Assembly (NCBI RefSeq): GCF_024713945.1
Contig: NC_134681.1
Span: 2,728,001-2,792,000, forward strand
DNA from: Dermatophagoides farinae
Taxonomy: Eukaryota > Arthropoda > Arachnida > Sarcoptiformes > Pyroglyphidae
DNA length: 64,000 bases
Reading direction: 5' to 3'
The stretch's first letter is position 1. Every line of letters begins with the position of its first letter. Below, piece by piece: positions 1-64,000 of this stretch. The notes beneath the pieces were generated by a model, which was not told the origin of the DNA, did no database searches, and saw nothing but the letters and a program-made list of their open reading frames with translations. The position numbers were made by a program, and so were the translations under genes.

Positions 1-1529
1 TTTTTCCATCGATTTGTTGTTGTGGTCGCTTCGTTTTCTTTTCTTCCCATATCAATACAATCACATTGGTTTAAGCAATCTTGCATTATGGTCAATAAAA
101 TTATTGAATTTTTTATTTTAAAAAAAGACAAATTCTGAAAATGAAATGAAATAAATCCAAATATTTACACAAAATATTATTGGAACCAAAGATTTCAGCA
201 AAACTATTGCAAAACTAATAATTACCGAATCATAAAGAAAATAAAACTAGAATTGATTCTGATTCTGAATGGATGTGCACCCGAAAGAAATTTTGTTGGT
301 CAGCACCGATAACAACAATCGATCTTGTAATGGGTCTTCAATGTTTGTAACAGTTAGCCAGTTATTTGAAAGAATTTCTTCCGTTCTTACATTTGCTGCA
401 AATTCAGCTTCAGCTAAACTAACTGAAAATCAAATATCTATTTGTTAGAGGCGAAAAATTAAAAAAAATTTGTCGCTGATAATGATAATTTTCTGCTTAA
501 ATCGATCAATTGATGTCCTCAGGAATGGCAAGATTACTTTACTCTACTATTTCCATCTCACAGTAGCATCGAGAAAGCAGAAAGAATGGAAACAATTCCA
601 AATTAAATTTACAAAAAATTTTCCGAGCAACAACTATCACATGATGGAAGAATATAAAACGAATGGAGTGAAAACCCGTCGAACCTATAGCCAATATTGT
701 TCAATAAATAAAATTATCAAATTATTAAATTTTATTTATTCTAGTTTAATTATGCAATAATTGTTTCTTTCCTTTTGTACTATTTTTGGTTTTGTATTTT
801 TCTTAAATACCCTTGTATTTATATGGAGCAAGGGTTTTCTTGTTTTTGTATTAATAAATAAATAATAATAATAAATAATAATAAATAAAATTATCATCAT
901 CATTTCCTTTTATTTTTTGGTTTTCGTTTATTTCGTTTATACAATAATAGTAATAGTAATCATATGAGTTAACTTGCTCTTCTTCTTTTTCTTCATTCTC
1001 TCTGCCAATGTTTGCAACTGCAACTTTCTCAATCAAACAACATCGTATCCAGTCTATCAAGAGCCCAAAAATATATTAAGAATCATAAATTGAAGCGAAA
1101 TCAAATTGATCTTTGTATGTTGTTTGTTTGTGTCCAAGTGTGAGTGGGTAAGCGGGTTCTGGAATGGAGTAAAAGAATTTTCGTTTCACGGAAAAAAAAT
1201 TCGACTAAAGAAAAATTGATAGGAGAAAAAACAGAAAAACGGTAGAGAGAGAGAGATAGAACAAAACTAGACATGCCAAGCAAATAGATCAACAAAAAAG
1301 TGAAGAGATGGGTAGATAATAAAAAACTGAAAACCTCAACTAACCTAGATTGCTGTCCTAGCATACAAAGCAAAAGAGGAAAAATGAAAGAAAATGTCAT
1401 CAATCACCACAATATGGAGCGACCATTTGAAGAACCAAAGAAAAACCGATCCGATCCAAAAAAAACTGGCAAACTCAAGCTAGCCATTTTCATTCGTCAA
1501 AAAGACACCGTAGAAATAGGAATATAAAA
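1..1529. other. Intergenic, no gene seen
   Basis: AT-rich DNA with only short open frames that show no family resemblance, no convincing splice sites and low-complexity composition. A run of A/T triplets near 860-890 and a GA-rich stretch near 1245-1260 are simple-sequence tracts. Nothing here supports a gene. Confidence 0.6.
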
Positions 1530-1538
1530 GAATGGAAC

Positions 1539-1768
1539 GGTTGTAGGTCAAAATCCCGAAAACAAAAACCCCGAAAACCGAAACGCCGAAACCAAATGAC
1601 CGAAAAAAAATTATCCCGAAAACAAAAACCCCGAAAACAAAAACCCCGAAAAAAAATTATCCCGAAAAAAAATTATCCCGAAAACAAAAACCCCGAAAAA
1701 AATTACCCCGAAAACAAAAACCCCGAAAACAAAAACGTAGAAAATGGCTTGTTCCCTTAAACTTTAAA
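1539..1768 (+). repeat. Left terminal inverted repeat
   Basis: The arm starts GGTTGTAGGTC, runs through about a dozen CCGAAAA-type units, and ends in a unique inner segment (GTAGAAAATGGCTTGTTCCC followed by TTAAACTTTAAA). Outer and inner ends match the right arm almost perfectly. The tandem units in the middle differ from the right arm in order and number. Confidence 0.9.
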
Positions 1769-1889
1769 TGAACGGAGATTAACACTATTACTGTGAGAAA
1801 TTTCATGTACCGGTATGTATTCTACGAAAAGAAGTCATTAGATCTAGTTTATTCATCATACAATCACCACAAGTTTTAAATTTTAAATT

Positions 1890-2690
1890 AATATCTAGAT
1901 ATTCATGATGATATTTTTTAATTTGTTGTCAATAATCCATAGATTAAATGAAATTTCATTTTTTGTTATTTGGGCCAAATTTTCTTCAAAATTTATCTTA
2001 AAACCGCCTTCAATCAATTTTCGAACTGAAACCTCCATAGGCCACATCTTTCAATTTGGTTTTGGTTCAATAACAACATTACCAATTTTTCTCTGATGTA
2101 ATTGTATTACCATTAGCCAATTCAAATTCAATCTGTTTATCTTCTTGATCCATAAGTAAATTTTTATCAATCGTTGTATGAGAAGTACATCCAGAATCAA
2201 GTATCCAGATATCTGATAATTTTTCAGCACATTTCAACAACAACGATTTTGCAGCTTTCTTCTCCTTTTTGTTATTTGATTTCGTGAAAATGATGAGCTA
2301 GAAGAAGATTTATCATTAGATGATGTTGATGGAGAAACTTCTGTTTTATTGGAATCAATTTTTCGTTTCATCCAACATCCTTCAACTTTATGTCCAATTT
2401 TATGGCAAAATGGGCATTTTATATTATTTTTAAACTTTTTCTTGAGATTGAGATTTGGCCTTTTCATCATATACAATGAATTCATTCATGATGTTGTTCA
2501 TCATAATTCGATCAGCCAGTTGTTCAAATTTTGAATTTGATCGTAACATGCTCATAATAATCACGCAACGATGTTTATCAGTGTATTTACACGATTCTGA
2601 TTCAATCGATTCAAATTTGACAATAACTGTTTCTAGCCTTGTTTTCAAAGAACTACTTTTATATGAACATGTTGTAGTGAGAATCAAACG
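1890..2690 (-). pseudogene. Decayed Ty1/copia-type gag-protease fragment
   Basis: Read on the minus strand, 2690-2430 encodes a helical gag-like stretch. It is followed in another frame by a CCHC zinc knuckle (Cys-X2-Cys-X4-His-X4-Cys, about 2416-2375), then a Ser/Lys-rich linker, then at about 2205-2190 the sequence WILDSGCTSH, which carries the Asp-Ser-Gly catalytic motif typical of copia-family retropepsins. The order gag, knuckle, protease is that of a copia polyprotein. Reading-frame changes between the pieces and the lack of integrase or reverse transcriptase show it is broken. It lies inside the inverted-repeat element and runs opposite to the + strand, so it is either a nested old insertion or a captured fragment. 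Confidence 0.7.
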
Positions 2691-3029
2691 AATGCAAAAT
2701 GAACAATATTTAATAATAAATAAAGGTTAATCGTAGCTGAATAACGCTACTCTTATAAATATTGCACAAACATAATTGTTAAGTAATTACATTACTACAA
2801 CAGAACATTGGCTGGCTTCAGTAAAATCAGCATTTCGAAGTTGTGGTAAATAGATCAACAGATTTCAAACTATGTTGTAAATTTTGAACCGGAATTTTAG
2901 TTTGTCTTTGCTCAATATCCATAATCGATGTGGTTATGATAATGTTCGGTTGCTAGCTTATATTGTGGACATTCTTCACAGAAAACTGAATAATTGACAT
3001 TTAATTCAGAACTAGACTAATTTTTCCTG

Positions 3030-3195
3030 TGTTGATATCACCACAAACAATAAGCACAACTAAATAATTGACTAGATGAAGTGTATGTTCTTGATTCATG
3101 ATTACCATGGCATTTTGAGCAGACTAGAGCATTTTTACATTTTCCAGTTTATGGTCAAAACGTAGGCATTTGTGACATTGTCCTACAGAAATATT
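3030..3195 (-). pseudogene. Second Cys/His-rich gag-like remnant
   Basis: The minus strand reads GQCHKCLRFDH and, after a frame change, VCSKCHGNHESR followed by a later Cys-X2-Cys. Paired Cys-Cys-His clusters of this type occur in gag proteins of non-LTR and some other retroelements. The piece is short, frameshifted and separate from the copia-like fragment. Its family cannot be settled by eye. Confidence 0.4.
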
Positions 3196-3636
3196 GTTCT
3201 TTGACGTGCAATATTTAATTGGGTACCATTTTTTCGGTCAGTAAAATGAGGGGTTGGTCAGTAATTTTTTAAAAGTTTTGGTCAGTTGAAAACGATCGGT
3301 AAATATATCAATTTTGGTCAGTTTTTCATGTGAATGATCAGTTAATTTAATAAATTGTCCGTTTTCAAACTTGAGGTGAAACATCCAAAATTACAAATTT
3401 CGCTCCAACACGATCTTTTTTGAGAAGGCAAATTGATGTCAATTTATCGTCAATACGATTCATTGACCGAATCAATTAGGATTCGAATTATATAATTTAT
3501 ATTACATTATATTATTATATTATTCATTTATATTATATTATTATCACCATTTGTTCGTTTAAAATTGGAAATTTAAATCCAAATTTCACTTATTTATCTT
3601 TGATTCTATTCAGTTTGGTCGAATAATTCTTTAAGC

Positions 3637-3867
3637 TTTAAAGTTTAAGGGAACAAGCCATTTTCTACGTTTTTGTTTTCGGGGTTTTTGTTTTCGGGAT
3701 AATTTTTTTTCGGGATAATTTTTTTTCGGGGTTTTTGTTTTCGGGATTTTTGTTTTCGGGATAATTTTTTTTCGGGATAATTTTTTTTCGGGGTTTTTGT
3801 TTTCGGTCATTTGGTTTCGGTGTTTCGGTTTTCGGGGTTTTTGTTTTCGGGATTTTGACCTACAACC
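3637..3867 (-). repeat. Right terminal inverted repeat
   Basis: This is the reverse complement of the left arm, with the same outer 20 bp and the same inner segment. The middle contains different numbers of the ACAAAAACC and AAAAAAATTAT unit types, as expected if slippage or unequal exchange acts within the arms. Confidence 0.9.
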
Positions 3868-6800
3868 GAATGGAACAAATAAAGAAACCGAAGAAGAAAA
3901 AACAGCTTTCCTTTACGATGATGATGATGATGTTGGATAACGTCGTCGCATAACACACATTAAGGCATAATCATTTCTATAACGGCCGTAACAAAGTGCT
4001 ACTAGCAGCAGTGAGTTATATATAAATATAAATAAATATATTATAAATATAAATGTTTTTCCCTTTCTCAATAAAAATCATTTCATTTCAAAGCACATTA
4101 TTGCATACAACAATCAAATTGATGCCACATAATCGTCTTTTTTTGGTTTCAACGTCAATGCGCCGTCGTCATGGTATTTTTTTCATCATTTTTGATCTGG
4201 TTATCATTGTTGCGTGTATTTTTTCCATGTTCGTTTATTGCCATGTCTTCAATGTCGAATGTGTGTTTCGGGTTTGATTTTCAAATCAAGTGAAAAACAA
4301 AGAAAATTCATAATCTATTGGACACTGATTAGAATGTGAAAAAAATGACGCGAAACCTATTTATTTATTAAGATTCGAAAATCTGATACAAATGAAAATT
4401 GACAATAACTCAACAAATAGACCAAACATTACATAATTTGACCTTTCAACGTTCTGCAACACACACAAACACAATTTAGAAGCTAGAATGGAAAAGAAAT
4501 TTTCAACAGTTAATTCTTGCCACTAACCATTAAGAAGAAGTGAACATGAAAAACAAATATTCATTCATTTGCTTTGAATTCAAACGGTTTGTTTGTTGAT
4601 TTTATTTTTTGAGAATCAATACAACCCCGATCACCAAGTTACACAAACAAACAAAACTTTAAACAAGAAAACAACAAAGAACAAACTTTTTTTTCTGGTA
4701 AAAAAGATACGGAAATATTGAATTGACAAAGCAGTGTGAAGATATGAGAAACAACTAAAGAATCCGATCATGTAGGATATGGGCCTCGTTCATTATGGAA
4801 TTCGCCTCATTCTTTATCTAGCCAATTTATCTATTTATCTATTTATATAATAATAATATCTTTAAGTAAATAAAGCAGCAAAGACCAGTATTGAATAAGT
4901 TTGAGAAAAAATGTCATCATTGTTGACTTACATGATGTTTGAATGCCGTTTTTTCTAGTTTGTTTGTTTTACTCTCCATGTTCCTGTAAAAAATCTATAA
5001 ACAGACTGTCTCTGTCCGTGTATGGGTGGGTGCAGGTTCATTTGATTGTTAATTGGTTATTGTTTTTTGGTCATATTAGATGTAATAATGATCATATCAA
5101 TGGCCACCAGAATAATAGCAATTCAACATGCGTTACATGCACTTAAACACAAGAAAAAATTTCTAATCACTCAATAAACAAATTAATAGACAAATCAAAT
5201 GAATGAACGAATGAATGAATGGATGGATGGATGGAAAAATGGTATAACAACATGACAAGAAAAAAGTCGTCGACATTGCTTTGTTTTTCATCCATAGCAT
5301 CATCATAGACGGAAAAGTATCAAATGCAACTAAAATTTTCTATTGTTTGATAATTCCAATGTCCGAGATCAATGGATGTGTTCTATATTTGCTGCACGTT
5401 GATTGACATTCAAACAACATGGCCAGAATCTTAATTGAATTATCATGTTCATTGTTTTGTTTTTTCTTTGTTCATTCAATTGATTAAATATTCAATGATT
5501 TTTTTCATTCCAGAAAAACACTATATCGCCATCTTGGATTCGATAGTCGAATGAAAAGATAGCTAAACCAATTATTGACAATTTAAAAAAACAATAAAAA
5601 GTTGTCGGATTTCCTGTAAAAGTTTGTTGGTTCGACACAACAACGACACTCATACACTTAAACTACCTGGTTAAAAATTTGAAAAATACTTGATCGATTA
5701 AGAGGAAAAAATGAATGGCATTGACACCTACCTTTCATAAAAGACTGGTGTATAGTGATTAGTAAAACCAAAATCATTCGTTATTCAAACACTGGAACTA
5801 AACAAATGTTTAATCAATCAATTCTTCACTGAAAAACAAACAGACACGCACACACACATTAAGCTAAAACAAGCGATGGATGGTAATTAGTTGTTGTGAA
5901 TTTGAACAAAAGAAACAACAAGCATTTTATAATTTTATAATTTATTTGAAAAAATCAGTCAAAATCAAAATCAAAATCAAAGTCATAAACATGATAATAA
6001 ACATAATGATGATGCAAACGAAATTCGGCCAATACATGACATGTTCTAATTCTAATTTATGTCTGATAATCATGAATAGTGTATGATAACGGTAATTATA
6101 AAATGATGAATCGCCGTCACATTTTATCTACGTCAATCCTAAATATATCATGAATGTGGGTTGTTTATGGTTTTTTTTTATTTTAAATTTTATAACCATT
6201 CGAATCAAATCTTTTGAAACAAAAAACCTCACTCATAAGCCATAAGTCCTAATTTAAAATAATTTTTCTTATCAATTTAGGTGATTTCTGTCTATCAAAT
6301 TACTAACAATAACAATAATAATTCTTTTCCGTATTACAATCACAGTTTTCATTGATAGTTTTGTCAAACAAAATTGCAATAAAATTCTTGGTTTATTGTG
6401 AAGGGACAAGTAAAAATTACAGCACATTTATTACGACTATATCATCATCATTGTCATTTCATTTTATTTGGTAATTTTGTTGATAAAGTTGAATCATATC
6501 ATATATTTTTTGGTACGAGTTATGAGCCAAGAAATAAATAATTAAGCAAAAAAACGAAGGTAAAATCAAAGATGGAAACCATATAACGTTAAACAACCTG
6601 GATAAAGCAAAATTTCAATGAAAATGAAAAGGTTAAGTATTCACTTGAAAAATGTCATATGGTAATTGATGATTGTTGTCTTTGTTGTCGTTATCAATGT
6701 GGATGAAAGTTGAATGGCAATATGATTTTTCATTTCCTTAACATCGACATCATCATTATACATTATGAGTGATTGCTCGTTATATTCAATGGCAAATGTT

Positions 6801-8794
6801 GATTGAAAATAATAATTTTCCATAAGAACGGCTAATAATTATAATTATGAGAAGCAGCCAGGCCTGACATCCATGAAATAATGATCATTAACATTTGATC
6901 ACCGCAACCACGATCACTCAATCAATCAAGATGAATATCGATAAGATTGAATCGAATGGAAAAAAATAAAAGAGAAATGAGAATAACCGTATTTCAATTC
7001 ATTTTTTGGAATTTTTAATAACAATACAGAAATACAGACGAGTATATCTGGGTGTTTTGGCAATGAGAATGGAATTCTTTGGATTTTTTCCATTGAAAAC
7101 TACAGGTGCCCCACTTACACAATACACATGTATATACTGGAATTCAAACAAGGATGAATTAGTTAGTAGGATTTTATATTTGTCGTCATCACTAATAATT
7201 ATGATAAGCAATGTAACTCAAGCGACTTTCATTTCATTTCGGTTTCTTTATTTATATACACACATGTGTCAATCATAATCTTTTTTGTCTGTCTGATGTT
7301 GCAATAATAATCATCATCAAATCATCAAACACATTAATTTCATTCACCGTTTGGTTGCCTGGTTTGTTTTTATTTTTGTTTTGTTTTTTTTTTTGAAAAA
7401 ATTTCTTAAAAAGTTTTCGATCAATAAATTAAGATTTGAAATTTGGAAAATTTTAAAAAATCCTACAAACTCCATGTCTAATTTATCATCAAAAATTTAC
7501 AAGTTTTTTCAACGGTGGAAAATGTAGTTGTTTGATTTGATTTCAACAAAAAACATTTCAATTAATCAATGGAAAACAATCAATCAATTGATGATTTCAA
7601 TTGTTTATAGACAGTTCAGACATAGGGCGATGTCGGCGGCGTTAACCGACAACCATGCTCAACATCATTTTGATGTTTCGATATTAATTTGAACATGAAC
7701 TAAATGAACAAGAATGAAAAAAGAAATTCCTTGAAATTCAACATATTGAACATGTTCAAATTAATCGGCTTTACTAACAAAGATTGTTCATTAGGAATTT
7801 AATGCCTTTCATCTAATCAATTAAGTGATCGATCAATCCATCAAGCATGGTTTTTTGTATATAGGGCTACCATATTTTTGTAAACAAAAGTCCGGAGTCC
7901 GGACAATCCATCGATCAGTGTTTCACAACCATAGGTTCTCCATAGTCAATCAATACAAGATGGTAATCCTATTTGTAAAAGAAATAAATGTATCCATCCG
8001 ACTTGAGAGAAAAAGAAAATATCAATCACAATACACGTGTACATTGAATTCAAATCAGCAATCAAAAAAGCATTTGGACCAGCAATAAAAAAAGTAGAAT
8101 TTTAAATCGATTACCTTCCTAATTCTATGATGACGATGATGACGATGATGATGATGTGGAGATGACAAAAAACAAAATCAATTAAATGATGAAAAATCAC
8201 ATCACATCACAATAAACAAGGACACATTGCCATGGATTGTTTAATGCTTTGTTCCATAGTAGTTTCTTCCTCATTTTTCTCATTATCATAACCATCAGGG
8301 ATTTTGATCTGAATTAATCGTAACAGCACAGCATTGAAGATCAAAACAACAACAAAATGTATTGTTTTTTTCTTCTTTTTACACCGGTCTATCAAAAATG
8401 GTGTGTAATGAACTTTCATGTGATGAAAATATGATGAGAAAATATCGATTTCACATCCACATTCATCTATTGATTGTATGCATGAAACATAAGATTTGTC
8501 ACTCAATCAATCGAGGAAAAAATGGAGAGAAAATCAGTTCACTCAGTCAGTCAATCAATCAATCACACAATCTCATGGTTAGTATTGATTCGATATAGCA
8601 AAAATTTAAAATTCCTTCTTGGTCCGCTTTGTTGTCGTTGTCGTTGTATGTTGGTATAGAATGAATCATAGATTGTTTAAACTTTTTTTTGACATATGAG
8701 AATAATAAACAAACAAACCAAATTGATCATCAGAAAAAATGAAAAAAATAAATTTGTCACCATGGAATTTTAGACAGTTGTCAACTTGGTAATT

Positions 8795-8819
8795 TCTCTC
8801 TCTCTCTCTCTCTCTCTCT
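8795..8819. repeat. (CT)n microsatellite
   Basis: About twelve uninterrupted CT dinucleotides in intergenic DNA. Confidence 0.95.
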
Positions 8820-10221
8820 TTTCTGCACTTTACATATTTGTTGCCTTCATGCAAATCTATTTTTCTGTGACGTCAAAATGAACATGTCAAAAAACAAAAC
8901 ATTTGCTTTTTATTAGTTGATGATGTGGGGTGTCGTTTTTGTCGTTCCTATCTGACAAAACAATCGATTTCAATGTCCGGCTTATATAACAACAAATAAA
9001 CATTTAAGCACGCGAAATGACGATGATTCGGTCAATAAAATGGCTTTTTTTGGATATTGGTAATTTCATTCATTTTAATTGATCCCCATGGATTAATTGC
9101 TCTATTTGTATCAATATATTGTGATCGTACTATTTACAGTGGAGCAAATTGTTGTCATGAAAAAATGCAACATATGTTCATGGAAATGCAAATATACACC
9201 ATATACACCATATACAGTATATAGTCTTCAAGTGCAAGCATAAGTCCTGGTTTATTGCTGATGTTTATATTGTTGTTACATTACATGGCTATCAATCTAT
9301 CCTATCTCTATCCATATCTAAAAATAAAAATAACCATGATGATCACAAATGTATACATATGAATTTGTGCTACCTGTATTTATACAAACATGCACCAAAC
9401 ATTCTTCATTCCAATCAACCATGAATCAACCTTTCTATATTTACAAACATCTTTCTAATCAAACAAACGGCAATGCCGTTATGCCGATATAAATATGATC
9501 AAAGGTTTTTTCGAAAACGTGTTTACCGATCTTCATTTTGAATCTAGTTTTGTATTAATCATCAAAAGATGGCGCCCTATATGCCATTTCAACCATTTTT
9601 TAAGTTTTAAGGATTTAAAACAAAATTCAAAAAAAATCACCACCGCCATCTGCAGATAGTGAGGTCAGCTACATAGTGTCTAAATAGCAGCAGCAACAGC
9701 AGTAGCAGCAGAAAGAAAACATGCAAACGAAAAAAAGTTTTTGTTCTTTTTTGCTAACGTGTCTTTTGTCATGTGCGATTTTTTCCTTTCAATCGTCGCA
9801 AAATTTTTCATTCAGTTCGAATTCAAATTTTCTCTAGTTTACAGATAATTACGTCGTTCGTCAACAATCTAGATTTGGTCAGCGCCATTGAAGCAAATAC
9901 ATGAAATCAACAAGCAGCTATTATTGGAAAGAATGAACATTTGTTTGAAAAGAAAAAAAAAGAAAAGATTGATTAATTATAAAGATGTACAATTTCATTT
10001 CCATCCCATCATCAATGGATCCAATCTAATCAGACTGAGAAAATATGATTGATATGTTTTTCTAGCACTTTCTGCAAATATCGAAAAAAAATCTATATGG
10101 TTCACGTTGACAACAACAAGTGTGGCCATCAACCACCAAAAACAAACAATTACCACACACATTGATCGATAGATTGATTTGATTTGTCTTAATTTCCATC
10201 GATTTCCATTATTACAATCAT

Positions 10222-10343
10222 TGTCAAAGTTACCTGCAATTCTGCAATACCCTTTGGATTGAGTACATTGTTTTCTTTAAAATGTTGATTTAAATGATCT
10301 ACTATTTGATGTTGTTGCTGCAGATGATGATAAACACTTGAAA
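10222..10343 (-). other. Weak candidate internal exon
   Basis: The minus strand shows a possible acceptor (TTTTCAAG), then an open stretch reading HHLQQQHQIVDHLNQHFKEN and onward to IAELQ, then a good donor (CAG|GTAACT). Composition looks more protein-like than the surroundings, but I recognise no family and found no partner exon. It would lie head-to-head with the cystatin gene. Confidence 0.15.
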
Positions 10344-10386
10344 ATATATTGATAATAGACGATTTGAGCAAAAATATCTACTAGTC

Positions 10387-10405
10387 TATATACATATATA
10401 AACCA
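10387..10405 (+). promoter_or_regulatory. Possible TATA region of the cystatin gene
   Basis: The segment TATACATATATAAACC lies about 100 bp upstream of the cystatin start codon, a plausible distance for a TATA box plus a short 5' leader. The background is AT-rich, so chance occurrence is likely enough to keep confidence low. Confidence 0.3.
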
Positions 10406-10504
10406 TGTAAATTCATGGGAAAAATCATAGATTCATAGATTCAACATTGTCACTTGATCACTTGAATATTGAATAATAGAAACCATTAAAAGACAAAAGA
10501 AAAA

Positions 10505-10897
10505 ATGGCAATACATCGTTTATCAGCATCATTGTTGTTGTTGATCGTTGCATCAATGGCCATCGCTGCAAGTATTGTGGGCGATTTCCGTAAAATGGAC
10601 GTGTATGATGAACATCTCCGTCAATCATTATCACACTTGGAACGACAAATGGATAATCGACTCAACATGAACACCATACATCGTATCGCTAAGATTCGTC
10701 AGGCTGAATATCAAATTGTCTCTGGCATCAAATATCGGGCAACATTTGAATTTGGCGAAACAGATTGCCTTAAATCTGATCATCGGGATATTGAATCCTG
10801 TCAATTCACCGGTTACAACATGATTTGTCATGCCATCACTTTGGAAAAAGCATGGCTTAAACAAAGTTCACTTGTCGAATTTTTTTGCGATAATTAA
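10505..10897 (+). CDS. Secreted cystatin-family cysteine protease inhibitor
   Basis: A 130-residue single-exon gene. Residues 1 to about 22 form a hydrophobic signal peptide, so the product is predicted to be secreted. The mature part carries the cystatin hallmark Gln-X-Val-X-Gly as QIVSG (70-74), an N-terminal Gly (26) of the kind that enters the protease cleft, and a Trp (117) where the second binding hairpin usually has Pro-Trp; here it is Ala-Trp. Four cysteines (88, 99, 108, 128) are spaced like the two disulfides of type-2 cystatins. Cystatins block papain-like proteases (cathepsins B, L and relatives) by wedging three loops into the active site. The Met at 10505 sits directly before the signal peptide after an A-rich leader, and a poly(A) signal follows 35 bp after the stop. 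Likely roles are control of digestive or host-derived cysteine proteases (inference). Family call is firm, target unknown. Confidence 0.88.
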   Translation: MAIHRLSASLLLLIVASMAIAASIVGDFRKMDVYDEHLRQSLSHLERQMDNRLNMNTIHRIAKIRQAEYQIVSGIKYRATFEFGETDCLKSDHRDIESCQFTGYNMICHAITLEKAWLKQSSLVEFFCDN

Positions 10898-10931
10898 TCT
10901 ATCTATAATAACTATATCTAAATCTATATTG

Positions 10932-10937
10932 AATAAA
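10932..10937 (+). terminator. Poly(A) signal of the cystatin gene
   Basis: AATAAA lies 35 bp after the cystatin stop codon, giving a very short 3' UTR. Confidence 0.6.
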
Positions 10938-10939
10938 AT

Positions 10940-13110
10940 GAATTTCATTCATCAAATCAAAAACAATTCCAATGTTTTTCATAACGCAGATGGCGTTATT
11001 CATAAGATTTGAAATCATACGCACGCGCCATTTGCTAATACTTATCATCATCATCATCATTTCTATATTTTTCTTCACTCTATAGCGGCTATATGAATCA
11101 GCGTTCAATGGTGACATACAATTCATTCATGACACACCATTCAAGTGATGCGGTTCATTCATTCATTCATTCATGTTCCAATGGTTAAGATGGCTATTCC
11201 TATTTTCGTGTTTTGCTTGATTGAACCGGGAAAACTTTGAATTTTTTTCATTTTTTTCCATTTCGTTTTTTTGATTTTTGATTTTCCGTTTGTGGCTGTG
11301 TACGTTTTTTTAATGTTACACATATATGAATCTCATCGTGTGAGAAAGATATAGAGAAAATATTTGCAATTTGATAAAAGGTAAGTGTTTCAAATATTCA
11401 CTTCGTTAAAATCTTAATCAAGAGAATGAGAGTAATAAGAAAGTTTTTCAATTCAATTTTGATTTGAATGAACAAGTTTAACAAAATTCATTGATAAGAA
11501 GCATATGATATGTTACCGGAATCAATATATTTGGTTCGATACTGATCGGTATCGAAACAGAGCGAATTGAAAAAGAAAAGAAAAAAAGATAATCGAATCC
11601 AACAATTCGATTAATTTGGTTTTTTCCATCTGGTTTCTCATCTGGTATCGAAATTGGAAATTAGAAAAAAATAATTTTCAAAGTCAATTTCATCTTTGGA
11701 ACCAAAGCAAAGCAAAAAATGAAAAAACTGAAATTTTCTCATTTAAAAAGAAGAAAAAAACTTTTTCTCATAAATGAATGACTACCGAATGACAAGATTG
11801 AAATTAATTTTTTTTTCTAATTCAACTCTGGCCGAATTGTTAGTTCTTTGGATGCGAAGAATGATGATGATGATTACAGACGCGCTATTGTAATTTGCTT
11901 TGACTTTTCTCTTGTTGTTGTTCCATTCATTCATTCGACAATAATAACAACGACAAAAATAATAGCAATAATAAATATCCAAAAGCCAGAAAAGAAAAGA
12001 AAGAAAGAAAATAATTCTCTGGTTTGGGTTTTTTTGGCTAAAATTTTTCATCATTTTTTTTCATTCGTGTTGGTCGGGATTCAGGAATTTCATAGGTTTC
12101 ACGGTTGATTGTGAGAGACAGTTGTATATTATATTATGATAGTCACTTTGGTGTGCGTGTCGGTTTTTGTTGTTGTTGTTGTCGTTGTTGCTATTATTAT
12201 CCATCCTACACATGTTGTGCTAAAAGTTTAGGTTTTTTTTAACCAAAACAAAAAAAATTTTCATCAAAAAAACATAACAAAGATGATCCAGAGATAGAAC
12301 CTTTTTTCTTCTTTTCCTCATGTGTGTGTATAGTCATTGGCCAGTGAATTTGAAAAAGTTGCAGATTTTTTTTCCAAAAGCACAAACACATTGCGACCAC
12401 TGTTGTTGTTGTAGAATGGTCGTGCTGTAAATGGATCCCAAGAAACGGCAATAAATTATTTGATTTGATTTGGATTTTATTTTCTTCTTTTTGTCTGTCT
12501 GTGTGTGTGTGTGTCCATTATACAGTAATATGAACATGAATCCGATTCTGATATTTTTTTTCATTGTTATTAATAATAATAATTCTTGCTCATTTGGATT
12601 CAACGGTGAATTTTTTACTGTTTGAAAGTTTTCATGTATTTTAATTTCAATTTTGAATTCTTTCTCAACAAAATTTTATGCTTTTCAGAGTGAAAGGTTA
12701 TGAATAAAAAATCTGTTGTTGATATCGTTGATATCGTTATGGTTTATTTTATTCCTTTAATCGGAAATCAAATCTATAAAAAAAATTTTCATTTTTTGGC
12801 AATGGTAACACGTTTGTGTTCCAAATATCAAGGCCATCAAATAATTAGAATGATGACTATTTCGTTCAAATGTTTTTGGGTGGATAAAAGTTTCAACAAT
12901 CCAGCTTTTCTAGAAATTATTATTTATGATTTTTTCGTGAAACTCGTAAAATTGAACCACCAAGTATGAGTGAGAGATCATTTGATTTTAGTTTCTTACG
13001 ATAAAATGATTCACTTTTCTTGTATTTTCTCATTTCGTGACATTTAGAATCAAACTATTAGAATAGAATTTTTATGAATTTCAAACATTTCTTTGATTCT
13101 CGTTGATGCA
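10940..13110. other. Intergenic, no gene seen
   Basis: AT-rich with ATC/GAT triplet runs, a GT repeat near 12500-12514 and short frames lacking resemblance to known proteins. It probably contains the promoter and any noncoding first exon of the downstream kinesin-like gene, since an acceptor-like site (TTGATGCAG) ends at about 13112, 24 bp before that gene's start codon. Confidence 0.45.
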
Positions 13111-13135
13111 GATTTCAACTATGAATTTTTAAACA

Positions 13136-13416
13136 ATGGATCAATCGACAGAAGAACAACATGTAACCATGAATTTTCCTCACTATCAATCAGCGAGTAA
13201 TAATGATGTTGTGAAAACAAAAAGTGATCGTAATGATAACCATAATGCTAATGATGATGATCATGAATCTCAACTAATTAATCAGCAATTATTAAGTCTT
13301 TGTGAACATTTTGATGACATGATTTCTACACATCATAATCCATGTAATAATATCCATATGAATCAAATTGATATCGATAACCACCATAAACCTACAGAAC
13401 CCTCAACACAAACAAG
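13136..13416 (+). CDS. First coding exon of the KIF26-like gene (proposed)
   Basis: The exon encodes 93 residues plus two bases, starting at an AUG preceded by AAAACA. It ends in a strong donor, CAAG|GTAAGT. The two left-over bases pair with the first base of the exon at 27986 to give an Arg codon, so the frame is kept. The peptide is acidic, Asn/His/Asp-rich and has no recognisable domain. No better + strand acceptor with coding sequence is visible before 27986. The link rests on phase and position only; this exon could belong to another gene or extra exons could lie in the 14.6 kb intron. Confidence 0.55.
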
Positions 13417-16400
13417 GTAAGTTGTATTGAAAATCGTTCTGATTTTTTTTAATGAAAACGGAAAGCCAAAAGAAGGTCGCTGTTTTGCAATTTCTTTATA
13501 TTACTTTTTAACAACAACAAAATGGAAAAAAATTTGAAATTTGAAAAAAACTTTCAACGACAATGGTGATGATGATGAGAATAAATAGAAAGGATAAAGA
13601 AAAAAAGCTGTGCCATGGTTTTTTCGGTCTTGCCGAATCACTATTATATCCATGATAAAAGCCGGATAGCCAACCAAAAGTGAAAAGAAAAGACGAATTC
13701 TGGATCACGTTTCTGGATCGAGTTTGCTTTTCACCACTCACACATGAAAAACCCGTTTCATCATCATCCATCGTCAGCTATGCGGATATGTGTAATATTA
13801 TCACACATTTTGCAGTAATTTTAGTCAATGGATAAAATACAAGTACACAGTGATCATGGGATGAACCAAAGAGAAAAAAGCTAAAAAAACTTTTTTCAAA
13901 AAAAAAATAAAAAAATTCCAACAAAATTATTTGAAAGCTCGCGCCGCTTTTCATACGATCCCAAAACATTTTTCTTTTTTGGTTCTGTACATTTGTTCAA
14001 GATGATGTGTGTGTGTGTGTGTGCGTGTGTGATGTGTTGGTTTACACTGGATGAATGATTTTTCCTGCTTAGCTTAGCTTAAAAAATTGGAAATCGGGTT
14101 TGCTTGCTTTTTTCTTTTTTGGATATTAGTGATATTTGGTTGCCATAAAAAAAACAGTTATTGGTTGATTGGTCGGTCGTTCAATTTTGCTACTCATATC
14201 TACATTATGTTTTTTTTTTGTTTAATTTAATTACCCAAATACATACGCACAATAAAAGAATAGCAAAACATATCGGTTAAAGTTTTAACAATTTTTTTTG
14301 CAACATAGATGCATTCAAAGAGTACAAAATGTTTCCAGTGTGTGTTGCACAATGGTCTGGTTTTCTGAATGATTTCCATCAGAACAACAACAATAGGATA
14401 CATGCACATACAATAAGTGGTAGATTGTTGAATGGATCGATAAATGCAATCTAGTATTTTTTACAAATATTTCAATTGTTGGTATTGTTTTTGCTGAATC
14501 AATGAACATGAAATGTTCTCAAAGGGTCATCCATCAATGCTCGACTTTGTTCAGGATTTCTGAATTCCGATATGCTTGTGATATGCTGATATTGTCGTTG
14601 AATTTGATATGAGAGAATCGATCGATCGATCGTTATTTGTTGTTGTTGCTGTTGTCAAAAATCAATGATTCGTACATTTGAACATTGGAATCGTTAGAAA
14701 TATTAACAAATCTTATCTTATTCGATATTTGTTTGTTTTTTAATCGTAAATGTAATTAATCCGAATGTTCATTTACCGCAACAATCACCAAATGACTAGC
14801 ATTTCAATCAATTCCGTTTGAATATTCTGACAATTATGGTGAATGGTTCAATGATTTTGCAACAAAAATTCAAACATTTAGGATAAGGCAAAAACCTCCT
14901 GTTACGGTCGTTAGTTTATGAATAAAAAACCATAAACAAGGAGGCTAAATGATTTAATGAATTTATTTCCCTTTTTTGTCATAATGGATAGTAATTATCC
15001 TCGTGATTACTGAAAAGAACGACAACAATATCAGTCTTTGCATTCATTTCATTCACGATTCAATTGATCCATTTGATGATGGTTCGGAGCAAGGGTGTCT
15101 GAAAAGTTAATGGAATGTAAAAAATTAATCTCCAATCTCTTTCTCTTTCTCTCTTGCAACTTGGTCCCAAATGTTGTTGTATATTTGGTCATGTTCAACA
15201 AATAATACAATTCCAATCTGATATGTGGTTTTCTTCAAATCATTTGAAAATAATTTTTTCCTTTTCTGGTTATATCAAATTTCCAAAGCTTTTCAGATAC
15301 TCAACATAATATTATGAACTCAATCAAATGAAACATTGAATACAAACAGCAGCAGTGAATAAAAGATGGATGATCTTTAGTTTTTTTTTCTTGGCTACTG
15401 ATTGGCTGAATATGAATTCGGTAGAGTTTTTTTTACATCTTTGAAAAGACAAACAAAAAAATCATCAATGATCAAATGTCAAATTTGTCGAGGCGATTTG
15501 TTTCATTTCAAAAAAAACAAAAAAAAAAACAAATAACTACAACAAAACAAAAACAAGCCGACATGTCCAGCAAGAAAAAAATGTTGGCTGCATAACATTT
15601 TTTCTTGTTTGTTTGTTTGTCATCCAATGCAATTCAGCTGCATATGAGCACGCGACATTCTTTAGCCATTCAATTTCGTATCCTCGTTCTTTAGTTCAAT
15701 TCAGTATCTCGCATTGTGTGTGTTTCAGATGCCATTGTTTTTGTTGCATTTGGATCATGATGTGTGTGCATGCATGCATGCATGTCGTTCATGCATCATG
15801 CATCGCGTCATGTAATATTTTCTTTTCAATAAACATCTTATAGAATCAAGTTTTATCGACGATCACGAATTGAAGTGGCCCAAAATTTTTTTTTTGACTC
15901 TCTTTTTATGCATAATCCATAAAAATATTTATTGCACTTGATAAGCTCACCAATGGCTGATCTATCCTGTGTGTGGGTGTTTTTCTTGGTTGATCTCAAA
16001 CAATTTTTCTTCTTTTTTCATTGAAAAACAATTTGTTGCATTGGAGCAATATGAATGAAAAAAACTCGATACTCATTGGGATGCGATTTAGTTAGTGTTG
16101 AAAAGTTATTCAATTTTCTTTGGTTGGGAATGAATAGAGCAAACAACAGAATACATTCGTAATCAGCAAAAAAACGAAAAAAAGTTCAATAACATTAGCC
16201 AGGGTGTTTGCTGAATCTGGCGAATTAAACGGATCAATCGAATGGTGCTGGATGGATATAAATGAGAGAAGAAAAGGAGAAAAAATCGAAAACAAAAATT
16301 ATCGATCGCCGAAAAAATGCAGGCTGCAATGTTTTTCGTTTTTCTCTTCGTTTCTGATTATTCCCGAAATTTAGACTCGTTTCATTTCCGTTCCATAGAT

Positions 16401-19400
16401 TGATTCATTTTTGTTTAGTGGTTTGTTGTTGTTTTGTTTCTGGTCAATTTCCTGCTATTCTTGATGATGATGACGTCGCTGCTGGTGTTGTTGGTGGATA
16501 CAAGGCAAAAAAATCTGAAAAGATTCTAGTTAGATTCTAGTTAGTCTAGTTAGTTTTCTGTTTGTTTGTTTTTGCATATGTGGATGTGACAAATTCTACA
16601 TTGATCCAACTCAATACAGACTAGTTTTTAGTTGGATAAAACAATTATATCAAGTAAGGATGTCATTTCTTTGTGAATTGATCTGGAAATGTCCAAAAAA
16701 ATTCAAGTCAATATACAGCTGAACATCGTCATCATCCTGATCAACATTATTGTGTCAATCACAAATGTGTTTGTTTTTTTTTCACAATTATTTCCATTGT
16801 TTTGTTTTGGGCTTTCTTCTCTTTTAGTCCGAATTGATTTGATGTGATGACCATGTGTGAGCGTGTATGTGGCCATTGGCCATAAATGAGAATTCGATTG
16901 GATCGTTTCCATCATCATTTATTTTCCCCTTTGTTTGACGCCAAGATTTGACATTTGACACTTCTGGACCGTTCTCTTTTTGTTATGCGTATGTCAACTT
17001 GAATCAACTACATTTCTTTAGTTCGAAAAGAAGGACATTTGCAGTTTCAGTTTCCGCCGATGATGCGATATTAATATTCATTTATTAGTTTCCTATATCG
17101 ACCGCTTAGTTTTCAGCATTTTGTCTGTGTGTCTATTTGTTTGTTTGTTTGTTTGTTTGTCGCTTTCATATGAAAATAATATAATTGATGACCCAAACAA
17201 GCCTTAGGGTTTTTTCGTTTGAGTTTTTTGATTTTGAAATAGAAAGCAAAAATTCATTGCTTTTTTCCATCTGTTCCATCAGCATCTATCATCTGCTCAT
17301 TTTCATCGATTTGAAGCTTGTCAATTGAAAATGAATTCAATTCAATTGATTCGTTGTTTTTCACTTGTCTTCATTTCCATCGGCTGTAGAATTGATAATC
17401 GAATCAAATTGATTGATTATTTTATTAGTGGCAAGAATATTGGGCAAAGACTCATGCTTCTCTCTCTTTAATGTTTTTGTTTGGTCGTGGAAGAATGAGA
17501 AATTTTCATTTTAAAATTAAATTTTATATTCACACATCCCAGATGGATGGATAAATTCCTTTGTAATAAATTTCGAAAATATGAAAAATCTACATTTTAC
17601 AGTGCAACTGCGGGATCGTGACAAAAATTTTCACTTCAACCAACCGTGATCAGTATCATCACCTGCCAATGACCTTGCATGCATGAAAATTAAATTGTTC
17701 TCGTGGGGTTCTATGGGGTTCTATTAGTTTTAAATTTTTCTTTGAACTTCTATGAACAATTTAAATCTTGTAATTTATATTTTCGAACACCACAACACGA
17801 CAAGGACAACTCACAATCAAAATTTATTACATCATCATTTTGTTGTGAATTTTTTTCATTTTTAATTCATTTGGTCATGGGCAAGCTGTCATCATATCGT
17901 AATGTCTAGACTCTAGACTCTAGACAATAATATATAATCATCAGTAATCAGTTTAATTTAGTTTTATTTATTGGTTCATGCGCTGCCATATGGTGTGTCT
18001 ATTTCTACCCGCAAACCAAAAACATGCATGGTTTTCCAACAACCCTTTCAACACATTGATTGTGATTGTGGTCATATTTATTATTGTCATTTTAACGTGT
18101 TCATTACATCATCCTCATTCTAAATAAAACACAAGATTCATCTATTTTGATTTTGAGCTAGATGAAATGAGCATCAATAATATTCGACCATGTCATGTTG
18201 ATCCATTCAATTCATTTGTCAACACTCCACCTCCTTCATCATTATCATGCTATAATAATACAAACACAAATAGCTTGTTGACCGTAAAGCAATCTATGAT
18301 GGCCAGTTATTCTGCACGTCTTTGTTTGGCACTAAATTTTCGTTTCGAATCAACCGTTTTCACCCGTGTCTAATTTCGCTTTGTTGTCTCGAATAATTGT
18401 CGACTGGACCAAGTGTTAGAATGAATGAATGAAGCAGCAAAAATATTCAAACTTATTGCCAACATGAATTCGACATTAATCCAAAGATTTTTTTGTCAAT
18501 TTGAGAATCAGAACAAACCGGAATTGATTTCCAATTTGAATAAAAAATATTCATGAATGAATCAATGAATTTTTTTGCTCAATGTTTGGCTTTTATGGAC
18601 ACCACCGCATGCGGTGAGAGATTTAAATTGAAAAATTTCAAATTTCAAAATAAAAACCAGAATAATCCATCCAAAAACAGATATCACGTGATTTTTTTCA
18701 TCAAGTCATATCATTCACATGAAAGAAATGCAATATATTCATGTAATGGAATCAGAACCAATGACAACCAACGAACAATGAAACCAAAGCAAAAGCCTAA
18801 GCAATTTTGTTAAAACAAGTTTTGATCCATATATGCTATATGCTATATGCTATAATAATAATAATAATAATAATACAAACACAACCAGTAACAATAACCG
18901 AATCGGATCGGTCGATTGGTCTTTTGAATCCATCGGGATGTCATCATCATCATCATCATCATTGCTATCATTACTAAACTGGTTGTAATACGGGTCGTAG
19001 TTTTCCAACGACCTCGGGTAACATTTCGCCCATTTGTGTCTGTGTGTAAATTGTCAGATTCTAGATTTAGTATAACCAAAAAAGAAAGAAAAATAAACGA
19101 TCATCATTTCAATTTCAACAATGATGATGATAATCATCGTAACCATTTTATTTAAATGATGACTATGATGAAACACATATAAAAAAAAGAATATATAGAC
19201 TAATTCATTCTGTAGAATTCAGTTCTTTCTTTCATTCACATGTCAGCCATTGATTTCGATGTTCCGAATAAAAAAAAAGAACTGCAAAAGCAAAAAATAA
19301 TTTTTCCTGACCTCTGAACTTGTCAATTTTGACGATTTATTTATCAATTTTTTTCTCACTGTTTGAATGGAACAAAAAAATGAATTGAAATGTAACAATT

Positions 19401-22400
19401 TTTTCACAAAAAAATATCGATTACGACACTTATACAGACAGCTAAATTATGGAAAATTGAAAAACTTGAATTTTAAATAAATTTAAACTAGGAAATTCAC
19501 AATAAATAAGGAAATTTAAAGAATTTGACTGCATTCAATAGAACAGAAATTGGTCTAGAAAAAATCACAATTTTGATCGACAGTTATGAAGACGATCGCA
19601 AAAAAAACAGTGAAAAAACAAAATGTAAAAGAAAGTAATGATCCTGAAATTGGAGCCTGAATCAATAGCTTTTTATAGTTTTCAATGATGCCCATCAAGC
19701 TTTCCAAATAACCAATCATGATAGGCCAATTAACTACGATTGCCATGATGATGATGATGATGATCCAGAAACAGTAGCAGTATTAGTTTGAAATTGTCAC
19801 CAACATCCGAACAATAATGGCCACACTTGGTTGGATCAATTCAATGCATCAAAAAGGATTTTTTACTCCTGGTTTTGTTTAGGTTTTTGTATGATTTTCT
19901 GCATTTCTTAAATAATTTATTGTCATTCACTTGTTATTTTCGTTGTTTTTAAAGCCTGTCATACGATTTGTTCAAAAGAAATGTTTGGATTTTGTACATG
20001 ATTCTTTTGCTCATATGTTGATGATTTGTTATAGAAAACATGAGAGAGAGAGAGAAAGAGAGAGGGAGAGAGATTGTTGGCACATTTTCATTTGAAATGA
20101 TTATCATTATCGATGTGCAGTGTTTACGCAATACTAATCGGTTTCGATATTTTCGCGGCTTAGATCAAGATTTTTTGATTGGTTCAAAGTTCCAAATTTT
20201 AAGTGTTTTTGCTCATTTTATAAAGAAAATTAAAGACCATAAACCAGATGCCATCAGATGAGAAAATGTATGAAAATGCCTGCTCCAGCAAAATGGAGAG
20301 CTAAATTGTTTTTCTCTATATTACGGTAATTATTATGTTATTGTTTTCTCACTAAACCGGTCTTTCATTCAAACAAATTACACACACTTACAGAGAAAGA
20401 GAGAGAAATGGATCTGTACATAATGATGTCAAGTTATTATGTCCATGATGGATCACAATTGGAATCGGGTTATTTTCCGGTAAAGGACAACAGAATGTAT
20501 GCTACTGCATTTTCAAACGAATAAATTAAATTATAACCACCGAAAGCTTAGCAAAGTGTCAACGGTTTTTTTTCTGTTTTTCTTGTTTGAAATGATTTTC
20601 ATTTCCTTTGTCATTCTCACGATAGTAAAGTTGAAAGAAATATATATTCATATTCATTAACCAGATATGAATAATATTTTTCTCTTTTTCGTTTGGAAAA
20701 TTCCGTGTGTATCGTCCGCATTTGACACATTCACATTAGACACGCACATTGGCATTTTTTGTTATTTTTTGTTCGGAGTAGTTGGCTTATGGCCGTCACT
20801 GATCTAGATTTATTCACTAAAATCTATCTATGCTGGTTGTTGCAGAAAGAATTTGTTTTGTTTTTCCAAGTACTGGTTCGATGTTATCTTAAAAGCAAAA
20901 TAGATATATGTGCAGTATGGTGTACACAAACACACACAAGTACCTGGCTTTAAGTAGTTGGCTTAATTATTCTATTATCTATGATCACTCTGTTATAGGA
21001 AATGAACAAGACAAAGATCCATATTATTAATTGGATCGCGTGATCATCAATGACAAATGTTATTGTTTTGTTACATACCATACCATACCATTGTGTTTGA
21101 ATTGCAATGGGAATAATTGAAAGCCAGAAAACAAAACTCAAGCATACCGTTTTGAAAACACATGGTGGTTAGAATCATTCAATGTATTATATTATAATGA
21201 TTGAACCTGATAACTAAACAATATGTGCTCAGTTTACTGTTATGTTTTGATGTTTGTGGCCAACAATTGATTTGAGCTACCATAAATACCGGATATGTTT
21301 TTTCTGTTGACATCAAGCACAGAATTGATTCATCACCACACTAAGCTAAGCATCTGAAATGTGATGAGATTTTTCATTCATGTTGTTTTTGAATATATCA
21401 CCATCACCATTGAAGAGAAGATTGACTAATGATAATGATGATCATCATCATCATTTCCCTTTACCATTTTGCTACAGAGTTTTGTTACAGAATTTTTCTG
21501 ATACTACAAACACACACACACATGCATTTGGATAACTCCTGGAAAGAAATTTCAAAGTCAAGCGATTAGAACATGATGGAACAAAACACGACTACCCTGA
21601 TGATAACAATGATGATATACTCGTCATTACCATCATCATTAAATGAATAGAGTGTAGTGGCACAAAAAATTTTCTTTTTACATGGCACAAAAATCCATTC
21701 AATAGTCTGGCTAATTTTTCTTCTGCTCAACCAATCTCTACTATGTGTTCTTGTGAGTGAAAATTTTATTATTTATTTTCACAATGACTAGGATATCATA
21801 GCAGTGGTAATATTAATAGGAATGGATGCTTGTTAAAAGTTTCCGATGATTATATATTATTAGAGACGAAAATTTCATCGAAAATTTCACACTCAAATTT
21901 TTTAGTGAAAAAAAATAAAATAAATTCTTTTGCCTAATTTGAATAATACATTGGACAACATAAAATGGGCAATCATCACCATCTAACCCGAACTAACCCG
22001 ATCTAACAAGCCAACATTCGATTAACAATCATCGCTATAATGAGCATCACTTTCTCCACTAATAATGGTGATGATGGTACGGCCATTATATTGAACAAAG
22101 GAGAAGGAAAAAAAAGTTAAAAGACATCATCATCGCTAGTTAGTTGGTTCAAATGGGTTCTGGATCAAAGATGCATTGAATCGGTGCTTCTTATTCTACA
22201 AACATAGAAAAAAACCAGTCGCCCAGCTTGAATCTCATTCACTTTCCGTTGTTGTTGGTTGTTTACTTTCAACAATGTTGATATGCAAATTTTTTTCCAA
22301 CAAAAAAAAAATTACTGCCATGTCATAATGATGACGATGATAATGACCATGATTTTGACCCTTTTTCTGTGATGGAAAATGCATGAAAGATGAAATAAGG

Positions 22401-25400
22401 TTGAAATAGTCAAATCAAGTGATATGGTGATCATAGCTCCATTCATAAATGGTCATCACATATTCAACAATTCTGTTGTGGCCATCAGACTTTACCGTGT
22501 TGAGGACAATAAAACAATTCAGCAAAACTTGAAATGAAGTCGATGTGACACGCGACTTGTTCACATATATCGAACCATATTACGGTGATGACGTTATCGT
22601 TATGTGTGTTATGTGGCCATCATTATTTATGATACCCGATCATGGGAATGAAAATTTTCCATTTTCTCTTCATCATAACATTGTCTATGTCTATAAAAAT
22701 TAAGGCAGAGTTGTTTTTGTGGGCCAATATTGTTCATCATTATTGATAATGATTATGATTATCTTTGTCAAAAGTCAACAGGGACCTCACTCTTTGTTGG
22801 CATGTGTGTGTGTGTGTGTATGTGTAAATGTAACATTTATGTAAAATAGGTTTCATTGATAATAATGTTCTAGCTGTTGGAATTTGCAATTTTTCCCTCA
22901 CTGGAAAGCTAAAAAAATTCATAAACTTTTTTGAATTGAAAATTATTCGTTTTTCTTATCCAATAAACGATAATACCGGATACGGGATGTTGAAGATGGT
23001 GATTTGAAGCTTAGAAACCCATGGGGCAATTGTATTCATCATGAATTGTTGGAGATTAATTTCATTTTCATCATATGACAAATGAACCTACTGTAAAGCA
23101 ACAACACAAAACCAACAGTATCCGTCGTTGTAATTGAATTAAACTACAACCACACAAACAACAAAAATCATACTCATTTTCGAGGGAGAAAATCTTAAAG
23201 TTAGTTTTTTCGAGTTATAATGTTTGAAAAAGTTTAAATTTCAGGAAAAATTTAAACTTTTTTTCTACAAATAATTCGTTTATGAATAAACAACAAACAT
23301 GTTGTTCATTAGAACTATCTGAGTGTATGTGTGCGTTTGTATTCAAATTATACTCTGATCAAACCTGACAGAATTTTAGAACAAAAACTTTGAAATGTTT
23401 AAAAGGACGAATTCTCAATTCATATGCCGACCTGAAGAGAAAAGAAATTCCAAGTTTTTTGTATGGTTTCTCATTGAGTTCTTGCCAACAAATCGGATTC
23501 TGATCCCTCAGAAAAAATTATTTCCTGATTTATTGATCAACTTTTAATTGATGACGAATTTAAGTGTGCAAACGTATCGTACTGGTTCATGGATTCTGAT
23601 CTGATTTAACAATCATCATCATGATCATATTATATTTTATAAATAATAAAGAAAAGTATAGCCAACACAAGGAAAAAATGGACCATGGATAAAAATGTGA
23701 CGCCCGAGCGTGCATGACGACGACACATGCTGTGCAAAATGAATTTCAATCCATTTCAGGAGAAGGAAGAAAATCGCCTCCTCTAGTATATGATCCATGG
23801 TGTCCTATCGTAGTTTTTGAATCAATCCAGTGAATCTGTGTTGTGTCTGTATGTCTGTATGTCTTTTAATATTCCTATCCATGTTAGTAGTAGGGTCATT
23901 ATTATTTATTAGAGCAAAATAATCATAATCATAATATATCCATACTGTTGGGCTGTTGGATAGATTCGACATCTTTTCTTTTTCTTTCAAACGTAACGTT
24001 GCCATATACTTTTTTGGTGGGTGTTGGGATCATTGAATTCTAATAGATTTTAGATTCTTTGCCTGAAACAACCAACCAAACACCAGTCAATTGATGTATG
24101 AATCAATTGAACAACTTGAACATTAGTGTTCATTTTTGTATTCCATGTTTTCGATATTTCGATACGCTAGTAGCCAGCAGTAGTTAGTTTTCCCTATATA
24201 TTTCGCATAATTCAGATGTTGCTGTTTGTTGTTGTGGTCATGAGAAAAAACTTTTTCCTAGTATCGTATCCAACATTGAGATGATCATCACATGCATGGA
24301 ATGTATAATCATTATTGCTTCAATCAAATCGAATCAAAACTTGCCATGAATATCGATCGATATTTCTTCTTCTTTCTTTTCGATACATTTCAAATTCTGA
24401 ATATAATCATTCAATGGCCGGTTTAGTGAGGAAAAAAAGAAGATGTCATGCATATAGTAATGTTGAATGGAACTCAGCAAATTGGTCAACTTGTTCTAAT
24501 CAAAACTTATTGTTGTAGTCAAACAGATAAATGTTTAACGTTTCCGTTTCCTTCTTTTTTATTGCCTGATTCAGTCAACCTAACAAACAACGAAATACAG
24601 ACTACAGACAAATGTTTGTTCAATGATCTGGATCAGCTTCAGTTTGTTTGTTAGTAATTTTGCCATTCTTTTTCGATTTTTTGCATTTAAAGTCAAACAA
24701 CAAAATACAACAAAATTTCGATTGTCTGAGCTTTCTTCATTTTTTCTTCGCCCTACTAATATATCTAATCCAATTTTAAATTGAATTTATTGATGAATCC
24801 ATTTCGAATAATCAGTCTGTCGGCGCAATATTATTGTTTGCTTCTTATTAATAAAATAAAATCGACTGCTACCCCCCATTATCGCCATGAATACATTGTT
24901 TTATCGTAAAATTTGAATGAAAAAAGTTTGAAAATTGAAATCAGTGAATTTCGCTTTTTTCTTAGAAACGGCGACGACGAAGACAATGATGATGATGATG
25001 ATATTTCCATTGGGAATCATTCAAGTTTTTTCGGAAAAATTGATCTTCTTTCACAATAAAAATTATAGAATTTAAATCAAATCCAAATGGATTGTTTGTC
25101 TCTCTAGTGTATCTGAAAACAAAATTAATTTAGACCAATGAATAAATCCATGGAATAATAAATAATTTATTTCGCCAAAAAAAACAAACAAATTTCAAAG
25201 AAAAAATGAAGAAACGAAACAAACAAAAACTGTCACAAATGTCATTGAATAAATGAATTGCCAAAGATTTTCTGCATTGTATAAAAAATTCAATTTTCCC
25301 TTCAAAAAGAGTTATGTTTGTGAAAAAAAAAAATTGAAATGAAAAGAAGCCAAATTCATGTCTCAAGGGAGCATGGAATACTAATAATGATGCAGAATTC

Positions 25401-27921
25401 ATCAACAACAGCAACAAGATTCATCTTCTAATTCCTTATTATTATTTCAATTCTCAAGTTTATTGAACCGGTATACAAGCAAACAACTCATACAGAGAGA
25501 AAGAAAGACAATTAATTGATCCATATGACCCAGCAACCACCAAACAAACAAACGAAAGAAATGGTCATATGATTCCCTATTGGGATTGATGCAAGATTGA
25601 TTCTCATAACACACACACACACACACACACACTGGTGTAGTATCGATACTCGAAATATGGAAAAATATAATAATTTCCAATTCAATGACCTTCGAAATGT
25701 GTGTATGGATATCCATCCTCCATATACATGATCATCATCATCGTGATGAAGAGAACAAATTATTTTCCGTTATACTTGAATGCAGCAAAAAGAAAGAAAT
25801 CTCAATATTAGATATTCAAGAAATGAGAGAAGAAAATCGAAAAAAATTGATTCGTGCCAATCTGTGTGGCTGACTGGCTGGCTAGCTGGCTTTCATTCTC
25901 ATCACAATATGGATAGAAAAGAAAGGAAATCATTCATTTTTTTCCTGTTCGGGAATCTTTCAATACAAATCAGGCCATCGATCGATCGGAATGGAAATAC
26001 AATTGGTCAACAATAACTGAGATATGGTGAGAATGGAAAAAATTTGGGAATTTGGAAAACAAAACAAAAAAACATTCGGATAATGAAATGCCATCCACAT
26101 AATAGACTGATGTTGAAATTTATAGTTTTTTTTTCTCACAAAACCACATATCATTATGGGAGAGAAAAATGAAAATGATGACAATACAACAATGACAGAA
26201 CAAGGTGTATCTATATAACATGCAGAAATTATGTTGCATACTGCATAAATCATAATTCATTGTCGGAACCGATCAAGTAGAAATCCTTGCAAAAGAGATT
26301 TTTACGATTTCAAAGTGAGAGTGAAAATGAAGATGAAAAGAAGTGAAAAGAAAATCATCATCATACTATAACGTTAACGATGCTTAATAATAACAACAAC
26401 TCCAGCAACAGAGTAAGCTGTTTCTGGCCTAATTCTCAAGTCTCAGACACACACACGAATATTCCCTTCGGTGTATCGCTTTCTTTTCTCACTTCATTCG
26501 ATTCAATTCAATTCGTAATCAAGTCGAAATTCATAAAGAAGCAAAGACACAAGAATCCTTCCGTCTCTCTCTCTCTATTTCTCTCTCTGTATGTGTTCCT
26601 GGATCAATGTGATATGAAAATGACTCAAAAGAATATAGATGAAAAATAATAATGCACAACGAAGTGAACATTCATCTTTCGATGTATGTGTAATTCATTC
26701 GGGACATTTACTTTTGATATCATATACACACACACAAATATAGAAAAGCTTTGAAGAATTCGAAATAAATGAATGGAACATTTTTGAATATGGATGCTAA
26801 ACACGAGTGGTATGCATCCATATTTAGGTCAAAATAAATTATCATCATCATTTTCTTTCGTCCTATGCATTTGTCATCAATAGAAATGATGGTGATCGGT
26901 GAAAGACAATCTTATGATTATCCTAGAGCCAAAATGATTATTTATGACATGGCTAAAACAAACAGAAAAATATTTGACACTCTTTTCGCTTGCTTTTCGA
27001 TGGATTATGAATTATGGCAGTTGCAGCCACGGAAAAAATGGAAAAATAAATCCCAACATTGATGCGAAATTGTTTGAAACAAAGTTCCAAATATGAAAAA
27101 AAAATCCAAAACCCTCCATATGTGAAACAAACAAGATGAATGTCCTCGTTAACCAAGTCATGAAAAAAACATTCACACATGAAATCTATCATCGTGATGA
27201 ATTTGTAAGACCAATCATTTTGATTCAATTTTTTTCTCACTTTTTTCACTGGTTCATAATCCTAATTCTTAGCATCCATATTTTTTCCCATTTTTCCTAG
27301 ATAAAAGTTTTTCTCTTATTTTTAGTTTACTGCCATTACCCCATTCTTCCATCACATACATACCAGAGGCCAGAAAAAAAGAATTATTTCTCACTCATTG
27401 CGGATAAAAAATGAAATGAAATGAACTTTGTCTTTCTTGGCAATAATAATTCTGCTAAGACATGATAATGATGATGATGATGATTATTATGATGATGATG
27501 ATGATGATGATGATGAATCGAATGTTGATAGCACACACACACACACACTCACTCATTTTCATGAGATAGCAAAACCAAAATCGAATGATGGATTCTTTCT
27601 CTTTCTCTTTCTCTTTGTGTGTGTTTTGAGTGATTCGAGGTAATTAAAATTTACTTCACGTATTTCATCGCCGTCTTATCTTATCACCTCCATTTTTTGT
27701 GTTTTTCTCATTTATTCATTCAGTTTCATACAGATATAAAATACATCTATCTATTAATCTTATTGTTGAAATCAACCTAATATTTTTCTTGGCCATGTTT
27801 GTTGTGACTGAATGATCAATTTGATTTTTCAAGCATTACTCATCTAAAGGCATCTATGACAATTGTTGTAGAGCAAAATGATGACCATAAATTAGAGAAA
27901 AAGTATTGAATTATATGTCTT

Positions 27922-27974
<53 letters not shown>

Positions 27975-30900
27975 CTCATGAATAGATCGATAGATGAATA
28001 CGATTTCGAAGATGATCCAATCATATATGCTCAGATACAACGAGAATCAGATGGTGAATCCAAATTGGTTAAATTTTTGGATACAATTCCAAGGTTTCAA
28101 TCGAAATTGACAAAAAATTCATCATTACAAAACCAACGGAAAATTGTTCGTATTGCGTATAACTTAGAATCACGTTCTACGAAACAACCCAATTGGTTTC
28201 AAATCGATTCTGAACGTCGATGTTTATCCATCCAACAGAAATTGCCACAAAATAATCAAAATGAAAACAATTCACCATCATCATCATCATCGGCAATCAA
28301 ATTGATTCCATTTGACCATATATTTAGTGGATCATTGCCGGAAAAACTTCGTTCAATACCTGCAACATTGTTGACCAAACCAATAGAATCATTTGCCAAT
28401 GGACGCCTGAATAATGCTGTGATTATTGCCATTGATGATTTTATCGATCAATGTTGTCCGATGTCGTCACCGACCAGCGCCGGATATTTGGATATCAATG
28501 ATCAACAGAAATCCAATTTGATAAATGAATTTCGTCAATTTGTTCATCGTGGTCTGATGATGCACTCGATTGCATGGATGTTCGATGCAATCAACAATAG
28601 AGTGGATGATGAATGTTTGAATGAATCGAATGTAAATCCTAAACTGTCACATTGTCATTCAGGCATCAATCACAATCGTGCCTACATACAATTATCTGCT
28701 TCGGCTTTGTTTCACCACAAAATCTATGATCTAATCGCCAATAATCGTTCATCATCGCCATCTCAATCCACATTGGTTGCTGTTGATCATGAAATCGAAT
28801 ATGAATGTGTCAATGCCAGACAAGCAGCCAATCATTTGGAACGTGCACTTGCTTTTCTAGAGCAAATCCATTTGAACCATCCTAATGGACAACGAAATGA
28901 TCATTTATTCGTATTTACCATACATTTATATCGTTATCAATTTGTGCCATTGGCAAATTCGAGGAAAAAATGTCAAGGTATGTCATTCATTCATAATCAA
29001 AACAATGTCACTTTCATGCCAATATGCGTTTCATATACCTACTAGCAGCAAGATTTGATTATTTTTTTAGATATGACACACAAACAGAAAAAATTAGATA
29101 AATGGGCAACACGTACCAAAACACTTATTCGTCGCCGTCTTCGTCATCATTATGATTAGAGGTAGTCGTCATCAGCAGCATTATTGCACATCCAACATGG
29201 ATTGGCAATGATTTTCTTTCTCTCTTTTCGCTTTTTTTCAAAGTGGATTAGATTCTTCATTTCGCATGATAATATAAAATCCTAAGCTACACACACTATA
29301 TTGGCGAATGAATAATGGATCAATGTAATACACAACTTGAAGTATTGGATGGAATTTATTTATTTATTCCAACATTAACAATGAAAATGGCTATGTTCTG
29401 AAATCGTTTCGAGTAAGAAATGGCAAAAGTATTTTGTAAATGAATGTGACAGCTGAAATTGAATTACATAACAACAACAACCGACGACGGAATCATTAGA
29501 TGAGAACGGCCAAATTTAGCTTGCATCGAATGTAGTAGTGATTATCCCTTTCCACCCAACAATAACAAACCCCATCGAAACCAATTTTCATTCGTGTGTG
29601 TGAAGCTTGTATTCAAGTCATAAACCGTATCGAATCGATTTTTCTCAGTCGTCTTTCTTTTCTTTTCTTTCGCCATAAACCAATTATTCATTCGATTCAA
29701 GTGTAGTAAATACTCACACACAAACACTTGGACAATGTTCGAAGCTAAAGGAATTTTTTATTGTTGTTGTTGCTTTTACTAGACATTCAAACGTTCGAAG
29801 GCCAATGGATCAGAACGGCTAATTAATTGAATCAATTAATTCAAACGCTGAAAAGATCCACCCCCGTAATCATTTTTTTCTTCACTCACTCTTATCACTG
29901 TTTTGTTCAGCAAAAAATTTGAATTAGCGAGTAAGAGATGACCAATAATCAACCGAATTGTTTGGTTGATGATGTGTGGTAGGCCTGGATTTGGATCCAA
30001 ATCGAACAACGGCAACAAGCATAGCAGCAGAAGCCATATTACTTTGTAGATTTCTTTTTTTCTTTCCATCAAAGTACAACCAATGTCTTTCATTTTTAAC
30101 GAACTTATCCTCATCATCACCATCACGATTGTAGTGGAGAAAGAATATTATCCGAAAACGAAACGGAACGAGAGTGAAAATCTTTCAAAAAATACATGTG
30201 TGACATGACGGGCTTTCCGTAAATAATGTGTGTGCAATCACTATAATGAGTTCATTGACGCCCGCATCATTTTTTAGTACAGTGGTGCCTCGATTATGCT
30301 CTACTTTGCCTTGACTTTGACGACAACAAAAGAAAAGAATCAGTTGAGATCCAGTTTCTCAGATCCAGAAAATACTTCATTTTCATTCAAGACTAGGTCG
30401 ATACAACATTGAAAACAACCAAAAACATTAACCAGGCACCCGTATTATTTTTTCACTTCGCTTTCGTTTTCTTGCTCGTTCTGGTTTTGGTTTCCGATTG
30501 TTTGGAATTTGCACAGAGATAAATTAGTTCAATTTTTCTATTTTTATTTTCAGTTGGCCATGATTTTTCAAAACGACATCTAAAAATTGGTGGCATATTG
30601 TGCAAGGCAATTTTCTTTTTTCGTTTATGTTTTGGTTGAAAAAAATTCCAGATTTTTTTCTATTTGCCAATTGGCCCAAAACAGACGATCTTTTTTTGTT
30701 GTACGAAAAGTGAAACACAACGAAAACGACACGAGTTTCGAATTAGAATCGGTAATAAATATTCGTTTAGACATATCATCCCTAAGTTTAAAGATAGCGA
30801 CTCGTGATTCTTTGACTTGGTGCTTGTGTTGGTCCCAGTGTATACTGATCCGAATTCTTCATTTACACCTACTTTTAACCAGATTCCATATAAATAGTTT

Positions 30901-33900
30901 GATCAAAGAGAGAGAGAGAGAGAGAACTAAAAAAAATCGATCCATTTGAATCGAATTTTCTTTTTTCGGCTTATTCAAACAATTTTTTCACTGCTTTATT
31001 TCAAATCAGTGAATTGAGTGAAACAGGAAAATTTTAAATTTTGCCCAACTCTATTGGATTGAAAATGACTTTTTCCTATCCATTCAAATACACTAAAATC
31101 GGAATTCTACAGGAAAATGGAAAAAGAAAAGTAAATCCAAATGTAAGGTCATTTTGAACAAAACGATTCTAAAATGAAATAAAAAGCACAAGAATTCCAT
31201 TCATCAGTATCAATGATTCTGGTCATTATCATCATCATCATCATCGAAATCTTTACTTGAAACATGACTATATAGGGGAACAATTGTTACATTCATTCGT
31301 TCATGTTTTATTCTTAATCTCTTTCAGGGTGTGCTGGTTGGCACTGATGGAACCATAACCATAATAGTATGAATGAGACACATTGTCAAATTGTCTTCAC
31401 ACACAAACACACACATTTGATTATTATACATTGTCCATGCAGTTATGGTACAGTAATGTCGAGTATCGGGCACCAATTCTGTCACGTTTATTATTGTTTA
31501 GTGTATATATCATAGACACACATAAAATTGATGTTGAAACGTGTTTGTAGCAATCCAAATGTATTATTTGAGCTTCGAATCTCAACGATCTAGTATGTAT
31601 AGTGTGTGTGTGTGTGTGTGTATGGATAAAGTTATGGAACTTATATTCACTTTTATTCGATGATGGATTTTATTCTCACTCAAACTCAGAGGAAAGATGT
31701 GAGCAATTAATAATCAATGTTGAAGCAGTTGAAAAAAGATCTTGGAAATGGAATAAAATCTTATAGGCAAGTAGAAAAAACAAACTAAATCTATCCAACA
31801 ATGCCGGCTTGATCAACGTGGTCAACGTCCTCGATCGCTTCAGTGCTTCCTTTTTCCTATTCTAGATTCGACTAATTTATCTATTCGATCGTTTCAATCG
31901 TGTAGCTGAGTCTGATCTCTCCAAGGATATAAATAAACAGATAAACAGACAAACAGAGTGAACAGAATGAACAAGAAAATTGACCAGAACAGAACAGAGA
32001 AACAAAAGAAACAAAATAAATAAAAGTGATGCTAAAATAGAATTGATTAGAATGTCATCGAATCATGTCGATAAGGACAACTAGAACATGGAAAATTGAA
32101 TTTGCTAGGAATAAATTGGGACGATAATAATCAGAATAATTCAATTAGTTTTAATTATACTTTCATATACGCTGAACAGAGAAATAGAGAATAGCCGGCA
32201 TGGCACATCCAGCATTCAACATTAGACAATTGAAAAATGGACAACATTATTGTCGAAGAAATTGTTTTTGTTTTTCCAACATTAGAACAGATCCATATCT
32301 ATGAATAATCAACATTGATATGCTAAGATTTCGTTGTCATCAATTCCAATCAAAGATGGCAAAAACAAATTTGGTTTGTTTGTTTTTCGGTTTAATTGAA
32401 TGCCGTACATTTGTATAATTTCATTCTAGCTACTAAATACAACCTTGTGGGTTTATCGGATGAAGACACTCAACATTGAATCGTCAACCGATATGGCATT
32501 CTGCCATATCGTAAATGCTCCATTTTCTTTATTTTAAATGAAAAAAGTTATCAGGTATTTTAGGCATAATCAGGTTAAATAACCGATAACCGAAATAACT
32601 TACCAAACGATGTGTAAATCATAGATCACGGGAACAAAAACACAGAAAAAATCATTCCAATGAATGCAGTCTTCAGGCAAGATTTCATCATCAAATACAC
32701 ACTCACACAGGCACACAAAATGAAAATCATGTGTGACACATGTATTATCACAATAATCAATTCGAAAAATTCGAATTCGAATTCTTTCTATGTTCTATTG
32801 AATGACTGCACCATCTATTGGATGCAAAAGCTGCAGCAACGTGTGCTGAGCTAGAACAATCAAAAAAAACTTTGTCAAATTGTCAAATCTACATACCACA
32901 AAATGCGTTTCTTTAGAAGCGGGTGTAAAAATTGCAGTTACTCACAAATGCTTAGCGTCATAAAGAGATAGATTTCAGATGATTGTCGGTTTGTTTTCGA
33001 TGATAATAAACTGTTGGCTTATTTTTTTCAAGCTTTCATTTTGTATGAGTTTGACAACCCACAAACACAAACACAACATCAAATTTTTCTCTTCTTTATT
33101 CCGTCGATGTTCAAGTGAAAAAAAAAAGAATCAAAATCCCCAAGGAATTGGTTTATAGACACAAGTTAGTGAATGCAAAAAAAAAATGAATGATTGCCGA
33201 TGAGAATCAAACAAAACAAAAAGAATTAAACGTTTCACAAGAAAAAACACAAAACATTGAGATGGTCTGCAACTGCAAACACTGTGAACAAAATTGAAAA
33301 AGTTAAACTTTGACAATAAAAACAAAATCAATGACTAATGACTAATTTCCAATGGTTTTTTCTCATTTTTTTTTTTTTTTTTTTTGGTTCAAAATTCTGA
33401 CCTATTCAGCAATCGAAAATCACAGCAAACTTTATCTGATCGATGTACCCCCATCATCATGTTCATCATCTACATCCCAATTACATCTGATAATGGCTGC
33501 ATTGTTTGCGCAGCAAAATTTAGCTCCATTCAGGTGAGAGTTTTGTTTTTGTAATGGAAAAACTAATTTAATTTAATTAAAAAATATTTTGCAATGAATT
33601 TCATTCAGTAAATCTAAAATTGCCAATCTATTCATGCGAGCATTGTCGAATAATGATCATAAATCAAAAAACACTAAAGACCAAATCAGTCTAACCATAT
33701 TGGCGAATCTGAAACCACATTGCCACCGACCAGAAACAATGTTGGAACGATGCGATCTAATTGCATCGATATCGACCAAAAAATGGCTTATGAAATTGAA
33801 TGGTAACCATCATCATCAGCAACAATCGAAACAATCCTCATGTAAATTATGTACATGTAAATCATCAAATGGTTAGTATGCGTTTCTGATAGAATTTTAA

Positions 33901-35997
33901 ACAATAAAAATAAAAATATGATGCTGACATATTCTGTATATTCTATTCATCATTTGTCAGCATCCAAAGATGTCGATCAGAGCTGTGCATCATCATCCGA
34001 ACAATCATTCGATACGGTCATTTCTCGCGATCATCATGATCAACGCTCATCATCATTCACAGCCAATTGTCCACAATCAATCAATGGTGCTGAGGTTGGC
34101 CAACAAATTGATGAAATGGACGAAAGCCAAAATGGCGATCGATGTCGTAATTTGAATGGAAATTTATTGGAAAAAAATAAATACCGACAACAACAACATC
34201 AACAAAGAAAATGTGATTATAGATGTTGTATTCACCATCATCATCATTCACAATCCAAACGTAATCCAATCAGACCAAAGTCAACGAAAAATTCTAGCAG
34301 TAGCCGTGAATCATTACGCATGATGATTAAACAATCAAAACGAAATTGTGATGAGAGTAATGATGATTGCAATGATGATCAACATCACTATCATCACCAT
34401 AATCACCATAAACAATTAGCCAAACGTATTCGTAATCGTAAACGTTCACTAATGAATGAACCAAATGGTTCCACATGGAGTGAAGAGCTTTGGGTTGATG
34501 GACCAAATCTAACAAAATTGAATCAACAACAATGTTCACATAGTTTGAATGAAAAGAAAAAATATCGTATCGAACAATGGATTTCGACAACTTGCAATCT
34601 AAACGGTGCTAATGGCTCGAAACGTATGCTCGATATGGTAAGTGCCATTTTGAGGATGAACTATTGTTGATTAATCGATAATCGATATACTCTTTCAGGG
34701 ATTCAAATGTTTGGATGATAATTGTTTTGCACAATGTAATCAACAAATCGATGATGAATGTCGCGATACGCTGAGTGATTGTGGTGATAAAAAAAGTGAT
34801 TTCTATGAGGAATACTATAACCTGTGGAAATTAAGTCCCAAAAATGGACGACCAAAAAAACCACTACGTCATTCGTATCGAAAACATGAGCAGTCGAATT
34901 GTTGCAATGAAATGTCGCTGAACATTAATCACATTGATCATAATCACCATCATCATCATAGTAATGGTGATGATGGCGATGCTATTCATAATAATAAATC
35001 GATTGATATGTCGAATGTTTGCGGCGAACCACAACCAACATCATCATCAGCATCGACGATGCTTAATCGTATGGCAGAACCGCCTAAACAATTGAAATTA
35101 GAACAATTCCTACAACAATTGTCTAAAATAACCGTATCGTCATCATCATCGTCATCGAAAGATCAACAACATCATCACCATTCGCAAACAAATTGTAATC
35201 GAAAATCAGAATTAATTGATAGCTGCCAATCTCAATTACACTCCCAACAGCAGCAGCAACCAGCGCCACCACAACAAAAACAACAATCACGACCATCTTC
35301 ATCATCATTAAAATCGTATGGTATGACTGAAATTGTTGAACATTTAAAACGTGGAAATAAAACCAGCGATATGATGGATACTGTAACCATGAATGAAGCG
35401 AATAATGCCACCGATCCATCACAAACGGGTAGCATGGAACGAAAAAATTCCATTTCATCACAACCGAAACAACAGCAGACAAAACAGCAGCAAATGGAAC
35501 AGAAAATGAAACGTAATACAACATCCACTACGACTAGTGGACATGGAACAATAAGTGAAGGCGAATGTTCATCCATTGCCAAGAAAACATCCTCCGTTTC
35601 CACACCCAGCTATGGATCAAATGGCGGAGGTGTTGTTGTTGGCAATGTTGGCCTTGTCGTACAACGACAACCAGCATCAAGTGGATATGAATCAACCGTA
35701 CAAGATGATGATGACGTCGACGATGATGATGAATTTGACGATGATCATCATGTCTATGATCATCATCATCACCACCACCACCATCATCATCATCTTGATC
35801 TTCAGAATTATCACCAACAGATAAAATGTCCAAATAAAGTGGCACCAAAAAACGGATCAACAATGGCCATTATGACAACTAGATCTGGATCAATCAAAAC
35901 AATGACCATACCAGCAGCAAACATTGCTCATCATGGCCATGTCGAGGATGATGACGGTCAATCAATATTTTGTTCATTCTTTTGCTGTGGCCATTAA
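13136..35997 (+). CDS. KIF26/VAB-8-type kinesin-like protein with degenerate motor
   Basis: Six coding exons join in frame: 13136-13416, 27986-28977, 33410-33533, 33609-33871, 33961-34637, 34699-35997 (1211 aa). Residues about 146-520 form a divergent kinesin motor. Recognisable pieces are FDHIF (203-207), NDHLFVFTIHLYRYQF (398-413) and SKLYLID (430-436), matching KIF26 segments of the type SHLLFTLHVYQYR and SRLHLIDL. After the motor, SSSEQSFDTVI (564-574) matches the KIF26-type SSSEQSCDTVI motif, and SSGYES (1106-1111) also recurs in that family (from memory). The Walker A loop GxxxxGK[ST] is missing, the switch I SSRSH is absent, and switch II DLAGSE is replaced by LIDVPP. It should therefore bind microtubules without ATP-driven walking, as known for KIF26 proteins, which act in cell and axon migration and signalling. 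The tail is long and rich in His, Gln and Ser (a run of about 12 His) and ends in a Cys cluster, CSFFCCGH. Exon 1 is the least certain part. Confidence 0.8.
18852..18874. repeat. (AAT)n microsatellite
   Basis: Uninterrupted ATA/AAT triplets follow a three-fold TATGCTATA repeat at about 18834-18853. Confidence 0.9.
25611..25632. repeat. (CA)n microsatellite
   Basis: Eleven consecutive CA dinucleotides inside the large intron. Confidence 0.9.
27466..27516. repeat. (GAT)n microsatellite, interrupted
   Basis: Two blocks of GAT/ATG triplets are separated by ATTATTAT. In one frame it would encode poly-Asp, but the frame has no other coding character. Confidence 0.9.
27926..27973 (+). repeat. (CT)n tract acting as polypyrimidine tract
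   Basis: About 23 CT units end 12 bases before the AATAG acceptor of coding exon 2 of the KIF26-like gene. It occupies exactly the position of the polypyrimidine tract bound by the U2AF large subunit. The frame running through it would encode Ser-Leu repeats, which I regard as an artefact. Confidence 0.8.
29071..29159 (+). other. Candidate alternative terminal exon of the KIF26-like gene
   Basis: A good acceptor (TTATTTTTTTAG) starts a segment that continues in frame from the donor at 28977. It encodes about 29 residues, Lys/Arg-rich, including KWATRTKTLIRRRLRHHYD, before a TAG. Use of this exon would end the protein midway through the motor-like domain, at about residue 453, with a basic tail. 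The segment has coding-like composition, but the phase match has a one-in-three chance of being accidental. Skipping to the exon at 33410 restores the full-length family-like protein. Confidence 0.3.
29160..33409 (+). other. Second large intron of the KIF26-like gene
   Basis: No supported gene lies between the motor exon and the exon at 33410. Features seen are a GA repeat (30908-30924), a GT repeat (31605-31621), and at 30285 a CAGTGGTGCCTCGATTAT motif that resembles pogo/Tigger transposon ends without a visible partner. A T-run of about 20 (33366-33385) precedes the 33410 acceptor. Confidence 0.45.
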
Positions 35998-36195
35998 ATG
36001 TTTGATATGAGATTGGATTTGTCTCTATTTTTTCAAACAAAATTTTCTCATTTCTCATATTGCCAATTATTGATTTATCGCCATCTCTCCTACAATCATT
36101 GGATAAAGAGGGAAAAAGACAAATTTCAAATTTCATTTTTTCTATGACTTTTGGATATTATTCATTATTCATTTTCATTTAATAATTCTTTTTCG

Positions 36196-36201
36196 AATAA
36201 A
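36196..36201 (+). terminator. Poly(A) signal of the KIF26-like gene
   Basis: AATAAA lies about 200 bp after the stop codon at 35997 and upstream of the end of the convergent ClC gene (stop at 36349). Confidence 0.5.
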
Positions 36202-36348
36202 ATCATTTTTTTTCGACGTTCAACAATTTTACCATCCAAATGATCAAACATTGATGAAATCATGAGAAAGAAAATTGATTGGAAACAAATAAACAAACAG
36301 TGAATAAATAACAAGGGATTGATAAAATCGGATTGTTTAAAATGACAA

Positions 36349-39300
36349 TCATCTTAGAAACGATGTCAAGCCTTTTGATGATGATATATTTTCCAGCTTA
36401 CGAATATCTTCACATTCTTTAATATGTAAAAGTATATCTTTTTTGGTTATGATGCCCAAAAGGATGCTAATTGAATGGAAAAAAACATGAACAAATTAGC
36501 CAATCGTAAATGGAAAAAAGAAAGCAAAGAAAACTTACCCATTATGTGTGACTAAAACTTGTCGTAGGCCAAGTTTGCGGAACATATCGATAATTGTTTC
36601 CATTGGTGTTTGATCTGTAACGGTGATTGGTGCTAGATCGAGAATTCGTCGAAAATTTAATGGTGCCAATGAAGATGATTGAGAAGAACGAACATCATGA
36701 CGATATTGTTTGAAACGTGTCTCTTCATCGGCCGTAAAATTACGAAAATAAACAATGGAATCCTCGAATACTTGTTCATTTTTACGGGCTTGATTCAATG
36801 CAACATTCAGATCGTGACGTGTAACGAAACCGACCAGGTACTTATTTTGTTCGGATACGACCACAGGAAAGCCGGTATGATTGTTGGATCGTAATAATTG
36901 ATATACTTGACCAACAGTGGTTGTATCTTCAGTCAACACGGCTAATGGTAGATCACCTAGCTTAGGTCGCATTGAATCCAATGCCGTTGTGGTGTAGGGA
37001 AATTCTTCTTTATTATCCAGGAATGGATAACCATTCAAACTGATATGTGCATCATAAACACCTTGCTTGCCCAATGCATCACCAACCCATTTCGAAGTCA
37101 TTATAGCCGCCATCAATGGCACGATAAAATTGACATTTCCAGTCAATTCGAACATTATCACCACTAATGAAACGGTCATTCGCGTTACACCACCCAATAC
37201 GGCAGCAGCGCCAACCACTGCGTATAAACCTTTCGAATTGAGAGAAGACAAAAAACAAAAACATTCAATCAAGTGACTAAATTTTGCCTGATCTGATTAT
37301 TACCTGGACTCATACAACTTTCACCCAGATTGGAACAAGCATCCTGAAAGAACCACCACTTGGGATAATTATAGGCAATCTGTTCCATTGTAATGCCAAC
37401 GATACGACCAATGATGGCGCCCATAGCCAATGAAGGAATGAATAGACCGGCCGGAACTTTTATACCAAACGTAAATATCGTAATGATGAGTTTGAAAATC
37501 AATGCGGCAAATAATTGGGCGACCGATGTATAAACGCCGGGTCCAGCCTGGGCGATTTGGGCATGTTGATTAACATTGGTATAATTACGATAATAATCGC
37601 ATAAAGGAGTTTCATCGGCAATACCACATGAACTGAATAATAATTTAATCAAATCCGAGGAATTCATACGTGTATATGGATTGGGATAAGCAATCATTGC
37701 CGTGATCAATGTGACGGTCATCACTTCCCACATTGGATATTGTCCCAGACGAGTATATTTTCGTCGTTGGCACCACTTTAGATTGGATTTGATGAATATA
37801 TTGCCAATGACGCCACCAATCACACCCAACATGACGAATACGATTAGTTCGAAAAATATCCATGGTCTTGCATAATCAATATAGAACATGACCAAATGTT
37901 CATTTCCTATGAATATCAATTGACAATTACTACAACAGCAACACTTAGACATGACTTACGAAATGGATTGATTAGCCGTAAAACGAATGCGGCAACCAAT
38001 GCACAGAAAAAACTTCTCCATAATGTTTTCAATGGGAAGTAATAACTGACTTCTTCAAGCGAAAACAATACACCACCGATAGGAGCACCGAATGCAACCG
38101 ATACACCAGCGGCTGATGCAGCAGAAAGTATTTCACGCTTTTTCGCTTCATTTTTGCCATATTTATCGAAAAATCTGGATATTATATTACCGATACAACA
38201 ACTACAATGCACAAGCGGTCCTTCTTTTCCAAGCGATAAACCAGCCGCAACCGTCAACATCATGCCGATCGATTTGACTGTCAATGTCCAACTGCCAAGA
38301 TAACCGTGTATGATGAAACCAGACAATATTGTTTTGATTTCCGGTATACCAGAACCACATGCATACGGAGCAAATGTACGAACGAAACTGGTGGCCAAGA
38401 ATGAGAAAAATAATGCCCAAAAAACGTAGAAAAAATACGACACAATATAGCTGAATATGGGAAAATGTTGTTGACTAAGTCCCAATAATTCTGGCCATGT
38501 TTTCCATTGATCACAATGACCACTCCATATACTATCTGTACATAAGAAACGAGCGATCAAAAAATGAAAAGTTTCTTGCATTTACAAAATACCTTCAAAT
38601 TCCGAACTATTATCCGACCAGCAACATTGTTCACGATTCAAATAGAAAACATCGGGACAAAGGCCATCTTTGAGATCTTTCATCCAACCGGCACCAATAT
38701 CAATGATGCCGGCAACAAAACCAGATAAGATTCCCACCATTAATACACAAAGCCAACCAGCCCATGCATCGTGTGTTGATTTCAATAATGAACAATAAGA
38801 ATTATCTTTCGCACGGACAATGTAACGATGGCGATTACGATCACGGGCAATGTCACGTTGCCAATCGATTGTTTGAAAATCCTCATAATGTGATGATACG
38901 GCATTGTCATCGATATCTAAAAGAAAAGGAAAAAAGTCAAAACATTAATCTTCGAGAACAAATTCAACAATCAAAAAGATGAAAAATTGCGCTTTCAGAT
39001 ATAGTGGCGAATGATGAATTCAATAAAGCAATATGTCACATTCATACACCACAAACACACATTCACTCACACACCTGCAAACAAATCTCCAGTTGTTGGT
39101 GACGATATAGTGGATATGTCAAATTGTTTATACAGCTTTTTGCCATGTTTATATGTTGAATAATTTTGATGATGATAAAGACCACCATTACCACCACCAC
39201 CACCACCCATGTCATCATCTAAAAGAGATGTTGATGATGATGATGCATGATTGGTTTGAATGGATGAAACATTTGCTTCGTTCAGATTGGGAATCACTGC

Positions 39301-40486
39301 TGTTGTATTGGACGGGACTAGAAAACATTCATTTTCATGACAAAACATCACTTTTCCATTATTATCGATTATTATTTCATCATCATCATCGTCATCATCA
39401 ACATCGTCGTCTTGTTTGTCAAATGCTTCATAACTGAATTTCAATTTCGATATTCCAACTTGAACATCTCCAGTTTCATTCATATTGTTCCTGAATGAAT
39501 GTTGGGAAATTGTCGCTAATGATAATGATGATGATGGTGGTGGCGGTAGATTTGGATGAATTTTTGGCACATTATTCTTATTCATATCATCACTATTATT
39601 TGTTATCATAGTTTCTGTTGTATCAACAAGATTTGTATGATTTTTTTGGCTCATCATTCCGGTCAATTTCTTCAACAAAAAAGTGGGAGTTGTTCTTTGT
39701 GGTTTATTTGTTTGGATCAATCATAACATCGATTTTTTCACATTATGTGCTTAAAATTAAAAAAATTTGACGCCACGCTTTCTGTTGCACGACGATCTCT
39801 TATTTTTTTACTGATGCTCAGAAACTTGCTGAAAAAAAAGAGCAATGAGATGGATAAGATGAAGAAGGGAAAAACAGGACATGTATTCTCTCACTTTTTA
39901 TGAAGACAAACATAAACACGTAAACACATACAGTATTTGAAATATGAGCAGAACTGAAAACGACAACAACTGATTTCAGGTGAAATAAGAAAATGAACAG
40001 AAAAAAATTTCAAAAATAACACACGTAGGTAATGTGTGTGTATTCGGGTGCAAACATCAACAATAAAATCCAAACATAAAATTACACCCACACTGATTGA
40101 ATGAATCGAATGAAAAAATTGAGCAGCCTAAAGCAAAATTTACCTTTAGGATCAATAATCTGAAAATGATCAATGGATAGATCAAATTGTTGATATCCAC
40201 CACCACCACCACCACCACCACTGGTTGAACTTGATTGTTGTTGATTAATTCGTCGATTAAGTTGGTTGTTATTATTATTATTATTCAATATATTAGTTAG
40301 GGTTGATGATGATGGCGATGATGGATCAAATGTTGTTTCGGTCGTATCACTATGCATTAATTGTCTATTGTTATGATGACTCGATGATGATTCACCATCA
40401 ACAATATACAATGTAGCCGGTGGTGATGATGACGATGATTGTTGTTGATTCGTATGATCGTTATTTTTATTCATTAAATTCGGCAT
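36349..40486 (-). CDS. ClC-3/4/5-type chloride/proton exchanger
   Basis: Coding exons on the minus strand are 38916-38593, 38535-37960, 37906-37304, 37229-36539 and 36466-36349, preceded by either 40486-40144 (protein of 884 aa) or 39657-39075 (964 aa). All joins keep frame. Numbering on the longer form, the ClC selectivity motifs are GSGIP (363-367), GKEGP with gating Glu 407, and the GxFxP segment GLFIP. The proton glutamate of the exchanger branch is present in SLEEVSYY (Glu 464), 57 residues after the gating Glu as in ClC-5. This makes it a 2Cl-/H+ exchanger of endosomes and lysosomes rather than a plasma-membrane channel. Two CBS domains follow the membrane part, and the last exon reads [12 protein letters not shown], the conserved end of CBS2. 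The cytosolic N-terminus is long, acidic and low-complexity. In some reading frames 39720 appears as a start, but that codon is TTG after a stop; the first ATG is at 39657. Confidence 0.95.
39075..39657 (-). CDS. Alternative first coding exon B of the ClC exchanger
   Basis: The exon encodes 194 residues plus one base, beginning MMSQKNHTN, with a run of seven Asp, a Gly run and ending [19 protein letters not shown]. Its donor (GCAG|GTGTGTG) leaves one base, the same phase as exon A, so both can splice to 38916. No acceptor is seen at its 5' edge, which favours its own promoter. Confidence 0.75.
40144..40486 (-). CDS. Alternative first coding exon A of the ClC exchanger
   Basis: The exon encodes 114 residues plus one base, beginning MPNLMNKNN, rich in Ser, Asn, Gln and Gly. 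It ends [19 protein letters not shown] before the donor AAAG|GTAAAT. It shares the pattern Tyr-X-Gln-Phe-Asp-[Ile/Leu]-Ser with exon B just before the splice site. The choice between exons A and B would change only the cytosolic tail, where trafficking signals of ClC-3-type proteins reside. Confidence 0.7.
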
Positions 40487-40764
40487 AATTTCTTCTTCGA
40501 TATCGATGATAATTTTGTTTTCGGTGAAATGATGACTTTATTTTCTTTGGATCGTCAAATTTCCAATATATCAATCAATATCAATATATTAATATTAATA
40601 TTAAATTAAATTAAGTAAAAACAAACAAAAAAATTAAATAAAATGACAACGATGATGTATATGGATGATGGTGGCGGCGATTCAAACAGTTTAATTGCTT
40701 TCTCTGTAATGGACAAACAGACAAAAAACAGAATGTTAATCAGAACAAACAATAAAAATAAAAC

Positions 40765-40798
<34 letters not shown>

Positions 40799-41621
40799 TC
40801 AAAATAAACGCCCACGCCACAACACACAGAACGTTGTCAAGAAATCAATGTTTTTCATGAAAACGTTGGTAACAAGGTAATAATTCTAATTCATTCTTTT
40901 AAGACAAGACTATCGTTTTCTGATAGGTAAGAATTGTCGAATTTAACTCACCAAAATTTAATCACTCCAACTATCAATGGTTATCATCATCACACCATTT
41001 TCATAAATGGTCATGGTCAAAGTCACTCGATGATCCAACTTTGTGTAAGATGAGTAAATTGATTAGATTAGTGACACAACGACATCGGAGAAAATAGATG
41101 AAATGAAATGAGACAAAATGATTATTTCATTAGACAGGCCAAAATACATAGTAATCGTCAAGCTGAAAGGAATTCTATCACTCACAACACATACCTATGA
41201 TGATCATATCCATCCATGTTTGCCGCTATCCATTTCAACCCTCTACGAGTGTATTAGTGTATTCGTGTATTAGTAGTAGCAAATAAAATTGAGTCACAAT
41301 AATATTGCTTCGTCTCAACCGTTCATAAAAAACGTTCGAGAATATTTATCCATTTTCCATTTACTGTCAATTTGTATTTTGTATTTTGTATTTTGTTTTT
41401 TTCGAAGAATGAACATATCTGATCTGATGATGTTTGTGTGCCTTAATCATCATCATCATAATCATAATCATAATAGTTGTATATTGTATTCTTCCTAATG
41501 TAAATGTGTAAATTCAGTATTCAACTACAACATATCAAATGAATGACTATTAATAATATTCTATTTCACATCATATCAAATCATATTCGAAATCGAAAAT
41601 TCTCTCGCCACCGATCGAAAA
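40487..41621. promoter_or_regulatory. Divergent upstream region of the ClC and PLC gamma genes
   Basis: A 1.1 kb gene-free region lies between the ClC start on the minus strand and the PLC gamma start on the plus strand. It contains an AAT microsatellite (40765-40796) and no recognised core promoter element. Both 5' UTRs and promoters must lie here if no distant noncoding exons exist. Confidence 0.5.
40765..40796. repeat. (AAT)n microsatellite
   Basis: Ten or so uninterrupted AAT triplets between the two divergent genes. Confidence 0.9.
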
Positions 41622-44600
41622 ATGACAACCAACGAATCAGATTCGAATAAATTCCAAATGAATCCAACGATTTTGAATAGCAAGAATGGCAATGTGAATA
41701 AAGAATTGGAACATATCATTCATCGTCTAGAACAGGGAGCAACATTGACACATTTCAAGCGTAAATGTCCCAAAATTGAGCGAAAATATTTCCGTGTACG
41801 GTTGGATACACGTCAGTTGATGTGGTTTGCTTTGGCATCCAATCAAAATGGTCCATCGTCCATGATTCGAGGAATTTTAGACCTTCGAGAAATTAAAGAA
41901 ATTCGACTTGGTCTAGGAAAAACATCTGATATGGATCAATGGATTCTTGATACAACAACAAATGGCATCTTCATAAACGATGCTGGTACTGATCTGGTAA
42001 GGAAATGGGAACGAAATCAATGTTTTATCGTTTATTATGGAGCTGGCTTCAATCTGAAAACATTAACATGTGCTGCATCATCATCGACCGAATGTGAACA
42101 ATGGATTCGTGGCCTTCGATTTTTGACGCAAGATTCATTGAACGCTCCACATGAACAACAGATGGATGTCTGGCTACGTAAAGAGATCAGTAATGTTGAC
42201 GGTGATCTAACATCATGTGATGAAATCAAAATGAAAGATCTGAAATCATTTCTACATCGAAATAGCTATAAAATATCGACACAACAGTTGAAGAAATTCT
42301 TCCTTGAACTGGATATCAATCGATCAGGGTCATTATCGTGGCGAAAATTTCGTCAGGCATTCTATGAACGTTTATTATTCGATGATAGAATCCTGGTCGA
42401 ATTGTTTCTCGATTATTTTGACCATGATGACGAGACACAGAAAGATGTAGATTTAATTGATTCACGAATCACCGATCGTAATCTATATCGGTTTTTAATG
42501 GATGAGCAACACGAGAATAGTGCCTCTTCATCCGATGCTCACAATGATAATGATAATGAGAACCTATGTCCATCATTGATTACCAGATTATTGCGGTCAT
42601 ATTTCTATGCAAACAATTCACGTTTGCAAATCCAACCACCATATCTGAATGCACAAGAATTCATTAGTTTTCTATTCTGCAAAACAAATGAATTATGGGA
42701 ACAACAAACAAATTCAACTGTCACTAATGACATGGATCGGCCATTGACGCATTATTGGATAGCATCATCACACAATACATATCTTACTGGTGATCAAGTA
42801 CGATCAGAAAGTTCGGTTGATTGTTATGCTCGTGCATTACGCATGGGTTGTCGATGTATTGAAAGTGAGTATCTTGCATTTCTTCAATTTGTTGACTGAA
42901 ACAAATTATAAATTTCTTTCAAGTCGATTGTTGGGATGGTCCCGATGGTAAACCTGTGATATATCATGGCCATACATTGACATCGAAAATCAATTTCATT
43001 GATGTGATACGGACCATCAATGAACATGCATTCATCACGAATGAATATCCAATCATATTATCGGTGGAAAATCATTGTTCATTGCCACAGCAACGTTATA
43101 TGGCCAATATTTTTTGCGAGATATTCGGCCATAATCTGCTTTCGAAACCATTGGACAAAAATGACCGTGAAATGCCCTCACCGAATCAATTGAAACGAAA
43201 GATTATTATTAAACATAAAAAATTGCCAGAATCAACAGTTTCAAATCAGGATACCATTGAAACTGTCACCGAAAATATCGATTTCGATCCGGCAAATTCA
43301 ATCAAAAGTGGTCGAATTTATCTGGAATGTGACGGTCTAGCTGATGAAACAAAAGAATGGCGACCATTCTATTTGATGCTTACACAGACAAATGTGCTAC
43401 ATTATTTCGAAGAGAATCCAATGAATAGTAGTGATCACGTTACCACTGGAAATCTGATTGATTTGAATTTTGGCGATGATGATGATGACGATGATGAGCA
43501 ACCATTACTGCGTAAAGATCATCATGAACATTACGATTATTTAGCCGCATTCAGTGGTCAAAATAATCATGGTTATGCTGTACAACTCACGGTGGCCAAA
43601 ATGAAATCATTCTCTGTGGATGAATTACATTTTGATGAACCATGGTTCCATGGCCGTTTACCTGGTGGCCGTCAACAGGCTGAACAATTAATCCATGATA
43701 TTCCGGCTAAAGTGGACGGATTATTTTTAGTGCGTGATTCCAGCACTTTTATCGGTGATTATACACTATCGTTATGGTATAATGGCAAAGTGCATCATTG
43801 TCGTATCAAAGAGAAACGTTTTGCACAAGGAAAAGTTAAATATTATCTTATCGATTCGGTCATGTTTGAAACACTCTACTATCTGGTCACTTATTATCAA
43901 TCGAATCCATTGAAATCGCCAGAAATGACCGTACTGTTATCGGAACCTGTCCCGCCTTGCATTTACTGTGATGACAAAGAATGGTTTAATCCACAAGTTT
44001 GTAAAGATCGTGCTGAAGATCTCTTACGTCGTGTATGGTTTGATGGTGCATTTCTTGTACGTCGCAGTGAACAAGAAGATCGATGTTTTTCCATATCGTT
44101 TCGTGCTGAAGGTAAAATCAAACATTGTCGTATACGTCGTGAAGGTCGATTATTTGTTATTCATCAGAAGAAATTCGAAACACTTAACCATTTGATTGCC
44201 TATTATCATCGAACACCGTTGTATAAGAATACGATGTTGAGAAAAGCAATCAATCCGGAGATTGTGACCAAAATCGGTCATGAACCCTGTGAAACGGACA
44301 TTGGCTATTTGGATACATTCCAAACAACCATTCCTCGTGATGACATTCAAAATCGCTCATTTATGGTCAAAGCTCTTTATGATTATCGAGCCCAACGATT
44401 TGATGAATTATCGTTTTGTAAACATGCAATCATAACCAATGTCGTTAAACATGAAAGTGGTTGGTGGCGTGGTGACTATGGTGGCAAAAAACAGCATTGG
44501 TTTCCGGCCAATTTCGTACAGGAAATTATTCAATGTTCTAATTATGATGATGGTGGTGGTGGTGATATATCAATAACTCACCATGATAATAATGGTAATG

Positions 44601-45945
44601 ATCAGCTACAACAACAACAACAACAACCACAACTGATGACAAAAGGATCAGTAAACATGACCGGTGCAACTATAACAATGATTAGATCAACAACGATTTC
44701 AAATGCTTTTCAAATCGATTTTTGTCGATCGTCCACCAGAAATCAGCTCCCATATCTCCGAATCGGTAGTGATAGTCGAGAGGAATTACAAGATTGGATT
44801 GTAAAATTACAAGAAGCTTCTTCGGCTACCACCGATGACCTGATAATGAAACGTAGATCGAATGATTATGTGATTGAGAAAAATTTCCGTATTGCTCATG
44901 AATTATCCGATTTGATCATATATTGTCGAGCTGTGCCATTTGTGCCTGAACGTATGGGAAATTGCACCGAAATGAGTTCATTATCGGAAACGAAAATTGA
45001 AAAATGGCTAGCAACAAACATGTGCAAATTGCTTATCGGTTATAATATAAATCAATTTACACGTGTTTATCCAAAAGGTAGCCGTATTGATTCATCGAAT
45101 TATGATCCAATCAAGTTATGGAATTGTTCCGTACAATTGGCCGCCCTTAACTATCAGACACCAGATCGTGCAATGCAATTGAATCAGGCAAAATTTCAAT
45201 TAATGAACGGTGCATGTGGTTATATTCTACGGCCGCAATTCATGTTTGATCCGACATTCACTCCATATGATCCAAATTGTCTGGCAAAATTAGCTGTCGA
45301 TACATGGATCGTGGCCGTTCGTGTGATCTGTGGTCGTCATCTAACGAAATCTCGTGGTCGTGGTGGTGTTATAAGTCCATTTGTTGAAGTGGAGATTATC
45401 GGCACTGAATATGATTCAACTAAATGCAAAACAGTCACCATAAGTAAGTTGTCATTGTTGATTACATATATGATATATGATGAATTGATGATGATGACTT
45501 TATTTCCATTACAAAACAGATGATAATGGCTTGAATCCATATTGGAATCAATCGTTTGTCTTGTCTGTTCGTTGTCCACAATTAGCTTTCATACGATTCA
45601 TCGTATGTGATGAGGATGTATTTGGTGAGCCCACACAAATTGGTCATGGAACCTATCCATTGATGGCCATTCGACAAGGTTTTCGCTGTATGCGATTGAA
45701 AAATGAACACTCGGAAGAATTAGAAATGGCTGCCATTCTAGTGCATATCAAAATCGATATACTAGCCACTGGTAACAATAATCATGTGAGTTGTTTTCTC
45801 TTTCAATTCATTTCAATTTATCAATCTTAATTTTTCTTGTTTTTTCTCTACTTGACCTTGACTCTACACATAAATCACAATGAACACGTGATGCATGATA
45901 CATTTTGCGCAGAAAAAGGACCGTCCATCGACTAATCGTAAATAA
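41622..45945 (+). CDS. Phospholipase C gamma
   Basis: Four coding exons, 41622-42864, 42924-45443, 45520-45785 and 45913-45945, give 1353 aa. Domain order is diagnostic: N-terminal PH (about 30-170), EF hands (about 200-360), catalytic X box with His 384 in SSHNTYL and His 429 in YHGHTLT, first half of a split PH (about 544-650), N-SH2 (654-747, Arg 685 in FLVRDS), C-SH2 (768-850, Arg 794 in FLVRR), SH3 (894-949, ending in the [10 protein letters not shown] type sequence), second half of the split PH, Y box (about 1070-1190, with [18 protein letters not shown]) and C2. It hydrolyses PIP2 to IP3 and diacylglycerol downstream of receptor tyrosine kinases. It is longer than vertebrate forms because of a poly-Asp loop in the split PH and a Gly/Gln-rich linker after the SH3. 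A clear counterpart of the regulatory FYVEANP tyrosine is not visible between C-SH2 and SH3; a single Tyr in IGYLD (876) is the nearest. The last exon encodes only ten residues. Confidence 0.97.
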
Positions 45946-46014
45946 ATGATAAATGATTTATATTTTTGTTTTGCTGGTTTTGTTCATTTTTTGTATATTC
46001 GATTCATGATGAAA

Positions 46015-46020
46015 AATAAA
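46015..46020 (+). terminator. Poly(A) signal of the PLC gamma gene
   Basis: AATAAA lies 70 bp after the PLC gamma stop and 250 bp before the next gene's start. Confidence 0.5.
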
Positions 46021-46269
46021 CATCAACCTGTGTTGTAAACTGGAATGAACCAGTGATTGGCTGGAAGCATGAATGTTTTGAAAACTAAACCCAGCTGGTG
46101 GTTTGCTTTATTGTTGTTTTGTTCTCCAAAACTGAACAGAGGATATAATATGGTGTTTGCGTGTGTCTAGTGTTCTCAACAAGTTTTTGTTTCTTAGCTC
46201 GTTGATAATGATGATGTGATCACATTGTTGGTGCGACTTTGTCTTATGATTACTGGAATTTGAATAAGA

Positions 46270-47873
46270 ATGAAAATCTCAATACGATTCGGTTCAAAAT
46301 GTCGTTTCGGGTCATTATCATCATCGACGTTATCATCGACTACAAATGTGATCGATGATGGTCGAGAACAAGTGAAATCATTCAAAGAGATACCCGGTCC
46401 TAAAGCATTGCCATTAATAGGTAATCTATGGCGATATCTACCGATAATTGGTCAATATAGTCTTGAACGTTTGTATGAAAATGGTCATTATAATCTAACA
46501 CATTATGGCACAATTGTACGTGAAGAGATCACTGCAAAGCATAAGATTGTACATTTATTTGATCCAGATCATATGGAATCAATGTTTCGACAACAACAAT
46601 ATCCATATCGTCGTAGTCATCGAGCATTGATCAAATATCGCCATGAACGATCGGACAGATATCAATCTGGTGGTATATTCCCAGAGAATGGTGATGAATG
46701 GAAACGTTTACGTGATCTGTTCAAACATTATTTTCTTCGTCCCAATTGTATTCATGTTTATGATCGACAATTGAATGAAATTGTTAGCGACTTAATCCTC
46801 TCTATACGATATGAACGAGATGAATCAACCGGCCATTTGGACGATGATTTTCAACAATTTCTTTATCGTTGGTCATTGGAAAGTATTTGTTCGATCATGT
46901 TGGATGCTCGCATTGGATGTTTAGATCGGAACAATCAAGATGGCGCTAACATGATTGAAGGTGGTCATAAAACACTGTATGCTGTAATGAGAACCGAATT
47001 ATATGATGGTTGGCAATCACGAGCTACAAAAGATTATCAATGTTTAGTCGAAGGACAAGATCTAATGGCCAAAGTTGTGGAAAAATATCTCAACAAACGA
47101 ATCGAACAGATAGAATTGGACGGAAATGGAGGCAAAACAACAACAACAACAATTGTTGGCCAATTGATTCGTGATCCAAAAATCACACGAAAAGATCTGT
47201 TTGGAATCGTAATGGATTTTGTTTTCGCCGGTATCGATACAACATCCATTACAGCTGGTTTTACATTGTATTTTTTGGCTAAAAATCCAAACCTTCAACA
47301 ACGATTATTTCAAGAAGTTGATCAAGTTTTAGGCAGTGATGGCTTTTTTAAAGGTAAATGATTGATGATTGAATGAATGATTGCAATTGATTCCATTTCA
47401 TTTGAATTGAATGGCTTTTCATTTCAGCCCAACATTTCAACCATACACCATTGTTGAAAGCATGCGTGAAAGAAACACTACGATTGCGACCCATATCGAT
47501 TGGTGTTGGACGTTTAGCGACGAATGATATGATAATTGGTGGTTATCATGTGCCAAAAGATACGATGATTATAACACAGAATCAGGTTGCATGCCGTCAA
47601 GCGGCATATTATCCACGGCCGAATGATTATGATCCAGATCGTTGGATCGGATCAACTCGTAGTCGTCACCATCGTTATCTATACATACCGTTTGGACATG
47701 GTACACGAATGTGTCTAGGTCGTCGTATTGCCGAACTTGAGCTATACATTTTGTTGGCCAATATTGTTCACCAATTTCGGCTGGAATGTTGTCCACATTA
47801 TGATATTGGACAACGAACACGACTCATCAATTTACCGGATCGTCCGATAAAATTACGATTCATTGATCGATGA
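46270..47873 (+). CDS. Mitochondrial-clan cytochrome P450, CYP302A1 (disembodied)-like
   Basis: Two exons, 46270-47353 and 47428-47873, give 509 aa. Motifs present are the proline hinge EIPGPKALPLIGNLW, I-helix FAGIDTTS, K-helix ExxR as ETLR (Glu 377, Arg 380), the PERF-like DPDRW and the heme loop FGHGTRMCLGRR with Cys 457. There is no N-terminal membrane anchor; the start is Arg/Ser-rich (MKISIRFGSKCRFGSLSSS), as in mitochondrial presequences. The Arg pair after the heme Cys also fits the mitochondrial clan, which takes electrons from adrenodoxin. The segment after the hinge (YGTIVREEI, RRSHRALIKYR, GIFPENGDEWKRLR) resembles CYP302A1, the 22-hydroxylase of ecdysteroid synthesis. Clan assignment is firm; CYP302A1 identity is from memory of the family and should be tested against CYP315A1 and other mitochondrial P450s. 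Confidence 0.85.
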
Positions 47874-47968
47874 ATTTTACACTGAATTTTTCGTTTAACT
47901 TTTTTTTTCTTTTATTTCTTTCATTGTACGACATTACAACAAAGTGATGATGATGATGATGAAAATAG

Positions 47969-47974
47969 AATAAA
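47969..47974 (+). terminator. Poly(A) signal of the P450 gene
   Basis: AATAAA lies about 95 bp after the P450 stop codon. Confidence 0.5.
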
Positions 47975-49305
47975 ATCTGAAATTATGGAAAACATTTAAC
48001 AAACAGACAGATATATCTCTGCGGTAGAGCATTATTTCATTGTGTACAGTGGGGCTGTTAGTGTAATAAATGTTATTTTTCATTGTCCATAAATATGTAA
48101 CTGATGTAACTGATGCAACTGATGTATCATGTCATGGCAACTAGAAAATTGTGTTGATGATAGTTTATAATTGATGTGGCCATCAATGAATGGAGAAATG
48201 AACGAAATAAAAATTTAACAGTGAAGCACAAATTCAACAAGCATAAAATGTATGGAAAACAATGTTAATGAAAAAACGTTTGTCTTTTCTTCATGTTTCA
48301 GCCAATTAAAATGATTGATGATTGATGATGATGAAAAACAATTGCAATGAATTTGTTCGATCATTTTCTCGAAACTTGGTCTTTGTTGTTTATTTGAATG
48401 AAATGGAATTGTTTCCTGATTTGGTCATCAATGTTGTCGATTAGCCACTAATTGAAATTGATGATGAAATTAATTAGTGAAACAATGTCTATGTTATGTT
48501 ATGATGATGAATCTATTGAAAATTCGAATGAAAATGGAGCACCAATATGAATTCAAGTCTGATTCATTCATCGTTGATTCATTAAATTGACCTAATCAAA
48601 TTGACAAATACAAAATGGCTGATGATAGATTAAAAACAAAGTGAAAAAGATAAATTCCACTATCGATGACTTGTCACTCGTTTGAATAGAAAATGACTTG
48701 GAAAAACTGAATTAACCGGAACCACATATGATGAGTATTACACACAGGTAGGCCAGCCGTGTGTGTGCACTCGTCATGAAATGGCGATGATGAACAAAAG
48801 AAAAATATTAAATAATAACCACCACTCTCTTGCATTGGTTATGGCTATGTATGCTTGATCTATGGTTTTTTGCATTTGAGTAGTCGAAATCGTACAAAGC
48901 AAAATAGTAGAAAAGAAAATTGAAACAAAATCAAACATGATGATCTTGGATCCATCGTCATTCCATATTTGTTTGAGAGACAGAGACAGACAGAGAGAGT
49001 GAAGAATGTGTTTGTGTGTGGGAGTGTGAAACATGATGATTCGACAGCAAAAAAACCCATTTCCATATCCATTGATTGAAGGAACCAAGAAAACTGTACA
49101 AAACTGAAATATAATTTGTTTGATGTGTCAAAAATCTACAAATGAATGGAGTGGAAGAATGAGTTTTGTTACTTGGTGATTGTGTTGCATACAATATAAA
49201 GGTAATCATACCTTTGATGATCAATTGAACAATGATGACTGGATGACTGAGTATGATGATGATAATGATCACAATTTTTCGTTTTCTTCTCACAAATGTT
49301 GCCAT
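47975..49305. other. Intergenic between convergent genes, no gene seen
   Basis: AT-rich with short frames of low complexity. It should contain the 3' UTR of the minus-strand DIRAS gene; I saw no clear AATAAA on that strand close to its stop. The motif ACAGTGGGGC near 48047 resembles a transposon end but has no partner. Confidence 0.5.
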
Positions 49306-50070
49306 TCACATCATTATGCAATGGCCTTTAAGTTTTTCCTTTCGTATCTGAGACCTAGTCTTTTTTAGATCCATTCTTAACGACATGTTTCTTGTTTTAT
49401 CCATCGATAGTAATTCCTATGATGATTGTTGGAGGTGAAATCAAATTGAATGATTAGTGATAAGTAATTAGTAATTAGTGATTAGTGATTAGTAACTAGT
49501 AATTGAAATACCTGAAACGCTTCGTGTACATTATGGCCAGTTTTAGCCGAAGTTTCAATATAACCACATCCTTTTAATATTTTGGAACAATATTCTTGAG
49601 CATAATCGGCGGTCACTTCTCGTTGACCTTCTTCATCACATTTATTGCCTACCAAAATTAATGGTATTGTGTCATTATCATTTTGTTTGGTGTCGAATAT
49701 TTCTCGATAGATATGGTTCAATTCCTCTAGACTTTGTTTGGATGTAACACTAAAGACAAGCATGAATGCATGTCCTTTGGTTATGTTCAAACGTTGCATA
49801 GCGGGAAATTGATGTGAACCGGTCGTATCGGTTATTTGTAGTGTGCATACGTTCTTGTTACACGATATCACTTGACGATATGTATCTTCAATGGTTGGTA
49901 TGTAGGCATCACGGAATGTTCCTTTCAATAATTAATGGATTTCCATTCATAAATTCAATTCAACTAACAAGCAAATATTTACCTTTCACAAACCGTAACA
50001 CAAGGCTTGATTTGCCAACACCACCGGCGCCAAATACAACCACACGATAATCATTGCTTTGTTCGGGCAT
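49306..50070 (-). CDS. DIRAS-family Ras-like small GTPase
   Basis: Three exons on the minus strand, 50070-49983, 49921-49512 and 49416-49306, give 202 aa, close to the 198-199 aa of vertebrate DIRAS1/2. The start [20 protein letters not shown] is characteristic of the family. G boxes are GAGGVGKSS (14-22), effector [10 protein letters not shown] (36-45), DTTGSHQ (61-67), NKCDE and ETSAK. Ser 65 stands where Ras has catalytic Gln 61, which in this family is associated with very low GTP hydrolysis and a mostly GTP-bound state. The last exon reads [15 protein letters not shown], then a basic stretch, and ends in the CAAX box CIMM (199-202), so prenylation and plasma-membrane binding are expected. 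This small last exon is easy to miss: it follows a 95 bp intron with acceptor ATCATCATAG. Mammalian DIRAS proteins restrain Ras/MAPK signalling; the role here is inferred. Confidence 0.96.
49417..49511 (-). other. DIRAS last intron with TGATTAG-type repeats
   Basis: Most of this 95 bp intron consists of degenerate tandem copies of (A/T)GATTAGT and TAATTAGT, read on the plus strand from about 49451 to 49505. The repeats lie directly beside the donor of the second coding exon. Confidence 0.7.
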
Positions 50071-53000
50071 ATTTTTTCTTTTCTTTTCTTTTCTTTTGTT
50101 TTCTTTTGTTTTTTGTTTTGTTTAGTTTGAAAAATTGTTTTTGTTGTCAACGACGAATCTCGATCATTCAATGTTTGGTTCAATTTTTTGCTTGGATGAA
50201 TAATTCTGGAACCAGGCCACAATCATCTATGATGTTATGTGTTTAATCTTGTTTTTGATTCTAAAAAGAGAAAAAAGCGAAACAAAAATTCAAATCAAAC
50301 TCAGTGAAACATGGTGAATAAAGAAGGCGATATGATAGGCCTAGTTGAATGTTTTGTTAGAAAGTAATTCATTATCATTATTCTTTTGTTCGTGACTATG
50401 AATTTGGAATTAGCGATGATTAAAAAAGAAGTAAAAATTGAATAGAGAATCAAATTGAACCGTAAAAAACCTGAATGCCAAAGTCGACTAATAATTTGTA
50501 AGGTAACTCTCTCATCATCACTCTCATTCATTCTATAGGAATAATCATTTTCAAAAGGCAACAAACAAACCAACACAACAGAAACATTGATCCAGACAGT
50601 AGAGAATGTTACTATTTGTTCGAAATTTTTCAATTTACAACATGATAACGCAACAACCGGTTATGGAACAATGAAAAGAAGAAAGAACTTGGCCAGCATG
50701 TTTCAGACACACATAGAGTATTCGAATGGAAAAATGAACACTCGCACAAACGGTACATTTCGGATTCGTTGATCTGTTAGTTGGTTGAATAGGTCGTAAC
50801 GCATGCGTTTTTTCAAATCTGTTTTCTTTTATTTTTTGGATCATCAATTTTTGTGTTTGTATGTTATGTGTGTGTGTGTGTGTGTGTGTACTGTAGTCAG
50901 TATTTTGATCCCGAACATAAAACTGAGAATCGGTTATCGGTTATATAACACAATAACATACGTACCAATCAATAAAACCCTGACAAATATAAATCAAAAG
51001 GACAAGAAAGTTTATTGCCCAAAATTACATCATCATCATACTGCTACTATATGATTAGCTAGCGAACATGTGATTATGTAATTCGTTCTCTTCATTCTAT
51101 TGAATTCCGGTTAATTCGAGTCCATAATTGACATGCAATTTATGAGTTTCGTCAATAATTTTGACATTTTGACATTTGAATTCATTCTCTGTGTGCGTGA
51201 GAGACAAATGACTAATGACTAATGACTAAGGACTAATTAAACTTTTATTACATGTATATATTCCGGACACATGTAATAATCCATGTTACATAATTCGATC
51301 ATCGGATCATAATGTCAAAGTTAGGTGATGGGCAACAAGTGTGGTGAATTTTTCATTCACCGATAATATATAAATAGGAATGAAATGAAATCAGAACCTT
51401 ACAACTCATCATTAGCAATAGAGCAGACAAACAAACAAAAAATTGGGCCAACTTTTGCCGGAAAGAAAGCAAGCAAAAGAAAACTCGTTGGGTTCTAGGA
51501 AAAAAGAATCAATCCATCTATCCATCTATCTATGGAAATGATGTTATGCGTTGCGACGAAATCATTTTATTTCAGATGAATCCATGAATGAATGAATGAA
51601 TCATATCCACCATATCCATTTCGAGGGCTTAAAATCGATTCACAAATGTGTGTGTGTGTGTGTGTGTACATGCACATGTATATCAACTGAGAAACAACAA
51701 ACAGAAAATATTGGTGATAACAAAAAACGTAATACTGAGAAATGAGTCAAAATCAGCATCGATGACTAATAAATGACTCATTCTGAACAATAATGTTTCG
51801 ATTGATAAATGATGACAAAATCTGTATTACTGCAAAATTGGTTGAACATGGCTTTCGATCATCATCATTGTTTATTTGCTAGTTAGTGAATCATGTGAAA
51901 ATGCTGGTTATATTCATTATTCATATTTATTTATGAATAACGACAAGATGATTGTGATAGTGGAAGATTGGATTCATCACCATGATCTCGAAGAACATTG
52001 AAAAATTGACTTGTTTGGCCATCTCATGTAAGTAGAAAAAGGATTTTTTTCAATTGAGAAATGAGATAATTTGATGAACATTGTAGCTTTTAAATAGAAA
52101 TATTAAATTAGTCAAATTAGAATTGATTATGATTATTATTGAATGTTACTATTTTTTTGTTTATTTTCATGAACTGAAAAATATTTGTTCCGTTTCCTGT
52201 TGTGAGCCAATTTTTGGTATGTAGTTTGTTGGGCGGAATCCTTAGTTTATATGTAATCAATTATCGGCCTATACACACATGTTTTTAACTTGATGTTCAT
52301 GATTAGCAACATTTGGACCATGTTGGCTGTTTGTTTAGAATTGTAATTCTTGCCATTCATTGTGCTATTATTAAATTATGCTATTCATTCACTGCTGGGA
52401 TTTAGTTTTGTCATGTATGGGTGTTTGTTTGGTTGCATCTTTTTTTTCTCTTTTTTGGTGATTATTCGATTATTAATTCAAGCAACCAACGAACAAACAA
52501 CATTTGTTTATTTATCCACTGTTTTTCTCGTTTTTTTGTTGATGTTATTTATCCAGCATCATCAACCATTTAACCATTTTAAAGATCATATGATGACAAG
52601 TGAAAAAAAACAACAACAATTACAATGATGATGCTGGTGGTGGTGACAGAAACAACAAAGAGAAATGAAAAGCCCATAATGATATTCTGTATTATAATCA
52701 CCTACACACAGTGAGTAAATCAAGAAGTAAAAAATTCCACCAACAATAGCGCAAGGAATAATGTGGCGAAGAATGCAAGCCGTTTCATGTTTCATGTGTC
52801 ATATAAAATCCTAGTGCAATTCATTTCTACATGAATTAATCCCTTTATTTCACACTGTGTGAGTGCATGTTGTTTACTAGTCGATTCAAGGTCAATGATT
52901 CAATCATTCGCTTGGCTAAATTGTTTTGTTATAATTTGACTTTATGAAAATTTTCAAGCCCGACGATTGCAATACGTTGCAATACTGACCAATATGATTC

Positions 53001-53246
53001 CATTGTTGAATTTAAATTTTGTTGAATGATTCATTTTCTATTATTTTCTTTTGTTTTGTTTTTGACATTGAATTTGACTCTGTTGTCGAACATCTGTGCC
53101 ATGCTTGATCGGTCATTGTGAGAATAACTTGGTCCAACTAACCTAATGGATTGACTATGGAATAATTTGAATACATGATAGACACACAGGTGTAATCGAT
53201 AGATAAACAAACATTGTTATAGAATATTCTGCCAGACAAAACCGAC

Positions 53247-53514
<268 letters not shown>

Positions 53515-54917
53515 ATGTGGTCATCATAGTGAAAGTTTTGTTTACAAATTCCATGAATGAACTTGAATGAATGAAAAAAAAACTTTTGCATTTTTGAAAC
53601 AACAAACGATGTGCAAAATGAAAGTAAGAAAAAAAATTAAAATTCTTCTCAATAAATCTTATGTAGCAGGGAGCAACAGTGATGACGAAAAAAATTTACG
53701 AAAACTTGAGATTCTGGTTGTGTTATTTAGATATTTTCTGGCCAACAAGCCCCCCCCTCTTCTGTTCACCATTTTACATTGTCCACATAAACTGTACACA
53801 TGAATGAACATTTTCAACACACACACACGCACAGAGAGAAATTCATCGATCAATCATCACCGATTCTTATTACACACACACACACACATTTGACTGGTAA
53901 TGTTTTTGCTGTAGGATTTATTTGCTGGAATTTGTCATATAAATTATATCGCTATATTGACATTGAACTTGTAAGCATGGTATCTGTCTTGTGATATTGA
54001 GTGTTCGATTCGTTGCAATATTGTTTGATGAACTCAATAGTACCAAGTGATGAGAAATCCGATTATCATCATACGGATTTGTGCCTAAAAAAGATGAAGA
54101 GAAATTTGTTTTGTCCACCATTCCAACATACACGAATCGATTCGTGTAACATTATTCTAGTGAACCTAACAAGAATTTGAAATTATTTCATTCTTATTCT
54201 CACGTTTCTGGCTTTACTCATTGAGCTATCAACACATTTTCGATGATCATTATGTCCAAAGATACCGGACTGAATGAATGCACAAAGTGGCACGTGAGTT
54301 ATTATTATAATGATGATGATCAACGTGAACAACAAATAAAACAATAACTATAACAATACATTGTTGAAAAGAGAGAATGATACAGTGAACAGAATTATTA
54401 ATATGCATTCCGGAAATTGCATCACAATAATGTAACCAAACACAGTGAATAATTGAATAATTGAATTTAATTGCTGAAATGTTGGAATGTTATTACAAAA
54501 CTGGTATGTACTTTACAAATTACCAATTGGCATAAAATCGGATAAAATTTGGACAATGAGCATCATGATTGATGAGCAGCGACAAATTCAATTGAATCAA
54601 TGGTTAGATTATGGTTTATATGAATCACTATTGAGTCATGCATTGATTTATATGGTAGCCATAGGCATTGTTGTTGCTATTAATGGTCATCATTTCATTT
54701 CATCTCTATCAATAGCGAATATTTTATCGTTCAGAGAGTAAACAGTTTGTGTGCAATGTATCTGTTGGAAATCATTTTTCAATATTTGGCTTCTTCATTC
54801 TCTTGGAATCGCATTCCATTGAATGTTGCTCGATTGTGCAACAATGAATGTGTTATTTTTCCAGTTAATGATGATGACAATAGAGAGATAGAGAGTGAGA
54901 GTGAAAAACTAACAAAA

Positions 54918-54933
54918 ATGTCCCTATAGGGAC
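54918..54933. repeat. 16 bp perfect palindrome
   Basis: TGTCCCTATAGGGACA is its own reverse complement, in an otherwise AT-rich context. Confidence 0.85.
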
Positions 54934-55332
54934 AAAATATTTATCTCGAATTAGAATCTATTCGGAAAAATCGAAATGAAAACAAATTGCAGGAGTCAAA
55001 ATAGAAATAGAACTATCGAAACTGATTTCGTTTGAATGATCCATTCTAAATTATGATATATGCCATATGACAAATGATGATGATGAATATAATTCTCTTT
55101 TGAAATGAACTTGCCAATCCTCATGAATGTCGTAAACAATCGACACTCAGATAGTATGGATATCCGGTTTCATTAGTGAATGAGAGACTGATGATTTGAT
55201 CATTTTGTCGCTCCATTTGAATTATATACATCTTGACTGTATTGTATGATTATGTAATTGAAAACCAATTTCGTTTCCTTCTTTTTTGTCTATAGAATAT
55301 AATCACGAATGAAGGGAAAACCTTTCAACACC

Positions 55333-55367
55333 TTTTTATTGCACACATCACAGGTGTGCAATAAAAA
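55333..55367. repeat. Perfect inverted repeat, 14 bp arms and 7 b loop
   Basis: The left arm TTTTTATTGCACAC and right arm GTGTGCAATAAAAA are exact inverses around ATCACAG. The stem is too short for a typical animal pre-miRNA. Confidence 0.85.
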
Positions 55368-56594
55368 CTAGGCCATCCTGGCAAATAATAATTGGAAAAT
55401 GGAACGGGAGAAAATAAAAATTTCACGAGACCGGCTTTGACAAATGGAAATTTTCAATTTTCTTGCATGCACATGGATAGATTACAATGTGGCCACACGA
55501 ACATCATACATTGGCTGACGGCTTTTGTCGTTGATGTTGTGAATGAAGGAATGGAAAAAAGACTTACATTTTTGTCGTGATTGTTTCCACTTGAAAGTGA
55601 ATATAATAATATTCTTTGCAATTTGAAACGTTGATTGAATTGATGTTGCTTTTTCCATCATTTTTATTGTCGCCGTTGATTTTGTGATTGTTGGTCTCCA
55701 TGCGTGTTGAAGATGAAGCGAAAAAAAACAGAATCAAAAGCACAAAGTGATGAATTGTCCTCTCATTTACATGTTTTTGTTGTTTTATTACCATTTTTAT
55801 GTGGCAAATTGCCGGCAATTTGGCAAACAAGCAATTTATTATTGCTTTTATGGAGCCCATTAACCTGGGCTGAAATTGGTTGCAACCGAAACGGAATGGA
55901 ATTGAATGGAATTGAATTGAATTGATTGGCTCCAATTTTGGCCATTCAATAGATGAAGAGCGAAAGCGAGACTATTCAAATATTTAAACTGACAGTAAAT
56001 TTACAGTTGAAAAAAGGTTTCATCATTTGAATGAAAGGAAAATCTGAGCATCCGATTCAAGTGTTGTTTGTATTGTGATGACTATGGAATTTCACTCAAA
56101 CAGTGGTGACAACATTGATTATGACCAAATGGAATTTGGTCCAATGCAAACACCACCACCGTTGAAGATGAATGCACTTGAAGTAAACAAATAAGATGAA
56201 AACTTTTATCTCAAATCAAATATTTCAATGACGACCAGAAGGAGAGGAAAAACTTTTTGATTCGTTTTCGAAAACATTTGGAGCCGATGAACGAATAAAT
56301 AAATACATAGTGAACAAATGTATGGCACAACCAAAAGCAAAACAAACTGAACAGTCACATAGTAATAGAATTTGGTCACAAGGTATTCACATTTCACTTT
56401 TCTTTCATTTTCCCTTGAAAATCATTGATCATTGATTCTGTTTATCTTATTTTACGTTAATTTATTGAAAAAATTTCAACTTGTTCATTCATTCATTTAT
56501 TCATTCATTCATTCATTCGTGTGTCTATGACTCGATAGTATTTATACGAAAACCAGAGTAATGGGAAAGATCCAAGAAATCAAGAATGAATAGT

Positions 56595-56598
<4 letters not shown>

Positions 56599-56645
<47 letters not shown>

Positions 56646-56654
56646 AAGAGAGAG
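56599..56654. repeat. Compound (GT)n(AG)n microsatellite
   Basis: About 14 GT units pass directly into about 13 AG units with one AAAG interruption. Confidence 0.95.
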
Positions 56655-59600
56655 CGAATAGCGGTCGCGAATGAATTGTGATGGTGAAAACGGAAAAAAT
56701 TATTTGAATTAAACTTTGATGTTTGGGCCAGAAGAGAATCAATACGCAATCGTAGTCAATGGTTATAGTATTATATTGATGCGGCAATTGATCAAGTTTT
56801 TCTGTGGATGCTCATACTATGGTTACGATATTGCAAACTAAAACTGTTTCGATTCAATGATTTTATATAATAAAATGAACCAGAAAATGCGAAACTATCA
56901 GAAACCAAGACACCAATGTGAACACAAATGAAACACACATATTATTTAGATTTAGATAAAAACAACATCTCTCTGTCTCTCTGTCTCTCATGTGTATTTG
57001 TTGGAGTTGCTATTCTGCACATGCATGAAGAGGATGAACATAGTACTATACTAGGGTCCTAGACGTAAACCAGAAATGAATAAGCGGTATTTGTGCGAAG
57101 AATTGAATGAATTCATTTGAATGAATGGCTGAATCAATGAATGAATGAAAAGGGCCAACTGAAAAAAGACTGTGAATATCAAGTTTTCTCCATTTCTTTG
57201 CTTTTCCATTCCCTTTCGTGTAATCCATGATGGGATTGTTGAAAAATTTTCACTGCTAGATAACTAGCCAGTATATCTGATATATTGTTGTATGGAAAAG
57301 CAAATAAATATGACTCCTGGATTGTACAATGTGTGCTGTTGGTGTTCAAACAACCAGAAAAACCGAAAAAGACTCAAACAGAATACACATACATAGATTA
57401 TACCAGTGCTCTTTGTCTCATCATTTCATTTGGCTTTTTCTTTGACGTTTCGTTTGTACATGTGTATGGTTGCAAAATATATGCCTATAGTATACGTTTT
57501 TGTTGTGTTTTTTCCATTCTATGACGTGGGTGTATAATGGGATAGTTTTGTGTTTTTCCCCCACCCCTCCCATATATACACACACACACACACAAAAACT
57601 TGGCCAAAAGTAATTTCTTATGGAGCCAAACTATTTCTGAGTCGACGTCGTTGTTGTTGTCGTCAGATGTCCTTTTCTAGTGAAATAAAAATAAAAATAA
57701 AAATAAAAGAGTAGTTGTAAAAAGTGATAGAAGCAGCAATGATTATTTGGTGTTGGATAAAGCTTTGAAAATTGAGGAAAAGAATGCCGCATTTGAGCTG
57801 TTCCTAGAAACTGCCACCACATATTGATCAATTTCATAATGTAAATGTTTTTTCTTCCCTCTCTCCCTCTCTTACTTATTTGTCGATGTTCGATTCTTGT
57901 TTCTCCACATCTAATCGAATCGAAGACATGAGACAGATATTCCGGAAACAATTGTATGGGATCTGATCGTTGGCTGGAGGAAAAAATTTTTTGAATTCTC
58001 TACTTGGAAAAAAATATTTCCAATGTCCATTACCCCACTTTTGATTGCGAAAAAACATAGTCATTTGCTCGGCAATAATAATAATGAAATGTTTATGAAA
58101 CATGTGAATTTCGTGTAATTGTGTGCGTGGGCGTACAAATGAAGAGATACATGAAAGTGGATCAATTTTTGTTGCAAATGGAACAAACTTTTGAGACGAA
58201 AAAAATGATGATGATTCTATTGAAATTGGCCAGTAATACACATGTTATGAATGAAATTGTTGGATGCAAAGTTTATTCAATCTCTTTCTCGACTGGATAA
58301 TTCTGATCTTTGTTGTGGGTAATCATTGTTTGTTTGAAGAAAATTTTTATCTGTCCAGTTTTTGGGTTGGTTGCCGTTTCCACGCAATCATCATAGAATT
58401 CATCATTTGGACTTGAAATAGCGAATTTCTTTCTCCGAATCGAATAGAAAAAGGACGATCGATCGATCAAATCGTCGCAATGGTGATGGATCGATCGATC
58501 ATTATTAGTGAATGTAAAAATGACTGGAATCGAATATTGAATACAAAATTGAAAAGTGGAAAAAACTTTTTAGTTCCGGTAATTTACGATCATCATTATG
58601 ATCAAATACATTGCCTTGGGTCATTGAACAATGATGATGAGACATTTATTGGATCGCAAATTTTGTGTGAGCAATCTTTTTTTGACAACCAATGATGACA
58701 AACGCACAATGAAACACACACATACACACACTTGTACAATATTGTATTAGTATATGATGATCAAAGAGAAAGAAATGTTTTCTATTTGCTTGAAACCGTT
58801 AATCAAAAACTGGGGAAATTGAAAATGAAATTGTCACGAAATTGAACCCTAGTGAACGAAATGACGACAATCGACAATCGAAATGGAAAATTTCAGTGAG
58901 CCAATAAGAAAATCACAGACAAAATGTGGTTACCACCAATCTGATCGATAATGACGTTGATGACGAGAAATTTAAATATTTTTCCCTGTTTATTTGTGTG
59001 TAATGAAATTTGCTGAATTTGTCTTTGATTCCATTTTCCGTTGATCGTCATGTGCCATGGTGAAGAAAAAAGAAAATGAAAGTCGGAAATGATGATGACC
59101 ATTGAATACGACCATGAAATGTCTAATGATCTGTTTGTCTGTAGTTTTGTTTGTTGGAAACTCCAACCAGTCACCAATTGATGAGTGAAATGTGCTCAAT
59201 TTGTAAAATGATCGAATCGCTAAAGCAACGAATTAAGTCATAATCAGACTTTCTATTTTGCTTGTCTGAATTGTTGAATAATTTTCTGTACGTCAGATTT
59301 GACAACTAAACCAAATGGAAAAATTCCAGATTGACGTTTTCGACATTTTCACTGTCCTATTCAGTTCAGTTTAAGTTTCCAGTATTTATCCAAGAGAATA
59401 ATAAGTCAAAGAGAGAAAGCCATCAAGTATTTTTCATTTGTTTATGCATGTGAATAAATGAATGAACCAAATGAAAGTATTATTAGTGAAAATAAAGAGA
59501 CAAACCAAAAATGATATGGTTATGTGCTGTGTGTGTGTGTGTGTATATGTAGAATCACTAATGATTAGAAAAGCGAAAGGTGTACAATGACAAAACACAG

Positions 59601-60734
59601 ACCCACTAACAAAATGACAATTGTAATGTAACCATTTGTGGTTCTCTCCATAGTTTTGTGTATGGTAGGGTATGGTTTGGTTGCCAAAATGAATTCTTTT
59701 AGATTCTGGCCATTTTACGACATCAATCATTAATTAATGAGTTGTTTATGTTTGTGTCGTCGTCTTTGTCGCTGTTGTTGTCATTTTCATTGTTAGAGGA
59801 AAAAACAAAATGAAACAATAGAAAAGAAAATTGTTCTTGTTGTTGTTGTCGATGTTGTCGATGTTGTTGTTTTGTTTTATTTGTATTGTTTCATGTGTTT
59901 TGTTTGTATTTTCCAAGATTCTCAGCTTTCATTCCGGTGTCTGTGCATGTGGTTTTGATTGATTGCCATTCGGCACACTCACACACGGCCAACACACTTA
60001 TTGCATTTCGTTTTGTTTTTGTTTTTGTTTCAGTAACATCATTTTAATGTCTTACCACAAACATTAATGGGCAAATACATGAGTCATCCATTGTGGACAG
60101 TGTGAACATGTTCCGAATGGAGAGGAAATTAGAAAGAATCAAATATCAAGACATGTGACCAATATTTATATATTATCATTGTTATTGTTATGTTGGTCAA
60201 CACGTATAATCGTTGGATGGATTTTTTCTCCATTTTCCAAATGGGTGATTGTATTGCTTTAATTTGATTGAAAAAAATTTATTGATGTGATTGGGATGAT
60301 TATCGTTGCAAGTTTCAGAATCACTTGATTAATTGCATTCCATAGACTTGCAATAGTGGAATTACAGCATTGGTTTACTGATTGATTGATTGCTTCAATT
60401 CTTCTTTATTGTCATTAGTTGCTATTAACCTTATTTAGAACCATAATATTGAAAAATGGCCATTTCAATCATCATGATGATGATGACAGCGTCATTAGAT
60501 TACATGATAGCCTGCAAAAATGTTTCAAATGTATGTTGTCATCAAGTTAGCAAAATGCATCAAACAGCAGACAAAACACACTGATCAATCATTTCATGTA
60601 ATCCATTCACTAGAAATGGGTTAACATTGACGTTCCATACGAATGAATGGACAAGTTAATCAAATTAAGAATGTTTCGGGATAACTCCATTACAACAACA
60701 ACAACAACGAAAATAGCGAAAAAAACGAACTTAA

Positions 60735-60931
60735 ATGAGAAAAATAAACAACAAGAAAGACAATGTTGTTTTCAGCAATCTATTACTACTAGTTTCAATT
60801 AATTTCTTTCAATTTGCAATTGGAAACCGGCTATTCAAGATTCATAGTGATTCAGTGCCATCACGAAGAACAATGAATAATTTGTATGGACAAGAGAAAA
60901 TTAATTATCAGTCACTGTTTACTGTTACCGG
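60735..60931 (+). other. Weak candidate first exon of a secreted protein
   Basis: Starting at ATG 60735 the frame reads MRKINNKKDNVVFSNLLLLV and continues hydrophobic to about residue 29, a plausible signal peptide. About 35 polar residues with two basic pairs or near-pairs follow (PSRRTM, QEKINY). A possible donor ACCG|GTAAAA follows at 60932. No second exon was found, so this could be chance in AT-rich DNA. Confidence 0.18.
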
Positions 60932-62309
60932 TAAAACATTGATGTGACACAAACGTGTGTGTTAATGAAAATAAACCATAAACCATAAACCACCAAAAGT
61001 AAAAAAAGTGGCTAGCCAAATACAGCACGTCATAAACAGGTGTCTATGGGAACCATTCAGATTCACATCTTTATTTGTCTTGAATTTGCGTGTTATTTAT
61101 GAATTGAAATCAAATTCACTTGTGAAATTCAGTATAAGTCGTCAACCTTGCATTCAACGTCAATTGTAATTTGCTTTTCATCATTAACACTAGGATTGTT
61201 TCCCCATAATCGGTTATTGACGCGAACCAAACAAAACAACTACAACGACAACGACAACAACAATAACAACAACAACAACTTACTACTATATAGTAAAGAA
61301 GAAAGAAAATTCTATTCTCTTGGACCATGGAAATGAATGATTGTTGCTTGGCAATGACAACCGTAATGGGAACAGATGGGACAGTAGGAAAATCTCATCA
61401 AGTATTGAATATTGAAAATAATGAATGTTTGCAGTTTGGTTCATTTCAAATGTCCATTATGGAATTCATCATGGGGTGTGGATGGGAAATGTTTTCAATC
61501 CCACCATTGTTGCCGTCGTTTTTAATTGGTACAATGAATCGCTATGTAAAGGAAAAAGTGAATGACTTTTGATTTTGCAAAATGTTATTCCAATTTGATT
61601 GGCCTTGAGTTGATTTGTTCTTTTCAATTATTACGTTGGGTGCCTTGAAATTTAACAACCATCATCCTTAGGAATGAAAGAATGAAAACAAAGGGACAAA
61701 TCCAATTCCATCCCTTGCCAATGAACATTTCAGATGATGACGATGAGGTATATTGGTATAGGACAATGATTGATATCGGAGCAAGTATCAACAAATGAAC
61801 ATGATGATGATGATGATTATAATGGCAGTAAGTGGAATGTGGAAAATGAAAAACAAAAACAAAACAAAACAAAACAAAAACAGTGCATTGTTTTGTTGTG
61901 CTCATTTAGAATTTTGATATCAAAAACGACAAAAACAACTGAAACAACACATTTACAGGGGGTGCTAGTACACATTGTTTTCTCATTCCTCATTCGGATG
62001 GTTTTTCTGTTAATCTAGCATTGTGAATGGAATATTCATCTGCGTGTAAAACTTATTCTGGCATTCGACGGGGTTTCATCATTATCATGACTGTTTTGTG
62101 CAGTTGTTCATTCTGTTGATATATCGTCAACAATCACAGTGAATCGAGGGAAAGCTTTTGTTTCAATTTGATTCGATTTGTTTTCGACCACATTTAATAC
62201 ATTGTTCCAGAGCATAAATGAAAACACCGTCATCATTATCATTTTGGTTTTCCATTCGAGATTCCATAATGAATGAATCGGGAATATATGCGCGTATTAT
62301 ATTGGAATT

Positions 62310-62312
<3 letters not shown>

Positions 62313-62352
<40 letters not shown>

Positions 62353-62363
62353 GTGTGTGTGTG
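62313..62363. repeat. (CT)n(GT)n microsatellite
   Basis: About 20 CT units with one TTT interruption pass into six GT units. Confidence 0.93.
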
Positions 62364-64000
62364 AAACAATTCATTAATGAATGAATCCTTTCTCTCATCT
62401 TTTGTCACTGTCTATGAAAGTGAATTAAAACGCAAGAAGGCAAATGAGCAAATGAAAAAATTTCGAGTTATAGATATAATGGGTGTGTCTGTGTGTGGGT
62501 AACATGAGTGAACAAAAAATGAATACATTAAGGACTGGAAAATAATGCAATCAACAAAACATCAACAACATTGTCATTGTTGAAAGTGAGAGCCTCTTTC
62601 TTTCCATATATCTCGTAAACATTGTTGTTGATATCTGAGAGTTCAAACTTGAAAATGTCGACGAGTTTTGAGTCTGTCTGTGTGTGTGTGTTTGTGCTTG
62701 TGATTTTTGTTTTTTTTGAATGTTTATAGTCTTTGTTTGTTGTTGTCATACTGAGGATGGCCATTAGACGAGATCAAATATCTAAAGTGTTGAGAAAGAA
62801 TGCTAGTTTCAAGAGCAAGAGACATCATTAGCCTTGAAAGCATATGACCGGATCCATAGATGAATGCATGGTTGTTTTTCTTTCATCATTGCTGCAACAT
62901 TGAACACTTGGTTGGCTGAGAAATTATCATCATTGGATAAACGATGTGATATACTTGTTTTGTAATTTGGCATTTTTCTCTTGTTTCCGGCCCACCAAAG
63001 TGACTGCCTCAATGTTTTCTTCATTCATTCATTCATTGATCGTATGACGTCATTGATCATTTTGGCATTAGAGAATATTGCACAAAACAATTATGTGGAC
63101 ATGATTCTCCAATGTTTTGATTGCTGCTGAACATTTTTGTTGAAAAATGAAACAATGATGATAATTGAATGGAATTTGGCAATTTTGTTTTCATTGATTT
63201 GTGTATAATAAATGTATTGATAGATGGCAAAGAATCATTTTCCAACCACATTCGACATGAAACCAATGTTGCTCATAACAAATGCATCTATAGAGGAATG
63301 CTGAATTATTGGGGTAGTGTCTGTTTATTGTTGAGCCACCACACTCTTCACAGCAGATGAAATAATATTCACCTCTGAAATGTACATGTAGGAAATGGAT
63401 TCCCAAGAATCGCGAACAAATTGTCAATGTAAATGATGAAATGAGAATCTCGTTTTTTCTACATCTCAAATGGCTTTAATTTTTCCTTTCCCTCAAGAAA
63501 TCGGATTCTCACTTTGCGAAAATATTAAAGACGAAATCATGAGCGGCGTTTTGCTTTTTTTCTGCTTGATGATTGAAATGAACATGAAAATGAATTGATC
63601 GTATTCGTATAGTATAGTTTCTCTCATTGAGTGGAGCTCAACAATTTTGAGATTTTCTCAGATTTTCCAAACGGACAAATGACACTAATGATAATGGTTG
63701 CAGCGGTTGTCGTCACAGTTTCTCGTTTTTCTTGCACCATTCCAATGTATTAAATAATGAAAATGTCAATTCATTTGTCCATTCTACTCTCTATCGTCAT
63801 GTTATATTTTAATGGAAAAAATTTGACCGATCCGGGTTGCCAAAGAAATTATTTTTTACAACACCGTGCACACAGTGATTGGTGTCGGAAAAAATTGATT
63901 GCCTTGATTTTGAATTGATGAAGGCCAAGAGAATCGTTTGCCAAGTATGGCATGAAGCCAACATGAAGCCAACATTGAAAAAATTAATCTTGACCATTTC

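Follow-up and report, generated by a model that had tools for sequence, protein, structure and literature searches.

Foldback arms built of short tandem repeats, with a 9-bp target-site duplication (TSD), are known from the Drosophila elements FB and FB-NOF. In the mosquito Aedes aegypti, Muta1 and Muta5 are described with terminal inverted repeats (TIRs) of 145 and 151 bp, nine subterminal tandem repeats of 12 and 15 bp, and TSDs of 8–9 bp; their non-autonomous derivatives are said to vary in unit number and to hold heterogeneous fillings, and Muta1 is classed as a type 2 foldback (PMC5225508). The original prediction had described foldbacks as known mainly from Drosophila and a few other lineages, a view contradicted by these mosquito elements and by Tm1 of nematodes (PMC3169594), both close architectural matches to the element described here. 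For Mutator and Mutator-like elements (MULEs), the TSD range is given as 8–11 bp (PMC6446971), and the first three bases of MULE TIRs are reported to be mostly G/C, as a trend (PMC13359780).

We report a real, recently mobile foldback-like DNA transposon, defined to the base, in a 64 000-nucleotide stretch of the Dermatophagoides farinae genome (hereafter the window, in whose coordinates positions are given). As predicted, the element (1539..3867; 2329 bp) lies between perfect 9-bp duplications of GAATGGAAC at 1530..1538 and 3868..3876, and its termini read GGTTGTAGGTCAAAA at both ends. The left arm (1539..1768, plus strand) consists of the terminal motif GGTTGTAGGTCAAAATC, 13 CCGAAA-headed units mostly of 15 or 16 bp, and the inner border AAAATGGCTTGTTCCCTTAAACTTTAAA; the inverted right arm (3637..3867, minus strand) also has 13 CCGAAA-headed units, in an order unlike that of the left arm. 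The long inverted arms of short tandem repeats in the original prediction are therefore present, each ∼230 bp long and arrayed with a period of 15 plus higher-order periods. The perfect inverted repeat at the outermost ends is 46 bp, and the longest exact inverted match between the two halves of 1300–4100 is 70 bp, compared to a maximum of 17 bp among 100 dinucleotide shuffles of that interval. RNA folding of 150-base pieces of both arms gave no stable fold within either arm, and the folds were weaker than those of shuffles.

A genome search with the left arm (1539–1768) returned at least 27 matches, all match counts here being lower bounds; 22 of them form 11 inverted pairs, including the window element, and 5 are single fragments. 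The paired copies span 2.05–3.14 kb (n = 11), lie on seven contigs, and share the same first and last base in 11/11 cases. The arms are thus not unique to this locus, and the other copies keep its boundary and its TSD length save for one 8-bp TSD (copy L011, within an A tract), the duplication being a perfect 9 bp in 10 of the 11. Flanks paired across different copies were identical in 0/110 control comparisons, and a copy's own flanks, shifted outward by 12–200 bases, matched at only 1–7 of 9 positions. The number of units per arm varies from 2 to 14 between copies and arms (20 of 22 arms parsable), so that the family shows the structural marks of foldbacks: tandem-repeat arms, varying unit number, and dispersed copies with constant ends and a TSD. 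Six copies are 99.23–99.86% identical pairwise over a shared ∼2.1 kb when gaps are excluded (96.3–99.3% by BLAST identity, gaps counted), and this near identity indicates recent mobility. The single arm fragments (L019–L023) have a partner end within 3 kb on either side in 0/5 cases. Among 1-mismatch end matches outside pairs and fragments, 0 of the 9 fetched (of 12; L029–L037, 2 kb on each side) could be paired with a second end so as to give a 9-bp duplication (at most one mismatch); a reversed-pattern control for the end search gave 6 matches in all.

Far from blank, the interior of the window copy is a mosaic of copia-type, gag-like, LTR-like, and second-repeat pieces. Inward of the left arm, a subterminal stretch (1769..1829, plus strand) also present in copies L015 and L018 is followed by a gag/protease/pre-integrase fragment with stops (1830..2669, minus strand), whose limit at 1830 and copia-type label were judged by eye; its protease piece matches Pfam Pol_BBD, and its part 1947–2669 has a 67% relative on contig C3. 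A nested 133-bp LTR-like insert (2670..2802; TGTTG...CAACA, with a 5-bp duplication GAACA) interrupts it, and copies L013 and L018 retain the uninterrupted site. Past this insert the captured fragment resumes (2803..2911, minus strand; assigned by position and by eye), followed by a gag-like open reading frame fragment with CCHC-type knuckles (2912..3434, minus strand) that aligns with a 398-aa frame at L045 (83% identical for 2912–3216, 91% for 3366–3434). By eye this gag-like fragment appears LINE-like, and Pfam is silent on it. It is interrupted by a fragment of a second dispersed repeat (3211..3369, plus strand) with its end GGTACCATTTTTTCGGTCAGTA at 3222 and GGTCAGT repeats. A search for inverted repeats around three loci of this second repeat came up empty at L038; at L039 and L040 it found inverted pairs, mostly of simple repeats and lacking the GGTCAGT arms. 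A PDB search with one frame of L048 gave no match. Adjoining the right arm is an AT-rich subterminal region (3435..3636, minus strand), whose arm-side part is probably the family's own sequence, because it is common to L017 and to the single-ended, diverged L020.

Across the family the main filling is likewise derived from transposable elements (TEs), together with a host-gene-like piece in L015. PiggyBac pieces occur in 2/11 copies, L017 (C1:1076647-1077501) and L018 (C6:2883039-2883305); one L017 piece matches PF13843 with E = 7.6e-26, but the L017 gene is broken, lacking the first 74 domain positions and spread over more than one frame. Elsewhere in the genome, two piggyBac domains lie in open frames. 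L015 contains sequence 90.4% identical (1017-bp alignment) to DNA starting 427 bp past that copy's right end, which on this similarity looks like local capture of neighboring DNA; part of this captured flank aligns over 145 bp, at 77% identity, with a SET-domain gene on C5. Of two L015 peptides, the first matches a sequence that sits inside a SET-domain gene in L042; the second has genome matches only in L015 and the neighboring flank copy. We rejected the idea that L015 carries a MULE remnant, Pfam giving no match for either peptide.

The original prediction that the window element contains no transposase is borne out, no stop-free frame exceeding 163 aa in any of the 11 copies. It had also held that an autonomous partner must exist or have existed, and proposed looking for a copy with a MULE or other transposase; such a partner stays an inference, since this assembly yielded no same-ended copy with an intact transposase. 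In a search of limited sensitivity, no MULE transposase with foldback ends was found in the 11 copies or at the other end matches of this assembly. The MULE family profiles gave one sub-threshold match (26.5 bits versus a cut-off of 27.6), inside a FLYWCH pair on C3 that is degenerate and has no foldback ends. That pair makes up two of the four above-cut-off matches (of nine in all) to the FLYWCH profile; the other two, on C1 (464 of 594 aa read) and C8, appear host-gene-like by eye. The profile searches were read exon by exon with named controls that were prokaryotic, the FLYWCH control matching nowhere, and they therefore do not prove the absence of an arthropod MULE. With the sole MULE-like gene degenerate, located elsewhere, and without these ends, we name no mobilizing enzyme.

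We consider it likely that the family is a non-autonomous, foldback-like, cut-and-paste transposon with a refillable interior, moved in trans by a MULE transposase, presumably similar to those that the Muta foldbacks of Aedes and the Tm1 foldbacks of Meloidogyne carry. The transposase would bind the terminal motif and repeated units, excise the element, and on insertion cut the new target with a stagger of 9 bp, or sometimes 8. The interior would be free to change, refilled by template-switching repair between retained arms; such refilling would account for the fragments of copia-type, gag-like, piggyBac, and SET-gene sequence. The TSDs fall within the MULE range, and the TIR begins GGT, with G/C at two of its first three bases, in agreement with the MULE trend, a weak criterion. 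By this analogy the element appears to work like a Mutator-type foldback, a wording we prefer to a claim of membership, which we infer, because no same-ended member encoding a MULE was found.

The same element may instead have been moved by another DDE transposase, P-type or hAT, its arms having arisen independently, but this is improbable: hAT and P TSDs are ∼8 bp, a rule broken here by 10 of the 11 copies and followed by one. Foldback arms do occur in the P superfamily, in Galileo (PMC3169594), and hAT dimerization domains lie at five places in the genome, yet none of the five is inside any of the 11 copies; for P-type enzymes, one domain was searched with no match, which, without a positive control, shows little. 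The piggyBac gene between the arms of L017 and the piece in L018 invite the reading that piggyBac is the family's own enzyme. PiggyBac transposases make TTAA duplications, whereas here the TSDs are 9 bp and TTAA is found in none of the 11; with the wrong TSD and a gene that is partial, multi-frame, and broken, we reject this reading as very unlikely. An origin of the copies by segmental duplication or as assembly artifacts, rather than by transposition, is hardly credible: L015 does have its flank duplicated locally, but ten different 9-bp flanks and one of 8 bp are each exactly duplicated, on seven contigs, with no cross matches. Beyond the MULE reading that we prefer, there is a small chance that an astigmatid foldback lineage is moved by a transposase not recognizable as a MULE, or has lost its transposase so recently that near-identical copies are orphaned, the arms serving as a refillable shell that takes up other transposons by preference.

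The family adds a well-bounded, recently mobile foldback to a mite group, Astigmata, for which Table 1 of a 2026 arthropod MULE survey, a table of orders with MULEs, has no row (PMC13359780). Neither foldback nor Mutator appears as a word in the main text of the D. farinae genome paper, whose table puts DNA transposons at 0.09% of the genome (PMC11074847); among the literature matches listed, no title describes a foldback in a mite. The near-identical copies lend themselves to easy empty-site tests in other assemblies, and with no visible transposase they pose the clear question of which enzyme mobilized them. Loss of piRNAs has been reported for house dust mites (PMC5805368), so that their long inverted-repeat transposons would be an obvious starting point in a search for small-RNA control.

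Among known systems, the Rehavkus group resembles the mite family, its ends compared by description, in its 9-bp TSD, TIRs of 26–400 bp, and minisatellite; its transposase is reported to have a PHD finger, and no such gene was seen in the mite family, without a dedicated search (PMC6446971). FB-NOF, compared by description rather than sequence, differs in its NOF gene, the like of which was not recognized in the mite family. Tetris of Drosophila virilis shares tandem-repeat foldback arms, TSDs of 8–10 bp, and an autonomous copy reported as not found, but its units are ∼220 bp and its TIRs reach 1.7 kb (PMC4079207). The Pack-TIRs of animals, including Ssk-FB4, are likewise described as capturing foreign sequence between arms and amplifying it as a unit, with local capture in single copies; they are defined by non-TE sequence, whereas the mite fillings are mainly TEs plus the one host-gene-like piece in L015 (PMC8277862). 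Tm1 of Meloidogyne is closer, with mostly 9-bp TSDs, TIR units of 13–15 bp in varying number, mostly non-autonomous copies, and in M. hapla also no intact transposase reported; it differs in unit sequence, in asymmetric outer motifs (CGGTTAA/CCTACCC, compared to GGTTGTAGG at both ends of the mite element), and in one M. incognita copy that encodes a Phantom-type transposase (PMC3169594). Muta has transposase-encoding members, with Muta1 active in yeast (PMC5225508), and none were found in the mite family; in architecture, by which rather than by end sequence they were compared, both have a long TIR made of a short terminal motif and subterminal tandem repeats, and an 8–9 bp TSD. The mite family is new, but it belongs to an already known kind of element, the foldback-like transposons.

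The window corresponds to contig C5:2728001–2792000. Its foldback-like element is 2329 bp long (1539–3867) and, on reading of the sequence, lies between two copies of the 9-bp target-site duplication (TSD) GAATGGAAC, at 1530–1538 and 3868–3876. It starts with GGTTGTAGGTCAAAATCCCG and ends with the reverse complement of GGTTGTAGGTCAAAATCCCG; the terminal inverted repeat is perfect over 46 bp, and the arms extend for ∼230 bp. Tandem-repeat analysis resolves both arms into arrays with a period of 15 and higher-order periods, and there are 13 CCGAAA-headed units per arm in this copy. When the two halves of window 1300–4100 are compared, their longest exact inverted match measures 70 bp, against a maximum of 17 in 100 dinucleotide shuffles.

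A genome search with the left arm retrieved at least 27 matching places, 22 of them forming 11 inverted pairs and 5 being single fragments. All 11 pairs begin and end alike, except that one end of copy L014 and one of copy L015, 2 of 22 in total, have T instead of C at the eleventh base. The TSD length in the original prediction, 9 bp, stands for 10 of the 11 pairs, each with a perfect duplication, and fails for L011, which has 8 bp within an A tract. As controls, cross-paired flanks were identical in 0 of 110 combinations (on average 3.3 of 9 positions matching), and the copies' own flanks shifted outward by 12 to 200 bases matched at 1 to 7 of 9. Together the ends, arms, TSDs and copies bear out the predicted element, its boundaries and its foldback nature. 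The 15-base end has 21 exact genome matches (20 in pairs, 1 in single fragment L019) and 12 further matches with one mismatch (2 in pairs, 1 in fragment L020, 9 in neither), as compared to 6 in all for a control pattern. The 23-base unit pattern, allowing up to two mismatches, yields 102 matches as compared to 0 for its control; among the matches listed, all lie within pairs or fragments on contigs C3 and C2. Within a GA microsatellite there is a 48-bp foldback-arm piece at 100% identity (L021 3001–3048; C1:5935737–5935784).

Any two of six copies (window, L009, L010, L012, L014, and L016) are separated by 3 to 16 substitutions over about 2.05–2.11 kb of shared sequence, or 99.23–99.86% identity with gaps excluded. 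BLAST identity for the same pairs, with gaps counted, is lower (96.3–99.3%), so small indels, partly in the arms, account for more of the divergence. In L012 the shared sequence covers just the first 2.1 kb, the remainder being different. In global alignment to these copies, L013 is 98.3–98.5% identical and L011 92.1–92.5%, the latter value being low owing to a stretch without counterpart; where L011 does match, the blocks are 95–100% identical. Judged by this divergence, the copies show a recent amplification. Arms hold 2 to 14 units across copies (20 of 22 arms parsed; in one arm each of L015 and L018 the inner border was not found). Read in one orientation, left and right arms order their unit types differently, and this asymmetry is retained in the eight main copies, L013 being partly mixed; all eight therefore descend from one composite element, as opposed to having had their arms homogenised.

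The filling of this main group contains a minus-strand fragment that we assign to copia by eye: Pol_BBD scores E = 5.8e-6, exactly at the 27-bit Pfam cut-off, and its zinc-knuckle piece matched nothing in Pfam but a C2H2 finger, scoring below threshold. Outside the family, the longest relative of this fragment matches it at 67% identity along most of its length, and C7 holds a 96-bp stretch with 96% identity. Two pieces of an adjoining fragment are 83% and 91% identical to a 398-aa open frame with CCHC-type knuckles at another locus (L045); a Pfam search of that frame gave no match, and its resemblance to LINE ORF1, like that of the fragment, is thus by eye. At window 2670–2802 lies an LTR-like insert of 133 bp, flanked by a 5-bp duplication. 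Both its ends are present in six of the eight main copies and a single end in L011, while L013 and L018 retain the uninterrupted site, a distribution indicating that it travelled with the foldback element. The part of it covered by the query recurs at 14 other genomic places over 53–71 bp, 13 starting at the same base, and it is probably a member of a short LTR family.

The L045-like fragment is split by part of a second dispersed repeat. This repeat, marked by GGTCAGT motifs and an end resembling GGTACCATTTTTTCGGTCAGTA, occurs at window 3211–3369 and at L038 4598–4946, L039 4184–4408, L040 3985–4750, L041 4556–4785, and L043 4446–4572. L040 has GGTCAGT repeats facing both ways at a distance of about 0.6 kb, a hint of a further putative foldback-like family of greater age. 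Elsewhere in the window are a 135-aa frame (10490–10897) with a signal-like start, resembling a cystatin-type protein by eye, and a TC dinucleotide array (53250–53509; about 130 copies, 98% match).

Other copies are filled otherwise. L018 has 828 bp of its filling in common with the main group, plus a piggyBac piece and part of an integrase whose rve score, 21.9 bits, falls below the cut-off. L015 and L017 have the family's arms and subterminal DNA with different fillings: in L017, piggyBac pieces lacking the start of the domain; in L015, a copy of neighbouring DNA whose start lies 427 bp past the right end of L015 itself (1017 bp aligned, 90.4% identity); a 145-bp stretch of it is 77% identical to a SET-domain gene. 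The gap-filling model described for animal Pack-TIRs predicts local capture of this sort (PMC8277862). Elsewhere in the genome, two piggyBac domains with equal scores lie in frames of 527 and 562 aa that are uninterrupted (C2:4364159–4365220 and C5:3037117–3038178).

The copies show insertion with a 9-bp duplication, dispersal, and changing fillings between constant arms; they would be mobilised by a transposase acting in trans. A putative Mutator-type enzyme is indicated by the length of the TSD, the GG start, and the design of the arms. The longest stop-free frame across the 11 copies, 163 aa, is a retroelement piece in L018, and none contains an intact transposase frame. A genome search for the MULE domain gave one match, below cut-off, at C3 locus L048. 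A frame bearing FLYWCH is present there as two partial copies, one of them containing stops, beside a Pao-type retroelement fragment; a pair of foldback ends was sought at this locus and not found. At L048 4393–5833 (C3:1396392–1397832), degenerate FLYWCH/MULE-like frames precede one that carries a LEM-3-like GIY-YIG domain (E = 1.3e-17). FLYWCH has nine matches, four above cut-off: the L048 pair and one frame each on C1 and C8, which by eye look like host genes. Profile search places hAT domains at five genomic places; the one P-type domain searched across the genome, with no positive control, had no match. Because the transposase domain searches read exons singly and without an arthropod positive control, an intact MULE could have escaped notice, or the sequenced strain may lack one. 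What makes the family interesting is that its copies are very recent and yet no enzyme is visible.

Foldbacks that lack a visible partner have precedents in Tm1 of Meloidogyne hapla (PMC3169594) and in Tetris (PMC4079207), as these are described. The design of the mite foldback is like that reported for Tm1 of root-knot nematodes (PMC3169594). In the account of Aedes MULE families, TSDs are 8–9 bp in 14 of 14, subterminal tandem repeats of 9–15 bp occur in 10 of 12 long-TIR families, and derivatives carry heterogeneous fillings that include host gene fragments (PMC5225508). Table 1 of an arthropod MULE survey has no row for the mite group of D. farinae (PMC13359780). The mite foldbacks are a new family of an already known kind.
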